IMG/VR virus record: IMGVR_UViG_3300048583_000290 | Span: 1-53,938 of that record | Strand: one strand, 5' to 3' | From: a virus | Length of the DNA stretch: 53,938 bases | Part shown: positions 1-53,938 of the stretch, piece by piece | Layout: each line of letters opens with the position of its first letter | Position numbering within the stretch: position 1 is the stretch's first letter | Translations under genes and position numbers: made by a program | The notes under the pieces: generated by a model | The model's database searches: none | What the model saw: the letters and a program-made list of their open reading frames with translations, nothing else | What the model was told of the DNA's origin: nothing

Positions 1-127
1 GCTGTCGCAGTTTTGAGGCCGTTGGCCATCGCTTGAATCGTCCCCACGCTCGTTATCCGGTTGAGTATCTTGATTCGGAAAGCAGAGTCAAGCGGAAAAC
101 ACGACTTTGCCCAAATTATTTCGGGCA
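1..127. repeat. Left copy of the 127-bp terminal direct repeat (circular overlap)
   Basis: These bases are identical to the last 127 bases of the window. A length of exactly 127 matches a common assembler k-mer, so this is most simply the overlap of a circular contig rather than a physical terminal repeat. It contains the first 29 bases of the prohead protease gene (complete copy at the right end) and a sigma70-like promoter for it. Confidence 0.95.
64..91 (-). promoter_or_regulatory. Sigma70-like promoter ahead of protease/capsid operon
   Basis: On the minus strand TTGACT (86-91) and GATACT (64-69) are 16 bases apart, a good -35/-10 pair. It lies about 35 bases upstream of the prohead protease ATG (position 29 here, 53840 in the right copy) and so can drive the head and tail genes. 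It lacks the A/T tract and GCGGU hairpin of the early-type promoters elsewhere, so it may be used at a different time. Confidence 0.5.
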
Positions 128-142
128 GCGCCAAAACGAAAC

Positions 143-178
143 TCACCCGCGATGGCAGGGGGATACCAACGCGGGTGA
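143..178 (-). other. Inverted repeat between terL and protease
   Basis: TCACCCGCG (143-151) and CGCGGGTGA (170-178) form a perfect 9-bp inverted repeat with an 18-base loop. It lies downstream of terL and upstream of the protease promoter. There is no U-run after it in the direction of transcription, so it is a weak terminator candidate; an operator or packaging-site role is equally possible. Confidence 0.45.
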
Positions 179-226
179 GAAGCGGCGCAATGCAGGGTGG
201 AGCTAAAACCAACCAGATGCAGACCC

Positions 227-268
227 CTTATAGGGGATAGGCGATGGCAAAGAAAGACCTTTTTTTAA
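227..268 (-). promoter_or_regulatory. Promoter of the A-tract/16-bp-spacer family (weak -35)
   Basis: The minus strand has an A7 tract (261-267), a weak -35 TTCTTT (249-254), a 16-base spacer and the -10 TATAAG (227-232). Layout and spacing match the promoters ahead of the small-gene operons, but no GCGGU leader hairpin follows. It points from just after terL toward the protease and capsid genes. Confidence 0.5.
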
Positions 269-278
269 TCTGCGCTGT

Positions 279-1928
279 TTAGGCAATCCAAGCCATTTCG
301 TCCAGTTCTTGGGACTGGTTTGCGCCGAACGCAGCCATCACCGCTGCCACGATAGGGTCGATGCGCTGGCTGGACTTTTCCTTTGCAATCTTGCGGTTGC
401 CTGCCGGGTCACGCTGTGCTACTGCTGCGCCGACAGCCATGTTCAGCAAAGGATTGCCGCCATGCCGCACACGCCGACCCATTACGATTGCTTCAAAGTG
501 CTCCATCCGAGGACTCATGTCTTTGAAGCCCTGACCGACAGAGTGCCAATCGGCTGTCTGGAAGGCGCCAATGCGTGCGCAATCCTTCTTGAATTGCTCG
601 ATGCGCCAGCGGTCAAAGCAAACATCGGTCACGTCAATGCCGTGGTCATCGCACCACTTCTTCAGATACTCTGCGACCCAGTCATAAGTGATGATGCTGC
701 CGGGGACAAGTTGGAGAAGCCCTTGCGTTGACCAAAGCTGGTATGGCGCCTTGTCGCGCATTTCGCGTTGCTCGACCCCGATTTCTGGAGCGAACGAGAA
801 TGACATCAGGTGTGTTATCCCTTCATCATCCTCGGCAGCGAGGCACGCTGATGTAAGGTCGGTGCGCGTTGAAAGGTCAATGCCGAGCGTCACTCTGCGA
901 TTGCGGAACACTCCGATGTCAACATCATCCCGGCCATCTTTCCACGGCCCCGGTGGAAGCCATAGGCCGTGCCGCGCCACACGCTGATTCAAATTCAGGT
1001 TGCGGAACCTGGCTTCACTTTCTGGGATTTGCTTTGCTGTGTAGGCCTGTTGTGCCATATCCTTGATTGACCGGAACACTCCGAGGCCGGGGTTGCTGTA
1101 ATACCAGCCAACTTCGTCATCAAGCTCCATGTGCTTTGGAGTTTCAAAAACGAGCACTGCTGTGTTCGGCGATTGGTCGCGGGTTGCTGCGTCGATGGTG
1201 ACGCTCAGATAATCGCTGTCGCTCGCGGCTTGAGTTGAGATTATGGCGAACACAGGGTCTTCAACCGAGCCTTGGCTGGAGCGGAGCATCGAGACATAGT
1301 CATTGTCTGGGCCGACGATTTGGCCTGCTTCATCAAGAACAACGAGCTTGTAGCTGCGACCAAAGCCGGTGCGGGCTTCCGCTGCCAATGCCATGTATTC
1401 AACGCGGCGGATGATTCCAGTCAGGCGCTTGCCGCTCGGAACAGCCTTGATGAATGGCTGTAGTTGCGGGCTGATGGCAAGCATGTTCTCAATCTCTTTG
1501 TAGATGAGTGCTGCTTGGTCACGGCTCATTGCCGCGCTGGCGATGATGCTGTTGTGGATTGCGATGTGCGAGACAAGATGGATGATTACGATGCAAGCGA
1601 GAATGAACGTCTTGCCGTTGCGTCGCGCCATTGATAGGGCAAAGATTGCCGGTTTGACATCGAGCAGGATGTAGAAGATGATTTCTTGAAAGAACATAAA
1701 CCGCAGCGGTCTGCCGACAAGATTGCCGCTCGGCACCTTGGCTACAGTTTCGAGCAGACGCATGGATGCTTCTGCCGTTGTGAGTTCATTGTCCGGCAAA
1801 AGGCGCCAGTTGCGCGGTTTCAGTTTTTCCATTTCGAGGCACCGGATAGCCGCGAGGATTTCTGGCGTTATGGAAAGTGGTGCGCCAGGTTCAAATTCAT
1901 TTGGGTCGATGAATTCAATACGTTTCAT
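279..1928 (-). CDS. terL: Terminase large subunit
   Basis: The packaging motor: an ATPase that threads DNA into the prohead and a nuclease that cuts the concatemer. The 549-aa length is usual. An N-terminal ATPase has a Walker A-like ARRNGKT near residues 99-108 and Walker B KLVVLDEAG near 194-203, followed by an ISTQ coupling motif. The C-terminal half starts with the RNase H-like nuclease strand LGIDLS. The ATG overlaps the terS stop (ATGA), so the two are translationally coupled. The divergent Walker A with two arginines before NGKT is normal for this superfamily. Very secure from motifs and neighbours. Confidence 0.95.
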   Translation of the reverse strand: MKRIEFIDPNEFEPGAPLSITPEILAAIRCLEMEKLKPRNWRLLPDNELTTAEASMRLLETVAKVPSGNLVGRPLRFMFFQEIIFYILLDVKPAIFALSMARRNGKTFILACIVIIHLVSHIAIHNSIIASAAMSRDQAALIYKEIENMLAISPQLQPFIKAVPSGKRLTGIIRRVEYMALAAEARTGFGRSYKLVVLDEAGQIVGPDNDYVSMLRSSQGSVEDPVFAIISTQAASDSDYLSVTIDAATRDQSPNTAVLVFETPKHMELDDEVGWYYSNPGLGVFRSIKDMAQQAYTAKQIPESEARFRNLNLNQRVARHGLWLPPGPWKDGRDDVDIGVFRNRRVTLGIDLSTRTDLTSACLAAEDDEGITHLMSFSFAPEIGVEQREMRDKAPYQLWSTQGLLQLVPGSIITYDWVAEYLKKWCDDHGIDVTDVCFDRWRIEQFKKDCARIGAFQTADWHSVGQGFKDMSPRMEHFEAIVMGRRVRHGGNPLLNMAVGAAVAQRDPAGNRKIAKEKSSQRIDPIVAAVMAAFGANQSQELDEMAWIA

Positions 1929-2395
1929 CGGTTGGCCAAGAATGAGGGCATGTTATTGAGGGTGTCGTTCATTTCGCGTTCCGCCATCGCGCGCTTTGTG
2001 CCTGTGGCATCGTTTGGCAACATCCCACGAGTGAAGCCGAGCGCGCGCAGCATGAACACTTGGTTTTTCTGCGCGACCATCAACTGCTTGTTGTAGCTGA
2101 AGGCAATGCTGTCCTCATCGAATGGGTCTGCGCCCTGCATCATAAAGTTATCGAGTGTTGCGGAACCCTTGCGAATCAGCATCTCAAGCCGCACGACCCT
2201 GTAGGCAACAATCAAATCTGCTGGCGTCCACGACTTGAACGCGCGCGTCTGCATAAGCATTTCCCACACAGCCCGCTCATCGTCGGAATGCAGCAGGAAG
2301 CCCGGTGGTGGGTCATGCATTTTGCCCGCATCTTCGAGCAACTGGGCCTGACCGGCGGATGCGTTTAAGTCTGTGAGTCGGCCTGAGTTGGACAT
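1925..2395 (-). CDS. terS: Terminase small subunit (P27-like)
   Basis: A 156-aa protein directly upstream of and overlapping terL, in the place of the DNA-recognition subunit. It is helical, with a W-x(3)-DLIVAYR segment and a C-terminal LG-F-RGMLP stretch resembling P27-type small terminases. The frame stays open to a TTG at 2485, but ATG 2395 is preferred because the upstream extension looks non-coding. The assignment rests on position and general resemblance, not on a diagnostic motif. The repeats upstream (2396-2783) would be natural candidates for its binding site. Confidence 0.75.
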   Translation of the reverse strand: MSNSGRLTDLNASAGQAQLLEDAGKMHDPPPGFLLHSDDERAVWEMLMQTRAFKSWTPADLIVAYRVVRLEMLIRKGSATLDNFMMQGADPFDEDSIAFSYNKQLMVAQKNQVFMLRALGFTRGMLPNDATGTKRAMAEREMNDTLNNMPSFLANR

Positions 2396-2783
2396 ATTGG
2401 TATCTTGCCCTAGCGATAGCGCAGAGGAAAGCCCTTTAACACTCTGCCAAGGCTTGACGCCTCGGTATGCATTAATTGCAGACAATCCGGGGCGCTTGGT
2501 TTCTCTTGCGGCGCGGCGTCATATCCCCCCTCACCCACCGGCGCAACGCGTCATCAGCCCCAAGGCATAAGTTGTTGATTGAATTGACGTTTGATGGCCC
2601 GTCATCGCGCCTCATCCCATCACTAAGAATAGTTAATGAAAGATTTATGAGTGGGGGTGGAAGGCAACGTGACCGGGCAGGCGCGACTCATTCGCGACAA
2701 AGTTAATGAAGTGTTAACAACGCCGACGGGTCGGCATCACTTAACAAAAGGTTAATGAAAGATTAATGATGTTTTGAGGGCAC
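2396..2783. other. Gene-free region upstream of terS with CATTAAC repeats and dyad
   Basis: No convincing gene lies in these roughly 390 bases. On the minus strand CATTAAC occurs three times, twice inside the longer TCTTTCATTAAC, around 2631-2645, 2701-2708 and 2750-2762. Between the last two is a dyad, GTTAA-GCCGAC-GTCGGC-TTAAC, at about 2713-2745. Being upstream of terS it could be a packaging (pac) site, a terS operator or a promoter region; no clear -35/-10 pair was seen. Confidence 0.4.
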
Positions 2784-2815
2784 AAAAAAGCGCCGCGCTG
2801 GTGAGGCGCGGCGCT
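2784..2815 (-). terminator. Rho-independent terminator after the 138-aa gene
   Basis: GCGCCGCGC (2790-2798) and GCGCGGCGC (2806-2814) form a perfect 9-bp GC stem with a 7-base loop, followed on the minus strand by a T6 run (2784-2789). It begins 20 bases after the stop codon at 2836 and so ends that one-gene transcript before the terS region. Confidence 0.9.
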
Positions 2816-2835
2816 GAGGTGAGAGGGGCTGGCCG

Positions 2836-3252
2836 TTACTTGCGAGTGCGGCGCTGCTTGGGCTCTTCTGCCTGCTCTTCTGCGGGCTGCTCGATGTGTT
2901 CGCCGGTGAGGGCGATGATGCCCGCGACGATGGCTGCGGCCTGCTCTTCTGTTGCGTCCTGAGCCTCTGCGGGCTGCTCGATGACCGGCGCGATGACCGG
3001 CTGGCCGTTGCGCGTTGTCTTTGCGACCCACAAGCGGCCCTCGCTGTCGATGCGGCTGCCGTCCTGAACGAGAGCTTTGCGGAATTTCTGGTGAGCCGCG
3101 ATGCTGGCGTTGGGAAAGAGTGCGGCGAATGCTGCGGCGGTGGAGCGATACTCGGTGCCCGCGACGATGACGCTGGAGCGGGTGCTGCGAGCGATGCGCG
3201 TTTCTGCGTTGTTCCAGGAAAGCGAAACACCGAGTGCGTTGTTCTTGGTCAT
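2836..3252 (-). CDS. NUMOD1-like phage protein, paralogue of the 30361-30933 product
   Basis: A 138-aa protein starting at ATG 3252 behind a good GAAGGA ribosome site. Residues about 7-70 (GVSLSWNNAE ... TEYRSTAAAF ... HQKFRKAL) align with the middle of the protein encoded at 30361-30933 (GVSESWKNPE ... VVYKSVADAF ... HIKFRQEL). The V-x-V-x-G-x(2)-Y-x-S-x(3)-AF pattern resembles NUMOD1-type helix-turn-helix modules, so DNA binding is possible but inferred. The C-terminus is rich in Glu/Ala/Gln and ends in a basic QRRTRK. It is monocistronic, with its own hairpin-type promoter and a strong terminator, which suggests independent expression. Confidence 0.7.
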   Translation of the reverse strand: MTKNNALGVSLSWNNAETRIARSTRSSVIVAGTEYRSTAAAFAALFPNASIAAHQKFRKALVQDGSRIDSEGRLWVAKTTRNGQPVIAPVIEQPAEAQDATEEQAAAIVAGIIALTGEHIEQPAEEQAEEPKQRRTRK

Positions 3253-3286
3253 GATAGTCTGTCCTTCAAAGTGGGCTGAAGTGCCC

Positions 3287-3369
3287 GGTTGCCGCTGGAA
3301 CCGCCCAGCGACAACCCCTATGTAGGAGCTTGGGCCGGACAAGTAAACCCCTCTCAACAACTTTTTTTG
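3287..3369 (-). promoter_or_regulatory. Hairpin-type promoter module for the 138-aa gene
   Basis: The minus strand reads A7 tract (3362-3368), TTACTT -35 (3341-3346), 16-base spacer, TACATA -10 (3319-3324), then a 12-bp hairpin (GGTTGTCGCTGG paired with CCAGCGGCAACC, one G-U) with the GCGGU loop sequence at 3287-3316. The hairpin begins at the expected start of the transcript. It has the longest stem of the family. Confidence 0.75.
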
Positions 3370-3454
3370 TGTATCGGACAACTTTTTTTATTATACAGCG
3401 TTTTCAGTGGGTTAGCAGACACAAATTTTTCGCTATATAAGGCCACGCGGCGAC

Positions 3455-3592
3455 AGGCGGCCCTAGGCGGCCCTAGGCGGCCCTAGGCGGCCCTCGTGGA
3501 GACTAGGCGGCCCTAGGCGGCCCTAGGCGGCCCTCGTGTCCCTAGGCGGCCCTAGGCGGCCCTCGTGGCCCTAGACGCGGCCCTAGGCTGTC
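3455..3592. repeat. 10-bp tandem array AGGCGGCCCT in 4-3-2-1 blocks
   Basis: Nine exact copies of AGGCGGCCCT stand in blocks of four (3455-3494), three (3505-3534) and two (3544-3563), followed by one degenerate copy (AGACGCGGCCCT, 3573-3584). The blocks are separated by short spacers beginning CGTG. Most copy junctions create CCTAGG. The array sits upstream of the hairpin-type promoter of the 138-aa gene, in a gene-free stretch. An iteron, operator or origin role is possible; no function can be read directly. Confidence 0.9.
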
Positions 3593-3891
3593 CTCAACCC
3601 CTCAACCCCTCAGAACATCAAAATTATTCATCAATTTCAATGGGTTATGCGGTTTTTGACGGAATGATGTGGGATTTCAACAACTTATGGTGTAATGATG
3701 TCGAGAGTGACGGAATGACGCCCAAAATGACGCGATGACGCGGCACCCGTCCAAAAAATCAACAGAATGACGGAAATGACTACCGAGTTGGTTACAATCC
3801 ACCGAGTTGGTTGAAATCCAGCAGTTGAGCGACAATTTCATCGCACTTTTGCAGAATCACTACCGGGTTGATAGCATTCAAAAATACTTGT
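3593..3891. repeat. Gene-free region with GGAATGAC and ACCGAGTTGGTT repeats
   Basis: This stretch contains many variants of GGAATGACG (for example near 3659, 3709 and 3764) and two copies of ACCGAGTTGGTT (3782-3793, 3801-3812) plus a degenerate ACCGGGTTG (3862-3870). The combination GGAAATGAC + TACCGAGTTGGTT (3772-3793) returns as GGAATGAC + GACCGATTTGGTT at 4793-4813 on the other side of the plus-strand cassette. It could be iterons of a replication origin, a regulator array or the borders of a mobile cassette. Confidence 0.7.
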
Positions 3892-3950
3892 TTGCTTAGC
3901 ACTGTCAAGCGTCTAGGATACAAGAATTGGTTGGAGCGGTTCCGGCCAAT
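3892..3950 (+). promoter_or_regulatory. Plus-strand hairpin-type promoter module for the three-gene cassette
   Basis: The same module as on the minus strand but pointing right: a CAAAAATAC A/T tract, TTGCTT (3892-3897), 16-base spacer, TAGGAT (3914-3919), then ATTGGTTGGA-GCGGT-TCCGGCCAAT (3926-3950). The stem is 10 bp, with two G-U pairs, around the invariant GCGGU loop. The first gene of the cassette starts 19 bases later behind AGAAGG. Confidence 0.8.
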
Positions 3951-3968
3951 AAATCAGAAGGCAAGATA

Positions 3969-4205
3969 ATGAAGCGTTTCACTGAAGATGAGCTCAAGCT
4001 CCAAGAGCAGATGGACAAAGACGTTTATGAATCGACGCGCAGCATGTTCGAGCATTTCGTGCTCCGGGTCATCCGCGAAGCAAAGCACGGCGGCGATGTC
4101 GCAAAGGACGTGGATGCCATTATCAATCTCTACAATGGCACGTCTGAATCGGCGCAGCGTTTGATGGGCAAAGTTCGCCGCCTCGACAATGAGGTGTCCA
4201 AATGA
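3969..4205 (+). CDS. Small helical protein, first gene of plus-strand cassette
   Basis: A 78-aa hydrophilic, probably all-helical protein with the start chosen at ATG 3969 behind AGAAGG. I do not recognise a family. It begins MKRFTEDELKLQ and has a charged middle (REAKHGGDVAKDVDAI). It is the first of three overlapping plus-strand genes driven by the hairpin-type promoter at 3892-3950, opposite to nearly all other phage genes; its stop overlaps the next start (ATGA). Confidence 0.7.
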   Translation: MKRFTEDELKLQEQMDKDVYESTRSMFEHFVLRVIREAKHGGDVAKDVDAIINLYNGTSESAQRLMGKVRRLDNEVSK

Positions 4206-4516
4206 CCCATATCTGCCCAATCTTCAACGAATTTGAGCGCAGCGATTTCATCGCCGTCACCGAATTTGGCGAAGTCAAAGTTGCAAGGTTTTTTGTCGCA
4301 GATTGTGAATGGGAGTTTGAGTGCCCAGTCGTCATTATCGGCCCCAATAGCCGCGCCAAGCGGTATGAAGGCGGCACAATCGAACTCATCCAGAAATTCA
4401 CCGAGCAAGGCATCGACGTGAAGCTCAACTCGCACGCAGCTGATTTTGTAAAGTATGTCCAAGATGAGCACCGCGATTATTTGGATTATCAAGCTTCAAA
4501 ATTCGATTGGAAGTAA
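4202..4516 (+). CDS. Hypothetical protein, second gene of plus-strand cassette
   Basis: A 104-aa acidic protein with no recognised family. It begins MTHICPIFNEF and contains a beta-rich middle (VARFFVADCEWEFECPVVII) with two cysteines, then a helical C-terminus. Its ATG overlaps the preceding stop and the next gene starts one base after its stop, so the three genes form one translationally coupled operon. Confidence 0.7.
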   Translation: MTHICPIFNEFERSDFIAVTEFGEVKVARFFVADCEWEFECPVVIIGPNSRAKRYEGGTIELIQKFTEQGIDVKLNSHAADFVKYVQDEHRDYLDYQASKFDWK

Positions 4517-4517
4517 A

Positions 4518-4763
4518 ATGGCCCTCGTCAAAATCAACGGTCGCCAGCATTTCATTAACTGCGACACAATCACCATCAAGCCAGTTTCTGCGGGCCGGTG
4601 GGAAGTCAAGTATGACGACCATCACACCTTCATTGTTGTTGGCGGGCGGGACTCTGGCGGCGCGTCGAATGAGTGGTTCTGCTACCACCCAACTTATTAT
4701 GGCGAGAAGTGGTTGCCTTGCGCATCCATGGTTGAGGCGGTGAAGCTCGGCGTTCAATACTGA
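4518..4763 (+). CDS. Hypothetical protein, third gene of plus-strand cassette
   Basis: An 81-aa protein starting at ATG 4518 behind GGAAG; the longer open frame upstream overlaps the preceding gene and lacks a ribosome site. It looks like a small beta-rich fold (VKINGRQHFINC, WEVKYDDHHTFIVVGG) with a tryptophan- and tyrosine-rich C-terminal half. Family unknown. It is the last gene of the cassette; repeated GGAATGAC/ACCGATTTGGTT elements follow its stop. Confidence 0.7.
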   Translation: MALVKINGRQHFINCDTITIKPVSAGRWEVKYDDHHTFIVVGGRDSGGASNEWFCYHPTYYGEKWLPCASMVEAVKLGVQY

Positions 4764-4792
4764 GTGAGCCGCGCGGAATGACCGCCAATGCC

Positions 4793-4842
4793 GGAATGAC
4801 GACCGATTTGGTTGTCATCGTCGCATAACCCCCGATTTGGTT
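4793..4842. repeat. Second composite repeat, right side of the plus-strand cassette
   Basis: GGAATGAC-GACCGATTTGGTT (4793-4813) and CCCGATTTGGTT (4831-4842) repeat, with small changes, the elements at 3772-3812. The two pairs flank the three-gene plus-strand cassette in direct orientation, and the right pair lies beside the HNH endonuclease gene. Confidence 0.7.
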
Positions 4843-4869
4843 GGCAGCGTCATCATCACCGCACTGTTG

Positions 4870-5172
4870 TCATCCAAAATCATCGACAGGCCAGCCGTCA
4901 GCACCGAGTTGTTGGCGGCCAATTGCACGTCCACCACCCTTCTCTGAATGTCTGGCATTGTCGCACGGGACGCACAGGGCGCGTAGGTTGGACTCAACAT
5001 AAGCAAGGTCTGGCCGCGACTCAACACTCTTGATGTGGTCAATTCGAGCTTTGCCCTTGCCGGTTATGCTCGCTCCGCAGTGACTACACCGATGACCTGC
5101 GAGCCGCAGCACTTTCTGGCGCAGAGGCCACCATCTTTTGTCGTTATACACTTCTTGACGTGTTTTCGGCAT
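4870..5172 (-). CDS. HNH endonuclease
   Basis: A 100-aa stand-alone HNH nuclease. A zinc-binding C-S-H-C pair, the catalytic IDHI (H of the first HNH position), SNLRAL (N) and a second CVPC pair followed by NARH are all present in the usual order. The ATG is well supported by AAGGAG. Free-standing HNH proteins in phages are either homing endonucleases or helpers of terminase cutting. Here the gene is not next to terL but lies between repeat elements, which favours a homing or selfish role. Target unknown. Confidence 0.9.
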   Translation of the reverse strand: MPKTRQEVYNDKRWWPLRQKVLRLAGHRCSHCGASITGKGKARIDHIKSVESRPDLAYVESNLRALCVPCDNARHSEKGGGRAIGRQQLGADGWPVDDFG

Positions 5173-5196
5173 TAAATTACTCCTTTTTGGCGGTTC

Positions 5197-5520
5197 CGGC
5201 CCAGCTCTAGCCCAGCAGCGGCCCAGCTAAAGCCCAGCACGAAAATACGACGTAAGCCCCTGAAAAATAAGGATAAAAAGCTGATTTTTTCCCAGGAACC
5301 CAGCTGGGCCGCAGGTTCCCTTTTAGCGAGCCTCGCGGGCGCGCGCCTATGCCCGCCTATGCGTATATGCGCGAGCCGCGCCAATCTCAGACAGAATTGC
5401 CTTTCTAATTTTCTCTATCCTTTTTACCTTTCTAGCTGGGCTGCTGGGACTAAAAGAGAATAAAAGATAAGAAAAACAAGGGGTTAGCAAGTTTTTTTGT
5501 GCTGGGCTAGAGCTGGGCCG
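5197..5520. repeat. Gene-free region bounded by a perfect 21-bp inverted repeat, GCTGGGC-rich
   Basis: The left arm 5197-5217 is the exact reverse complement of 5500-5520 (core GCCCAGCTCTAGCCCAGC). Inside and around the arms, GCCCAGC or GCTGGGC occurs about ten times, clustered at both ends, and the middle is A/T-rich. No plausible gene is present from 5173 to 5563; the open frames there are repeat-driven and lack coding character. The position beside the D5-like helicase and RepB-like primase makes an origin of replication a reasonable guess. Confidence 0.75.
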
Positions 5521-5563
5521 CGACCCAGGTGCAGCTGGGCTGCGGCTCGCATCACGCCCTTCA

Positions 5564-7051
5564 TCAGAATGGCTCGTCATTCTCAGTTTTGGTATTGGCG
5601 GTCAGCACTGGCGCGGCTCGCTTCTTCCATTTCGACAAATCCGCAGGCACGGTCATATTTCCGCAACGATTGCGCGACAGCCAGCTTTTGGCAAAATCAG
5701 CTTGGTTTTTGATAATCACCTTATCCGTAACATAGACGCCATTGAACCGCTCATTGTCAACTCGAACACGACCGATGCCATAGTAACCATGCTCGCGCAT
5801 CTTGTGCGGAAAACTTTTGCCGAACACCAACTTGTCAATCATCTTTGAGTCATCATTTATCGACGCTGAATCCTCGATATATGCCCGAAATTCATTTGTG
5901 ATGAACACATCCGGGTTGCCTTGAGCTTCAAAGTAATTCTCCAAATAGTCATCCAAAGGCGTTCGCCGGACATTGCTCACCAACTCGCGCAGAGCCTCTT
6001 TTGATTCAGTCGTCGGTGCTTTGGCGCTCGGATTGAACGCGTGCAAATCCCGGCGGCTCAGCCAATGGATGGCATGCTTCCAGCCGCCGCCATTCATCCA
6101 CGCATAAAAGCGTTCAAAATACCCGTCTGGCCATTCCTCAGCCTTGCGCGCGGCATGAAGCAACGTCAATCTCCGGTCATCGTCCTCAATATGAAGCGAG
6201 AATGGATGATTGGTCGTTGTGAACAACGCAACTCGATTGGCGACCTCATACTCATCTATGCCCTTCCGTTCAACCGGAATGAACAGCGGCGGCGCGACCG
6301 TGACATCTTTGAGCGCCTCATATAGCTCGACACTACTCTGCTCGCGGCTGCTCGTTTCGTTAATGACGACCAGCAATGACCGAACCCAAGCATTGAACCT
6401 GCCGCCCGCTTTGCTTCCTTTCACCGTTTTCATTAAGCTGTTGCCGAGCCAATGCTGGAAGGGCACAAACAGAGTATCTTTGCCGCTGCCCTGCGGCCCG
6501 TGAATGACGCACAAGCCGTTCAACTTCCGGTCAGGGAATTGAACTTTGAACGCAAGCCGGTCAAGCAGCATCTGACGTTCAACCTCATTTGGGAAAAGTT
6601 GTTCGATATGATTGATATACGGCCCTGCGTCACCTTCCCAATCCGCATCAACTGCAATGGGCGGCAGGTATTCATTGAAGACCTTCATATTGGGGGCCTC
6701 GCGCAACTCCCCATCGCTGCACATATACCGCGCAATAATCTGCGGCATGCCAGGCCACCATGTTCGGCCATACACCAATCGCCCAAATTCCGGGTTCATG
6801 ATGTCAATCGTCGGCTTGACGAAAACAATTTCGCCTTCATCGTCCTCGAATGAGCGCCAAAACTCTCGTGGAATGACGCCATTTACAGTCGCGGCTGCCA
6901 CCATCGCGCCGCTCTTTACATCGATGAACTTCTCACTTGGAAGGTCAAAGACAAAATCTTCTGGGCGCGGCGTCCTGTCAATATAGTCATCGATGTGCGC
7001 TTCAGCTTTGGCCGCAAGCTCGTCATCATACGGGTCATTGTCGTCGCTCAT
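5564..7051 (-). CDS. D5-like / DUF5906 superfamily 3-type helicase
   Basis: A 495-aa replicative helicase candidate. It has a Walker A GPQGSGKDT around residues 165-175, a Walker B-like LLVVINETSS some 45 residues later and a sensor TTNHPF, as in the helicase part of phage D5/NrS-1-like primase-helicases. A winged-helix-like C-terminus follows (VFITNEFRAYIED). The start at ATG 7051 overlaps the primase stop (ATGA) behind GAGAAG, so primase and helicase are a coupled split pair rather than the usual single polypeptide. It should act at the replication fork on dsDNA. Confidence 0.85.
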   Translation of the reverse strand: MSDDNDPYDDELAAKAEAHIDDYIDRTPRPEDFVFDLPSEKFIDVKSGAMVAAATVNGVIPREFWRSFEDDEGEIVFVKPTIDIMNPEFGRLVYGRTWWPGMPQIIARYMCSDGELREAPNMKVFNEYLPPIAVDADWEGDAGPYINHIEQLFPNEVERQMLLDRLAFKVQFPDRKLNGLCVIHGPQGSGKDTLFVPFQHWLGNSLMKTVKGSKAGGRFNAWVRSLLVVINETSSREQSSVELYEALKDVTVAPPLFIPVERKGIDEYEVANRVALFTTTNHPFSLHIEDDDRRLTLLHAARKAEEWPDGYFERFYAWMNGGGWKHAIHWLSRRDLHAFNPSAKAPTTESKEALRELVSNVRRTPLDDYLENYFEAQGNPDVFITNEFRAYIEDSASINDDSKMIDKLVFGKSFPHKMREHGYYGIGRVRVDNERFNGVYVTDKVIIKNQADFAKSWLSRNRCGNMTVPADLSKWKKRAAPVLTANTKTENDEPF

Positions 7052-8037
7052 TGCCACTTCTCCCATTCCCCAGCATTTTCGTTCGCCGCTTCAAGAATTG
7101 CTTCATCTTGCTCTGCGACCCATTCAGTAAGGTGTCGCCAGCCCTTATCAGCGCAGTGACCGTGGTGGCATCGGAAAGCACCCGTCCACCCATTCTCTTC
7201 ATTTGGCTCGCGTATCGCGGCACCGCTGTTGGCAGCCCCTGAATGCTCATCAGTCCAAGGGCAAACAATCTGCGACCACCCTGCCATATCGGCCATCAGT
7301 GTCTTGAGCATCTTCGCCTGCCGCAGTGCCTTGCGCACATTCCTGAATGCGAGGATGCTGTCTTGCTTATCGACAGTCGCGCCGCGCGGCATCCCTCGAT
7401 TGACGACCGGCGCTGTCAGGTCAACGCCAAATGCCGCAGCCAGTGCTTCGGGCGCATATCGTCGGTCAGCGTCCAGCGATGCCAGCCTCACCTTCCACTG
7501 TTTGCCGTTCGCAGTCCGGTGCTTCGGCTTCCCGTTCACTCCAACTGGCGGCCTGAAAACGCGGTTGACGCCCGCCATTCCGGGGTCATTGCCCATAAAC
7601 TGCTTATCAATGAAGCCTTTGATGAGGCGCTCAAATAGGCCGATGTCAGTCACGGCGCAGTCGAACATATAGACTGCCTGATAATTGTCTTTCGATGTTT
7701 CGATGAGTGCGGTGCACGGCAACACCGATATGATGTCCATTGAAAATTTGGCGCCAGCCCCGGTGCCAATATCATCAATCATCAGGCAGAGGCCGCCAGC
7801 AAAATTCTCTTTGCGGCGGCGATATTCACCGCGCTCATTCTGCTTCATCGCCGAGACGCAAACATAGACGTTGGCGCCCTCGTCAATCTTGCCGGGTCCA
7901 TAAGTCTTGGCCGCCCAATTCTGCTTCTCGATGTCATTCGGGTCACCCCGGAATTGACATATCATCAATCTTGCGTCGCGCGGCACGTATTTGCCCATCG
8001 CACCGAAGAATGATTCCCATTCTGCCGCTTCATCCAT
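7048..8037 (-). CDS. RepB-like (archaeo-eukaryotic type) DNA primase
   Basis: A primase candidate immediately upstream of the D5-like helicase. Motifs typical of RepB/AEP primases are visible: LMIDDIGTG (metal-binding acidic pair), then ALIETSKDNYQAVYMF (the S-x(2)-N-x-Q segment) and a basic region near GVNRVFRPP. The C-terminus has a possible zinc site (SQIVCPWTDEHS ... FRCHHGHC). The frame is open to TTG 8076, but ATG 8037 is the first standard start; a good GGGAG lies upstream of neither at ideal spacing, so the N-terminus is uncertain by 13 residues. Confidence 0.75.
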   Translation of the reverse strand: MDEAAEWESFFGAMGKYVPRDARLMICQFRGDPNDIEKQNWAAKTYGPGKIDEGANVYVCVSAMKQNERGEYRRRKENFAGGLCLMIDDIGTGAGAKFSMDIISVLPCTALIETSKDNYQAVYMFDCAVTDIGLFERLIKGFIDKQFMGNDPGMAGVNRVFRPPVGVNGKPKHRTANGKQWKVRLASLDADRRYAPEALAAAFGVDLTAPVVNRGMPRGATVDKQDSILAFRNVRKALRQAKMLKTLMADMAGWSQIVCPWTDEHSGAANSGAAIREPNEENGWTGAFRCHHGHCADKGWRHLTEWVAEQDEAILEAANENAGEWEKWQ

Positions 8038-8208
8038 ATATGTTTGCCGCCACCACGATTGTTTAGCTCCCGCCAATCCTTGTCTCAGCGCCCCGCTTCG
8101 CGCCTCGCGCCCGCCCCTCGCTACCGCCGCCGCGCCGGTTAGAACATGTTTTAAGCGCGTCTAGGGCCTTCCCCGCTACCTACCCCCAGCCGCCCGCTTC
8201 CGGCGCTC
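8038..8208. other. Short gene-free GC-rich spacer
   Basis: About 170 bases without a gene. It is part of a CTAG-containing, TG/CA-poor island (roughly 8085-8235). It also carries CGGGAGCTAAACAA on the minus strand, the same leader that precedes the ATG of the DUF932 gene at 30239, but here no in-frame start follows directly. Confidence 0.4.
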
Positions 8209-8508
8209 CTAGCCCCGTTCCGCCCGTTCCTTAAACATATCCCTTTTTGCGCTTTCCAGCAGCAGCATTTCGGCGCTATGCTGCCACGGCTTGCGGCGGC
8301 GCGTCATCGTATATTCAAATTCGGCCACCGACAGCTTTCGTTGAACGAGGTCAATCAATCCCTTGTCCTCTGCCATCAACAGCAGATTGCGGGAGCTTCG
8401 CATGTCCGCAGACAGCAGTGCGTCAACCGCAAAGAACCCTCGGTGATATGTTTTCGTCTGGCGCGGCTCAGCCGCAGCAATCCAGTTTGCTATCTCACGC
8501 AATGTCAT
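8209..8508 (-). CDS. Hypothetical protein
   Basis: A 99-aa protein starting at ATG 8508 behind GGGAAG. It begins MTLREIANWIAA, a helix-turn-helix-like opening, and continues as a largely helical, basic chain (TMTRRRKPWQ). No family recognised. A small regulatory DNA-binding protein is possible. It lies between the hairpin at 8591-8628 and the primase gene. Confidence 0.65.
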   Translation of the reverse strand: MTLREIANWIAAAEPRQTKTYHRGFFAVDALLSADMRSSRNLLLMAEDKGLIDLVQRKLSVAEFEYTMTRRRKPWQHSAEMLLLESAKRDMFKERAERG

Positions 8509-8510
8509 AC

Positions 8511-8637
8511 ATCTTCCCAAAAGCAGCTTAGGCGTCACCTCAACGCACAATCAAGTAACGCCGAAGTAACGCCTAAGTATTCGCGTCAGATTACGGTGAG
8601 CGCCTAAGTAATCAGCCGCTCACCGTAAGTAACGGCA
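8511..8637. other. Hairpin and CGCCTAAGTA repeats between genes
   Basis: TTACGGTGAGC (8591-8601) and GCTCACCGTAA (8618-8628) form a perfect 11-bp stem with a 16-base loop. Next to it are two CGCCTAAGTA and two AGTAACGCC repeats (8544-8610). There is no T-run, so an operator or transcript-processing site is as likely as a terminator. Confidence 0.6.
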
Positions 8638-9465
8638 TCAGAACCTGCTGTCATCGCCGCCTTCGGCAGTCTGTTCGTAGTTGGCGCGAACGGTGCCGGC
8701 GGCCAGCGCCGCGTTGAACGCCTTTGCCCGGTCATAGATTGCCTTGTTCGTGACAAAGCCGTTCTGCGCGAAGCGGATGCCGTGCCACGAACCCTGGTCG
8801 TTTGATTCAGGCACCGTGGTGGCATGGACGACGTTCGCAAAGGTCGGCGGGTTGAGGCCATTGACGACCACTTGCCGCAGCATCGACATCAGCTGCCGTG
8901 ACTTCTTGATTTGGGTTGATGCCAGAGCGATGAGCACTTCGCTGACCGCCCCATCGACCATCATCAGGCAGTAGTGTGACCGGGTATCGCTGAGCCGGTC
9001 ACTGCGCTTGGGGTCAGGCGTTTCATCCTTGTTGGCAACGACATACAGACGGCCATCCAGTTCCTTGACGATGCCATCAGCCTGCATCTTGTCAACCTGT
9101 TCAGGCAGATAGATGCCCTTCAGACCGCCGCCTTCACCACCGCGCGGCCCCCAGCGCAGAATACGGCGTTCAAAGGAACACGGCACCAGGTCGATGCCCT
9201 TTTCCTTGCCGTCATACAGCCGCCCACTGACGGTGTCGAGGAACATGCCCGGCTTTGCGCCTTCGATGTATGCGCCATCATCCTCATCGCACTGCGGCGA
9301 CCCCTTCTGGAGAATGCGGATGAACGGGATGGCAAAGGTTTCGCTGTCCGCGCCTTCCATCCCCTTGCCGGCATCGGATTGCCAGTCCACTCCGCCAGCT
9401 TCGACCAATGCGGTCGTCTTCACTTCTTCTTCAACCGGCTTCCCGGCCACGTCTTTGCCTGCCAT
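8638..9465 (-). CDS. Putative ssDNA-binding or replication accessory protein
   Basis: A 275-aa protein with a beta-rich core and an acidic C-terminal tail (EQTAEGGDDSRF) typical of phage ssDNA-binding proteins. The N-terminal part FAIPFIRILQKGSPQ is a segment common in a conserved phage family found in replication clusters. ATG 9465 is preceded by GTGAG. The codon choice is strongly biased to GC-ending codons, like the capsid and tail-tube genes, which suggests abundant product. Function is inferred from tail and context only. Confidence 0.5.
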   Translation of the reverse strand: MAGKDVAGKPVEEEVKTTALVEAGGVDWQSDAGKGMEGADSETFAIPFIRILQKGSPQCDEDDGAYIEGAKPGMFLDTVSGRLYDGKEKGIDLVPCSFERRILRWGPRGGEGGGLKGIYLPEQVDKMQADGIVKELDGRLYVVANKDETPDPKRSDRLSDTRSHYCLMMVDGAVSEVLIALASTQIKKSRQLMSMLRQVVVNGLNPPTFANVVHATTVPESNDQGSWHGIRFAQNGFVTNKAIYDRAKAFNAALAAGTVRANYEQTAEGGDDSRF

Positions 9466-9473
9466 TGCTTAGC

Positions 9474-9977
9474 TCACTTTCCTGCTTTGATTACCGCCTC
9501 AACGAATGGGAATATGGAGAAGCAGTCGGGCGGCAACTGCTCTCCATTTTCAATCCGCTCCCTCGCCCATGATTTGAGGGTCATCGGATGAACTGTTGTC
9601 TTGCCTTCGCACTCATAGCCCAAACCGGCCAGCTTCTCTGCGGCCTCGGTTGCGCGTTCGCGGTCTGTTCCGGCAAAGATGAGTTTCAGCTCTGTGCGGA
9701 CGATGCCGCCAAAGCCGTTAGCATCGAGGAACGCAACGGCCCCTTCATTGTCAACGATTGATGCTGTGCACTGATTGCGCAGGTCGATGGTCGTGCCGTC
9801 ATCGAGCTTGATTTTGGTGACGCCGACCTCATCCATAATCTCCGGGATGCGCTCGCGGGTCAGCGTTTTCAGGGCGTTAGCCGCCGCCTCTGCTTCTTCT
9901 TGAAGCATTGTCAGCTTGGATTTCAGCGCAGACGCCTCATCGACCGCCGTGCGCAGACGGTCTTTCAAGTCACTCAT
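9474..9977 (-). CDS. Coiled-coil hypothetical protein
   Basis: A 167-aa protein starting at ATG 9977 behind GGGGA. Residues 1-50 form a predicted coiled coil (LKDRLRTAVDEASALKSKL), followed by a small globular part with TKIKLDDGTTIDLRN and ending near AVIKAGK. It lies 8 bases upstream of the putative ssDNA-binding protein gene and is probably cotranscribed with it, so a replication or recombination helper role is possible. Family not identified. Confidence 0.7.
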   Translation of the reverse strand: MSDLKDRLRTAVDEASALKSKLTMLQEEAEAAANALKTLTRERIPEIMDEVGVTKIKLDDGTTIDLRNQCTASIVDNEGAVAFLDANGFGGIVRTELKLIFAGTDRERATEAAEKLAGLGYECEGKTTVHPMTLKSWARERIENGEQLPPDCFSIFPFVEAVIKAGK

Positions 9978-10094
9978 AAATTCCCCTATAGCTCCACCGG
10001 CATGAACCGGGCGACTATAATCCGCCTATTCCGGCGCACCGGGAAGCGATATTAGTGAGTGCGCAAAGTTAATCCTGCGGCCATTGAACGACTT

Positions 10095-10382
10095 TCATTC
10101 CACGTCACCTCGATTGACCAACAGGATGGCACCGACCGCTTTGCCTAATCCCGTTGGCTTGTAAAGGTTGCTGTAGGCATCCTCTCGAAAGCCGGGGTTC
10201 ATCGACCATTCAACTAGCCAGCCATTCGTGATGCCTTCGCTGACTTTGCCGCACAACCCGCTCAAAAGCGTGTCAACCAGCCCAGAATCATTCGTGCGTG
10301 TCGAGCCGCGCTCGCAGCACCTGATGAGCGCATCGGCTTCGAGTGGCGTCAGCTCTGATGCGATTGCGTTGGCGTCCATCAT
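10095..10382 (-). CDS. Hypothetical protein
   Basis: A 95-aa mostly helical protein; ATG 10382 overlaps the stop of the upstream gene. It has an acidic N-terminal helix (NAIASELTPLEADALIRCCERG) and no recognised motif. It is the last gene of the operon 11257-10095 that begins near the 11-kb small-gene cluster. Confidence 0.65.
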   Translation of the reverse strand: MMDANAIASELTPLEADALIRCCERGSTRTNDSGLVDTLLSGLCGKVSEGITNGWLVEWSMNPGFREDAYSNLYKPTGLGKAVGAILLVNRGDVE

Positions 10383-10639
10383 TTCACCTTCGGCTTGATA
10401 GCAAAAACATTGTCGCCGACCACTTCATACCGGCTCTTCAAAGTCGGCTGCGGCTCGTCAACGTCATCGTCGCATTCAATCTGCGCTCGCTGTTCAGCGT
10501 CTGCGATAAGCCACGCCGCGTCCTTGGCGACAGCCGCGCTGGCCTCCACCGCTTTGCCGGCGCTCATCAATGCTCGACCAATAATCTGCGCGACGGCGAC
10601 AGCCGCGACGGCCCCAATCAGCGTTTCAACGATACTCAT
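10379..10639 (-). CDS. Small single-helix membrane protein
   Basis: An 86-aa protein with GAGGGGA before its ATG. Residues about 3-28 are a long Ala/Val/Ile-rich hydrophobic helix (VETLIGAVAAVAVAQIIG), followed by an alanine-rich helix and an acidic, basic-ended tail. It is probably inner-membrane anchored with the tail in the cytoplasm. Function unknown; lysis timing, exclusion or membrane recruitment are all possible. Confidence 0.65.
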   Translation of the reverse strand: MSIVETLIGAVAAVAVAQIIGRALMSAGKAVEASAAVAKDAAWLIADAEQRAQIECDDDVDEPQPTLKSRYEVVGDNVFAIKPKVK

Positions 10640-10649
10640 TGCAATCCCC

Positions 10650-10937
10650 TCAATCTGCGGTGCGCGCTGTCACATAGAATTTCTCGGATGATGGCTCGCG
10701 CCAGTTGGCTTCGAGTTCACCGGGGCGAAGCGTCTGGCGCATCATCTTGTCGCAGACGTGCTGGCAGTAATCGCGGTCAAGATACTCCCAGCAGAAGTGC
10801 ACCAGGCCAAATGGATGCGTCCACTGGATGCGCCAAAGCTGGTCGCCGACCTTGGTTTTCGGGGTGCCACGCTTCGCACGCGTGTCGCGGGTCTGCGTCC
10901 AGGGGATGACGGCAAAGGTGTTTGGTTGCTGTGTCAT
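10650..10937 (-). CDS. Hypothetical protein
   Basis: A 95-aa protein with ATG at 10937 overlapping the upstream stop (TAATG). It is rich in tryptophan and has a paired-cysteine region (HFCWEYLDRDYCQHVCDKM) that could bind a metal. No family recognised. Confidence 0.65.
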   Translation of the reverse strand: MTQQPNTFAVIPWTQTRDTRAKRGTPKTKVGDQLWRIQWTHPFGLVHFCWEYLDRDYCQHVCDKMMRQTLRPGELEANWREPSSEKFYVTARTAD

Positions 10938-11257
10938 TATCGTTGCCACTCCGCTGCGGCCACAAGCAGGCCAGCTTTGAATTGTTCCGCTGCGCGCTTT
11001 TCGGCCTCTGCGGCCAGCGCCAAGTCGAGGTGTTGGTGGACATACGCCTTCAGTGCCTCTTCATCGCCAACCTTGAGAGCCGCGATGCAGTCGGTCACGC
11101 ATTCGGGGATTTGCCATCCGCCGCTCATCCGCTGCGTGCGCTTCGGCAGTGCTTTCCATGCTTGGTAAGCTGCCGCGCAGAGCTTGATGTTGATGGCGTA
11201 GCACCGGCTGTAAACAGTCGATGCGCCGGGCCACGTTGGGAGATTATCGTTTGCCAT
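10937..11257 (-). CDS. Hypothetical protein
   Basis: A 106-aa protein starting MANDNLPTWPG at 11257; the longer open frame to 11395 overlaps a better upstream gene and is rejected. It is largely helical with a long Ala/Glu-rich C-terminal helix (LALAAEAEKRAAEQFKAGL). No family recognised. It lies immediately downstream of the 58-aa gene. Confidence 0.65.
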   Translation of the reverse strand: MANDNLPTWPGASTVYSRCYAINIKLCAAAYQAWKALPKRTQRMSGGWQIPECVTDCIAALKVGDEEALKAYVHQHLDLALAAEAEKRAAEQFKAGLLVAAAEWQR

Positions 11258-11258
11258 T

Positions 11259-11435
11259 TCAGTCAACCCACCGACCGTTGTAGAGGATGCCGACGATGTC
11301 CGGGTTCGCGCGGCAATACGCTTTGGCCGCCGAATAGATGGACGGGCCGCTGATGGTCGTCTTGATGTTGTTCGAGTGCTTGTCGTCCAAAGCAATCTCG
11401 ACTTTGAAATCGTGAACTTTCTGGGGGATAGGCAT
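11259..11435 (-). CDS. 58-aa small protein, first gene of its operon
   Basis: Begins MPIPQKVHDFKVEI and ends LYNGRWVD. The ATG at 11435 sits behind AGAAGGA, 15 bases downstream of the hairpin-type promoter leader. It has alternating polar/hydrophobic character and a SIYSAAKAYCRANPDIVGI helix, and looks like a real folded mini-protein. No family recognised. Confidence 0.7.
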   Translation of the reverse strand: MPIPQKVHDFKVEIALDDKHSNNIKTTISGPSIYSAAKAYCRANPDIVGILYNGRWVD

Positions 11436-11449
11436 TACAGGTTCCTTCT

Positions 11450-11512
11450 GCCGGCACCGCGCCGACGCCTTCCTTATCCGATATTTTCACTGCTAAGCAA
11501 AGTTATTTTTTT
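11450..11512 (-). promoter_or_regulatory. Hairpin-type promoter module for the 11435-10095 operon
   Basis: A7 tract (11506-11512), TTGCTT (11495-11500), 16-base spacer, GATAAG (11473-11478) and leader hairpin GTCGGC-GCGGT-GCCGGC (11450-11466) on the minus strand. The hairpin starts at the expected +1. The A tract overlaps the stop codon of the upstream gene. Confidence 0.85.
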
Positions 11513-11754
11513 GACGGCAGCCAATGTGTCGGTGGCGGAAAGCTGTAGCGCCGGTCTTCATTCAGCCACCTTGGCGTGTCGGCATATGCGATGTCTGCCG
11601 GGCCGTTTTCATCGTCATGCCGCATCGGTGAATCATCGCTGTTAATGTTCCAGACCGCCCAACCTTCGGCAATCTTCTGCCTTCGATGAACGCGCTTCAC
11701 CCACTGGCGGCTGCCATCCTTCGGTGCCTCGGCAATCGGTCGCCAATCAGCCAT
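11503..11754 (-). CDS. DUF551-like protein
   Basis: An 83-aa protein whose N-terminus, ADWRPIAEAPKDGSR, is the signature opening of the DUF551 family of small phage proteins. ATG 11754 overlaps the upstream gene by 8 bases and has GGAGAAG in front. The rest is tryptophan-rich and ends in a lysine pair. The function of the family is unknown. Confidence 0.75.
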   Translation of the reverse strand: MADWRPIAEAPKDGSRQWVKRVHRRQKIAEGWAVWNINSDDSPMRHDDENGPADIAYADTPRWLNEDRRYSFPPPTHWLPSKK

Positions 11755-11941
11755 CGTTCTTCTCCAACCTGTTTTGAATTCGCACCAAAGCACCGCGTGC
11801 GATGACGGCGCAAATGTGCGCATCAGGCGGGTCGTGCGGCTCTGGGTGGCCGATTGCGTTTAGTGAAATCTTGGCCTCTGCCAAAGCCCCTTCCAGCCGC
11901 GCAATTCGGGCATTGAGAAGTTCAAGGTGTCGCATAGTCAC
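11747..11941 (-). CDS. Hypothetical coiled-coil mini-protein
   Basis: A 64-aa protein with an N-terminal coiled coil (MRHLELLNARIARLEGALAE). The start is GTG 11941 overlapping the previous stop (GTGA) or ATG 11935 two codons later. Family unknown. Confidence 0.6.
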   Translation of the reverse strand: MTMRHLELLNARIARLEGALAEAKISLNAIGHPEPHDPPDAHICAVIARGALVRIQNRLEKNDG

Positions 11942-12153
11942 TGGTCTGCAATCCTCGTTGGCGGAACCTTGCAGGTATGCGCTTTGAACTGCGGCAATCG
12001 AACAGCCACTTCAAAATGGCGGCCAGCGACCATCATCCCTGGGGCCGTCAAGTCGCGGCGCGGTCGCCAGACGAAAAAGAAGTGATACCAGTCAGGGCCG
12101 CGCAACACGTCGCGCCCGATGAAGGCCATGAACAGAGAGGTCTGAATACCCAT
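11938..12153 (-). CDS. Hypothetical protein downstream of DNA ligase
   Basis: A 71-aa protein starting at ATG 12153, which overlaps the ligase stop (TGATG). It is aromatic and beta-rich (YHFFFVWRPRRDLTAPG). No family recognised. It is translationally coupled to the ligase. Confidence 0.65.
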   Translation of the reverse strand: MGIQTSLFMAFIGRDVLRGPDWYHFFFVWRPRRDLTAPGMMVAGRHFEVAVRLPQFKAHTCKVPPTRIADQ

Positions 12154-13088
12154 CACATATCCTCGCGTTGCCGGAATGACTGCCACGTTGGGAAGCGCGG
12201 CTTGTCCTTGATGCCTTTGGGGAAGAATTTGGCTTTGTGGAGCTTCGCTTTGAACTCCTCTTGGTTGGCAAAGAAATAGCGGCGTTGGTCGTGCGACAGG
12301 CAACCGGCGCCAACCCGCACTTGCTGGCCTGCCTCGAACAGCACCTTGTCACCGTCTTTGACGACACCGACTGTGCGGCCAATCATCGCGCCAATCATCC
12401 CGTTGGCAACTTTGTTTTCCTGGTGGCTCGAACGGAATGTGCGGCCCAGCTCATTGATTTGGGCTTCATTCTGGTTCTCCTCACCTTCGATGATTTCATC
12501 CACGAGGAATTCAAAATCAACAAACCGCTTGATGCGCCATTTGATGAGCTGTTTGCCAGCCCGCCCTTCCTTGTGCGCCGCTGCCGGGCCGCAGATGACG
12601 GTGCCTTCAAAGCCGGCAAGCAAATTCTCGGTGTCGAACGCCTCAAGCTCTTCCAAGCTGTAAATGACCCGACACGGCATAATCCGCAGGTGAACTTCAA
12701 AGTTTGGATATTCCTCGCTGACTTGGCGCACCCTGTCTGCCAGCTGCAGCAAACGATGCTCATAGCCCGCATTTCGGTTGTCATCGGTGACATAGTCGAA
12801 CAGCCACCAGACGATGTGCGGCTCACCGTCGATTGTCCCGGTCGCTGAACTGGTCATCCGGCACAAATCGGGGTGGTTGTTCGGCCCCGCCGCAAATTCG
12901 CCATCGAAGCCGATGAGCGCCGGGTGACTGAACCGGGCCGTCAAATAGCGGTTCTTGAACGGCTTGAGCGAACGCGCTGTCAGGTTGCCGTTGAGGTTCA
13001 GCGCCCGCACACCATCGACTTTTGGCTGGGCGATAAGTGGGAAGCGCAACCTGTTCGGCTGCCAGTCGTCAAGTAGGTGCGGCTTCAT
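12153..13088 (-). CDS. ATP-dependent DNA ligase
   Basis: Seals nicks, such as between Okazaki fragments, using ATP through a covalent lysine-AMP. The 311-aa length is that of minimal phage ligases. Motif I is QPKVDGVR with Lys23 as the likely nucleotidyl lysine, motif III is GFDGEF near residues 59-64, motif IV is GFEGTVI and motif V is IKWRIKRF. An OB-fold C-terminus with VGVVKDGDKVLFEAG follows. It lies in the small-gene cluster rather than with the polymerase. Secure from motifs. Confidence 0.92.
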   Translation of the reverse strand: MKPHLLDDWQPNRLRFPLIAQPKVDGVRALNLNGNLTARSLKPFKNRYLTARFSHPALIGFDGEFAAGPNNHPDLCRMTSSATGTIDGEPHIVWWLFDYVTDDNRNAGYEHRLLQLADRVRQVSEEYPNFEVHLRIMPCRVIYSLEELEAFDTENLLAGFEGTVICGPAAAHKEGRAGKQLIKWRIKRFVDFEFLVDEIIEGEENQNEAQINELGRTFRSSHQENKVANGMIGAMIGRTVGVVKDGDKVLFEAGQQVRVGAGCLSHDQRRYFFANQEEFKAKLHKAKFFPKGIKDKPRFPTWQSFRQREDM

Positions 13089-13288
13089 TATCCCAAGTCT
13101 CCATTCTGGGCGGACAATTCTTCTTCCAGCGCCGGCAGGATGAGGTTGACACAGTGGTCATAACCCTTCATATAATCCTCTGCCAGCAGGCAACTTCCCT
13201 CGGCGGCATACACGCCGGCATCGCCGTAATGCTTCTGAAGCTCGGAATGGACATCCTGCTTTGCGCGTTCTTCTGGTGATTCAGTCAT
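13088..13288 (-). CDS. Hypothetical acidic small protein
   Basis: A 66-aa acidic helical protein with ATG 13288 behind GGAGTGA. It includes CLLAEDYMKGYDHCVNLILP and ends EEELSAQNGDLG. No family recognised. It starts inside the last codons of the upstream 46-aa gene. Confidence 0.65.
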   Translation of the reverse strand: MTESPEERAKQDVHSELQKHYGDAGVYAAEGSCLLAEDYMKGYDHCVNLILPALEEELSAQNGDLG

Positions 13289-13421
13289 GAACGTCACTCC
13301 TGTCAAAGCCAACTTGAACGACGGTGCCAAACTGCCAGTATTGCGGGAAGTTGATGCGCACCCAGAAGCGCCAGGCATAGGCTTCCCATGCCGTTGCGCC
13401 GCGAAATGCTCCCCACTTCAC
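13281..13421 (-). CDS. 46-aa aromatic mini-protein
   Basis: Starts at GTG 13421 overlapping the preceding stop (GTGA) and ends 8 bases into the next gene. The sequence is very rich in aromatic residues (WGAFRGATAWEAYAWRFWV, INFPQYWQF), unlike a random frame, and the junctions follow the phage's coupling pattern. Function unknown; membrane-interface binding is possible. Confidence 0.6.
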   Translation of the reverse strand: MKWGAFRGATAWEAYAWRFWVRINFPQYWQFGTVVQVGFDRSDVHD

Positions 13422-13861
13422 AGCAGATGCTCCAGTAAGGTGATGGCATTATGCTGATTTTCGGCATCGAGCCGCGCTCGCTTCTTCCGCCAGCTTCTGG
13501 CGCGCAAAGATAAGATTTGGCCAACAACTATTTGCGCTTCATCAACATTGAGTTCAACGCTGCGGTATTTTGGCAAGCCTGGCATCCCGATGCTCAACTT
13601 GAGATGCTTCAGCTTGTGGACGCTGAAGCTGATTTCAAGGCTTGCATCAGAGCGCTCATTGAAAAGCGAAACTTCAATCACGCGCGACTTGTCAGCTATC
13701 TTCAGCTCAAATGAGCAGCGCGACGATGCTTCAATATATTTGTCTGCTGCCGGCAAGCTGGCAATCTGAATCGCAAGCAAATTTGCGAAAATAGATGTTG
13801 GAGTTGGCAGATTTGCTTCTGCCATCGCGTCTGATACTGGACGCCTTTTCCAGAATTTCAC
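13418..13861 (-). CDS. Hypothetical protein
   Basis: A 147-aa protein with a GTG start at 13861 overlapping the stop of the DUF6011-type gene (GTGA). It is mixed alpha/beta with a basic patch near the C-terminus (SLRARSWRKKRARL). No family recognised. Confidence 0.65.
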   Translation of the reverse strand: MKFWKRRPVSDAMAEANLPTPTSIFANLLAIQIASLPAADKYIEASSRCSFELKIADKSRVIEVSLFNERSDASLEISFSVHKLKHLKLSIGMPGLPKYRSVELNVDEAQIVVGQILSLRARSWRKKRARLDAENQHNAITLLEHLL

Positions 13862-14328
13862 GCCGCCAACCTTTCCACGTTGCGGGCGCACTCTGGCCCG
13901 ATGCCAGACTCAATGCTGCTCGGCACCGTCAACTTGCGATTGCAACGGCAGCACCGGCCTTCGTGCCAAAACTGAACGCCAACCGGCATCCGCTGCCGGG
14001 CAACGTGGTCATAGACATACTGGAACGCGCGCTGCGGCACCGTCAATTCCTGCAACTTGGTGCGCTTCGCGTTGAACTTGTATTCGGCGTTGGCCCGGTT
14101 GTATGACAGGAAGCCGATGTAGGTATATGACGACTCGTTGTCGCTGCCGGTGAGCAGGGATATGAACAAGACTGGCGTATTTGGATTGCGCTGTTCCTGC
14201 GGCTCGCGGGTCTTAAAGGTGTAGCGAACGCCTGTGCGCTCGCTCACCACCGTATATGTTGCGTTGGAGCCGCAGATGAAGGCGTGCGCGGCGGCGGCAT
14301 CGGAAAGTTGGCGGCGGGTTTCAGTCAC
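13858..14328 (-). CDS. DUF6011-type zinc-binding protein
   Basis: A 156-aa protein starting at GTG 14328 over the upstream TGA. The C-terminus carries CCRCNRKLTVPSSIESGIG followed by PEC, the cysteine pattern and G-I-G-P-C signature of DUF6011-type phage zinc modules. The N-terminal 110 residues are beta-rich (RYTFKTREP, YTYIGFLSYN). Nucleic-acid binding is likely but not shown. Confidence 0.75.
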   Translation of the reverse strand: MTETRRQLSDAAAAHAFICGSNATYTVVSERTGVRYTFKTREPQEQRNPNTPVLFISLLTGSDNESSYTYIGFLSYNRANAEYKFNAKRTKLQELTVPQRAFQYVYDHVARQRMPVGVQFWHEGRCCRCNRKLTVPSSIESGIGPECARNVERLAA

Positions 14329-14534
14329 GACCAACGCTCCACACCGAGTGCGTCGCTGAGGACATTGATGCGATGATACTTGTCGGCGTTGCGCACCTTC
14401 CAAGCGTCCCACTGCGGCCCCGGCCCATTAGCCATAAACAGCCGGTTGATTTCGCTTTTGGCTTCCTGAAGCTGCTGCATGAGGATGGGCTTGATGAGAG
14501 TGATTTGTTCTTCAGTAAGATTGTCGAGAGCCAT
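14325..14534 (-). CDS. Hypothetical protein, first gene of its operon
   Basis: A 69-aa helical protein with ATG 14534 behind AAGGA. It begins MALDNLTEEQITLIKP and has a QLQEAKSEINRL coiled segment. No family recognised. It is the first gene after the hairpin-type leader at 14556-14572. Confidence 0.65.
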   Translation of the reverse strand: MALDNLTEEQITLIKPILMQQLQEAKSEINRLFMANGPGPQWDAWKVRNADKYHRINVLSDALGVERWS

Positions 14535-14555
14535 TTCAAGTCCTTCTGTCGTCGT

Positions 14556-14620
14556 GGCAACACCGCGCCGCCTTGACAACCCCTTTTAGGCGCTCCGCTT
14601 TGAGCGGCAAAGCGTTTTTA
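14556..14620 (-). promoter_or_regulatory. Hairpin-type promoter module for the 14534-11503 operon
   Basis: A-tract (14615-14619), TTGCCG (14605-14610), 16-base spacer, TAAAAG (14583-14588) and hairpin GGCGGC-GCGGT-GTTGCC (14556-14572; six pairs, two of them G-U) on the minus strand. Upstream, TCAAAAATAGTTTG on the plus strand is shared with the region near 31030. Confidence 0.8.
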
Positions 14621-14793
14621 GTGAATAACTCAAAAATAGTTTGGTCAAACGTCCGCCTTCGCTATCGGTCGGGCCTAGCCGCGCCCCTTGATATATCGAG
14701 CGGGAACAAGCCCCTAGCGCCTCGCGCGCCTTCCGGCCCCTAACCCCTAGCCTATCGGTCGCGGCGCTCTAGCCCGCCTTCTAGGCCGCTTTA
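14621..14793. other. Spacer with CTAG-rich, TG/CA-poor island
   Basis: About 170 bases without a gene. Five CTAG sites occur between 14677 and 14784, while TG and CA dinucleotides are almost absent. It may hold the terminator of the upstream operon, but no clean stem with a T-run was found. Confidence 0.4.
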
Positions 14794-15282
14794 TCACCAT
14801 TGCCCGAATTGCGGCACAGCGCGTCCACCCCAGGTCGGCAATCGCTTATCTGTTGACCAGCGGCGCGCCAAATATGCGCGATAGGCTTCATGGACTGGCA
14901 GATGCGTGAAGTCCAGCTTATGCTCGCCGTTGCGCGCTGAGTTCTGGAAAGACGTTGGGCGGTCGCCGCAAATCGAGTTGAGAACTTCATCATTGATGGT
15001 CGAAAGCATATCTTCAATCGGTCCAGCGCAGGCGTGGACGCGGCCATATCTGACGAAATAGATGTCGCACAAAGCCATACCGTGCCGCCACAGCCAAGCA
15101 GCATTGGCCCGCGTTGCACAAGCCCAAATCGCACACGGATGGTTCTGGTGCGTCGGCTTGTATGGCCCGTTGACCGCCATACTGAGCAGCTGCGCCGTCT
15201 CCAGAATCATCTTGATGACGCGCTTGTCATCGAGCGCCTGTGCCGATGCCACTGGGCAATCTGATGTCGCAAAGATGTTCAT
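14794..15282 (-). CDS. Conserved phage MNIF/DKxVxKMxLETAQLL family protein
   Basis: A 162-aa member of a widespread phage family sometimes labelled pyrimidine-dimer glycosylase-like. Landmarks are MNIFATSDCPVASAQ at the start, DDKRVIKMILETAQLL, NHPCAIW, WLWRHG and RYGRVHAC. Histidines and acidic residues are conserved, so an enzyme is likely, but the biochemical role is not established. ATG 15282 overlaps the upstream stop. It is the last gene of the operon starting at 16052. Confidence 0.7.
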   Translation of the reverse strand: MNIFATSDCPVASAQALDDKRVIKMILETAQLLSMAVNGPYKPTHQNHPCAIWACATRANAAWLWRHGMALCDIYFVRYGRVHACAGPIEDMLSTINDEVLNSICGDRPTSFQNSARNGEHKLDFTHLPVHEAYRAYLARRWSTDKRLPTWGGRAVPQFGQW

Positions 15283-15482
15283 CGGCAGAGCACTGCTATC
15301 ATCGCAGCGTTGGCGTCAGCCGGTATGCGACCGAAAGCAACGCCAGCGAAGTCCAGTGCGTGGGCGATGGCCGCAGCAATCTGCTCGTCTTTGCAGGTCG
15401 CAATCTGCTCGCCATCGAGCAGCACTTTTGTGCCATCGGTCATCAATCGTTCAGATGAGGTCGCAGGGTCAGTTCGCATCAT
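15279..15482 (-). CDS. Hypothetical protein
   Basis: A 67-aa protein starting at the double ATG at 15482, overlapping the upstream stop. It has TKVLLDGEQIATCKDEQIAA and an alanine-rich C-terminal helix. Family unknown. Confidence 0.65.
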   Translation of the reverse strand: MMRTDPATSSERLMTDGTKVLLDGEQIATCKDEQIAAAIAHALDFAGVAFGRIPADANAAMIAVLCR

Positions 15483-15829
15483 TCGTCTCCATAGTGTGGG
15501 TGGCCGGGGATGGTGAACCCTTCGCATTCATCCCAAATGCGCAGCTTCCGCCAATCGGCCTCGGTGATTTCATCGAAGCCGTCATTGAGCATGTTCCAGC
15601 CATAAATTGATAGGTCGATGCCGCGCGGCGAGATTGGCGAGCGGTCTTTTGTCCTGCTCAAATCCATCATATGGATGCCGCCTTCATCATCCTTCCAGGC
15701 GACGACATAGTAGCAGGTGACGTCATCGCCTTTGATGCGGTCGATGCGGTCGATGGCGTATTGAGCGATGCCATACGCTTTCAGATAGCCGAACAGTTCG
15801 GGCCAATCTTTCTGCTTGCACTTTGCCAT
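15479..15829 (-). CDS. Hypothetical protein
   Basis: A 116-aa acidic protein starting at ATG 15829 behind AGGGTGA, one base after the upstream stop. A mixed fold with YVVAWKDDEGGIHMMDLS and an aromatic C-terminus. No family recognised. Confidence 0.65.
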   Translation of the reverse strand: MAKCKQKDWPELFGYLKAYGIAQYAIDRIDRIKGDDVTCYYVVAWKDDEGGIHMMDLSRTKDRSPISPRGIDLSIYGWNMLNDGFDEITEADWRKLRIWDECEGFTIPGHPHYGDE

Positions 15830-15830
15830 G

Positions 15831-16052
15831 TCACCCTGCCACGCACATGCGGTGATGAAGCCCATAGTCCAGCGCCTTGAGGCCGATGGCGACCGGAAAG
15901 AAACGGCCATCAGTCGTTGCGGCGATGAGAAAATGGACGGGCCATTCGGCCTTGATTTCTGCCTTGGCCTTTTTGACTGCGTTGGCATAGGTCGCATATG
16001 ATTGCGGCGGCTGACCGAAGGTGCCGTTGCCGTCCCAAAGATGCTTGCTCAT
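15831..16052 (-). CDS. Hypothetical protein, first gene of its operon
   Basis: A 73-aa protein with ATG 16052 behind AAGGA. It begins MSKHLWDGNGTFG and has KKAKAEIKAEWPVHFLIAAT. No family recognised. It follows the hairpin leader at 16071-16087. Confidence 0.65.
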   Translation of the reverse strand: MSKHLWDGNGTFGQPPQSYATYANAVKKAKAEIKAEWPVHFLIAATTDGRFFPVAIGLKALDYGLHHRMCVAG

Positions 16053-16070
16053 TTTCAAATCCTTCTGCTA

Positions 16071-16137
16071 GGTGGCACCGCGCCGCCTGACCAGACCCTT
16101 GTAAGGCCAAAGCAAAGAAAAGCAAACAACTTTTTTT
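16071..16137 (-). promoter_or_regulatory. Hairpin-type promoter module for the 16052-14794 operon
   Basis: A7 tract (16131-16137), TTGCTT (16120-16125), 16-base spacer, TACAAG (16098-16103) and hairpin GGCGGC-GCGGT-GCCACC (16071-16087; five of six pairs) on the minus strand. Confidence 0.8.
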
Positions 16138-16152
16138 GCTCCAGCCAAAGAT

Positions 16153-16404
16153 TTATTCTGCGGCTCGCCATTGCCGACCGTCGAGCCAGAGCTGACTGTC
16201 GCCATCAATCCAGACAACAATGATTTCATCGCCGGCAAGCCATCGCCAACCGATGCCGAAAAATCCAGCGATGGTTTTCGTCACGCTGTCGAGAGCCTCA
16301 TCTGCCATCTTTTCATCTGGCTTGAGCCGCGCATAGAGATTGTCGCAGGCGATGACGAACGCCTTTTCTGCCTGCGACTGGGCCTGGGTTGGAACGGCGC
16401 TCAT
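16153..16404 (-). CDS. Hypothetical protein
   Basis: An 83-aa protein starting at ATG 16404 over the upstream TGA. The N-terminal half is helical, followed by a tryptophan-rich beta C-terminus (GIGWRWLAGDEIIVVWIDG). Family unknown. Confidence 0.65.
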   Translation of the reverse strand: MSAVPTQAQSQAEKAFVIACDNLYARLKPDEKMADEALDSVTKTIAGFFGIGWRWLAGDEIIVVWIDGDSQLWLDGRQWRAAE

Positions 16405-16718
16405 CCTTGGGTGTTCTTCGCGCATTCGATTGCGATTGCAACCATGTCTTGATAATAATCACCGCGTATGAAATCAGCAGCACTTTCATAGCAGCAGCCA
16501 CCGAGATAATCTTCACCGAGCGTAATGCCGTCTTTTTTGGCTGCCACGCGAGCGGTGAACCACATCAAAGTCCCGTTCGCAATTCTATTGAAAATTTCTT
16601 GGTCTGCTTCTGGATTTCCGCTGCAAAAATGCTCAGCAGGGTCAGTATTTTCCGGCCCAAATTCAAGAACAATTTCAAAGCCTTCGCGGCTTTCCGTGTG
16701 AGCAACGTCCCAAGACAT
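16401..16718 (-). CDS. Hypothetical protein, first gene of its operon
   Basis: A 105-aa acidic protein with ATG 16718 behind AAGGA. It has VLEFGPENTDPAEHFCSG and a tail with two adjacent cysteines (LGGCCYESAADF). No family recognised. It is the first gene after the hairpin leader at 16738-16754. Confidence 0.65.
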   Translation of the reverse strand: MSWDVAHTESREGFEIVLEFGPENTDPAEHFCSGNPEADQEIFNRIANGTLMWFTARVAAKKDGITLGEDYLGGCCYESAADFIRGDYYQDMVAIAIECAKNTQG

Positions 16719-16737
16719 TTCAAATCCTTCCGCGTCT

Positions 16738-16803
16738 GACGGCACCGCGCCGCCCGAACACCTTTCTTCTAGGCGATAGGAAATGCTAAGCAAACAGTTT
16801 TTA
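16738..16803 (-). promoter_or_regulatory. Hairpin-type promoter module for the 16718-16153 operon
   Basis: A-tract (16798-16802), TTGCTT (16788-16793), 16-base spacer, TAGAAG (16766-16771) and hairpin GGCGGC-GCGGT-GCCGTC (16738-16754; six pairs with one G-U) on the minus strand. Confidence 0.85.
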
Positions 16804-16812
16804 TTGATGCGT

Positions 16813-17040
16813 TCAAACTCTATCGCGCAGCCCATTATTGATGGCCGTTCGCAGCTTGTCCATCTGGTCAGCCGACTGCGGCGCATTGATAATCGCTCGG
16901 CATTCACGGAGTGCTGTAATCAACTGCGCTATTCGCTGGTCTTTGACCGCCATTTTGCCTTGCAGCATCGACAATGATGCGTTCGCGGCAATAAGCTCTG
17001 AACGCGCCCGCATTTCATTTTCGTTGGGCTCACTCCGCAT
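16813..17040 (-). CDS. Hypothetical coiled-coil protein
   Basis: A 75-aa helical protein. ATG 17040 overlaps the end of the upstream gene; an internal ATG at 17013 is an alternative. It contains SELIAANASLSMLQGKMAVK, typical of a short coiled coil. Family unknown. Confidence 0.55.
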   Translation of the reverse strand: MRSEPNENEMRARSELIAANASLSMLQGKMAVKDQRIAQLITALRECRAIINAPQSADQMDKLRTAINNGLRDRV

Positions 17041-17254
17041 CGGCCTCGACCTTTGTTTTGAGGTATGGAACTCCCCAGTCATCCTCGCCAGCGTTGCCAA
17101 AGACCGGGCTGATGCTGATGCTTTTGACCGGCGCCAACGTCACTGGTTTTGAGCAACATTCTGTTGTGACGCGCACCGACCGGTCATACGTCATCGCATT
17201 GTGCCATGCCCGCGCCGGATACAGCAACGTTCCTTTGCAGTGCGGGCAAATCAT
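17030..17254 (-). CDS. Small zinc-ribbon-like protein
   Basis: A 74-aa protein whose start MICPHCKGTLL gives one Cys-x2-Cys pair, with a second cysteine pair (TECCSKPV) about 30 residues later, consistent with a zinc ribbon. ATG 17254 overlaps the upstream stop (TGATG) behind GGGAG. Function unknown. Confidence 0.65.
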   Translation of the reverse strand: MICPHCKGTLLYPARAWHNAMTYDRSVRVTTECCSKPVTLAPVKSISISPVFGNAGEDDWGVPYLKTKVEADAE

Positions 17255-17460
17255 CACCACTCCCGGTCTTTGACGCGCTTGCCAATCGTCCACGCGCCGT
17301 TTTCAAACTCGCCTTCAAAGAAGGCTTTGTATTCATTCTTCATCGCCTTCCGCAGTTCTTTGCTCGGTGTGAATTGCGTAGCGTTTACGCGACCGTTGGC
17401 GTAAGCCAGCCAATAATGGCCGATGATTGGTCGCTGGACTTTGATGATTGTCTTTTCCAT
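17254..17460 (-). CDS. Hypothetical protein
   Basis: A 68-aa basic, aromatic-rich protein starting MEKTIIKVQRPII behind GGAG. It includes NEYKAFFEGEFENGAWTIG. No family recognised. Confidence 0.65.
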   Translation of the reverse strand: MEKTIIKVQRPIIGHYWLAYANGRVNATQFTPSKELRKAMKNEYKAFFEGEFENGAWTIGKRVKDREW

Positions 17461-17463
17461 TGG

Positions 17464-17577
17464 CTACTCCATCACCAATTTGAACAGCCATCGAGCAAGA
17501 ATGAACCATCCATAGCCGGCAAATGCAACGCAGGCCGCCAGAGCGATTGCGGTGAGGATGCGTTCGCCGTTATGCAC
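17464..17577 (-). CDS. 37-aa single-helix membrane peptide
   Basis: Starts at GTG 17577, overlapping the upstream gene by 8 bases. After HNGERI comes one strongly hydrophobic helix (LTAIALAACVAFAGYGWFIL), then a basic ARW and a short tail. The topology suggests an inner-membrane mini-protein. Function unknown; lysis or exclusion are possibilities. Confidence 0.55.
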   Translation of the reverse strand: MHNGERILTAIALAACVAFAGYGWFILARWLFKLVME

Positions 17578-17836
17578 GCCCAAAATCCCACATCGAGGCA
17601 GCCGCGCCGTTGCGCCGGAACCGATACAGCCAGAAGTGGCCATCCTCATTGACGGCCACCATAAAGATGGCAGCGACCGCTTTGCCGCTGTTGCGCAGAG
17701 CGTCCTGCGCTGTTGCCTGCGCGGCACGGCGTGTCGGAATTGAAGCGATGTTTTCAGGACGAAAAATGTCCCGAATGTGCTCTTCATCGAAGTATTGAAG
17801 AGCCGCGTGGCCGTCAACCGGCATTTTCGGAAACAT
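17570..17836 (-). CDS. Hypothetical protein
   Basis: An 88-aa protein with ATG 17836 behind GGGAAG, starting inside the end of the upstream gene. It is mixed alpha/beta with AAIFMVAVNEDGHFWLYRF and an arginine/alanine-rich C-terminus. Family unknown. Confidence 0.6.
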   Translation of the reverse strand: MFPKMPVDGHAALQYFDEEHIRDIFRPENIASIPTRRAAQATAQDALRNSGKAVAAIFMVAVNEDGHFWLYRFRRNGAAASMWDFGRA

Positions 17837-18005
17837 TGGACTTCCCTTTCTTCAAATCTGCTGCGTATTTGATGAGCGCCTCGAACACTGCCGGTTCAAG
17901 AGCGATGACGCGATTGGCGTGATGATTTGCGGCCAGCCAAATCTGATAGCCATCAAAACTGGCATAGACGCCGTCACCAAGATATTGTTGCCGTTCGTCG
18001 GGCAT
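17814..18005 (-). CDS. Hypothetical protein
   Basis: A 63-aa protein starting at ATG 18005 (TGATG with the upstream stop). It begins MPDERQQYLGDGVYASF and has a basic helical C-terminus (YAADLKKGKSN). Family unknown. Confidence 0.6.
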   Translation of the reverse strand: MPDERQQYLGDGVYASFDGYQIWLAANHHANRVIALEPAVFEALIKYAADLKKGKSNVSENAG

Positions 18006-18187
18006 CACTGCTGGCCTGGCAGCGGGGTGAGCTGGTCTGCGCAGAGCTTCAGCCCCGGCAACGGCAACTTGTAAATGCTGCCGCGAGCGACTTCAATGAA
18101 ATCGCCCCAACCGGTGTCGCGCGCTTCAACGCAGAGAAGTCTCTCATCCTCTTGCGTAACGATGAAATCGCCTGCTTTGATGTTCAT
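18005..18187 (-). CDS. Hypothetical protein, first gene of its operon
   Basis: A 60-aa beta-rich protein with ATG 18187 behind AGAAGGA. It begins MNIKAGDFIVTQEDERLL and has ARDTGWGDFIEVARGSIY, resembling a small beta-barrel. Family unknown. Confidence 0.65.
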   Translation of the reverse strand: MNIKAGDFIVTQEDERLLCVEARDTGWGDFIEVARGSIYKLPLPGLKLCADQLTPLPGQQ

Positions 18188-18207
18188 TTCTGTTCCTTCT
18201 GGTCATT

Positions 18208-18269
18208 CAGCACCGCGCTGTTCGATAGCCTCTTATCCGCTATTTTTAATGATAGGCAAAGCGTTTTTA
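18208..18269 (-). promoter_or_regulatory. Hairpin-type promoter module for the 18187-16813 operon
   Basis: A-tract (18264-18268), TTGCCT (18254-18259), 16-base spacer, GATAAG (18232-18237) and hairpin CAGC-GCGGT-GCTG (18208-18220) on the minus strand. The stem is only 4 bp, but its sequence differs from the other copies while pairing is kept. Confidence 0.8.
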
Positions 18270-18341
18270 TTGCCCCGTCTCGCCCCTTCGCTATCCCTCG
18301 CGCCTAGCGTAACCCTCTGATTTCCCTCGTTTAGACAAGCC

Positions 18342-18701
18342 CTAAGCCCCTCGCGGCCCCTTCCGGGGCGATACCCGCGTCCCGGCGCTCGCGGCGCTTA
18401 GGGGGTGTTCTAGGCGGCCATCAGCGAGCTTGTCGAGCAATTCTTCAACCAGCACGTCCAAATCGGTGAGCCGCAGCAGCGAGCCTTTGGCCCTCAACTT
18501 TGCGGCTTCCATCAGCGCGGCGGCGAAAAGGTGGGCGCTCTTGTCTGCGTCCTCGATTTCATCTTCAAGCGCAGACACAGGGTCTTCAAAAAATTCTATG
18601 AACTCTCCCATAACGGTGCCGCCGCGCGCGTTGTTGACGACAATGGCCATCAACTGGCCGTTCCAGTAAATTTCATCGCCGATGAGTTGGGGCGCGGCCA
18701 T
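18342..18701 (-). CDS. Hypothetical acidic helical protein
   Basis: A 119-aa protein with ATG 18701 over the upstream stop (TGATG). The middle is acidic (EFFEDPVSALEDEIEDAD) and the C-terminal 20 residues are basic and low-complexity, encoded by one of the CTAG-rich islands. Family unknown. Confidence 0.6.
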   Translation of the reverse strand: MAAPQLIGDEIYWNGQLMAIVVNNARGGTVMGEFIEFFEDPVSALEDEIEDADKSAHLFAAALMEAAKLRAKGSLLRLTDLDVLVEELLDKLADGRLEHPLSAASAGTRVSPRKGPRGA

Positions 18702-19702
18702 CAGTAAACAACCGCCGTGCGTCCGCGCAAATCGCCCATTTCTTCACTGCCCCTTTCATGAGCGTTAATCCAACGACGCCACATGACGTTTCCTTCAAAC
18801 TCGACACGCTCCCAATTGAGGGCGTTCGGTTGGCGCCGCAGGTAGCGGTAATGACCGCGCACATCATGGAGCCGTTTGCGCGCAGCATCCCTACAAGCAT
18901 TAAAAACAAATCGCTCATAGCTTGCGACTTTTTTGGGCACGCGCATCGTGATGTATTCAGGCACAGCTGCGCGGCGCGTGACGCCGTGAACAATCTTGCG
19001 ACCTGTCACATCGGACTGGATGCGCTCTGCCGGGCCGTTGAGCAGCGCCAAAAAGCTGATGACGTGGCGGGCGATGCCAGACGTTTCCTTGATGGTCTGC
19101 TGGAGCAACTTCACTTCGCGGTCATCGTGCGAGTTGACTGTTGAAATGCACATAATCTTGTTGCGCATCGGCTTCATGAACTTGGCAGTCTCTCGCTGCG
19201 TTGGCGCGTGTGTATAGCCCCAGCAACTGGCGTCATATTCCGGGCTGCCAATCGGGTGGCGACCGTCTTTGACGCGATACATCGCCTCGTCAACAACAAC
19301 GTCATTGTCGCCCGTTGATATCAGATATTTGAGAGGCCAAAGCAGGACTTTGCCGCTGCCGCGCACCGGGCCGATGCTGTCGATGACCTGAAATTGAAAC
19401 AGGTCGTCTGCCACCTTGGTGATGAGGGCACCGGATGTATCGACTTCATCGCCTTGGTGGCGCGACCCGCCGAATGACTCGCGGTATGAACCCATATTGT
19501 ATTCAATGAATATTTCGTCATACGGAAGGTGCGCCATTTTGCGCAACTCGTTCATCCGCTCCGGCAAGTTGGTGCGCAGAGCCGCCAGAGCCGCAAGCCC
19601 GCTGTCCCGGATGACAAATTTCTTGGCGCGGCTGACTGCCGGCGCTACATTCATCTTGAATGCGTATGACGCTGGGTGCGATGCAAGGTCAGCCAAAAGC
19701 AT
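18701..19702 (-). CDS. Conserved phage protein of unknown function
   Basis: A 333-aa protein. ATG 19702 is chosen because AGGAG lies 7 bases upstream; the open frame to 19753 lacks such a site and overlaps other coding-like sequence. The C-terminus ends in a pattern common to a conserved phage family: VRGHYRYLRRQP, then FEGNVMWRRWINAHERG. The N-terminal two thirds contain LPYDEIFIEYNMG and DSIGPVRGSG. No catalytic motif was recognised. Confidence 0.7.
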   Translation of the reverse strand: MLLADLASHPASYAFKMNVAPAVSRAKKFVIRDSGLAALAALRTNLPERMNELRKMAHLPYDEIFIEYNMGSYRESFGGSRHQGDEVDTSGALITKVADDLFQFQVIDSIGPVRGSGKVLLWPLKYLISTGDNDVVVDEAMYRVKDGRHPIGSPEYDASCWGYTHAPTQRETAKFMKPMRNKIMCISTVNSHDDREVKLLQQTIKETSGIARHVISFLALLNGPAERIQSDVTGRKIVHGVTRRAAVPEYITMRVPKKVASYERFVFNACRDAARKRLHDVRGHYRYLRRQPNALNWERVEFEGNVMWRRWINAHERGSEEMGDLRGRTAVVY

Positions 19703-19831
19703 TGTGCGCTCCTGCAAAAAGGTGCCCGGCTTTATGAGCCGCCAGCCGGGCATGGCGTCGGTTGTGCAGCAACAACTTCAACGGCAGCAGGGAAGGATTC
19801 ACCACTCTCTGCCTCAGTCGCTGCTGCGCGC

Positions 19832-19927
19832 TCAACTCTGGCCGGTCAAGGCAAAACCAAAGACCAGCAATACCCAAAAAACGATGAAAATGGCAAAACA
19901 ACCGAGCACTTCGCCAAAGCTCTTCAT
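19832..19927 (-). CDS. 31-aa membrane peptide, possibly frameshifted
   Basis: ATG 19927 overlaps the upstream stop (TAATG). The product MKSFGEV is followed by a single hydrophobic helix (GCFAIFIVFWVLLVFGFAL) and ends TGQS. Directly after its stop the +1 frame reads a coding-like Ala/Glu-rich segment (VERAAATEAESGESF...) to a stop at 19732, with no start of its own. Either a frameshift joins the two or the second part is accidental. A small holin- or spanin-like role is conceivable. Confidence 0.5.
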   Translation of the reverse strand: MKSFGEVLGCFAIFIVFWVLLVFGFALTGQS

Positions 19928-20184
19928 TATTTGATTCTCCAAACCAGCAAAAGGTTGCCTTCGCGCAGCGTGCGAAATTTGTATCCGCGCGGATGCTCTT
20001 TGTTGCACTCGTAAATGCGCGAGCGAATGATGCGCGCTTCACGGTCGCTGACTTCATACTCGCCTTGCGCGGCACGCGGCAACCCCATGATGCTGTTCAT
20101 TGTTCCGGGGATGGCGCTCGCGGCTTTGGCGGGCCGCGATACACGATTGGCGAAGTCTGCCGGGCTGAAATACTGTGTAGCCAT
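19927..20184 (-). CDS. Hypothetical protein
   Basis: An 85-aa protein with ATG 20184 over the upstream stop (TAATG) and AAGG in front. It contains FANRVSRPAKAASAIPG and a basic C-terminal half (IIRSRIYECNKEHPRGYKF). No family recognised. Confidence 0.6.
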   Translation of the reverse strand: MATQYFSPADFANRVSRPAKAASAIPGTMNSIMGLPRAAQGEYEVSDREARIIRSRIYECNKEHPRGYKFRTLREGNLLLVWRIK

Positions 20185-20654
20185 TATGCCGCCTTCTCGA
20201 CAATCCAGATGGTCTTGATGCGCAGCGCCCGGTTGACCGACCAATCGTGAAGCTGGTTGTCCTTGAACGCTGCGACGTGCGTTTCGCTGAACCAGAGCGA
20301 AGTCTTGAACCCGGCGAAACAGTGCGCGAAGCGGCGCGGATGATGCGTCGTGATGCTCTTGAGGTTGCAGTGGACGCCGGGATAGGTGGCAATCATCCTC
20401 TGGATGTCAGAGTGCCCAAAGCGGGTGATGCGGAAGCCCAAAGCGAGCAGTGCCGCCTCGGTGTGTTCCCGATAGGTGCCGCGCCCATCGATGCGGCCAG
20501 CCTTCTTCAGCGCCGCGTGGCAAACATCGTATTCAAGGCCGGTGACGACCGCGAGTGCGACGACCGCGCAATCGTTTGTTTCAGAGAGCTTGCTGCTGCG
20601 CTCCCGTGCCTGGGTGTAATGGTCAGTGAAGCCAATCGGCTGAATGCGAGCCAT
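20184..20654 (-). CDS. Papain-like cysteine peptidase candidate
   Basis: A 156-aa protein. NDCAVVALAVVTG (Cys29) near the start, ETHVAAFKDN (His126) and LHDW (Asp137) have the order and spacing of a Cys-His-Asp papain/C39-like triad, with GRGTY in the middle. Similar small proteins are common in phages without known substrate. It is the first gene of its operon, behind a hairpin-type promoter, so early action on a host protein is possible. Enzyme identity is inferred only from this pattern. Confidence 0.5.
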   Translation of the reverse strand: MARIQPIGFTDHYTQARERSSKLSETNDCAVVALAVVTGLEYDVCHAALKKAGRIDGRGTYREHTEAALLALGFRITRFGHSDIQRMIATYPGVHCNLKSITTHHPRRFAHCFAGFKTSLWFSETHVAAFKDNQLHDWSVNRALRIKTIWIVEKAA

Positions 20655-20672
20655 ATTCCGTTCCTTCCGAAG

Positions 20673-20744
20673 CTGGAAACGACACCGCGTCGCCTCCAGT
20701 CCCTCGCTTATCGGCCCTTTTTCTTGCGAAGCAAACAGGTTTTA
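20673..20744 (-). promoter_or_regulatory. Hairpin-type promoter module for the 20654-18342 operon
   Basis: A-tract (20739-20743), TTGCTT (20729-20734), 16-base spacer, GATAAG (20707-20712) and hairpin CGAC-GCGGT-GTCG (20680-20692) with an outer CTGGA/TCCAG stem (20673-20699) on the minus strand. Confidence 0.85.
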
Positions 20745-20853
20745 TTGATAGACTCAAAAATTTCTTTGATAGGCGGTCGTTTTTCTTGTCTAAACGCTTG
20801 CTCTGCGTCGTGGCCGCCGCCCCGCCCTATAGAGACGGCCACGCGCCGAACAA

Positions 20854-22299
20854 CTAAAACACGCCGTCTATCACTTGCAGCGCTGTGCCTTCCTTGGCTT
20901 GCAGTGCGGCGGCGATACGTTCATCAATCGTGTCAACAGCCACCAAGTCAATGTAAATGACGTTCGATTTGGTTCCAATTCGATGGCACCTGTCCTCGCT
21001 CTGAAGCCGCTGTTCCAGATTGAAGGTGTTGCTGAAATAGATGGCTGTCTGCGCGGCTGTGAGCGTCAACCCGACACCTGCGGTCGATGGATTGCCGATG
21101 AAGAAGCGAGCCTTGCCAGACTGAAAATCGTCAATCGCCGTTTCACGGTCGCCTTTGCTGGTGCCGCCGTGGTATTGAACGAATGGCTCTTTCATTTCGG
21201 TCAGCAGTTCAGCAATCGCGGCCAGCTCTGCGCGGAACCCGGCCCAGATGATGACTTGCCCTTCAACGTCTTCAAGCACTTCCTTGAGCGCTGCCATTCG
21301 AGCACCACCATCTTCCAAAGCGACCGGCTCACCGTCTTTCAAAATATAGCCGGATGCCGCCTGCCGCAGCTTTGTGATGACGGTCAGTGCCGTGAAGACA
21401 TCAATGTCGGTATCGGAATGCTGGAAGCGCAGCGTGCTGGCCAATGCGTCATACGCGGCTCGGTGCGACGGCCCCAGTTCAAAATACTGCGTCTTGTAAA
21501 TTTTTGCCGGCAGGTCGAGACAATCCTCTTTGCGAACGCGATACATGTATGGCCGCAGCCTCTCGTGAAGGCGGTCGAGATTGCGATACATCGGATTGCC
21601 GTTCCGGTCACGCTGGATGACGAGCGGCTCACCGCGTTTGCCGCGCGCAATGGCTTGATACAACTGGCTGCTCTTGTCGAGCAGAACGGCATATTCTGAG
21701 ACAAACGCCCGGAACGAGTTGGTTCCAAGCAGGCCGTGCCGCAGGAATTGAAACTGCGAGAACAAATCCTGCGGCCCCTGCGTCAACAACGTCCCGCTCG
21801 CAATTCGCCGTGAAACAGAAAGCGGTGCCAAATCGCTGATTTTCTGCGTGCGGACAGCATCCTTGTTCTTGATGCGCTGGCTTTCATCGATGACCAGCAT
21901 GCACTTGTGCGTGCGCAGAAACCGCTCGGCAATCTCGCGGCCCTTCACCGTCGAAATGGCATCGACGTTCATCGTGAGGATTGCCAACCGCTCCCCCGGC
22001 TTCATAAGGGCTTCAATCCGGCCCAGCAAAATTTTTCCGGCACCGGATGAATAAGCCGCGCCCGCCCAAGGGATGCTCAAGTGCGTCGGTGCCTCGCGGC
22101 GTATCCAGTTGGTGTGGACGCCTTTTGGAGCAATGACCAGCAATCCGCGAACGCCACGGTGCAGAAATTGACGCTCCGCATCGTTGAGAAGCATCCACGT
22201 TTTGCCAGTGCCTTGCTCGCAGGCCAGCGCATAAAAGTCTGGCATTGAGTCCAGCAATTCTTGTGCCGTGAGCTGGTGCTCCATCGGGGCCGTTTTCAT
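20854..22299 (-). CDS. SNF2-type DEAD-box helicase
   Basis: A 481-aa superfamily 2 ATPase of the SNF2/Rad54-like group. Motif I is EQGTGKTW (Lys33), motif II is the DESQ box after MLVI, and motif VI is QRLQSEDRCHRIGT with the arginine finger. Such phage enzymes act as DNA translocases in replication or recombination. ATG 22299 overlaps the upstream stop. It is the last gene of the long replication operon that starts at 30239. Secure as a helicase; exact substrate unknown. Confidence 0.9.
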   Translation of the reverse strand: MKTAPMEHQLTAQELLDSMPDFYALACEQGTGKTWMLLNDAERQFLHRGVRGLLVIAPKGVHTNWIRREAPTHLSIPWAGAAYSSGAGKILLGRIEALMKPGERLAILTMNVDAISTVKGREIAERFLRTHKCMLVIDESQRIKNKDAVRTQKISDLAPLSVSRRIASGTLLTQGPQDLFSQFQFLRHGLLGTNSFRAFVSEYAVLLDKSSQLYQAIARGKRGEPLVIQRDRNGNPMYRNLDRLHERLRPYMYRVRKEDCLDLPAKIYKTQYFELGPSHRAAYDALASTLRFQHSDTDIDVFTALTVITKLRQAASGYILKDGEPVALEDGGARMAALKEVLEDVEGQVIIWAGFRAELAAIAELLTEMKEPFVQYHGGTSKGDRETAIDDFQSGKARFFIGNPSTAGVGLTLTAAQTAIYFSNTFNLEQRLQSEDRCHRIGTKSNVIYIDLVAVDTIDERIAAALQAKEGTALQVIDGVF

Positions 22300-22514
22300 G
22301 ATATTGAGTCCAATTCCGTGTTGAGACCACCGTTTGTTGGCAACTCAGCCATGCCAACGAGGACAGCCGCGCGATTGCCTAGCGGAGTGCGCAGTGACTT
22401 GTTTTCAGCTTCCGTTCTGCCATAATGGGTGAACGTCTGCGACCGCACAACATCGCAGATGAATGCTTCAAGCGCCGATATGCGAGCTTGCAATTGCGCG
22501 ACTGTTTCGCTCAT
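22296..22514 (-). CDS. Hypothetical coiled-coil protein
   Basis: A 72-aa protein with an N-terminal leucine-zipper-like helix (SETVAQLQARISALEAFI), then a polar part ending ELDSIS. It overlaps both neighbours by ATGA. Family unknown. Confidence 0.65.
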   Translation of the reverse strand: MSETVAQLQARISALEAFICDVVRSQTFTHYGRTEAENKSLRTPLGNRAAVLVGMAELPTNGGLNTELDSIS

Positions 22515-22915
22515 TGGATGCCTTCGCTCTTCAAAAATGCCTCAACGGTGTCGAATTGCTCGATTTGGTCAAGGTGGTGAAAGACAGTCTCGCGCGGCCC
22601 GATGATTGTCAAACGCTTTCCCAAACCTAGCGCGATGCCAAATTCGATGTGCCGCCCGCCGCGACCGTTGCTTCTGGGCTCTTCCATCAGCGAAATCATC
22701 CAGTCGCAAGCCAGAACGTCATCAACGTCCTCCATTGCAAATCGGCGACGTTCGGAATCAGCCGCTTGGTCTGAAGTGCCAGTGGGAATGACGTGGTCAT
22801 CACCCGGCTTCACCCATCGGCTCGTGATGCTATGGCCGCGCATTTGAAGCAGTTTGGCGAGCGCGTGGCATTCATGCCGACGACTGAAGCGTGCTGCAAT
22901 ATAAATTGCGCTCAT
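22511..22915 (-). CDS. Nucleoside 2-deoxyribosyltransferase-like protein
   Basis: A 134-aa Rossmann-like protein. IYIAARFSRRHE at the start, ITSRW, DVLACDWMISLMEE and GGRHIEFGIALGLGK match the nucleoside 2-deoxyribosyltransferase family, which swaps bases on deoxynucleosides; the acidic residue before GGRHIEFG would be catalytic. It stands in a nucleotide-metabolism block with MazG-like and ThyX genes, overlapping both neighbours by ATGA. Family assignment is good; actual substrate unknown. Confidence 0.75.
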   Translation of the reverse strand: MSAIYIAARFSRRHECHALAKLLQMRGHSITSRWVKPGDDHVIPTGTSDQAADSERRRFAMEDVDDVLACDWMISLMEEPRSNGRGGRHIEFGIALGLGKRLTIIGPRETVFHHLDQIEQFDTVEAFLKSEGIQ

Positions 22916-23259
22916 TGCTTGTCGGCCCGTTCCTGCGCGGCGGCATCACTGTAGCCCAGCGAGGCATAACGCTTGCTGAGCTTGGCGATGTTGTGCGCGA
23001 TGGTCTGCTCGCGGGTGATGCCGAGCCGCTGGCGCAACTGCTCCATATAGAATTCCATATCGCCCAATTCTTCGATGACGTTCTCGATGTCGAGCGGCTT
23101 GTTGTAGATGACATGCTTTTTGATGCCATCGAGCAATTCGCCAGCCTCACCGCTGATGCCCATAATCGCGTGGATGAGGTCAACCGACCCAACAGACAGC
23201 GTTGCCCGGATGTCTTCCGGCGGCTTGACAAGTGCTTCAACCAAGTCAGCGTGCTTCAT
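22912..23259 (-). CDS. MazG-like nucleotide pyrophosphohydrolase
   Basis: A 115-aa all-alpha NTP pyrophosphohydrolase of the MazG superfamily. The metal-binding pattern is GISGEAGELLDGIKK, then IEELGDMEFYMEQL about 20 residues on. ATG 23259 (behind GGGGA) begins inside the last codons of the upstream nuclease gene. Phage MazG-like enzymes are thought to adjust (d)NTP or alarmone pools. Confidence 0.85.
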   Translation of the reverse strand: MKHADLVEALVKPPEDIRATLSVGSVDLIHAIMGISGEAGELLDGIKKHVIYNKPLDIENVIEELGDMEFYMEQLRQRLGITREQTIAHNIAKLSKRYASLGYSDAAAQERADKQ

Positions 23260-23650
23260 TGATAATTCCCCATATCTTTTGCCAATTGGCGTGGTAAGGT
23301 GTAAACTGAGTGTTCGTCCAGTGAACTGCCTCTGCGACAAATTTGCCCGGAACGAATGAAATGATACCAGCACTGTCGCGTATCAACAGCCAGCTTTTGG
23401 TGCCCATTGATGCCGCTTTGATGTGCCAGTTTATTTGGTCGATACGCAAATCCTTTCCCAAAACAGGTGTCGTGTCCCTCACTGGTCGCTGCGGCGCTTT
23501 CAACTCAACCCAGCAATCGCAACCAGAAAGGCTCTTTGCCAGAACGTCCGGCATCCCCGGCCCCAGACCATTTTCAACGCGCTGCAGCCACATGTCAGTC
23601 GGCGCTTGCCGCTTCATCGTGTCCCAGAGCTTTTGTTCTTGCTGGCGCAT
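23246..23650 (-). CDS. PD-(D/E)xK nuclease (VRR-NUC / resolvase-like)
   Basis: A 134-aa nuclease. RVENGLGPGMPDVL supplies Glu26 and Asp35, and WVELK supplies Glu49-x-Lys51; QINW and SWLLIR follow, as in VRR-NUC/Holliday-resolvase-like phage enzymes. It lies directly downstream of the polymerase gene, with the start over its stop (TAATG). Likely role: trimming branched DNA during replication and packaging. Confidence 0.85.
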   Translation of the reverse strand: MRQQEQKLWDTMKRQAPTDMWLQRVENGLGPGMPDVLAKSLSGCDCWVELKAPQRPVRDTTPVLGKDLRIDQINWHIKAASMGTKSWLLIRDSAGIISFVPGKFVAEAVHWTNTQFTPYHANWQKIWGIINEAR

Positions 23651-26427
23651 TATTTGAACATCTCATCGTTGGTCAAGCACTTGACTTTTTCAACGCTGAA
23701 CATACCGAATTGGGCGAGCCATTTGCCGCGAACCAATAGCCAGTCCTCACCCGGCTTGGCGCGGTCAGCAATCTTGACCCCGGTGCTGAGCCAATCGCGG
23801 CGATTGATGCGCAGAAGGGCTGGCTTGCTGACAGAGTCATCAACGCAGTGAACGTCGGCAAAGAGCGTCTGGCCTTTCATCACGTTGCCGCGCCGATTGA
23901 TGCGGACAGCTTCATTCTCATCCCGCCTATCGACACGTTCGACCCGGCAAATGACGACCGCACTTTCCATATCTGCCAGTTCGCCAAATTCTTTGATGCG
24001 GCCCCTTATATTGTATTCGGCAGGGTTGTCATACATATGCTGCCAACGGGTGTGCGCGGGCCGCAGGTCGGCAAACTTGATTGTTGCGTTGGCAATCTGC
24101 TCCAGTTGTTTGGCGGTCAGCGTTCCGGTGTCGCGTGCCTCGCGCAGTTTCGCGGCTTTGACGTCACCGACGCCGACCATGTTCTTGAAGCCGCCAATAA
24201 TCTTGGTGTCGGTCGCAACCCAATCATCGCTGCTCAACTCCAAGCTGAACGGGATAACTTCAATGCCTTCCGCTGCCAGCTCACGCAACGTCTCGATGGT
24301 CTGCTCATCGTCTTTTGCGGCCCGCAGCAGAGCCGCAGCAAACTTGAGTGGGTGGTGAGCTTTGAGCCACATCGTCCAGTATGCGATGATTGCATAGCTG
24401 ACCGTGTGCGATTTGTTCATCCCCCACGCACCGAAGGTCACCAAAGACTTCCACAGGGCGGCGGCTGATTGCTCTTCAATTCCATTCTCTGCGGCACCGG
24501 CCATGAATGCCTTGCCCTTGGTGTTGAAGTATTCCGGGCCTTTGCTGCCGCTCATTGCCTTGCGAATTTCAGAAACTTCCGCCCAGCCCATCTTTCCGAT
24601 TTCAAAGCAGATGCGCATCACCTGCTCTTGATAGATGACGACGCCCTGCGTTTCGCCCAAATACTCTTTCATCGATGGATGAACATACACCACAGGCTCT
24701 TTGCCGTTGAGGCGCTGCATGTAAGTATTGGTCGCACCGCCAGCCATCGGCCCCGGTCGCGCCAAAGCGGTCACGTGGTCGATTTGACTAAACCTGTCAT
24801 AGTGCATCTGGGCGCTGACGCGGCGCTGCGATTTGCCTTCAAACTGGAAGATGCCGGCAAATCGCTGGACATTGAGGATGTCAAAGGCCGCAACTTCATC
24901 GAGCGGCAACCGATACAGCTCTTCAGCGGTCACGACCCCGGCATCTTCGATGACGCCAAGAGTGCGCAATCCGAGAACGTCAATCTTGAGCAAGTCCAGA
25001 TGCCCGGACATTTCCTTGTCAACGTGAGCAACGCCATCACGCACGGTGCAATATTGGGTTATCAAAGTTTCAGACACCAGCAAGCCAGCTGCGTGAACCG
25101 ATGTGTGGCTTGGATGCCCTTCAAGGTCGGCCATCACCCTCGCCTCTGGGAACAGCTTTGCGAATTTGCGGCCATTTTCTGTTTCATTCAGAGTGTCCTC
25201 AAGCCCCTTGCCATAGCGTGAGTCGCCCGATGAATGCTCAATCAGAACGTCTGCGACAGCATAGGTATCTTTGGCCGGGATGCCCATCTTTTTGCCAACG
25301 TGGTTGAGCACCGACCGACTTTGAAGGCGGCTGATGTTGCCGAGGCGCGCAACATTGTCTTTGCCATACTTTTCTGCCATATAGTCAAAAACCATATAGC
25401 GATGTTGGTCGCTGAAGTCGATGTCAATATCAGGCAAATCGCTGCGCGTCACGTCGATGAAGCGTTCAAACAGGAGATTGTGAACGAGCGGGTCAACTTC
25501 CGTTATGCGAGCCAGATAGCAGACAAGGCTGCCGGCAGACGAGCCGCGCGCTGGGCCAACAATCATCCGCTCTTTGGCCCAGCGCACCATATCGCCGACG
25601 ACCAAAAAGTAGCTTTCATAAGCCTTCTGGGCAATCACATCCATTTCGCGTTGAAGGCGAGCTTCATACGCTGGCGTCCATTCCTTGATATGCCCTGCTT
25701 CTAGCCGATATGCCTGACCGACACGGACTTCATCCCAAAGGTTGCCCGGCACCGATATGATTGGGGCTTTGGCGAGGCGCTGGCCGCGCAATCGTTCGCC
25801 AATTTCCTGCGTATGGCCTACAGCAAAGTCCCACTGCTTGTCAGTCAAAAACCAATAGGCGGAACGCAATTCATCCATGTTGAGAACGTGCTGCGGCGTC
25901 ATCCGTTTGTTGTCATCCCACGCCAGATATTTGAACTTATCCGCTGCCGTTGGATAGTCATTCGTTGGGGCCAGAACGAGCGGCTTGCCTGTTGATTCAG
26001 AAAGGCCGATTGCGTGGCGTGCCATCAACCGCGAGTGAATGTCAATATCAACGTAATCAAAGTGGGCCGGGTCGGTTAGGGCCGCGCCCGCGAAAACGAT
26101 AGTCCCGGCGCGCGACGTTAGCCGCTCCGGGCCGAAAGGAACCGCCGACGATAGGAGATAGCCCGCCCGCGTATCGGTCGCTATAGCCCACGCTAGGGGC
26201 TTCCGTTCGTCATTTTCGTTAGGGAAGCTAAAAGTGAAACCAAAACCCGGTTCGATGCCGACCTTGAGGCAAGCGATTTCATGAGGAACGTGCCCCCAAG
26301 TGCCATCATCGTCAACTAGGGCAACGGCGGTGTATCCGGCATCCTTAGCTGCGCTCGCAAGCGCGTGTGGTGTGCCAAATGCTTTGCGGAAACTATATCC
26401 AGAACGGCCACGCAATAACGGTATCAA
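23650..26427 (-). CDS. dnaE: C-family DNA polymerase (DNA polymerase III alpha-like)
   Basis: A 925-aa replicative polymerase of the bacterial C family. The N-terminal PHP domain opens with IPLLRGRSGYSFRKAFG. The palm shows VGPARGSSAGSLVCYL and LPDIDIDFSDQHR (catalytic aspartates), then HTSVHAAGLLVS, and an OB-like segment near VICRVERVDRR. It is shorter than cellular DnaE and seems to lack the tau-binding tail. The start is TTG 26427 overlapping the stop of the exonuclease gene (TTGA) with AGGGG in front, so proofreading subunit and polymerase are coupled. About 160 bases of its N-terminal code (26070-26230) have unusual TG-free composition. Confidence 0.93.
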   Translation of the reverse strand: MIPLLRGRSGYSFRKAFGTPHALASAAKDAGYTAVALVDDDGTWGHVPHEIACLKVGIEPGFGFTFSFPNENDERKPLAWAIATDTRAGYLLSSAVPFGPERLTSRAGTIVFAGAALTDPAHFDYVDIDIHSRLMARHAIGLSESTGKPLVLAPTNDYPTAADKFKYLAWDDNKRMTPQHVLNMDELRSAYWFLTDKQWDFAVGHTQEIGERLRGQRLAKAPIISVPGNLWDEVRVGQAYRLEAGHIKEWTPAYEARLQREMDVIAQKAYESYFLVVGDMVRWAKERMIVGPARGSSAGSLVCYLARITEVDPLVHNLLFERFIDVTRSDLPDIDIDFSDQHRYMVFDYMAEKYGKDNVARLGNISRLQSRSVLNHVGKKMGIPAKDTYAVADVLIEHSSGDSRYGKGLEDTLNETENGRKFAKLFPEARVMADLEGHPSHTSVHAAGLLVSETLITQYCTVRDGVAHVDKEMSGHLDLLKIDVLGLRTLGVIEDAGVVTAEELYRLPLDEVAAFDILNVQRFAGIFQFEGKSQRRVSAQMHYDRFSQIDHVTALARPGPMAGGATNTYMQRLNGKEPVVYVHPSMKEYLGETQGVVIYQEQVMRICFEIGKMGWAEVSEIRKAMSGSKGPEYFNTKGKAFMAGAAENGIEEQSAAALWKSLVTFGAWGMNKSHTVSYAIIAYWTMWLKAHHPLKFAAALLRAAKDDEQTIETLRELAAEGIEVIPFSLELSSDDWVATDTKIIGGFKNMVGVGDVKAAKLREARDTGTLTAKQLEQIANATIKFADLRPAHTRWQHMYDNPAEYNIRGRIKEFGELADMESAVVICRVERVDRRDENEAVRINRRGNVMKGQTLFADVHCVDDSVSKPALLRINRRDWLSTGVKIADRAKPGEDWLLVRGKWLAQFGMFSVEKVKCLTNDEMFK

Positions 26428-26948
26428 ATTAACACCCCTGCCATCTTGCAAACTTCGACCAGCGCCTCAACGTCATCCAATGCGCGGTGAGTCTGGTTGA
26501 GCGGCTTCCCAGTATAATGCTCATACAGAGTCACCAGCTTTGGTCGAAAGCCCCAGAGCGGCAAATGCTCTTGAACAGTGCAGAGCCGCCGCTCTGGCCA
26601 AGGCACCGTAACGCCGATGCGCGCAGCATCAAGCTCGACCATCATCGTGTCGAACGGCAGATTGTGGGCAATCGCTTGGCCGCAGCCTAACATATATGCC
26701 TCAATCTGCGGCCAGACTTCTTCAAAGCTAGGTTTGCCTTCGAGCATTTCGTTGGTGATGCCGGTGATTTTGGTAATTTCCTCGGTCACCATCATGCCCG
26801 GATTAACGAGCAGAGTCAAGCTATCTTTCACAATGCCTTCTGCATCGCACCGGACGGCGGCAAACTCGATGATGCGCGGCTGGACAGCATCCTTGGCATT
26901 CGGATGCTTTGTCAGCCCGGTTGTTTCGGTATCAAAAACCAAGTTCAT
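26424..26948 (-). CDS. dnaQ: DnaQ-like DEDDh 3'-5' exonuclease
   Basis: A 174-aa proofreading exonuclease candidate. ExoI is VFDTETTG, ExoII is AHNLPFDTMMVELDA and ExoIII is HRALDDVEAL, giving the DEDDh set. Gene order (exonuclease, then polymerase, overlapping) points to a phage-encoded epsilon-alpha pair. ATG 26948 overlaps the upstream stop (TGATG). Confidence 0.92.
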   Translation of the reverse strand: MNLVFDTETTGLTKHPNAKDAVQPRIIEFAAVRCDAEGIVKDSLTLLVNPGMMVTEEITKITGITNEMLEGKPSFEEVWPQIEAYMLGCGQAIAHNLPFDTMMVELDAARIGVTVPWPERRLCTVQEHLPLWGFRPKLVTLYEHYTGKPLNQTHRALDDVEALVEVCKMAGVLI

Positions 26949-27700
26949 CAGGAGTTTTCCAGAATAAGGCTTTCCAGCATTGCGGCATAGACGCCGATGT
27001 CGTGAGCGCTGTCGGCATGATTCAGGCCGCCAGTAGCGAGCCGAGACATCTTGACGGCAATCATCAGGAACACACCGAATTGATTGCTGTGAAGCTGCGC
27101 TGGCTCGATGCCGTGCGGAAACAACGCTGCCATGAGCGGCCCGAACGCCTTGTAGTTGCCACCATAAGTCTTGTTGCGCTCGCGGAACACCGCTGCCATA
27201 TCGTCCAGCAGGGTGTCAGGCGTTCGCACTCGTTTTGGCTTCGATGGCGTGACAAAATGCTCTGGGCCGTGAATTGCGAGCACTTCAGCTTTGTAACCAG
27301 CCGCGCGATACGCTTCAACAACTTCTGCCCGGTCATCGTAGCACATAATGATGTCAGAGTGCGGAACGCCGTTCATCGAAAGGTGCTTGCCGAGCACGGC
27401 CACTTTGAACTCGGAGGTTTTGCGGAAATCGTCATTTTTCCGCATCAACAGCTCATCGCTGATGCCCCAAAGCCCTTTCTGCTGCAGCCACGTTTCTGTG
27501 CTGGAGCGATATTTGACTGTGCGGCCAGTCAACCAGATGATGGCCGCGCCAGACACCCGCGCAGCGCTCAGAACGTCGGAGTGATGATAATCGTCATCGA
27601 TGTGCTTGGAGTGGTATGCGTCATACCCTTCAGCCAGAAGCGGACGCCGATGCATGTCGTCAGCCACGCAATTGTCGATGTCAAAGACATAATATCGCAA
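26948..27700 (-). CDS. HAD phosphatase fused to a phage MazG-neighbour domain (DUF6378-like)
   Basis: A 250-aa two-part protein. Residues 1-150 are a HAD fold with FDIDNC (Asp7/Asp9), IIWLTGR and MCYDDR, like the 3'-phosphatase half of T4 polynucleotide kinase, but without a kinase P-loop. Residues about 165-250 (FRERNKTYGGNYKAFGPLM ... LNHADSAHDIGVYAAML) resemble a small phage domain usually found alone. The start is TTG 27700 behind GGAG; no later start would keep the HAD motif. DNA-end or nucleotide dephosphorylation is likely. Confidence 0.75.
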   Translation of the reverse strand: MRYYVFDIDNCVADDMHRRPLLAEGYDAYHSKHIDDDYHHSDVLSAARVSGAAIIWLTGRTVKYRSSTETWLQQKGLWGISDELLMRKNDDFRKTSEFKVAVLGKHLSMNGVPHSDIIMCYDDRAEVVEAYRAAGYKAEVLAIHGPEHFVTPSKPKRVRTPDTLLDDMAAVFRERNKTYGGNYKAFGPLMAALFPHGIEPAQLHSNQFGVFLMIAVKMSRLATGGLNHADSAHDIGVYAAMLESLILENS

Positions 27701-27705
27701 TGGAC

Positions 27706-28512
27706 TTACTCCGCACGCAGAAGGTCGATGGCCTTGGCAATGTCCCAGCCATCGCCGCTGCCGGTGGTGATGCCGATGCGATTGGCGACCGCTTCCAGCA
27801 TCTTGATGGCCTTTTCATTCTTCGGTTCAAAGAAGATTTCGGCCCACGGCCAGACATCGATGACAGCCTGCCGCATTTGCGCGATGATGTCGGCATATTC
27901 GCCCTGCGTCCGCAATGACGACCGCGCAACGACGAGGTCAGCAAAGGCGCGCAGATTGTATTTGGCGACCAAATTGCAGTGGATGTTCATCGGCAGGATG
28001 CCGCGCGCATCTTCGCGGCTCGCCCCATCAGCGACCAATTCTGCATATTCGGCGATGGCGCCGGTGGCCTGGTCTGCAAACAGCTCGAAATGCGATTGCT
28101 CTTTCATCGGGTTATAGACGCTCGATGAAGAAACGTCAACGACGCGCTGCGACTGCATCGCATAGCTGCCGGTGCGTGTTCGCGTTATTTGCTGGGCGCA
28201 GGCGCGGCTCACCTTGCGGATGAGAAATGTCACGTCAACAAATTCCCAGCTGCTGCGGATGGTCGCAGCCATCAGCGCCAGTTCATCGAGCTTCTTCTGC
28301 TCCGGCCAGTGCGTGATTGAAAGCAAACCGCCCATATCCATTTCGAGCCGCGTCTGCTTGGTGAAGATGAGAAGGTCTGCGGCGTGCCATTTCTGGTCGA
28401 TGCGCCCGGCACCTGTGAAGTCCATCAGATAGACTTCAACATCGGTTTTGCGCTCAAGAGCCGCCAGCGCCGGGTCGTTGTTGCCGTCAATCAGGCTGAG
28501 TTGCGTATTCAC
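27706..28512 (-). CDS. thyX: Flavin-dependent thymidylate synthase ThyX
   Basis: A 268-aa ThyX, which makes dTMP from dUMP using FAD and NADPH. The region ACAQQITRTRTGSYAMQSQR corresponds to the ThyX signature (canonical RHR-x7-S), here with Thr in place of the central His. ARGILPMNIHCN, then YNLRAFADLVVARSS, match the C-terminal substrate-binding helices. The start is GTG 28512 over the upstream TGA. The gene directly follows an FAD oxidoreductase gene. Confidence 0.85.
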   Translation of the reverse strand: MNTQLSLIDGNNDPALAALERKTDVEVYLMDFTGAGRIDQKWHAADLLIFTKQTRLEMDMGGLLSITHWPEQKKLDELALMAATIRSSWEFVDVTFLIRKVSRACAQQITRTRTGSYAMQSQRVVDVSSSSVYNPMKEQSHFELFADQATGAIAEYAELVADGASREDARGILPMNIHCNLVAKYNLRAFADLVVARSSLRTQGEYADIIAQMRQAVIDVWPWAEIFFEPKNEKAIKMLEAVANRIGITTGSGDGWDIAKAIDLLRAE

Positions 28513-29429
28513 GATGACTTAATCCTTCCATCATAGCTGTCGGCGGCCATCAACCGTTTGATAACCGTTATGTCTTGGACAACGTCATCCAGCAGAAGAT
28601 TGCGCCAAGTCGCAAACCTGCCGAGGCTATAAATGCCACGCTCTTCTGACAGCCGCCGCACGACGCTGCGACGGACTTGTTCATCAATAGGCGATATTTT
28701 GCCATATCTCTGAGTTGTCGATTCAAGTTCGTGGATTTCACCGACCTCAAGCGCAAAGGCCATCAGCATTTCGGACAGCCAATGGCCGTTCTCATCCTTG
28801 GTCGGCGCATCACCGATGAACTCGGCAATCAGCAAGTTGCCGGTGATTGATGCCCGATACATGTTGTGCGTTGGCGTCGGAAAATAGACTGTCTGATAGA
28901 CATCAGCATCGCGCATTTCGATACGCCAACGCAGCACGCAAATTTTCGAGCGGCTGAATGTTTCGTTGATTGGCTCGCCCAAAGCCCGCGCGGCGACTGG
29001 CATCGGGGCAGTGCTGACATGCGGCACCGGATGATAGATGCCGATTTTCGCAAAGTCGAAATCTTCACCCCAGCAAATGCGTTGTCCGACCTGCTCCAGC
29101 AACCGCTCATAGAAGTTTTCTGGAGCGATAAAGCGGTGCGCCGTTTCGATGTTCCAGATGCTGCGGTCGAGCAGCGTGCCAGTCACCTTGCGGCTGTAAA
29201 GGTTGGCGAGCCGCACGCTTGGCTGCTCAAACTTGCCATTATGCAAAATCCCCTTCCGCACTGTTACGCGACGGAAAGGGATGGCGGTGGCGTGGCTGAC
29301 TGAATCACTTCTGAAGCGAAGCAGCGCCTTATGATTTTGGATTGGAGATTTGGAAGTCTCCGTGATTGTAGCTCGCGGCCAAGCGTGCGCCGCAATAAGG
29401 CCCGCAAGCCCTGCTCCGATGATAATCAT
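28509..29429 (-). CDS. FAD-dependent oxidoreductase
   Basis: A 306-aa flavoprotein. The N-terminus is a Rossmann dinucleotide site, IIIGAGLAGLIAA, and near the C-terminus SLGRFATWRNLLLDDVV resembles the second FAD-contact region of UDP-galactopyranose mutase/amine-oxidase-like proteins. Substrate unknown. ATG 29429 has GGGGG in front. It overlaps thyX, so the pair may act together, for example by supplying reduced flavin or processing a nucleotide product; that is inference from position only. Confidence 0.7.
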   Translation of the reverse strand: MIIIGAGLAGLIAAHAWPRATITETSKSPIQNHKALLRFRSDSVSHATAIPFRRVTVRKGILHNGKFEQPSVRLANLYSRKVTGTLLDRSIWNIETAHRFIAPENFYERLLEQVGQRICWGEDFDFAKIGIYHPVPHVSTAPMPVAARALGEPINETFSRSKICVLRWRIEMRDADVYQTVYFPTPTHNMYRASITGNLLIAEFIGDAPTKDENGHWLSEMLMAFALEVGEIHELESTTQRYGKISPIDEQVRRSVVRRLSEERGIYSLGRFATWRNLLLDDVVQDITVIKRLMAADSYDGRIKSS

Positions 29430-29477
29430 TCGTCCCCCTATGGAATGAGGGCGCGACCGGAGCCGCGCCCATTTGGC

Positions 29478-30239
29478 TCAAGCAAACTGCTCGGCCAATT
29501 CCCACAGGCCACGGTTGAAATCGACAGTGCGATTGATTTGCGTGATGGGCTTGCTGGTGATGGAACGCTGCGTCCCAGTCGTGCCGTTCAGCCCGCCGAC
29601 AAAGCAGTTTTCCTGGACGACGTTGAACGTCCGCCAAAGGTCGCTGCCTTCATCGGCCATTCGTCGCGGCTTGAGCAATTCTGCCGTGTCATAGGATGAA
29701 ATGTCGCCCCACCGCAGGATGCTGGCTGCGCGGGCAAATTCCGTCTGCTTGGCAGGCGACAATTCCTTGGCGCTCCAATCTTCGATGGTTTTCTGAACCT
29801 GCGGCATCCGCTCTGACAGAAGGCCGGCAAAGTTGAGGGCTTCATCGATGACGTTGCCGGAATGGCGACCGGCGTAGCGCATGATGTTGTCGCCGATGAA
29901 CAGGCCATTGGCGCACACAAAGCGATAGATGCCGCCCATCATCGTCAGCTTGCGCCGACCGTTGTGCGAGTTGATGATGATAATCTGCGGCACTTCGTTG
30001 CCGACCTTGGCGACCTGCTCGATGTGGTCTTGGTGCCGCAGCACGACCATGTGCGTCACAAAACGCGGGTCACGCCGGGTGGGGTTGTCCTGCTTGGCTT
30101 GGACGGGGTGATACCCGACATCAGCCATACGCCGAACGACATCGATGGTGCGAACCTGCTTGTAAAGCTCGCTCATCTTGTGCGTGTCGGAAAACATCGA
30201 CGGGGCGCAAAGCTCCATCGAACGCTCGGTCATCATCAT
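29478..30239 (-). CDS. DUF932 phage/plasmid protein
   Basis: A 253-aa member of the DUF932 family, recognised by DPRFVTHMVVLRHQ, then PQIIIINSHNGRRKL and GGIYRFVCANGLFIGDN. The family is common in phages and plasmids, and its role is unknown. It starts at a triple ATG behind GGGAG and is the first gene of the replication operon, after a variant of the hairpin-type promoter. GC-ending codons suggest high expression. Confidence 0.85.
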   Translation of the reverse strand: MMMTERSMELCAPSMFSDTHKMSELYKQVRTIDVVRRMADVGYHPVQAKQDNPTRRDPRFVTHMVVLRHQDHIEQVAKVGNEVPQIIIINSHNGRRKLTMMGGIYRFVCANGLFIGDNIMRYAGRHSGNVIDEALNFAGLLSERMPQVQKTIEDWSAKELSPAKQTEFARAASILRWGDISSYDTAELLKPRRMADEGSDLWRTFNVVQENCFVGGLNGTTGTQRSITSKPITQINRTVDFNRGLWELAEQFA

Positions 30240-30260
30240 TTGTTTAGCTCCCGAAATTGA

Positions 30261-30324
30261 GGGCGAAGCGCCGCGCTCCGCCCTCTATACCTGCCCGATT
30301 TAATCTGCGCTGGGAAGGGTTTTT
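30261..30324 (-). promoter_or_regulatory. Variant hairpin-type promoter module for the 30239-20854 operon
   Basis: The minus strand shows A5 (30319-30323), a poor -35 (AGCGCA, 30306-30311), TATAGA (30284-30289) and hairpin GGGCGGAGC-GCGGC-GCTTCGCCC (30261-30283; nine pairs, one G-U). The loop is GCGGC rather than GCGGU. The poor -35 suggests that an activator or a different start may be used. Confidence 0.6.
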
Positions 30325-30354
30325 ATTGACTGCGCAAAGAAAATCCTTCCCAGC
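30309..30354 (-). other. 10-bp inverted repeat enclosing the A-tract
   Basis: GCTGGGAAGG (30309-30318) and CCTTCCCAGC (30345-30354) are perfect reverse complements with a 26-base gap that contains the A/T tract of the promoter. It lies just after the stop of the gene at 30361. It could be an operator dyad around the promoter or a weak terminator of the upstream gene. Confidence 0.55.
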
Positions 30355-30360
30355 AACAAA

Positions 30361-30933
30361 TTAGGCTTCGACCAAATCGGTCTGGTCGGCGCCAGCGTCA
30401 TCGCCGGTGCCGGTTTCATCGCCGGTGCCGGTGTCATCGGCGGGCGCGGCCGGTTCTGCCGGGGTTGCCGGCACGCCGAGCTTCGGTGCGGTCACGATGG
30501 CATCGCCGGGCAAAATCTTCCAGACATAGCCCCATTCTTCATCGGTGCCATTGGCCTTCAGTTCCTGGCGGAACTTGATGTGGTGCTTCATGTCGATGCC
30601 GAGGTGACGGAAGGCATCGGCGACCGACTTGTAAACAACGCCATTGACTTCAACGCGGCTGCGTTCCTTGCGCTTGGCGGCCACTTCCGGGTTCTTCCAG
30701 CTTTCGCTGACGCCAGCCGAACGCGGATTGGTGATGCCGGCCTCGATGCGCGCGGCGACAGCAACGGCTTCGGCAGCGAGCGTTTCGAGCAGTGTGGTGA
30801 CCTTGGCGACAGCAGTCGGCAGGTCGGCAAACTTCTTGAGCTTGCGCTTGGAATTGACGTTGTAGAACGCGAGCAGTTCCTCGATGGACTTTTCGCCGAT
30901 GTTCTCGGCAGTGACTGTGGCAACTTCCGACAT
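30361..30933 (-). CDS. NUMOD1-like protein with acidic tail, paralogue of the 2836-3252 product
   Basis: A 190-aa protein with ATG 30933 behind GGAG. The N-terminal 80 residues are helical (IEELLAFYNVNSKRKLKKF). Then comes the segment shared with the 138-aa protein (GVSESWKNPE, VEVNGVVYKSVADAF, HIKFRQELKANG), resembling a NUMOD1-type helix-turn-helix. The C-terminal 40 residues are Asp/Gly/Thr/Ala low complexity. GC-ending codons suggest abundant product. DNA binding is inferred. Confidence 0.7.
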   Translation of the reverse strand: MSEVATVTAENIGEKSIEELLAFYNVNSKRKLKKFADLPTAVAKVTTLLETLAAEAVAVAARIEAGITNPRSAGVSESWKNPEVAAKRKERSRVEVNGVVYKSVADAFRHLGIDMKHHIKFRQELKANGTDEEWGYVWKILPGDAIVTAPKLGVPATPAEPAAPADDTGTGDETGTGDDAGADQTDLVEA

Positions 30934-30979
30934 TTTGTTCTCCGTGCTTGGGCCGCCCATCGGCCTCTTCAGCCCGGTT

Positions 30980-31019
30980 ACTATCGCCTGTTTCGCTGCA
31001 GAAGAAAAGCCCTTTTTTT
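30980..31019 (-). promoter_or_regulatory. Promoter of the A-tract/16-bp-spacer family for the NUMOD1-like gene
   Basis: A7 tract (31013-31019), TTTCTT (31002-31007), 16-base spacer, GATAGT (30980-30985) on the minus strand. The leader contains a GGCC-loop-GGCC fold (about 30951-30965) rather than a clear GCGGU hairpin, so it is a divergent member. Confidence 0.65.
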
Positions 31020-31313
31020 GGGGTAATCAAAAATAGTTTGTTCTGCCATGAGCCGCACCCTTATATAATGGTCAGCCTCGCGCGCCCGCGATAGCCTAGA
31101 GCGACGGCCCTAGCGCATATCAAGCGTTTAGACAAGCGATACCCGGCGGCATGTAATAAACGGCTTATCGGATGAAATCGGGCGGCTTATCATTCGTTTT
31201 TAATGGTCTAAGCACTAAAACCGCTTCCCGTCGCATTCCTTTTCGGCTAGAGAGGGAAGGCGCTAGGGGAGCATGCAAATCCTTTACCGCGTTCACATGT
31301 GAAAGGAAACACA
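31020..31313. promoter_or_regulatory. Divergent control region with palindrome before the PEP-CTERM gene
   Basis: About 290 bases without a gene between two divergent transcription units. The perfect 12-bp palindrome TTCACATGTGAA (31292-31303) sits directly before the AAGGA ribosome site of the plus-strand gene and is operator-like. CAAGCGTTTAGACAAG (31121-31136) recurs inverted at 20785-20800. No convincing plus-strand -35/-10 pair was found. Confidence 0.5.
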
Positions 31314-31940
31314 ATGATTCGTTCTCTGTTCAGTATCGGTGCGCTCGTCGCACTGGCGATGGCCGCGCCCGCGTCCGCCGGTGTCTTCACCGTCACCGCC
31401 GGCACCATTGCCCCCATCGCCGGTTCCGGCAATGACTTCACCAGCGACCTGGCCGGTCTGGGCCTCGGTGTGAAGGAACTCCAGAACTCGACCGTCAGCT
31501 ACACCGGCGGTGCCTACAAGGTCGAACTGCTCGGCTATGAAAACGGCTTCACCGACAGCTTCTCGGTCGATGGCGGCGTGACGCAGCTCGGCACTTCTTG
31601 GTCGGGCTTTGCCAATCTGTTCGCATCGCCGCTGCTGCTCGGTGTGTCGAACGCATCGCCGTCGAAGTGGCTGTTCAAGTCGGCACAGGCTGGTCTCGGT
31701 GTCGTCGGCACCAATGCCTTCTCGCTGTTCGGCCCTGCCGGCACGATGACCGGCGATGTCTTCCAGTCGCGCACGCTGTATGTCGGCTTCAATGACGGCG
31801 GCGGCGATGGCGACCACGACGATGGCATCCTGCGCATTTCGGCGGTGCCGGAACCGGCATCGTGGATGACGATGATTGCGGGCTTCGGTCTGGTCGGCTT
31901 CGGGATGCGCCGTCGCACCGCCAAGACCGTCGCAGCCTAA
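31314..31940 (+). CDS. Secreted PEP-CTERM protein (phage moron)
   Basis: A 208-aa exported protein. Residues 1-22 are a signal peptide (MIRSLFSIGALVALAMAAPASA). The mature part is beta-rich and Gly/Ser-rich and has FNDGGGDGDHDDG before the tail, like the calcium-loop segment of many PEP-CTERM proteins. The tail has VPEPASW, a hydrophobic stretch with GFGLVGFG, then MRRR: a complete PEP-CTERM sorting signal of sphingomonad type, recognised and cleaved by host exosortase. The start is ATG 31314 behind AAGGA. It is the only gene here on the plus strand, with its own terminator and strongly optimised codons. Likely a surface or matrix protein altering the infected cell. Confidence 0.88.
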   Translation: MIRSLFSIGALVALAMAAPASAGVFTVTAGTIAPIAGSGNDFTSDLAGLGLGVKELQNSTVSYTGGAYKVELLGYENGFTDSFSVDGGVTQLGTSWSGFANLFASPLLLGVSNASPSKWLFKSAQAGLGVVGTNAFSLFGPAGTMTGDVFQSRTLYVGFNDGGGDGDHDDGILRISAVPEPASWMTMIAGFGLVGFGMRRRTAKTVAA

Positions 31941-31960
31941 CCTACAACGTCGCCGGAATT

Positions 31961-31990
31961 GGGCCGCCAGAGCAATCTGGCGGCCCTTTT
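31961..31990 (+). terminator. Rho-independent terminator of the PEP-CTERM gene
   Basis: GGGCCGCCAGA (31961-31971) and TCTGGCGGCCC (31976-31986) form a perfect 11-bp stem with a GCAA loop, followed by TTTT. It lies 20 bases after the stop and also separates the gene from the convergent lysis genes. Confidence 0.92.
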
Positions 31991-31996
31991 CTTTGC

Positions 31997-32206
31997 CTAT
32001 TCTGCATCGTCCCGCTTCAGGCCGCGCGTAAGCAGAGCAAACACAGTCCCAAGCCCTTCCCGCAACCACATACCGATGACGAGGCCCAGAGCTTCGCCGT
32101 CAATCTGCTTGTAGAAAACGAGCCATGATGTTAGCACAAAAGCCATCACCAGCACCGTGTAGGTGAGAATTGTGTTTGACCAGAAACGGTGCTTGGGCGT
32201 GCTCAT
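31997..32206 (-). CDS. Holin candidate with two membrane helices
   Basis: A 69-aa protein with two hydrophobic segments (about residues 13-31, TYTVLVMAFVLTSWLVF, and 38-58, LGLVIGMWLREGLGTVFAL) and a basic/acidic tail RGLKRDDAE. Its size, topology and place directly after the M15 endolysin gene (ATGA overlap) fit a class II holin. It is the last gene of the late operon. No sequence signature proves it. Confidence 0.65.
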   Translation of the reverse strand: MSTPKHRFWSNTILTYTVLVMAFVLTSWLVFYKQIDGEALGLVIGMWLREGLGTVFALLTRGLKRDDAE

Positions 32207-32871
32207 AGCTGCAAAATGCCTCGCCTGTATCCGCTCACGCCGCTCTGGTGAGTCAGCAAGTCCCTGCGGAGCCTGTTGGTTCGATATGACACGTGAACAA
32301 ATCCCGCATTTCTGTTGCCGGGGACTTGGCCAGTCAGAATAAGCTGGTCAAACGGCAAGTGTAGCCGAATCAATTCAGCGACCGCGAACGGCGTCATCCC
32401 TGGAACTTGAATATCTGCCGCTTCGCCAATTCGATGCTGGCTGGACGCGGCGCCACCAACGGCCCGATTGACAGCATCGGAGCGATACCCAGAAGTGACG
32501 CGGACAGCAGAGCCGATACGATTGCGCAGCGGCTGGAGCACTTTGTCAACGAGCACCTGCAGATTTGCGATTGAAGTTGCCGAGGGTTTGTTTGGGATGC
32601 CGCGCGAAACAGCAGTGTTGCTATGCGTCATTTCCGCGAGAGTGAAATTGGCAGACATCTGCCCCGGTGAGCCTTGCGGCGGCAACGGAAATGAATCTGG
32701 CGGACTGCCAGGTTCTTCACCGCACTCTGTCGCGGCGGCAAGCTCGCAAAGAGCTGCATCGACGGCTTCCAGAGTAATGGGGCCAAAAACGCCTGTGGCA
32801 TTGGTTCCGAGCCGCATCTGCAAATCGCGCATTTGCTGGGCGGTCACTCCGATAATGGTTGCCTGGCTCAT
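32203..32871 (-). CDS. M15-family peptidase endolysin
   Basis: A 222-aa protein with an N-terminal peptidoglycan-binding-like repeat (TAQQMRDLQMRLG ... GPITLEAVDAAL), a Pro/Ser linker and a C-terminal peptidase M15 domain: FTLAEMTHS, VTSGYRSDAVN, SSQHRIGEAADI (zinc His/Asp) and FVHVSY (zinc His). It cleaves peptide cross-links of peptidoglycan to release phage. The start is ATG 32871, 2 bases after the upstream stop; the longer frame has no support. Confidence 0.88.
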   Translation of the reverse strand: MSQATIIGVTAQQMRDLQMRLGTNATGVFGPITLEAVDAALCELAAATECGEEPGSPPDSFPLPPQGSPGQMSANFTLAEMTHSNTAVSRGIPNKPSATSIANLQVLVDKVLQPLRNRIGSAVRVTSGYRSDAVNRAVGGAASSQHRIGEAADIQVPGMTPFAVAELIRLHLPFDQLILTGQVPGNRNAGFVHVSYRTNRLRRDLLTHQSGVSGYRRGILQL

Positions 32872-32872
32872 A

Positions 32873-33187
32873 TTAATTGCTTTCTTCTGGAGTTGGAGTC
32901 GGCGTCGGGAAAGGGAATGGAAATTCAGGCATCGGCTGCGGGTCGGGGTTTTCGACAACGACTGCTCCAAGCCACGCTTTCTTGGTGTGCGGCATCGTTT
33001 CAAAAAGCTCATCAACGCTGGCGGTGACGGAAGCCTGGTCGGAAATGTTGAAATTCCACGACCCAAAAGTGCCATTTGTGAACAGCACGGCACCGAACAC
33101 ATAGTCGGGCCGGTTCACTTCCGGCGTTTCAGGGAACAAATCTCCTTTGGTAGGGTATGGCTTGGCCACGCTTGCTTCATCGTCCAT
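32873..33187 (-). CDS. Hypothetical protein with proline-rich tail
   Basis: A 104-aa protein between the fibre and endolysin genes, ATG 33187 over the fibre stop (TGATG). An N-terminal beta-type part (DYVFGAVLFTNGTFGSWNF) precedes a Pro/Thr repeat tail (FPFPFPTPTPTPEESN). Possibly a small virion or fibre-assembly protein. Family unknown. Confidence 0.65.
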   Translation of the reverse strand: MDDEASVAKPYPTKGDLFPETPEVNRPDYVFGAVLFTNGTFGSWNFNISDQASVTASVDELFETMPHTKKAWLGAVVVENPDPQPMPEFPFPFPTPTPTPEESN

Positions 33188-36100
33188 CAGAAGTCCTCCA
33201 GTAGTGGCGCAACAAAAGGCGCGGTTTGTGAATTTTTGGTGAGCGTCGCAAGGATGTTTACCGTCCTCACGATGGACTCTTCATTCGAGTTCATCTGGAA
33301 ATAATAAGAGTGCTGCGCCCCCGCAGAAACCCCGATGTCAAAGAAAACCATCGACTTGACACCGTATGCGTTGTTCGGGGTGTCGTCAATATAGACGCCG
33401 GTGTATTGAGTCGTTAGGATGAAACCGTCGCTCCGATAGATGCGGAAGCTGGCAAGGTCGCTGTTTGAGCCGAAGTTGCGGATGAGCACGCTCACGTCAA
33501 ATCGAATGAGAGCCGCGCCAGTCGGGTCATTTACAATGGTGACGCCCGCTTGCGCGCCGTTGAGGACAATTGTGCTCCAGACATTGCGAGTGAACTGCGT
33601 TCCAGCCGTCGTTTGGCTGTATGAGTAAATCGTCTGAATTGCATTTTGAGCGATGAGAGGCGTTGTGATGCCGTTGCGGCGAATTGTTAGTGCGCCGGTC
33701 GCATCGCTGTCAAGAACATTTCCGTCAATCCTCAGTTGGTCAACGGTCAAATCATCGATGACGGCTTGGCGAATCAAAACACGCCCGCCGCGAACTTCAA
33801 ACACAGGTTCGTCGATGCCAGTCGCGGCATTGAACACCCGAAAAACGTCAATCAAGAATGACAGCAGCGACGGCCCGGTGGTGCCGTTGATGAGGTCGAT
33901 GCCAGCGATGCGGCCATTGGCGTCGGCGCGCACAGACCATTTCAGCCCCTGCGCGGACGTTGCCTGTTCGGTCACGGTCAGGCGGTTGGTGTTGCTTTGG
34001 GATGTGGTTTCTGTGACCGTGACGCGCTGCGCCAGAGCATTGTCAGCGTTGACGCGGGCTGTTGTTTCGTCGGTGACGCGGGCATTGGTCGCCGTGATGG
34101 CAGCTCCCTGCGAGACGACAGTTGATTCGGTGATGGCGATGCGCTGCGACAGGGCATTGTCGCCGTTTACGCGTGCAGTGCTCTCTGTGATGATTTTGGC
34201 TTCAAGCGCCGCGAGGTCAGCGGAGTCAGCGGTGTTAATCTGGTCCCAAGCGATGCCACTCCACCTGAAGATATTGTCTGGCATACCGGGGCCAGTATCT
34301 TGGAACCATACCCATCCCGGCTCCGGGTTTGGCGGGGCAGCAGCTTGGAAGAATGTTTTAGTGCCCTGCGCGCCTTCGGCAATGATGGTTTGGATTTGCT
34401 GCGCCAAGGCTTCATCAGCGCTGGCGCGTGTGGTGCTCTCGGTCTTTATGAGTGCGCGCGTGTCTGCGGTTCGTGAAACAGCACCGTAGCGCCCATTCAA
34501 GACGGCGATGAGTGTGTTAGCCGGGACGCCGATAAGTTGAAGTGTCGGTCGCAGCGACGTGGTGCCGTTGGCGAAGGGTGCGGCGTCGAGAATGTCAGGT
34601 GACGGACGCCCGACATTGTTTCCAGCGCCAGCCGCCGCGCGACCGCTGCCGTATCCTTGAACGACAACACCTCCCGGCAGAAGAGGCGCAGCCGCTGCTA
34701 CTTGGTTGTGGAATGAGCCAAAGTCTGAAGGAATCAAAGCGACGTTGGCAGCGTCATAAGGCAGCCAGCCGGCATACACTTGAATTGCGGCGGCAGGGTC
34801 TGCGCCGCCTGCATTACGGAAAAGCTGCCAGCGCCCGCCATAGGTTTCTGAAAGTGTAGGGTTGAAGCTGGTGCGTGGCCCATACAAAATCATGTTTGTG
34901 AAGTCAGTTGAGTAATAGCCCAGCCCTCGCCCGCCTTCGGCATTGCCATCAACCGTCAGGAACCACGCACCACTATCGAGTGCCGGGCTGGCTTCAAAAC
35001 CCGCAGCAATCAGAGCAGCAATGCTTTCATAGGCCCCGAAGTCAAATGCAGCCTCTGCTGTGCTGGAAGCGCGAGCGCGCGCTTCAAGTGCAGTTGAGCG
35101 GCTCGCCAATGCTGTATCGCCAGCAACGCGGGCTTGGCTTTCATCCGTGATTGCCGCGTTGCTGGCGGCGGCGCGCGTCACGATGCCGTATCTGCCGCCC
35201 GTAATAGTAATTGGAAGTCCTACAGGGGTTCCGATAATTTGAATGGCTGGCATCAGCCGTGAAGTTCCATTAGGGAAGGGGCGCGGCGCAGATAAGTTGG
35301 GTGCGGCTAACCCGACGCCATTCCCCGCGCCGACGGCAGCTCTGCCTCTACCATATCCCTGAAGTGTTGGTGCAGAAAGCGGCTGGAGCGGGAACGCCAA
35401 TGCAACTTGGCTTGCTTGCGATGACCCGTCGCTAACAAGAAAAGTCCCATCGGCGTCAAAGCAGGCCCAGCCCGCAAACACGCTTATTGCAGCAGCATTG
35501 TTTGTTGCCCCACCATCCGGGCGAAACAGCCGCCACATGCCAGAATAAGTTTCATCAAAGGGGTTGAGCCCAAAAGCCGGGGCGCGCAGCAAAATCTGGT
35601 CTGCGGCACTTAGCGTGCAGGTCAAACTCCGCCCGCCAATCCCGGAGCCGTTCGGCTCCATCTTCCAAGCCCCTGTCGACACCGGAGGATTAAAAAACCA
35701 GCCTGCACGCTCCATCATTTCAGGACTACCGAAAGCAGCAAAGTCAAAAGTTGTCTCGGCAGTCTCGGTTGACAAACTGCGGGCCTCAAGCGTCGATGCG
35801 CGTGTCGCCAGCGCGGTGTCGCCAGCAACGCGGGCTTGGCTCTCGTCAGCAACGCTGGCGCGCAGGTCAACTGTGGTGCGCGACAACCCAACGACCGTCG
35901 AAGTGACCGGGCCGTATGTCCACTCATAGATGTCGAGAATATGCCCCGGCTGCGTTCCGCGAAAAGTAACCATCGGCAAAAGGCTGCGCGTTCCGGTGGG
36001 GAACGGCGTTGGTTCGGAAATATCAGGTGCGGCAAAACCGACTCTGTTTCCCTCTCCTACATTTGCCGTTCCGCGAGCATACCCTGCTGCGCTCCAAGAC

Positions 36101-38403
36101 CCATCCTGACGGAAGGCGGGTAAGCCGCCGTGAAGCTGGTCAAAGCCTGCATCACTTGGAGTTATAGTTGCATTAGCAGCATCACGAGCGCGCCAACCGA
36201 CCGTAACCCAAGGCTCCGGCGCAATACTGTCAATTCGCTGGCCGCGCGCTGTAGTTGCGAAAGTTGGCGAATCATCCAAGTTTGTAGCTGGATAGCTCAC
36301 GCTCGGCGCAAATAAAATCCCGTCAACTTGCGAGTTCTGCGGAGTCGGCCCTGTAAAGCGTAATGCTCGTCCGCCTTGCGCTTCTTCAGCAGCAACAATC
36401 TCCCAGCGACCGGATGAAATCACAGGCCAGAAATTAAAACCAGCCTCGACCATCGCCTGCAAGGTCGGATAGGCCCCGATGATGATGCTGGTCAGTGCCT
36501 GCCGGTCTTGGAACTGGTGCGACTCCAAGCGGCTGGAGCGAGTTGCTAAAGCTGTGTCACCAGCAATGCGGGCTTGGCTCTCGTCGGTGATGCGCGCCGA
36601 CAGTTCGGATAAGTCAGTCGAAAAATCAGAGCCGCGGAAGCCTAGGAATGGTGCGCCAATTTCGATGCTGCCTGCCGTCACAGCCGATGCGAGTGCGAGC
36701 CGCCAAGTGCCAGCTTCGTCAGGCAGTTCAAAAGTATTCAAAAAGCGCGTCGGGGTATTCACGGTTGATGCTGGCAGCGGAACGCGAAGGGACGGCAAAA
36801 GAGCGCCAGTTACGGTGCGAAGGTCGAGCACGACATCAACGTTACCTGCTGTGTTGGCTGCGCGAGCAAATACAAGCTCTGCATCAAGAGTGCGCGACGG
36901 AACAGGCCGAAATGCAGCGTCATTAGCGGTAAGCGTTCCAGACCTGCGAGCAACAAAAACGTTGCGTGCTGGACCTGCGCTGCGTTGCTCGACGTTCCAC
37001 GCCAAGTCGCTAAACGACCAATCTGCACCACCACCCGTAAATTGGGGGTTCATCAATAAGTTGCCGCCTGCCTCTTGAATCTCGCGCGATGTTGCTTCTA
37101 TAACATCACTACGTTGAGCTAAAGCTGCATCAGCAGCAGCACGCACCTGGCTCTCGCTGGTGATTCGAGCATTAACTTGAGTGAGGTCAGTCCCGAAATT
37201 AGCTTCCAGACTATCGATGCGTGTTGCAAGAGCGGTGTCGCCGGCAACGCGAGCTTGGCTCTCACTGCTGACGCGGGCGCTCAAGTCTTGGGTAGTGCCC
37301 GCCAAGCCGACCAAAGTTGACGTAAGAGGGCCATACCCCCACTCGGAAAGGAATAGCTGGTGACCTGCTGCCGTTCCATCGAATGTAACGACTGGGCGGA
37401 CAGTGCGTGCGTCGGTCGGGAATGGGGTTGGGGCATTTACATCAGGTGCAGCAAAACCAACGCGGTTGCCCGCTCCAACGGGAGAGCGACCGCGCGCATA
37501 CCCTGATGTGCGAACGCCGCGCGACGGGAGCGATTCAATTGCGCCGCCGTGTTGAGAGTCATCGCCACTGTCATTCGGTATAGCAAACCCAGCCGAGTTA
37601 AAAGTTCGCCACCCGACCACAATTGTCGGGTTTGAAGCAACTGAATCAGACCTGTGAACTCGCACGGTGACCACAAAAGTAGGGTCGTCCACCGGGGCAA
37701 GCTGTGGGTAAGTCATGGGAAGCCCAAGCACCGTGCCTTGCGTCTGCGAGTTTTGGGCTGTCGGGCCTGCGAAATGCAGACCAATTCCACCGACAGCCCC
37801 AGAAGCATTCCGAAGGCTCCAGCGCCCTGAATCTATGGCGGGAAAGAATTGAAACCCATCATCGACCATCGCTTGCAGGCTGGCGTAGGCACCGAAAACC
37901 ACGCTGGTAAGCGACTGCAGGTTCTGAAACTTGTGCGCCTCAAGTGAAGTCGAGCGCACTGCAAGAGCAGTGTCTCCGGCAATGCGCGCTTGGCTTTCTT
38001 GCGTAACGCTGGCCGTCAGCCGCAAATCTGCTGAATCCAAATCAGCTTGGATGGTATCAATTCGCTGGCCGATGATAATGTCTGCGCCTGCGAGCACTTC
38101 AACTTCAGTCGTGATGCGCGCATTGAGTGTTGTGTAGCCTTGCTGCAGCTGGCCTTCCAAATCGGTGCGGAGCAATTCATCTGCAGCCGCAAACTCGCCA
38201 CGCAGCGTGAACATAATCGGAGTGGGGTCTGGCCAGAACTCCAAATCGCTGTAACGTTGGAAGCCGTTGCCGACTTTCGCCAAAATTCCAGTCACGCCGC
38301 TTTCAAAAACAAGCTCGCCGTGACCAATGACAAGGTCGTTGTTGAGCCATTCAGAAGCCGTCCCAATGAGAAGGCGGGTTCTTGCGGGAAGGGTGTCTGA
38401 CAT
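33187..38403 (-). CDS. Modular tail fibre protein
   Basis: A 1738-aa receptor-binding fibre. The N-terminal part has the fibre-type motif VIGHGELVFES. Then come four homologous modules of about 215 residues starting near residues 156, 631, 884 and 1114, each ending in a GR-x-VG-x-GN-x-VG-x(3)-P segment and a final beta strand. One unrelated jelly-roll-like module lies near 448-610. They are joined by coiled-coil linkers of the ESQARVAGDTALATR type. A DUF1983-like region lies near 1486-1600 and a C-terminal knob ends LLEDF. ATG 38403 follows the upstream stop by one base. Confidence 0.85.
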   Translation of the reverse strand: MSDTLPARTRLLIGTASEWLNNDLVIGHGELVFESGVTGILAKVGNGFQRYSDLEFWPDPTPIMFTLRGEFAAADELLRTDLEGQLQQGYTTLNARITTEVEVLAGADIIIGQRIDTIQADLDSADLRLTASVTQESQARIAGDTALAVRSTSLEAHKFQNLQSLTSVVFGAYASLQAMVDDGFQFFPAIDSGRWSLRNASGAVGGIGLHFAGPTAQNSQTQGTVLGLPMTYPQLAPVDDPTFVVTVRVHRSDSVASNPTIVVGWRTFNSAGFAIPNDSGDDSQHGGAIESLPSRGVRTSGYARGRSPVGAGNRVGFAAPDVNAPTPFPTDARTVRPVVTFDGTAAGHQLFLSEWGYGPLTSTLVGLAGTTQDLSARVSSESQARVAGDTALATRIDSLEANFGTDLTQVNARITSESQVRAAADAALAQRSDVIEATSREIQEAGGNLLMNPQFTGGGADWSFSDLAWNVEQRSAGPARNVFVARRSGTLTANDAAFRPVPSRTLDAELVFARAANTAGNVDVVLDLRTVTGALLPSLRVPLPASTVNTPTRFLNTFELPDEAGTWRLALASAVTAGSIEIGAPFLGFRGSDFSTDLSELSARITDESQARIAGDTALATRSSRLESHQFQDRQALTSIIIGAYPTLQAMVEAGFNFWPVISSGRWEIVAAEEAQGGRALRFTGPTPQNSQVDGILFAPSVSYPATNLDDSPTFATTARGQRIDSIAPEPWVTVGWRARDAANATITPSDAGFDQLHGGLPAFRQDGSWSAAGYARGTANVGEGNRVGFAAPDISEPTPFPTGTRSLLPMVTFRGTQPGHILDIYEWTYGPVTSTVVGLSRTTVDLRASVADESQARVAGDTALATRASTLEARSLSTETAETTFDFAAFGSPEMMERAGWFFNPPVSTGAWKMEPNGSGIGGRSLTCTLSAADQILLRAPAFGLNPFDETYSGMWRLFRPDGGATNNAAAISVFAGWACFDADGTFLVSDGSSQASQVALAFPLQPLSAPTLQGYGRGRAAVGAGNGVGLAAPNLSAPRPFPNGTSRLMPAIQIIGTPVGLPITITGGRYGIVTRAAASNAAITDESQARVAGDTALASRSTALEARARASSTAEAAFDFGAYESIAALIAAGFEASPALDSGAWFLTVDGNAEGGRGLGYYSTDFTNMILYGPRTSFNPTLSETYGGRWQLFRNAGGADPAAAIQVYAGWLPYDAANVALIPSDFGSFHNQVAAAAPLLPGGVVVQGYGSGRAAAGAGNNVGRPSPDILDAAPFANGTTSLRPTLQLIGVPANTLIAVLNGRYGAVSRTADTRALIKTESTTRASADEALAQQIQTIIAEGAQGTKTFFQAAAPPNPEPGWVWFQDTGPGMPDNIFRWSGIAWDQINTADSADLAALEAKIITESTARVNGDNALSQRIAITESTVVSQGAAITATNARVTDETTARVNADNALAQRVTVTETTSQSNTNRLTVTEQATSAQGLKWSVRADANGRIAGIDLINGTTGPSLLSFLIDVFRVFNAATGIDEPVFEVRGGRVLIRQAVIDDLTVDQLRIDGNVLDSDATGALTIRRNGITTPLIAQNAIQTIYSYSQTTAGTQFTRNVWSTIVLNGAQAGVTIVNDPTGAALIRFDVSVLIRNFGSNSDLASFRIYRSDGFILTTQYTGVYIDDTPNNAYGVKSMVFFDIGVSAGAQHSYYFQMNSNEESIVRTVNILATLTKNSQTAPFVAPLLEDF

Positions 38404-38404
38404 G

Positions 38405-38905
38405 TTAGACCTCAACCGATGGGTTTGAAACTGTGCCTGGGTCGGTAACTGTTACTGCCGGATTGCTCGGCGTTCCGGCAACTATCCAATACGGCCCAGA
38501 TGAAGGCGGCGTTGGCGGGTCTGCTGGAATGAATGCGTTGGCAAGCATAGCTGGACTCATTTCGGCGCCAACAGTAACGGTGACTAAATTCCATCCAGCA
38601 GAGCTTATGTCAAGCGACGTAATGAAGCGAACTTCATGCGGGGAGAGAATTTCACCTTTGCTGAGGGCACTTTGCAAATCAATCTGGAACCAAGTCCACG
38701 CATTGTCGTTACACCACGATTGCCACTCTGTCAATTCTTCAGCGCGCAAGGTGAACTGGAGAGCCATAATTGTTGGCAGTCGAGTATATTGCCTGCGTTG
38801 ACGCGAATTGCCGGTCGAGAACTGCGAGCGAAGCAAACCTGCGTCAACCGCCAGGCTGTATGGCTGGCGGTCTGGAAGGGGGAATTTGGCAGGATAGACA
38901 GTCAT
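38405..38905 (-). CDS. Minor tail protein
   Basis: A 166-aa protein between the J-like hub and fibre genes, with the start over the hub stop (TGATG). FTLRAEELTEWQSWCNDN and WTWFQIDLQS resemble a small tail-tip family. The C-terminus is Pro/Thr/Val-rich. Structural role inferred mainly from position. Confidence 0.65.
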   Translation of the reverse strand: MTVYPAKFPLPDRQPYSLAVDAGLLRSQFSTGNSRQRRQYTRLPTIMALQFTLRAEELTEWQSWCNDNAWTWFQIDLQSALSKGEILSPHEVRFITSLDISSAGWNLVTVTVGAEMSPAMLANAFIPADPPTPPSSGPYWIVAGTPSNPAVTVTDPGTVSNPSVEV

Positions 38906-41418
38906 CAGAATGCTTCCTCAAGCCAAGGCATCGCACCAGCAAAAATGGCTTCGTCATATACGTTCATTGAAAGGCGAACTTGATTGTTGCCTTGCGGCTC
39001 GATGCCGACCAAAGAGAAGTCCCTGACAATGACATTGTCTTGACCAAACGCATATATTGCGCCTTCTTGCGCGCCTTCAGGCCGAATGGGGAACGGCGGC
39101 AGCGTGGCGAGAACAAAGTTGTTATCTGACACGCCGCGCGTGACAACAACTGGGCCGTGCGGAACGCCAGTCTCGCTGCGGATAATTACAGCGTGCGTTG
39201 GGCCGCTCCAGTCCAAATCTTCATCAACGAATATGCTGGTGCCGTTGACTTGAACGACATTCCCGCTGACAGACCATTTCGGCATGTGAAGGCTTGCTGC
39301 GACCCTGTCGCCAACGCGCGGCAAAAGCCCTTCAAGCTCTGTGGCAAAGCCAAGCGACTTGCGCTGAATGACAAGCCGCTGCCAGCGCAACCGAGCAAAT
39401 TGAAGAGCGACAGCCTTGTTGGTGCACCCCGGCAACTGGATTTGCTCAGGGTCAATGGCGTCAAGCGGCCATTCGACAAATGCAGGGTTGAAGGTTTGCG
39501 GGTCGCGGTATTCAATCCGAACGCCATCAAAATCTGACGGTGTGCCAAATTCATATGTCAGCGTCGCAGAGCCTGCGAGAATGTTGGAGTCGGCGAACAG
39601 CTGCGAGCGCACAGCCTTCTTTCCATCAATCGCAATCGAAACAAGACCGCCATAAGGGATGGGGGACGCGCCCGCGCCTTGCAGGATAATCTGCGCGGCT
39701 TCCCAAAGTGTGCTGCGTTGCGTAAATGCGCCGTTGAACTCGGCACGGTCAGCAAAGTGAGCCGCGACCCGGCGAATTTCAAGCATGTCAAGTTGCGTCT
39801 GCGGGAGCCGCCCGCCATACGCCTGGTTCGTGAAGGCGTCGATGAAAGCATCAATAACACTGACGGTCGAACGCATCGCTCCATCGCCAAGGAAGTTGGG
39901 AAGGCGGCGCACGACCGTGGCGCGAACCCGGCTTGTTGCTTCGCTGCTGATGCCATTTGTTGCACGCATCTTGATGACCAGCAAAGTCGTGTCGCCATAG
40001 ATTGGTGTTGTTACGCGCTCCAACTTCGCTTTGAGGGCAGTCCAAACGGCATTGCTCACTCGGTCACTTGTCTGCGGAACAGCAGTGAGGCGAACCATCG
40101 ACACTTGATAGCGCCCAACAGGAACGTCAAGAACCAACGTGTATCGCCGGGGCGTGTTGGTCGCTGCCGTGAATGCGGTCGTGATGGAAAGCTGCGGCGA
40201 GCCGATGACATTGCCATCATCGTCAATTTCCTGCGCAATCATTTCAATCTGCGCCGTCTCGGAAATGAACAGGCCAGTCTTTCTGTCGACACCGAAGATG
40301 CCTTGCGGAAAGACAATGTCTGAAGATATTTGCGTGACGCGTTTGCCGGGTGCGCAGGCCGCAAAAGGCCCACTGCTGACGTTGGTCGAAGCGCCATCGT
40401 TGAACAGGATTATCTGCCCAGCGGTCGCTGCTTGCGCGACCATCGGCACAGAATATTCATTGACGCTAATTGTCCGCGAAGCTATATTAGTTTCATAGGC
40501 TTCCCAGAAGCCGTCATTCGCCGTTCCGCCAGCAATCTGGAAGAAAGTGCCAACGCCGGGAGTGATTGGCGGCCAGCTTCCGAGAGTGAATTTGCCGGTG
40601 TTTGGGTCTGCTGCAATGGTGGTGTTGTGCGTCACCGAAGTCGCATACTGCACGCCGCCGCGTGGGATTGGTTCATTCGGGTCAAGTGGAGGGTAATCAG
40701 GGTTGAACACAGGCTGCAGCAATTCCTGATTGCCGACTTCAGGCGATGTAACAACATCCTCGAAAACGCCGGTCAACGCCTCGATGTTGCCCATTGAATT
40801 CAAATGGACGCTCTGCGGGATTTGCCAATAGACGACTGAATCGCCAAACAGCGATGATGCTTCCGTTTCGCCAATCAGGACATTAAGCAAGTCATATTCA
40901 CCTTGCCCGATGCAAAGAATTTCGCAGAGATACTGCTCGTTGTTTTCAAAGAATGCATACGGCTGGCTTGCAAAGCTCGGCGTTGTGATGACGCGGCCAT
41001 AAATCACAGGAATTGGGTCGCCAGTTGCCGGTGCGTTCTGAGCGCCGCTCAAGCTGTAAACAGGGTCAGCTGCGGGCTGGCCTTGGAGAGCTTTTGGCTT
41101 GGTGCCGAAAATGGCTGTGACAAGCAGAGTAATGGCAGCGGATGCAAGGGCAATCAGCAGCGACTGGAGAAGAATTGCCCCAATAGCGGGTGTTCCAGGA
41201 ACGATGGCGATTATGAGGTGACTGTCGCTCTCAAGCTGGCGGTCGGCATCTTCGATTGCCAAAAATTCACCGTCAAGCGACATTGCGATTGGCGCGCCAA
41301 AGCCGTTTGGATAATTCTGTTGCAGCCAGTCAATAACGGCAGTGCCATCTTCGGCCTTGAATATCTGGCGGCTAGTCGCCTTGAGCGGTTCTGGATAAAG
41401 GGTGATTGTCGCGGTCAC
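38905..41418 (-). CDS. Central tail hub / tip attachment protein J-like
   Basis: An 837-aa host-specificity hub. The N-terminus has TATITLYPEPLK and a hydrophobic helix (ILLQSLLIALASAAITLLV), as in fused lambda gpI/gpJ-like proteins. The middle has PIPVIYGRV and IGQGEYDLLNVLIGE, and the phage-tail_3-type segment includes FDGVRIEYRDPQT. The start is GTG 41418 overlapping the NlpC gene stop (GTGA); the 60 extra upstream residues of the open frame are rejected. Confidence 0.88.
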   Translation of the reverse strand: MTATITLYPEPLKATSRQIFKAEDGTAVIDWLQQNYPNGFGAPIAMSLDGEFLAIEDADRQLESDSHLIIAIVPGTPAIGAILLQSLLIALASAAITLLVTAIFGTKPKALQGQPAADPVYSLSGAQNAPATGDPIPVIYGRVITTPSFASQPYAFFENNEQYLCEILCIGQGEYDLLNVLIGETEASSLFGDSVVYWQIPQSVHLNSMGNIEALTGVFEDVVTSPEVGNQELLQPVFNPDYPPLDPNEPIPRGGVQYATSVTHNTTIAADPNTGKFTLGSWPPITPGVGTFFQIAGGTANDGFWEAYETNIASRTISVNEYSVPMVAQAATAGQIILFNDGASTNVSSGPFAACAPGKRVTQISSDIVFPQGIFGVDRKTGLFISETAQIEMIAQEIDDDGNVIGSPQLSITTAFTAATNTPRRYTLVLDVPVGRYQVSMVRLTAVPQTSDRVSNAVWTALKAKLERVTTPIYGDTTLLVIKMRATNGISSEATSRVRATVVRRLPNFLGDGAMRSTVSVIDAFIDAFTNQAYGGRLPQTQLDMLEIRRVAAHFADRAEFNGAFTQRSTLWEAAQIILQGAGASPIPYGGLVSIAIDGKKAVRSQLFADSNILAGSATLTYEFGTPSDFDGVRIEYRDPQTFNPAFVEWPLDAIDPEQIQLPGCTNKAVALQFARLRWQRLVIQRKSLGFATELEGLLPRVGDRVAASLHMPKWSVSGNVVQVNGTSIFVDEDLDWSGPTHAVIIRSETGVPHGPVVVTRGVSDNNFVLATLPPFPIRPEGAQEGAIYAFGQDNVIVRDFSLVGIEPQGNNQVRLSMNVYDEAIFAGAMPWLEEAF

Positions 41419-41807
41419 AGCGCAAATCTCCCGAAGCTCTGAATGCCATAGCCCTTTGCAAAATCCGCCTTCCGTTCTGCGACCACGCCGCGCCCTGCCG
41501 ACGCATGCAAATAGCGCCCGGCAAAAAGGATGCCGACATGCTTGGTGCGCTGGCCGCGCACGCTGGCAATTACGATATGCGCGTCTTGCTCTTCGCACTC
41601 AAAAAAGGCCGTGCCCGCTTGTTCGCGTAAGAGGATTAGAGAAGCCCTAAGCCCGCCCGCGCGACCCGCTAGGGCCGGGATAGACAAGCCGAGAACGTCT
41701 CTAGCCCACGCTACGGCTAAACCCCAGCAATCGACCCCGCCGCGCTCCGAGCCGCCTAGGCGGTAGGGCGTTCCAATCCATTCATTTGCAAACTCTGCGC
41801 CGGTCAT
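41415..41807 (-). CDS. NlpC/P60 tail-tip peptidase
   Basis: A 130-aa NlpC/P60-type cysteine peptidase of the lambda gpK/gpL-like tail-assembly group. GTPYRLGG, then GVDCWGL (catalytic Cys) and KHVGILFAGRYLHAS (catalytic His) are clear. It acts in tail-tip maturation or local wall digestion during infection. The first half is encoded by a CTAG-rich, TG-free island that leaves the protein motifs intact. Confidence 0.88.
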   Translation of the reverse strand: MTGAEFANEWIGTPYRLGGSERGGVDCWGLAVAWARDVLGLSIPALAGRAGGLRASLILLREQAGTAFFECEEQDAHIVIASVRGQRTKHVGILFAGRYLHASAGRGVVAERKADFAKGYGIQSFGRFAL

Positions 41808-42301
41808 CTGTCCAGCCCCGGAAAGCGACGAATGTCATACGCAGCACTTGGAAAGCGCCGGTTGAGCGTATCTGTCGATGTTGCCTGGGCATTGACTTGC
41901 GCTGCGTCGGCTTCAATCTGCCTAATGTTCAAGCGGATTGGGTCGCTGGCTGGTGAATTCAAATCACGGCTCGTGTATGCGCGCCAGACAAATTCAATCA
42001 ACTCGCTTGGTTGCGTCGCGGCCTTCTCCACCTCAAGCAGAATTTGCTGGTCCACATTGCCAATAATAAGTTGGAGCGGCCCTTGCCCAGCGGCCAGCGA
42101 CTGCGGCAGCTTAATTTCAAAAGGCGCTTGGACGAACACCACTTGCGTTCCATCTTCAAGACGAGCCGCGAACCCCAATTCTGCATTCGTCAGAAAGTGA
42201 CGCTGTGTGAATGCGGGGTGATACAACTCGACAGTTTCATACCAAATTTCATCAAGCGGTGCGCTTGCATAAATTCGAGCGAGGGCTGGGGAGATTGCCA
42301 T
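41804..42301 (-). CDS. DUF1833-like minor tail protein
   Basis: A 165-aa protein between tape measure and NlpC genes, the usual place of DUF1833 proteins. LDEIWYETVELYHPAF and SELIEFVWRAYTSRD fit that family. It overlaps both neighbours (TAATG, ATGA). Confidence 0.75.
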   Translation of the reverse strand: MAISPALARIYASAPLDEIWYETVELYHPAFTQRHFLTNAELGFAARLEDGTQVVFVQAPFEIKLPQSLAAGQGPLQLIIGNVDQQILLEVEKAATQPSELIEFVWRAYTSRDLNSPASDPIRLNIRQIEADAAQVNAQATSTDTLNRRFPSAAYDIRRFPGLDR

Positions 42302-44229
42302 TAACCGGCACCCCCACGGCTCAACCCATAAGTGCGTTCGACTGACGATGAAACGAGATTGCCGCCGCTCCGAATATCTGCTGCGACAGCGCGGCGGGCG
42401 TGTTCAACGAAAATCTTCAAATTGCCAGAGTCATCAGCCTGGGCGCTGACTTGCGCGCCTGCATTGTTGATAATCTGGACGTTCACTGCAGGCGCGCTGA
42501 CACCGAGCTTCCCTGCTTTGTCGCGCTTCAAGGGCATAATCGCTTCTGGGCCAGCCTCGCCCATCAAGCCCATCGACGGCACGCCGCCGCGACTGAAGGC
42601 AAAGTTAGTCGGACGATTGACGACGCCGCCGCGCGCAAACGCATACTGGTGACCATCAAAAGCAGCGCCTTTGGCTGCGGGCGTTTTTGCACCGCCGCTG
42701 AATGCCGCTCCGTCTGCTGCACCAAAGAGGCTGGTGACGAATTTGGCGATGGCAACTTTTGCTAGCTCTTTGAGCACGTATGCAACCATAGAACCGACCG
42801 CCTCTTTGATGGTTGCGGTCCCCGTCAAAAAGGCTTCAGTCGTTCGACCCATTTCATCGGCAAATTCCTGGATAGGAAATTTGGCTTCGGCAGCGCCATC
42901 TTTGATTTTCTTGAAGCCCTCTTCTGCGGCAATCTGCGTCCGCCCAAAATATCCGATAGCATCGGACAAAGCGAGATTGGCGGCATCAAGCGTCGGCTTG
43001 AGGTCGTTGAATGACTTCCCAGAAAAGTTGTCAAGTGAAAGCGCAACATTATCAATCTTGTAACGCATCCTTTCTGCAGCTTCGGAAGCCGTTTCAAAAG
43101 CGTCAAATATTGCATTCGCAGCTTCCGCTGCCGTCAAAAAGCCTTTGCCTTGCGCCTCGCGGATTTTGGTAACTTCTTCATTGAACTTGATGAATGGGTC
43201 TTGAGCTTCGCGGATTGAATCTGCAAACTCGCGGGTTTGGTCAATTTCCTTCTGTGCAGCTTTGGTGCGACGTTCTGCTTCATCTTGCGCTTTCTTTGCG
43301 TCTGCAGCGCGCGCTTTTGCAGCTTCAGCGTCCAAATCTGCAAGGACTTTATTTGCGTTGGCGACGACTGAAGTTTTTACTGCAAGGTCATTTGTTACCT
43401 CAGCCAACTTCTCGCGCGTTTTGGTTAGCTCGCGGTCTGATACTGCAATTTCGAGCGATGCGCCGACATATGATTCAGGCACACCATAGATTGCGGGGTT
43501 TTCGCGCTGCGACTTGATTTGCTCCAGCCGCACAACCTGCTGATTGAGGATTGCTTGGGTGGTTTTCTGCGTATCAATCGCCAATTTTTCTTGAGCTTTG
43601 GCTTGGCCGATGGTATATACAATTTGCTCGCGATTGGTGAGCGCGCTGTAGCCCGTGATTTCAGCAAGCTCTTTCGTCGCATCTTTGAGCGAGAGCGTTT
43701 TGATTCGTGCAATTTCTTGAGCGCGCGTCAGAATTGCAGTTTCTTTCCCGGCTTTGTTTGTGGCGTCATCAACGCCTTTCATAGCATCGAGAAACGGCAC
43801 CAGAACCGCGAGGCCAATGACTAGCGCAGTGCCCCACGGCCCCGCAATGAATGAGCCGACTTTGCCGAGCGTGCCGCCCATTTGGGATGCAATGAAGCCA
43901 GCCTGGGCCATCTGCTGCGTGAAGGCTACAAGCGGACGCTGCCCGCCTTGAACCTGAACGCCAAAATCTTGAACCTGCTGGCCGAGCTGAACAACGCCCT
44001 GCTGGCGGATGCGCGTCTGCTTTTCCAGTTCTTTTTCGGAAAGGACAATGCCATCAACGCTTTTGCGATAATTGTTGTTTGCCGACCCGGCATTGTTCAT
44101 TGCGCGGGTTTGCTGGGCTGTCGCCTGCGCTAATTTTGCGCGGCTGCGCTCGATGCTCGCAATACGTGCAAGCGCGACTTCACTGCCTTCGACCTTGATG
44201 CGGACAATGACGTCTTTGATATCAGCCAT
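42301..44229 (-). CDS. Tape measure protein
   Basis: A 642-aa tail-length ruler. N-terminal coiled coils (ALARIASIERSRAKLAQATA), a hydrophobic stretch (WGTALVIGLAVLVPFLDAM), a long charged helical middle, and a Gly/Ala-rich C-terminal part with AGPEAIMPLKR, a segment common at the end of tape measure proteins. The length suggests a tail near 100 nm by the usual scaling. It starts within the last codons of the GT frame. Confidence 0.88.
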   Translation of the reverse strand: MADIKDVIVRIKVEGSEVALARIASIERSRAKLAQATAQQTRAMNNAGSANNNYRKSVDGIVLSEKELEKQTRIRQQGVVQLGQQVQDFGVQVQGGQRPLVAFTQQMAQAGFIASQMGGTLGKVGSFIAGPWGTALVIGLAVLVPFLDAMKGVDDATNKAGKETAILTRAQEIARIKTLSLKDATKELAEITGYSALTNREQIVYTIGQAKAQEKLAIDTQKTTQAILNQQVVRLEQIKSQRENPAIYGVPESYVGASLEIAVSDRELTKTREKLAEVTNDLAVKTSVVANANKVLADLDAEAAKARAADAKKAQDEAERRTKAAQKEIDQTREFADSIREAQDPFIKFNEEVTKIREAQGKGFLTAAEAANAIFDAFETASEAAERMRYKIDNVALSLDNFSGKSFNDLKPTLDAANLALSDAIGYFGRTQIAAEEGFKKIKDGAAEAKFPIQEFADEMGRTTEAFLTGTATIKEAVGSMVAYVLKELAKVAIAKFVTSLFGAADGAAFSGGAKTPAAKGAAFDGHQYAFARGGVVNRPTNFAFSRGGVPSMGLMGEAGPEAIMPLKRDKAGKLGVSAPAVNVQIINNAGAQVSAQADDSGNLKIFVEHARRAVAADIRSGGNLVSSSVERTYGLSRGGAG

Positions 44230-44880
44230 TATGCTTCATCCAGTGCTGGTCAATCGTCATAATTGCGCCATCAAACCAACCCGGAGCACAAAATCTGTCC
44301 GCCCAACTCCAAATTCTATCGACGGGTATCATCGTAGCTCCGCCCATCGTGAAACTGCGAGTTGTGCTTAGTTCATAAAATGCTTCGAGCAACCACAAGC
44401 AACTATTGACTGAAGGGGCAAGGTCTTTCTCTGCTACGCGGCCACTCGCCAATAGCTTTTTGTAGAAATCAATCTTGCCCTGCCATTTCCTTTCCCAATC
44501 GAGGTATGCAATTACTTTCCCGTTTGCGCTTTTGCGCGTTCCTCCAACTTGCCGGCAAGCTCTGTCGCAATGCGGAACAAAGTTTCTGCGGCAGGGTAAT
44601 AGTCCCCGGCGAGCAATTCGACGGTCATCCCTTCCGGCATATCTTTGATGCAAGTATTGATGAACGCGCTAATTTGCGTTTCCTGGAACGCAATCGCGGA
44701 AAGCCCCTTGACGACAAAAGTGCCGTTCTCCATCGCGCCATTCTCGCTGATGGCTTCCTGCCACGCCCGATTGTATGGGCGGTTCCATTGCGTCGGAAGC
44801 TCAACACCGAATGAAACTTTGGTGTTCGGAAGGGTGATTTTTTCCCTTTCCGGCATCTTGTATGCGTCAAGTCCTTGCAC
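44222..44880 (-). CDS. Tail assembly chaperone GT, made by -1 frameshift
   Basis: A 219-aa fusion produced when ribosomes slip one base back on GGGAAAG (44515-44521) at the end of G and continue in the second frame to 44222. The T part begins VIAYLDWERKWQGK and has no start codon of its own, exactly as expected. In lambda the G:GT ratio is needed for the tape measure to recruit tube protein. Here too the pair lies between the tube and tape measure genes. Confidence 0.88.
44512..44880 (-). CDS. Tail assembly chaperone G
   Basis: The 122-aa unshifted product. The start is GTG 44880, immediately after the tail-tube stop, with GGAGG 6 bases upstream; an internal ATG at 44856 is less well placed. 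An N-terminal beta part (SFGVELPTQWNRPYN) precedes a helical C-terminus (LAGKLEERAKAQTGK). It ends at the TAA right after the slippery site. Confidence 0.88.
   Translation of the reverse strand: MQGLDAYKMPEREKITLPNTKVSFGVELPTQWNRPYNRAWQEAISENGAMENGTFVVKGLSAIAFQETQISAFINTCIKDMPEGMTVELLAGDYYPAAETLFRIATELAGKLEERAKAQTGK
44515..44521 (-). other. Programmed -1 frameshift slippery heptamer GGGAAAG
   Basis: On the minus strand the G frame reads ACG GGA AAG TAA, so G-GGA-AAG is in the correct phase for tandem -1 slippage and is the same heptamer as in lambda G/GT. After the slip the reading is GGG AAA GTA ATT, entering the T frame. Confidence 0.92.
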
Positions 44881-46092
44881 TTACCACCTCCAAATGCGCA
44901 GCGACGACGCGCCGCCCGCTCCAACTTTTGCCGTTCCGCTCGCATCGATGAGCACCGGCTGTTCACCGCCTGATGCCGCAGGGTCAGGGAATGACAGCTG
45001 AACGGCGCGCAAATCGAACGCATAGCCGCCCGAATCATTGACTGCGGCGAACAACATCGAAATTGGCGTGGCCTTCAGCTTGGCCGGCATGAAGCGGTCA
45101 TAGCTGGCGTCGCCAAGATAGATGGATGCCGAAATGTCGATGGTCGCTGTGCCGAGATTGTAGCGTTGCGGTGCGAGCTTGCCGATGCAATTCTGCGGCG
45201 TCGCATTGTTCGACAGCGAAAGCGTCATCGACTGAATGCAAAAATCGGTCGGCTGGCCGTCAACAGTGACCATCGGCATGTCGATGGAGCCATTGAGCGG
45301 GGTTGAAGTTGATGCCGGGTTGGCGGTGCCGCCCGCGCTGATGATGCGCTGGCGCATCGATGGGTGCTCCTGCTCATAACCGTTGGACAGAAAGCCAAAG
45401 ACGCCGGTGACAATTTCGCCATAGGCGATGTTCAAATTCATCGTGTTGACGAGGCTGCCGCTGTAACGCTGCGAATGCTCATTTGTCGACAGCATATGCA
45501 GCACGTCAGTGTATGCCTTGCTGAGCGTCCATGAGCGAATGTCAGACCCGATATCAATGTAATCGGGGAACAAAACGCTGGCAGCGGCGGCCACTTCCGT
45601 TTCTGCTGCGCGCGGCACCGCAACAGTAATCCCGCCATTTGTCGAAACGACCTGAACCGGGCCGTTGTTGGCTGGGGCATCGAAACCGCTCAGAAACAAC
45701 ACGTCGCCGACGGAAATGTCGGGGCCAAGGGTCGGACCAGCCAGAAGCGCGAGTTGTTCATCGGTCGGATTTTTGGTCAAAGTGAATGCGCCGACCCATT
45801 CGACGCCAGAAACCCAGTCACTCATCATCGCACCGGCGATGAATTCTTCATAGAGCGCATCTTTGCTCAGCTCAATATTGAGGTCGCCGCCAGACTCAAG
45901 GCCTGTGACGACCATACCGGCGCTCATTCGGTCGCGGCGCAATTCCGCGCTTTGCGTCGTTGTCGGGGTGCCAGAAAGGCTCTCGCTGACATAGCGTGCC
46001 GTGTCCGCAACAGTGGATGCAGAAAAATCCGGCGTCTTGCCATACACGGCTTCCGCAAGTGCAATGATTTCAACTGCTGAGGCGCTCGACAT
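44881..46092 (-). CDS. Major tail (tube) protein
   Basis: A 403-aa tail tube protein. Position upstream of the G/GT genes, ATG 46092 behind GGGAG, strong codon bias and the pattern of a tube fold are consistent: RDRMSAGMVVTGLESGGDLN, then ALYEEFIAGAMMSDW near the start, and a repeated beta fold after residue 250. It is longer than the minimal tube fold, with an extra middle domain (GDVLFLSGFDAP ... TVAVPR). Confidence 0.88.
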   Translation of the reverse strand: MSSASAVEIIALAEAVYGKTPDFSASTVADTARYVSESLSGTPTTTQSAELRRDRMSAGMVVTGLESGGDLNIELSKDALYEEFIAGAMMSDWVSGVEWVGAFTLTKNPTDEQLALLAGPTLGPDISVGDVLFLSGFDAPANNGPVQVVSTNGGITVAVPRAAETEVAAAASVLFPDYIDIGSDIRSWTLSKAYTDVLHMLSTNEHSQRYSGSLVNTMNLNIAYGEIVTGVFGFLSNGYEQEHPSMRQRIISAGGTANPASTSTPLNGSIDMPMVTVDGQPTDFCIQSMTLSLSNNATPQNCIGKLAPQRYNLGTATIDISASIYLGDASYDRFMPAKLKATPISMLFAAVNDSGGYAFDLRAVQLSFPDPAASGGEQPVLIDASGTAKVGAGGASSLRIWRW

Positions 46093-46106
46093 CTGTTATC
46101 TCCCAA

Positions 46107-46517
46107 TCAACATTCATCACGATAAAAGTTCAAACGCGCAACAAAGAGTTGCCACTTGCCGTCCGTCAAACCTTCAGCAGAGAAAGTTGAGACAGTCTCG
46201 ATGACCGTCAGGCCTATCCTACGACCTCGGAGAAGCAGACGCAAGCGGTTCCCGTATTCACGTGCTAAATTTCCGCCCTGCCCTACAGGGTTGGCGAGGA
46301 TTAACTGGACGATGCCAAAGTCTCTGTATCCATTGGACGTGTTGACGGCAATCGTCGTAATCTGCTGAGAAGCCGCCGGAAAATCAACGAGCAGCACGCA
46401 GTTGCCCTCGACAGCAGGCAAATCTTCCAGCGACATAACGTCATCCAGAGCGAAGATTTGCGTGTCTGTCCATTCGGCGGTCAACGCTGACATGATTTCA
46501 TCGCGATGATTGCCCAT
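46107..46517 (-). CDS. Tail terminator / completion protein
   Basis: A 136-aa protein directly upstream of the tail tube gene, the usual place of the tail terminator (lambda gpU/DUF4128-like). A mixed fold with ILANPVGQGGNLAREYGNRL and WQLFVARLNFY. Assignment mainly by position and size. Confidence 0.7.
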   Translation of the reverse strand: MGNHRDEIMSALTAEWTDTQIFALDDVMSLEDLPAVEGNCVLLVDFPAASQQITTIAVNTSNGYRDFGIVQLILANPVGQGGNLAREYGNRLRLLLRGRRIGLTVIETVSTFSAEGLTDGKWQLFVARLNFYRDEC

Positions 46518-47455
46518 CAGCGTGTCCTCGTCGTCAAATAGCGGCGTGGATTGGTCTTGCGGCTTTCAGGCAGAAGGCGACGGCCATAGATAAGGTTCTG
46601 GCTGCCTTTGGGGCTTTCCCTGCGATATGAAAGATTGCGGCTGACCGGGCGAATGTCTGCGCGAACATTGCTCAGGATGGTTCCGATTTCAATAACCGGA
46701 ACGGCCAAAGGATTGTATGGCTTCCCCGCCTTCGAGAATGCGCGAATTTGTCCGAATTTGGTCGGGTCACGATAGCTGAAGTTCACCGAAACATTTGGCA
46801 ATTTGCTGGCCGCGACCGCTGCTGCTGCAAACAGCCCGCCGTCTTTCATTGATTCGAGCGGGCTGGCATAGCGAGCGCGACTGAAAATTTGGATGTTCGT
46901 CGCGCCGCCAACTTTCGTCCAGTCAATCGGCGATGCAGGCTTCCCTGCGACAAGCACGGTGAAGAAGCGAGAAGTGAACCCTGACGTTTCATAGAAGCCA
47001 GTGGAATAGCGCGGATTGAACGAGGATGGCACTTTGGAGCGCAGGTGAGCCATAATGATATTGAAGGCGCGTTGCAAATCTGGGATGAGAGCTTTGCCGA
47101 GCGCAATTGGCAGAGCTTCAATCAGCTGCGGGAATTCATCGCCGCTGCGACCAAAGAGCGGGGCATTTTGAACGCCGTCAACTTTGACGATGTATTGGGT
47201 CGGGTCATCACCAAGATATTGAAAGATTGATTCGCGTGCGAGCCGCGTGGCTGTTGTGCGGATGAAGGTGCCCATCGACTGCCCGGCATCTTCATATGCA
47301 TATTCAATGTCAACGGTGACGTCAACAAAAGAGCCATCAGGCGCTGTGTATCTTTCGGCGCCATCTGCTGGCAGCGGAATTGGTGGCGGGCTTTCTGGTT
47401 CCGCCAGCTGGCGGCGCGTCGGCCACCTAAATGGTCTGGCAAGACGAGAGGCCAT
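46517..47455 (-). CDS. Neck or minor tail protein
   Basis: A 312-aa protein in the head-tail joining cluster; ATG 47455 overlaps the previous stop (TGATG). The N-terminus is Pro-rich (PESPPPIPLPADG), and the middle contains STGFYETSGFTSRFFTVLVAG and SFNPRYS. It may combine an HK97 gp10-like part with an extra domain. Structural by location; exact role unclear. Confidence 0.6.
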   Translation of the reverse strand: MASRLARPFRWPTRRQLAEPESPPPIPLPADGAERYTAPDGSFVDVTVDIEYAYEDAGQSMGTFIRTTATRLARESIFQYLGDDPTQYIVKVDGVQNAPLFGRSGDEFPQLIEALPIALGKALIPDLQRAFNIIMAHLRSKVPSSFNPRYSTGFYETSGFTSRFFTVLVAGKPASPIDWTKVGGATNIQIFSRARYASPLESMKDGGLFAAAAVAASKLPNVSVNFSYRDPTKFGQIRAFSKAGKPYNPLAVPVIEIGTILSNVRADIRPVSRNLSYRRESPKGSQNLIYGRRLLPESRKTNPRRYLTTRTR

Positions 47456-47817
47456 CACCCCCTCACGTGCAGAACACGAGCATAAACGGTTCCGCCTATG
47501 CTGTATTGGTTGGCATCATCGTTAATAACGGCATAATCGCGCCCGCGAAAATGAACGCGGTCTTTCTGCTCCAAGCGGCGCGCAACAGGGAAAGCATCTG
47601 CGCGAACGATGAGGAACAAATCACCTTGCTTTGCTGGGCTTCCATCCTTCAAATCTTCCATCGTCATCGGCTTTGGTTTGGCCTTCACAGCTGGATGATT
47701 GGTGAAGGTATTTGGCGCCGTGTTTTCGCGGATAACAACATCTTCCCCAGCAGCATCAATCAATTCAAAGATTGGCGCAAAAGTGGCTTTGAGGAATGAT
47801 GTTGTCGGCAAGACCAT
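47455..47817 (-). CDS. Head closure / neck protein
   Basis: A 120-aa protein following the adaptor gene (TGATG overlap). Small and beta-rich with GDLFLIVRADAFPVAR and DRVHFRGRDYAVINDD, which fits head-tail connector (stopper) proteins. Assigned by order and fold impression. Confidence 0.65.
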   Translation of the reverse strand: MVLPTTSFLKATFAPIFELIDAAGEDVVIRENTAPNTFTNHPAVKAKPKPMTMEDLKDGSPAKQGDLFLIVRADAFPVARRLEQKDRVHFRGRDYAVINDDANQYSIGGTVYARVLHVRG

Positions 47818-48431
47818 CAGCCGACCCCCAACACTGACTCGCGGCTGTAGCGGTCGAGAATTGTCGTGACTGAACCTGGCAGGATGCCCCAAGGGTCACT
47901 CCCGCCGCCTTCACCGGCGGCCAATGCCTTGGCTCCAACATCAAGGTCAACGGAACCGATGCCGACAAGGCTGACCTTTTTAACGGCGCCAGCACCAACG
48001 ATGAGATTGCCGCCCGTTTCTGCACCCCACCCTGGTGTCGCCGCCCAAGCGGCATCGAATGCAGCGATGATTGCCCATAGCAAATCTGGCGGATAAGTTT
48101 CAAAACCGCCTTTCCATTTGACGACGACAGGGAAGGATGAGTGGTGAAAAATCATCCCGCGCGCATAATCGACGCGGGTGCGCGTCAACGTCAGATAGCT
48201 GCCATTTTCCGTTTCGATAATGACAGAACCGACAACAACCGGCCAACGGCGAAGCAGAATTGTTCCGCGGCCTTCAAACGCCTGCTCGTCATCAAGGAAT
48301 TCAATCTTGCGGTCGAGATATGATTCAATGAGGGCGATGGCGAACGCAAGAGCAGCGGCCAATTCAAGGTCGCGCGAGGCGTCATCTTCAGCCAAGCCGA
48401 TGCGAACGCGCAGCTGTTCAATAGTCGGCAT
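47817..48431 (-). CDS. Head-tail adaptor (HK97 gp6-like)
   Basis: A 204-aa protein. The N-terminus TIEQLRVRIGLAEDD, a helix with IALIESYLDRKIEF and the beta segment RRWPVVVGSVIIE are those of gp6-like connector adaptors. Its start overlaps the stop of the collagen-like protein gene. It joins the portal ring to the neck. Confidence 0.8.
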   Translation of the reverse strand: MPTIEQLRVRIGLAEDDASRDLELAAALAFAIALIESYLDRKIEFLDDEQAFEGRGTILLRRWPVVVGSVIIETENGSYLTLTRTRVDYARGMIFHHSSFPVVVKWKGGFETYPPDLLWAIIAAFDAAWAATPGWGAETGGNLIVGAGAVKKVSLVGIGSVDLDVGAKALAAGEGGGSDPWGILPGSVTTILDRYSRESVLGVG

Positions 48432-49852
48432 CAGCGGACAAGCCCCAGTTTCTTGAGAGCGTCAACAACGGCCAATTCAGTTTGCATCTTGATGAAAGGC
48501 GCCAAAGCATCGAGGGGGACGCCGAACATTTCGCCATCTTCGCGCAAAAAGGTCATCCTGTTCTCGGCGATTGTCACATCGACAACTGCTGGCGCTGGAA
48601 GGCCAATGTCGCCTTTATCGCCTTTGTCGCCCTTGTTGCCCTTTTCGCCGCGCTTGGCGAACATGCGGGCCTTGCCGCCGATGACGAGAAATGCCGTTCC
48701 ATCATCAATGAAGAAGTCACCATCTTCATAGGCTTCACCTTCGCGCTTGACGCCCTTCCAACCAAAGCCAGAAGTGCCGAGCCGCGCCCAATCATCGCCG
48801 CCGCCGCCCGGTGCATCCACCGTGTCGCGCAACGCTTTGGCATAGCGACCAAGGTCATATTGGACAATCGAGCCTTCGCGGTAAATGCCAGGTTCCCACT
48901 GCTTGACGATGATGCCGACGCCGGGTTCGCCGTCATCGCCCTTGTCGCCTTTTTCTGGGTAGCGCGATGCCAATTCTGCAAACGTGACCGCATCCGCTTC
49001 AAGGCCAGCGCGGATTAGCTGAATGTCGCTCTTGATGCTTGAAGCACTGGCCTCGATTGCGCTTTTGGTTTCCTCGATGGCTGCGAAGGCGTTGGCCAGC
49101 TGCGGTGCAAGCGCAGCGTGCTGCTCTTCAAGCGCCGTCAATGCAGCTCCGCTCTCCAAAGCTGCAATGTCCTGCTTCGACACCGCATCAAGCAACTTGG
49201 CAACTTCATCGCTGAATGCCGAAAGCCGCGCCGAATGTTCTGCTGCAGCTGCCGAGCGTTCGCCTTCGACAGAAAGCAACTTGGCTTCAAAAGCGGATTG
49301 AAGCGTGGTCAGCTTTTCTGCAAAGTGCGTCTGGACAAACTTGGCTGCCGACGCAGCGGCTTCTTCAAAAGCATTGAGCTTGAGCGCAAAGCCTGCCAAA
49401 TCGCCGTCGATTGCACTTTTGAGTTCGCCAATCTCCGATACGATGCGCGAGCCGAGCAGCGTGTCTGCGGTTTCGGTCGCAGACTTCAAATCTTCAATCC
49501 AGCCGAGCAGTTCAGTGCGCGTCGTTTCAAAAGTCCCGATGTGCGTGGACAAAGCCTCGGTGGTAGCCAAATCTGCAAGCCGCGCCTGCAAATCCGACAA
49601 GCGCGACTTGATGCCGGCTGTTTCCGCCAGAGCTTCCGCAACACCAGAAGCGACACCGCGCAAATCCGCCTTCAGCGATGCCGTTGCAGCATCGACCGTG
49701 GCTGTAAGCTCATCGTTTTTGCTCGAAAACGCGCTTTCAGCATTCTTTATTTGTTCGGCGAGCAAGGCTAGTCCGCCGCTAGTCCGCCCGCGCTCGCTCA
49801 GCAGCGTTTCACCGACAGAGTCAGCAATCGCTTTGATGAGGTTTTCGTTCAC
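48431..49852 (-). CDS. Collagen-like coiled-coil protein, possible head fibre
   Basis: A 473-aa protein lying between portal and adaptor. About 290 residues of coiled coil (repeated ETAGIKSRLSDLQARLADL-type heptads) are followed by a Gly-x-Y stretch (GDKGDDGEPG), a small tryptophan-rich carbohydrate-binding-like module (WEPGIYREGSIVQY ... DDWARLG ... GDFFIDDGTAF), and a second collagen-like stretch (GEKGNKGDKGDKGDIG). The start is GTG 49852 over the portal stop (GTGA). Likely a trimeric fibre on the capsid or neck. Confidence 0.75.
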   Translation of the reverse strand: MNENLIKAIADSVGETLLSERGRTSGGLALLAEQIKNAESAFSSKNDELTATVDAATASLKADLRGVASGVAEALAETAGIKSRLSDLQARLADLATTEALSTHIGTFETTRTELLGWIEDLKSATETADTLLGSRIVSEIGELKSAIDGDLAGFALKLNAFEEAAASAAKFVQTHFAEKLTTLQSAFEAKLLSVEGERSAAAAEHSARLSAFSDEVAKLLDAVSKQDIAALESGAALTALEEQHAALAPQLANAFAAIEETKSAIEASASSIKSDIQLIRAGLEADAVTFAELASRYPEKGDKGDDGEPGVGIIVKQWEPGIYREGSIVQYDLGRYAKALRDTVDAPGGGGDDWARLGTSGFGWKGVKREGEAYEDGDFFIDDGTAFLVIGGKARMFAKRGEKGNKGDKGDKGDIGLPAPAVVDVTIAENRMTFLREDGEMFGVPLDALAPFIKMQTELAVVDALKKLGLVR

Positions 49853-51234
49853 GCCTTGACCTTCATCGCAAGGAATTTGTTCATCAGCGCCTTGACGTCA
49901 TCCGGCGATGGCTCAGGCTCATCTGTAACTGGCGGCGCAGCTGGCGGCGCAGCGTTGGCAGCGACTTTGGCCAACTCATTGTCGAGAATTTCGTTGATGC
50001 GGTTGACCGGCACCATCTGGCGCTGAAGAAATGCGCTGTTGCCACCGGGCGTTGGGCCATAGCCCTCTTTGCCGCGAGCTTCATCGGGCGTGAACAAGCC
50101 GCCCTGAACAGCTTTGGTGAGGGCTTCGATGCGCTTTTCAAAGCTGGTGCGGAGCAACGCTGTCGTGTCAAGCTCGATGTAATCGGTGCCGGAAAGGCCA
50201 AACAGCGCGTCAAATGTGCGCTCTGTGTGCTCCAAATAGCTTCCAAGACTGATGCTCAGCCAATGGCTGATGAGAGCTTCAGTGTTGGAGTTGGCTGTCT
50301 TGCCGGTGCTGCCGACCAATTCTGGCGGCACGCCATACACGCGGCAAATTTCCTCGATGGACATGCGTTGCGCTTCGACAAGCTGCGCGTCCTGACTGTT
50401 GACTGACAGTTGCTGAAACTTCAACCCGTTGCTGAGGATTGGCATTCCGCCTTGCGCCCACGACTTACTCTGGGCATCGAACGCTTCGCGCAACCGCATC
50501 ATCTGCTCTTTGGTGAGCGACTGTTCAGTTGACAAAATCCCGCTGGCGCGGTTCATCCGATTGAAAAAGGCGTTCTGCGAGGTGCTCAATGCTACGTTGA
50601 TGCCGACCGCCAGAGCCGCAGCTTTGATTGGCGATTCACCGATAAGCGGATGGCGAGGCGTGTGGAATTTCAAGTGAATGACATCACGCGCCGGGACGAT
50701 GAATGACGGGTCTGTTCCTGCCAGCTGGTTGCTGCCGAAGGCATAGTAAATGGAGCCATCTTCAGCAATGCGAACGCTTGTCGATGTGTTTGCCATCGGA
50801 TGAATGGCGTTCACTTCATTGCGGTCGTTGCGCGTGGCAAAGGCGAACGCCTCACCTTCAAACAATGCGGTGGCAATCATGTTCAGCAGGAAGCCGGGTG
50901 TCGTTTGATAGCTGTTTGGCCGGTTCATCACACGGAACGCAGCGGAGTTCGTCACTTGCTCGTATGAATTTCCAGTCTTGCGAACGTGAAGTGGGTAGCA
51001 CTGCGATGTTGCGCGAGCGATGCTCATCACGCAAGCATAAGCGGTCGGCACATGCCGCGCGGTCATCCCGTTGACAAAGAGATTGCGCTGCCAGCCATCT
51101 TCCAGTTCGCCCATCTGGAACATGTTGCCATTCTCGCCCATTCCATTGAACGGGCCGCGCCACGAGCCTTCGCTTGACACCAAACCTTTGATGGTCTGCT
51201 GAACCCTAGCAATGAATGAAGGTGCGCTCGCCAT
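49849..51234 (-). CDS. Portal protein, HK97 family
   Basis: A 461-aa portal forming the dodecameric DNA channel at one capsid vertex. HK97-type landmarks are VPTAYACVMSIARATSQCYPL, DVIHLKFHTP, ESPIKAAALAVG, FFNRMNRASGIL and the C-terminal IEEICRVYGVPPELVG. ATG 51234 has AAGGA in front. It is encoded downstream of the capsid gene, unlike the usual portal-protease-capsid order. Confidence 0.92.
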   Translation of the reverse strand: MASAPSFIARVQQTIKGLVSSEGSWRGPFNGMGENGNMFQMGELEDGWQRNLFVNGMTARHVPTAYACVMSIARATSQCYPLHVRKTGNSYEQVTNSAAFRVMNRPNSYQTTPGFLLNMIATALFEGEAFAFATRNDRNEVNAIHPMANTSTSVRIAEDGSIYYAFGSNQLAGTDPSFIVPARDVIHLKFHTPRHPLIGESPIKAAALAVGINVALSTSQNAFFNRMNRASGILSTEQSLTKEQMMRLREAFDAQSKSWAQGGMPILSNGLKFQQLSVNSQDAQLVEAQRMSIEEICRVYGVPPELVGSTGKTANSNTEALISHWLSISLGSYLEHTERTFDALFGLSGTDYIELDTTALLRTSFEKRIEALTKAVQGGLFTPDEARGKEGYGPTPGGNSAFLQRQMVPVNRINEILDNELAKVAANAAPPAAPPVTDEPEPSPDDVKALMNKFLAMKVKA

Positions 51235-51244
51235 CAGGCGTCCT

Positions 51245-51763
51245 TTACTTGGCGGGCTTTGTCACTTTGGCTGGGGGCGGCGTAGGGGCGGCGCTAGGGG
51301 CCGCGACCGGGGCGGCTGGGGTAGGGGCCGCGACCGGGGCCGCGACCGCGTTAGGGGGTGTCGTCGGGGCGGCGGCGCGCGGGGCCGGGGCCGGGGCGAT
51401 AACCGGCACTGATTGCGCAAGCGGATTGTAGTTGTAGTTTTCAACAACCCAATCCTTCTTTGCCTGAAGCGGCACCGTTGCCCATGCATCTGGGCGGCAA
51501 GGCAGATTGGCCTCGTGCGCTTGAACCCAAGCGTCAAGGTCATACACATTCAGGCCGGCAATTTCAGCCTTGAGCACTTCTTCAGGGTCTGGTTCGGGGT
51601 CGGGTTCAGGGTCTGGGTCTGGCGGAGTTGGAGCGGGAGAAATGCGCCGGAACACATTGGCCATGAGCCGCGCGATGCTGCCATCTGCAAGGCCAGCCTG
51701 AATATCGGCAAAGGAAATGCGACGCAATCTGCGACCCAAAAATCCTTGTTCAACGATAAACAT
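51245..51763 (-). CDS. Hypothetical head-region protein with Pro/Ala tail
   Basis: A 172-aa protein between capsid and portal genes, ATG 51763 behind AAGGAG. The N-terminus MFIVEQGFLGRRLRRISF is followed by an Asp/Pro/Glu run (PDPDPEPDPEPDPE), a globular part with DLDAWVQAHEANL, and a Pro/Ala-rich tail ending VTKPAK. It could be a head-assembly or decoration protein. The tail code is a CTAG-containing, TG-poor island. Confidence 0.6.
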   Translation of the reverse strand: MFIVEQGFLGRRLRRISFADIQAGLADGSIARLMANVFRRISPAPTPPDPDPEPDPEPDPEEVLKAEIAGLNVYDLDAWVQAHEANLPCRPDAWATVPLQAKKDWVVENYNYNPLAQSVPVIAPAPAPRAAAPTTPPNAVAAPVAAPTPAAPVAAPSAAPTPPPAKVTKPAK

Positions 51764-51855
51764 CAAATCCGCTCCTTGTAAATCCAGAGGCGGGAAGGGG
51801 AGCAGCTTTGCGCCACTGCCCTTCCCGCCTGAGGCCCAAAACAGGCCTGGGTGTG
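51764..51855. other. Short spacer after the capsid gene
   Basis: On the minus strand AGGCCTGT-x(4)-GGCCTCAGGCGGGAAGGG follows the capsid stop, without a clean T-run. Possibly a weak attenuator lowering expression beyond the capsid gene. Confidence 0.25.
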
Positions 51856-53274
51856 TTAGCCCCAGTTGATGCCCGTCATGAACTGCGCCGCGTTCGGGTT
51901 GGTCTTGCCCCAGCTGAGGTGCGCGACCATCCGAATGCCGAGGCTGTAGGTCTGCCACAGCGACCGCGACTGAACGCCGGCAGCGCCGACCGCCAGACCA
52001 CCATTGGGGCCGACACGACCGGCTTCACCGGGCAGTGCCTGAGACGGCGGCGTGCCATCGGCGTTGGCTTCGGTGATGGTTGCGACATCGCTGACATCGA
52101 ATTCAATGCCGCCGAGCGCCATTGCGATGAAGGCGCCATCCAGGGCTGCGAGCATGTCGAGCGGGACATGGCCGGAGCTCACCTTCGGCAGACCGAGCAG
52201 GCGATTGGCGTTGAGTTCGGTCTTGTAGAGGAAGTCGCCCATCACGTTGACCATCATGCCTGCGGACAGGACATTGAGGTTGTTGGCGATGAGCACCGGG
52301 CGCTGGCCGAGCTTGTTGACGGTCATCGCCTTCAGCAGCGTCAGGATGTCGGCGCGGACATTTTCTTCCGGCAGACCGGCCGCAGGAACCAACGGCGTGA
52401 CGCCATAGAACGGCGATGCGGGCCGCACACCGGCGACAGCGTTGATGGTCGGCGTCAGGATTGCATGGTCAACGACCTTGGCATAGGCGTTGCGCATCAG
52501 CTCGCGCACGATGCCTTCGATTGCCGGCGTGGAGCGCGTGGTGATTTCCTTGCTCATCGTCGTGATGGCGGCGAGCTTGTAGGGGTTCAGCGTCATGCTG
52601 CCAAAGCCGAAGCTGGTGACCGGGATGACGCCGCCTTCACCGACCCATGCCGGCTCGGTCAGTTCATTGCCAATCGGGTCGGCATTGGGAATCTTGATGG
52701 AGCCATAGCCGCCGAAGTCGAAGTTCTGGACGAACGTGATGAGCTGCGCCGCAACGCTGACATCGGTGAGCTGGCCCATGAAGCCACGGACATCTTCCTG
52801 CACCAGTTCACCGGCCCAGGAAGGCACGCTGGTGACGGCAATCTGTTCCGCCGACTTGGAAATGAAATCGAGGGTTGCCTTGACGCGGTTGTCGTCGGGG
52901 TAGCGTTCCTCGATGACCTGGTCCACCGACTTCTTCTCAACATGCGCGAGCAGCTTGGCGGTTGCGTGCTTCCACATCAGCTCGCCGCCACCCTTGGGCG
53001 TGCGCAGGTGGTTCATGTTCGGGATGATGGCGGGCGCACCGGGGCCACCCTCGGTGCCGGCAGGGGCTGCGCGCGAAGCCAAAGCCTTTTCGGCCTTGCG
53101 CAGCGCGCCGATGGTGGTCGTCTGCTTTTCGACGCTGCCGGTCAATTCCTCGACCTGCATCAAAAGGCTTTCTTCATTCGGCGCTGCTTCGAGCGCCTTG
53201 ACAGCAGCGTTGAGGCTGTCCTTGCTGGTGACCAGTGCGGTTTCGGCCGCAACGATGCGTTCTGCGAGATTCAT
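51856..53274 (-). CDS. Major capsid protein, HK97 fold
   Basis: A 472-aa capsid precursor. The first ~100 residues are a charged coiled coil (LAERIVAAETALVTSKDSL) acting as scaffold delta domain, removed by the protease. The HK97 core follows with FISKSAEQIAVTSVPSWAG, FGFGSMTLNPYKLAAITTMSKE and MNAYAK-like helices to the end MTGINWG. ATG 53274 overlaps the protease stop (ATGA) behind GAGG. Codons are highly optimised. Confidence 0.93.
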   Translation of the reverse strand: MNLAERIVAAETALVTSKDSLNAAVKALEAAPNEESLLMQVEELTGSVEKQTTTIGALRKAEKALASRAAPAGTEGGPGAPAIIPNMNHLRTPKGGGELMWKHATAKLLAHVEKKSVDQVIEERYPDDNRVKATLDFISKSAEQIAVTSVPSWAGELVQEDVRGFMGQLTDVSVAAQLITFVQNFDFGGYGSIKIPNADPIGNELTEPAWVGEGGVIPVTSFGFGSMTLNPYKLAAITTMSKEITTRSTPAIEGIVRELMRNAYAKVVDHAILTPTINAVAGVRPASPFYGVTPLVPAAGLPEENVRADILTLLKAMTVNKLGQRPVLIANNLNVLSAGMMVNVMGDFLYKTELNANRLLGLPKVSSGHVPLDMLAALDGAFIAMALGGIEFDVSDVATITEANADGTPPSQALPGEAGRVGPNGGLAVGAAGVQSRSLWQTYSLGIRMVAHLSWGKTNPNAAQFMTGINWG

Positions 53275-53840
53275 GTCCGTGTCCTCAGAAAAAGGTTTGT
53301 GCGAGCGACAGCCCGCTTTGCAGCGTGGATTGCCTCTTGCGAGGCGGCTGGGCACGACACGGCCCCATTCGGCATTGCCATTGACGACAGGTCAAGGCCG
53401 AAATTCTTTGCGATGCGGACTGCCTGCGGGTTGGCAGGGACGCTAACGACAGAGCATTCAAGAAGCTCGATGGCGTTATATGTGATGCCGCCGAAATCAT
53501 TTGGGCGACCGGAACCCATGAACCCGATGGACGACGCCAACGGAACATCGTCTGTCAGAAGCGATGTGACCATCTGGCCGAGATTGGTTGACGCAAGCCG
53601 CAAATCGCCGAGCAGTTTTGTGCCCTCGACACGCAGCTTTTCCCAATAGCCGATTGGTTGGTGGCGGTCGTGCTGCCAGAGGCAAAGCAAATTGCCAGCT
53701 TTAGCTGCTGCGCTCCGCAGCGCGTCGATGGTGATGGTGTCTTGGTCACGGTCAAGCGCGGTGCTGCTCAGCACAAAAGTCCCGGCTGAACCCGGAGCCT
53801 TTGTTATCAGTGCTGTCGCAGTTTTGAGGCCGTTGGCCAT
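53271..53840 (-). CDS. Prohead protease, HK97 (S78) family
   Basis: A 189-aa serine protease that matures the capsid. LCLWQHDRHQPIGYW carries the catalytic His, SSIGFMG the Ser, and ELLECSVVSVPANP the third conserved region. The start is ATG 53840, 10 bases after GGGGA; GTG 53858 is less likely. The gene spans the artificial contig ends: its first bases are repeated at 1-29. Confidence 0.92.
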   Translation of the reverse strand: MANGLKTATALITKAPGSAGTFVLSSTALDRDQDTITIDALRSAAAKAGNLLCLWQHDRHQPIGYWEKLRVEGTKLLGDLRLASTNLGQMVTSLLTDDVPLASSIGFMGSGRPNDFGGITYNAIELLECSVVSVPANPQAVRIAKNFGLDLSSMAMPNGAVSCPAASQEAIHAAKRAVARTNLFLRTRT

Positions 53841-53938
53841 CGCTTGAATCGTCCCCACGCTCGTTATCCGGTTGAGTATCTTGATTCGGAAAGCAGAGTC
53901 AAGCGGAAAACACGACTTTGCCCAAATTATTTCGGGCA
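53812..53938. repeat. Right copy of the 127-bp terminal direct repeat
   Basis: Identical to 1-127. When the circle is closed, terL (279-1928) lies directly upstream of the protease and capsid genes in the direction of transcription, giving a normal packaging-head order. Confidence 0.95.

What the first reader, a model, noticed from the sequence alone, without database searches (positions are those of the whole stretch)
31292..31990. A phage-encoded PEP-CTERM surface protein as a self-contained moron
The gene has a signal peptide, a complete PEP-CTERM tail (VPEPASW, hydrophobic helix, MRRR), its own ribosome site, an operator-like palindrome TTCACATGTGAA and a perfect terminator, and it is the only gene in this part of the genome on the plus strand. 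PEP-CTERM proteins are anchored or released by host exosortase and linked to exopolysaccharide. A phage supplying one would use the host sorting machine to alter the infected cell surface, perhaps for superinfection exclusion or biofilm change. I know of no described phage system of this kind.
Basis: partly seen in the sequence, partly recalled or inferred. Interest (0 to 1): 0.88.

Follow-up and report, generated by a model that had tools for sequence, protein, structure and literature searches.

The report
Phage gene for exosortase-sorted surface protein
A complete, probably virulent phage of sphingomonad-type bacteria carries a gene taken from its hosts for a secreted, probably sugar-binding protein with the tag that host exosortase uses to put proteins on the cell surface, and dozens of other viral contigs carry similarly tagged genes.

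Summary
Window 31314-31937 (+) encodes 208 aa with a signal-peptide-like start, an all-beta domain and a PEPxxWA-CTERM tail that passes the curated NCBIfam (43.8 vs 35 bits) and Pfam (29.7 vs 20.7) cut-offs. A strong terminator follows. The 'operator' palindrome is not above chance. The contig is closed (127-bp end repeat) and the gene is flanked by phage genes. No tyrosine integrase was found and it has its own replication genes, so it is probably virulent. The protein belongs to a chromosomal Sphingomonadales family (full-length homologs up to 42% identical); 10 of 11 genomes with a homolog encode exosortase, the phage none. Two AlphaFold models both match Ca2+-dependent PA-IIL/BclA lectins best, weakly (E about 0.03), and acidic Ca-site-like residues are invariant. 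Best reading: host-derived cargo gene for an exosortase-displayed, lectin-like surface protein; superinfection exclusion is the likeliest use but untested. It is not alone: 90 viral records carry PEPxxWA-CTERM genes, four besides the window checked as closed genomes, and several families recur under purifying selection (dN/dS 0.05-0.35). I found no INPHARED phage and no held paper describing this. A link to lysis genes was tested and not supported (P 0.14).

The parts
31314..31940 (+). CDS (with stop), 208 aa, PEPxxWA-CTERM protein of a chromosomal Sphingomonadales family
31314..31379 (+). predicted Sec signal peptide (residues 1-22, ...APASA|G)
   Evidence: sequence; N-terminal helix 3-15 in the AF2 models; no signal-peptide program available
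31383..31844 (+). all-beta domain (residues 24-177), weakly PA-IIL/BclA-lectin and DUF4114-like
31794..31823 (+). acidic Ca-site-like motif, residues 161-170 (D161, D165, D169, D170 invariant in 18 sequences)
31845..31916 (+). PEPxxWA-CTERM sorting tail (residues 178-201): PEP motif, membrane helix, RRR
31303..31308 (+). Shine-Dalgarno-like AAGGAA
   Evidence: sequence
31292..31303 (.). 12-bp palindrome TTCACATGTGAA; unique but not above chance
31961..31994 (+). intrinsic terminator (11-bp stem, U-rich tail)
31006..31136 (-). phage repeat elements upstream of the left neighbour; copies elsewhere in the window, so the left flank is phage DNA
30361..30960 (-). left neighbour, phrog_4730 protein (sub-threshold I-TevI DNA-binding domain match)
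31997..32206 (-). right neighbour, 69 aa, hydrophobic, holin-like by position only; no family match
32203..32877 (-). endolysin, Peptidase_M15_3
1..127 (.). terminal direct repeat identical to 53812-53938; contig closes on itself

Best explanation
A host-derived cargo gene (moron) in a closed, probably virulent sphingomonad phage. Shown: gene, tail, terminator, phage setting, chromosomal family, exosortase in the family's genomes. Inferred: after entry the gene is read from its own (unidentified) promoter; the protein leaves through Sec and is held in the inner membrane by its C-terminal helix; the host exosortase recognises the PEP motif, cuts there and passes the protein to the cell surface or exopolysaccharide. 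Its body is most likely a Ca2+-dependent, DUF4114/PA-IIL-like lectin that binds a host surface glycan. The likeliest benefit is to mask or crowd the glycan receptor, so that rival (or sibling) phages do not adsorb to the infected cell or its matrix.
For: Tail above curated cut-offs. Closed contig with phage genes on both sides. Full-length homologs in Sphingomonadales chromosomes beside host genes, none in a class-wide sample of 385 genomes at E<=1e-10; phage copy nested among them. Exosortase in 10 of 11 homolog genomes, in two of them about 5 kb from the homolog; none in the phage. All residues invariant among the homologs are kept, including the acidic motif and PEP/W/G/R. AF2 mean pLDDT 76.9 and 80.5; Foldseek top hits in both models are PA-IIL/BclA lectins; DUF4114 in 3 of 11 family members and PA-IIL in 1, below threshold. 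DUF4114: Ca2+- and EPS-linked function in Myxococcus PilY1.1 (PMC9109919), mannose binding in an Acanthamoeba protein (PMC11934332). PEP-CTERM/exosortase links surface and EPS (PMC1569441, PMC12188702). A place antisense to lytic genes is characteristic of accessory loci (PMC7067206).
Against: The lectin match is weak (best E 0.022, TM-score on the query 0.30, none below 0.001); P0001 itself has no DUF4114 hit. No promoter found. No empty-site relative of the phage found, so insertion is inferred from family and position. No assay of sorting, sugar binding or exclusion. Composition does not clearly mark it as foreign (GC3 79% against a mean of 62.5, SD 7.3, for phage genes).
Confidence: 0.5

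Rival explanations
1. Neutral or recently picked-up host gene with no function for the phage, on its way to being lost.
For: Only one viral copy of this body is known; host-like GC3.
Against: Open frame, all family-invariant residues, Shine-Dalgarno site and terminator intact; the branch to host homologs is long (1.39 changes per column), so drift without selection would hardly keep the invariants; other phage PEP-CTERM families are under purifying selection.
Confidence: 0.15
2. The protein changes the host matrix rather than blocking rivals: a displayed lectin cross-links or loosens exopolysaccharide so that progeny are kept near, or escape from, aggregated hosts.
For: PEP-CTERM proteins are tied to EPS retention, flocs and biofilm (PMC1569441, PMC9850573, PMC12188702); DUF4114 is proposed to bind EPS (PMC9109919).
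Against: A lytic cycle gives little time for matrix change; no direct evidence.
Confidence: 0.2
3. The protein works at lysis (spanin-like or envelope weakening), since it lies next to the lysis genes.
For: 263-bp gap to the endolysin here; several other viral PEP-CTERM genes lie near endolysins.
Against: Opposite strand and own unit; adjacency over 14 lineages is not significant (6 observed, 3.8 expected, P 0.14); in the L014 family the gene overlaps an upstream gene of the opposite, non-lysis block by 4 nt.
Confidence: 0.07
4. Assembly chimera: a host PEP-CTERM gene joined into a phage contig.
For: The body has no viral homolog.
Against: Closed contig; phage repeat elements just left and a phage gene 56 bp after the stop; other closed phage genomes also carry PEP-CTERM genes.
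Confidence: 0.04

Closest known systems
Chromosomal Sphingomonadales PEP-CTERM family found here (L096-L106, L211-L218)
   Same: Same architecture and invariant residues, own gene unit, often with a terminator
   Different: Carried by a phage; 42% identity at best; placed between phage replication and lysis/structural blocks
PEP-CTERM/exosortase (EpsH) sorting system (PMC1569441)
   Same: Tail passes the curated models; homolog-bearing genomes have exosortase
   Different: Substrate is virus-encoded; sorting not tested
Phage morons bor and lom of lambda (PMC7067206; membrane location from general knowledge)
   Same: Cell-surface protein in its own unit, apart from the late transcript
   Different: Lambda is temperate and its proteins do not use exosortase; this phage lacks a detectable tyrosine integrase
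PA-IIL/LecB/BclA lectins and DUF4114 domains
   Same: Best fold match in two models; acidic Ca-site-like motif
   Different: Match not significant alone; sugar binding untested; secreted and tagged for sorting
Other viral PEPxxWA-CTERM genes
   Same: Same sorting tail, several in closed phage genomes
   Different: Unrelated bodies; a short type of about 140 aa with a basic stretch after the first hydrophobic segment in the L014 and L025 families

Membership tests
PEP-CTERM protein (exosortase substrate) | C-terminal PEP motif, membrane helix, basic cluster at curated score | tested here: met
PEP-CTERM protein (exosortase substrate) | N-terminal signal peptide | tested here: inconclusive
   sequence and hydrophobicity look typical; no signal-peptide program
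PEP-CTERM protein (exosortase substrate) | Exosortase available in the host | tested here: inconclusive
   10 of 11 genomes with homologs have it, but the phage's own host is not known
PEP-CTERM protein (exosortase substrate) | Cleavage and surface delivery | not testable with these tools
   needs experiment
Phage moron | Extra gene of foreign origin between phage genes | tested here: met
   host family, phage flanks; no empty-site relative found
Phage moron | Own terminator | tested here: met
Phage moron | Own promoter | tested here: inconclusive
   consensus scan found none on the + strand near the gene; the scan is weak for this group
Lysogenic conversion gene | Temperate phage with integrase | tested here: not met
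   no PF00589 match in the closed genome; serine integrase and plasmid-like lysogeny not tested
DUF4114/PA-IIL-type Ca2+ lectin | Profile match above cut-off | tested here: not met
   P0001 none; 3 and 1 of 11 family members below threshold
DUF4114/PA-IIL-type Ca2+ lectin | Fold | tested here: inconclusive
   top hits in both models but E 0.02-0.15
DUF4114/PA-IIL-type Ca2+ lectin | Conserved acidic Ca-binding-like motif | tested here: met
   invariant D161, D165, D169, D170; Ca binding itself not tested
Superinfection-exclusion protein | Blocks a second infection | not testable with these tools
   needs an adsorption assay

The most novel reading that the evidence does not exclude
Phages of exosortase-bearing bacteria repeatedly encode exosortase substrates, both host-derived and phage-only families, and so use the host's protein-sorting machine as a surface-display system during infection; the window gene is its lectin-like version.
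Probability: 0.4. Interest if true: 0.82.

Novelty: new variant of a known kind. Interest (0 to 1): 0.66.

Why it matters
Phage cargo genes that alter the host surface are known, but I found no description of one delivered through exosortase. If true, exosortase becomes part of phage-host conflict in sphingomonads and other EPS-forming bacteria, and knock-out of one host gene would test it. It may also give PEP-CTERM biology, where few substrates have known roles, a set of proteins kept by selection in viruses.

Tried and rejected
Operator palindrome: 8 such palindromes in the window against 13 expected. Lysis-gene association: not significant. Viral homologs of the body: none by single-protein scan, family scan or domain-only profile. 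INPHARED phages with this protein, the L014-type protein or a consensus tail: none (short or low-complexity queries limit the last two). Relatives of the window phage by portal, terminase and tail-tip protein in IMG/VR: none. Sequence search of the PDB with the family profile: nothing useful. Phage exosortase: none. Literature on PEP-CTERM or exosortase in phages: no relevant paper in the held library.

Full report
1. The observation. The plus-strand gene runs from ATG 31314 to the stop at 31938-31940 and encodes 208 aa. Its tail passes the curated NCBIfam PEPxxWA-CTERM model (43.8 bits, cut-off 35) and Pfam PEP-CTERM (29.7, cut-off 20.7). The start looks like a Sec signal peptide. A Shine-Dalgarno-like AAGGAA precedes the ATG, and an 11-bp stem terminator follows the stop (-30 kcal/mol for the folded region, z -6.2). 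The palindrome TTCACATGTGAA is there, but 12-bp palindromes are, if anything, rarer in the window than chance gives (8 against 13), so I drop it as evidence. No consensus promoter was seen on this strand near the gene.

2. The setting. The window is an IMG/VR virus record whose first and last 127 bases are identical, so the contig closes. It encodes terminase, portal, major head protein, tail-tip protein and M15 endolysin, as well as a PolIII-type DNA polymerase, primase, ligase and ThyX. No tyrosine integrase was found, so I read it as probably virulent. Nearly all genes are on the minus strand; the PEP-CTERM gene sits alone on the plus strand in a 1036-bp gap (30961-31996) between the replication block and the lysis/structural block. 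Phage repeat elements lie just to its left (31006-31136) and a phage gene ends 56 bp to its right, which together with the closed contig makes a chimera unlikely. Reads were not available.

3. Origin. Among 398 Sphingomonadales genomes about ten hold full-length homologs (up to 42% identity), and a family-level search added more. The flanking genes I could read in the short loci look like ordinary host genes. A class-wide sample of 385 genomes gave no match at E<=1e-10. The phage protein falls inside the host family on a long branch. No other viral contig carries this body. Ten of eleven genomes with a homolog encode exosortase, and in two the exosortase gene is about 5 kb from the homolog (coordinates); the phage has none. 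So the phage must rely on the host enzyme.

4. What the protein is. Two AlphaFold runs with 11 and 18 sequences (mean pLDDT 76.9 and 80.5) give an all-beta domain between the N-terminal helix and the C-terminal helix. In both, the best-ranked PDB hits are Ca2+-dependent PA-IIL/LecB/BclA lectins (E from 0.022, probability up to 0.95, but TM-score only 0.30 on the query). DUF4114 is seen in three of eleven family members and PA-IIL in one, below threshold. Four aspartates just before the PEP motif are invariant in 18 sequences, in the kind of acidic loop these lectins use for Ca2+. DUF4114 has a Ca2+-linked, EPS-dependent role in Myxococcus PilY1.1 (PMC9109919) and was reported as the mannose-binding domain of an Acanthamoeba protein (PMC11934332). 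Each piece is weak; they agree. I hold 'lectin-like' at about 0.55.

5. It is not alone. A DNA pattern for PEPxxWxxM.xGFG found 91 stretches in IMG/VR, in 90 records, all passing NF035944. Some will be host DNA at prophage edges. But of eight further records fetched whole, four close on themselves (G062, G071, G011, G040) and carry the gene. Families recur: the L014 family (five records), the L025 family (four) and the L007/L008 family (seven), with dN/dS mostly 0.05-0.35. The L014-type body had only partial, mostly C-terminal matches in 398 chromosomes, so it may be phage-only; there the gene overlaps its upstream neighbour by 4 nt in L014 and L064, which suggests expression with that block rather than with the lysis genes. 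I tested whether these genes cluster at endolysins: 6 of 14 lineages within 1300 bp, 3.8 expected, P 0.14, so I do not claim it.

6. Mechanism. Exosortase systems put PEP-CTERM proteins on the surface and tie them to exopolysaccharide (PMC1569441, PMC12188702). A virulent phage gains little from lysogenic conversion, so the likeliest use is within one infection: masking or crowding surface glycans against rival phages. Matrix change that aids progeny is the main alternative. Sorting, sugar binding and exclusion are all inferred.

7. Known or new. Surface-altering accessory genes in their own units are a known kind (lambda bor and lom; PMC7067206). Delivery through host exosortase is, as far as the held literature and INPHARED show, undescribed; the library lacks most subscription papers, so this is not proof. 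I call it a new variant of a known kind.

Noticed in passing
31006-31136, 20733-20820, 14601-14646, 3878-3916, 16769-16807, 18250-18272, 30306-30328: Related intergenic elements (CAAACTATTTTTGA-like and TTGTCTAAACGCTTG-like) that look like phage regulatory sites.
   Followed up: partly
35077-38001: Five copies of a 69-nt repeat about 700 bases apart inside the 1742-aa gene 33187-38415 (-), a probable modular tail fibre.
   Followed up: no
3443-3577: Run of 10-bp CTAGGCGGCC tandem repeats in an intergenic stretch.
   Followed up: no
3969-4205 and 4455-4763 (+): Small plausible plus-strand genes, so the PEP-CTERM gene is not the only plus-strand gene of the phage.
   Followed up: no
51808-53649 (+): 613-aa open frame antisense to the major head protein gene; probably a shadow frame.
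   Followed up: no
L187 10503-11168 (record of 416,714 bases): PEPxxWA-CTERM gene with a short basic body in a jumbo-size viral contig; an M15-like motif lies about 5 kb away.
   Followed up: partly
L188: Chromosomal Gly-rich PEP-CTERM gene beside an L,D-transpeptidase-like gene, similar in build to the phage L014 type.
   Followed up: no
L085 4115-6052: Phage DNA methylase gene with weak intein and LAGLIDADG matches, upstream of a PEP-CTERM gene.
   Followed up: no
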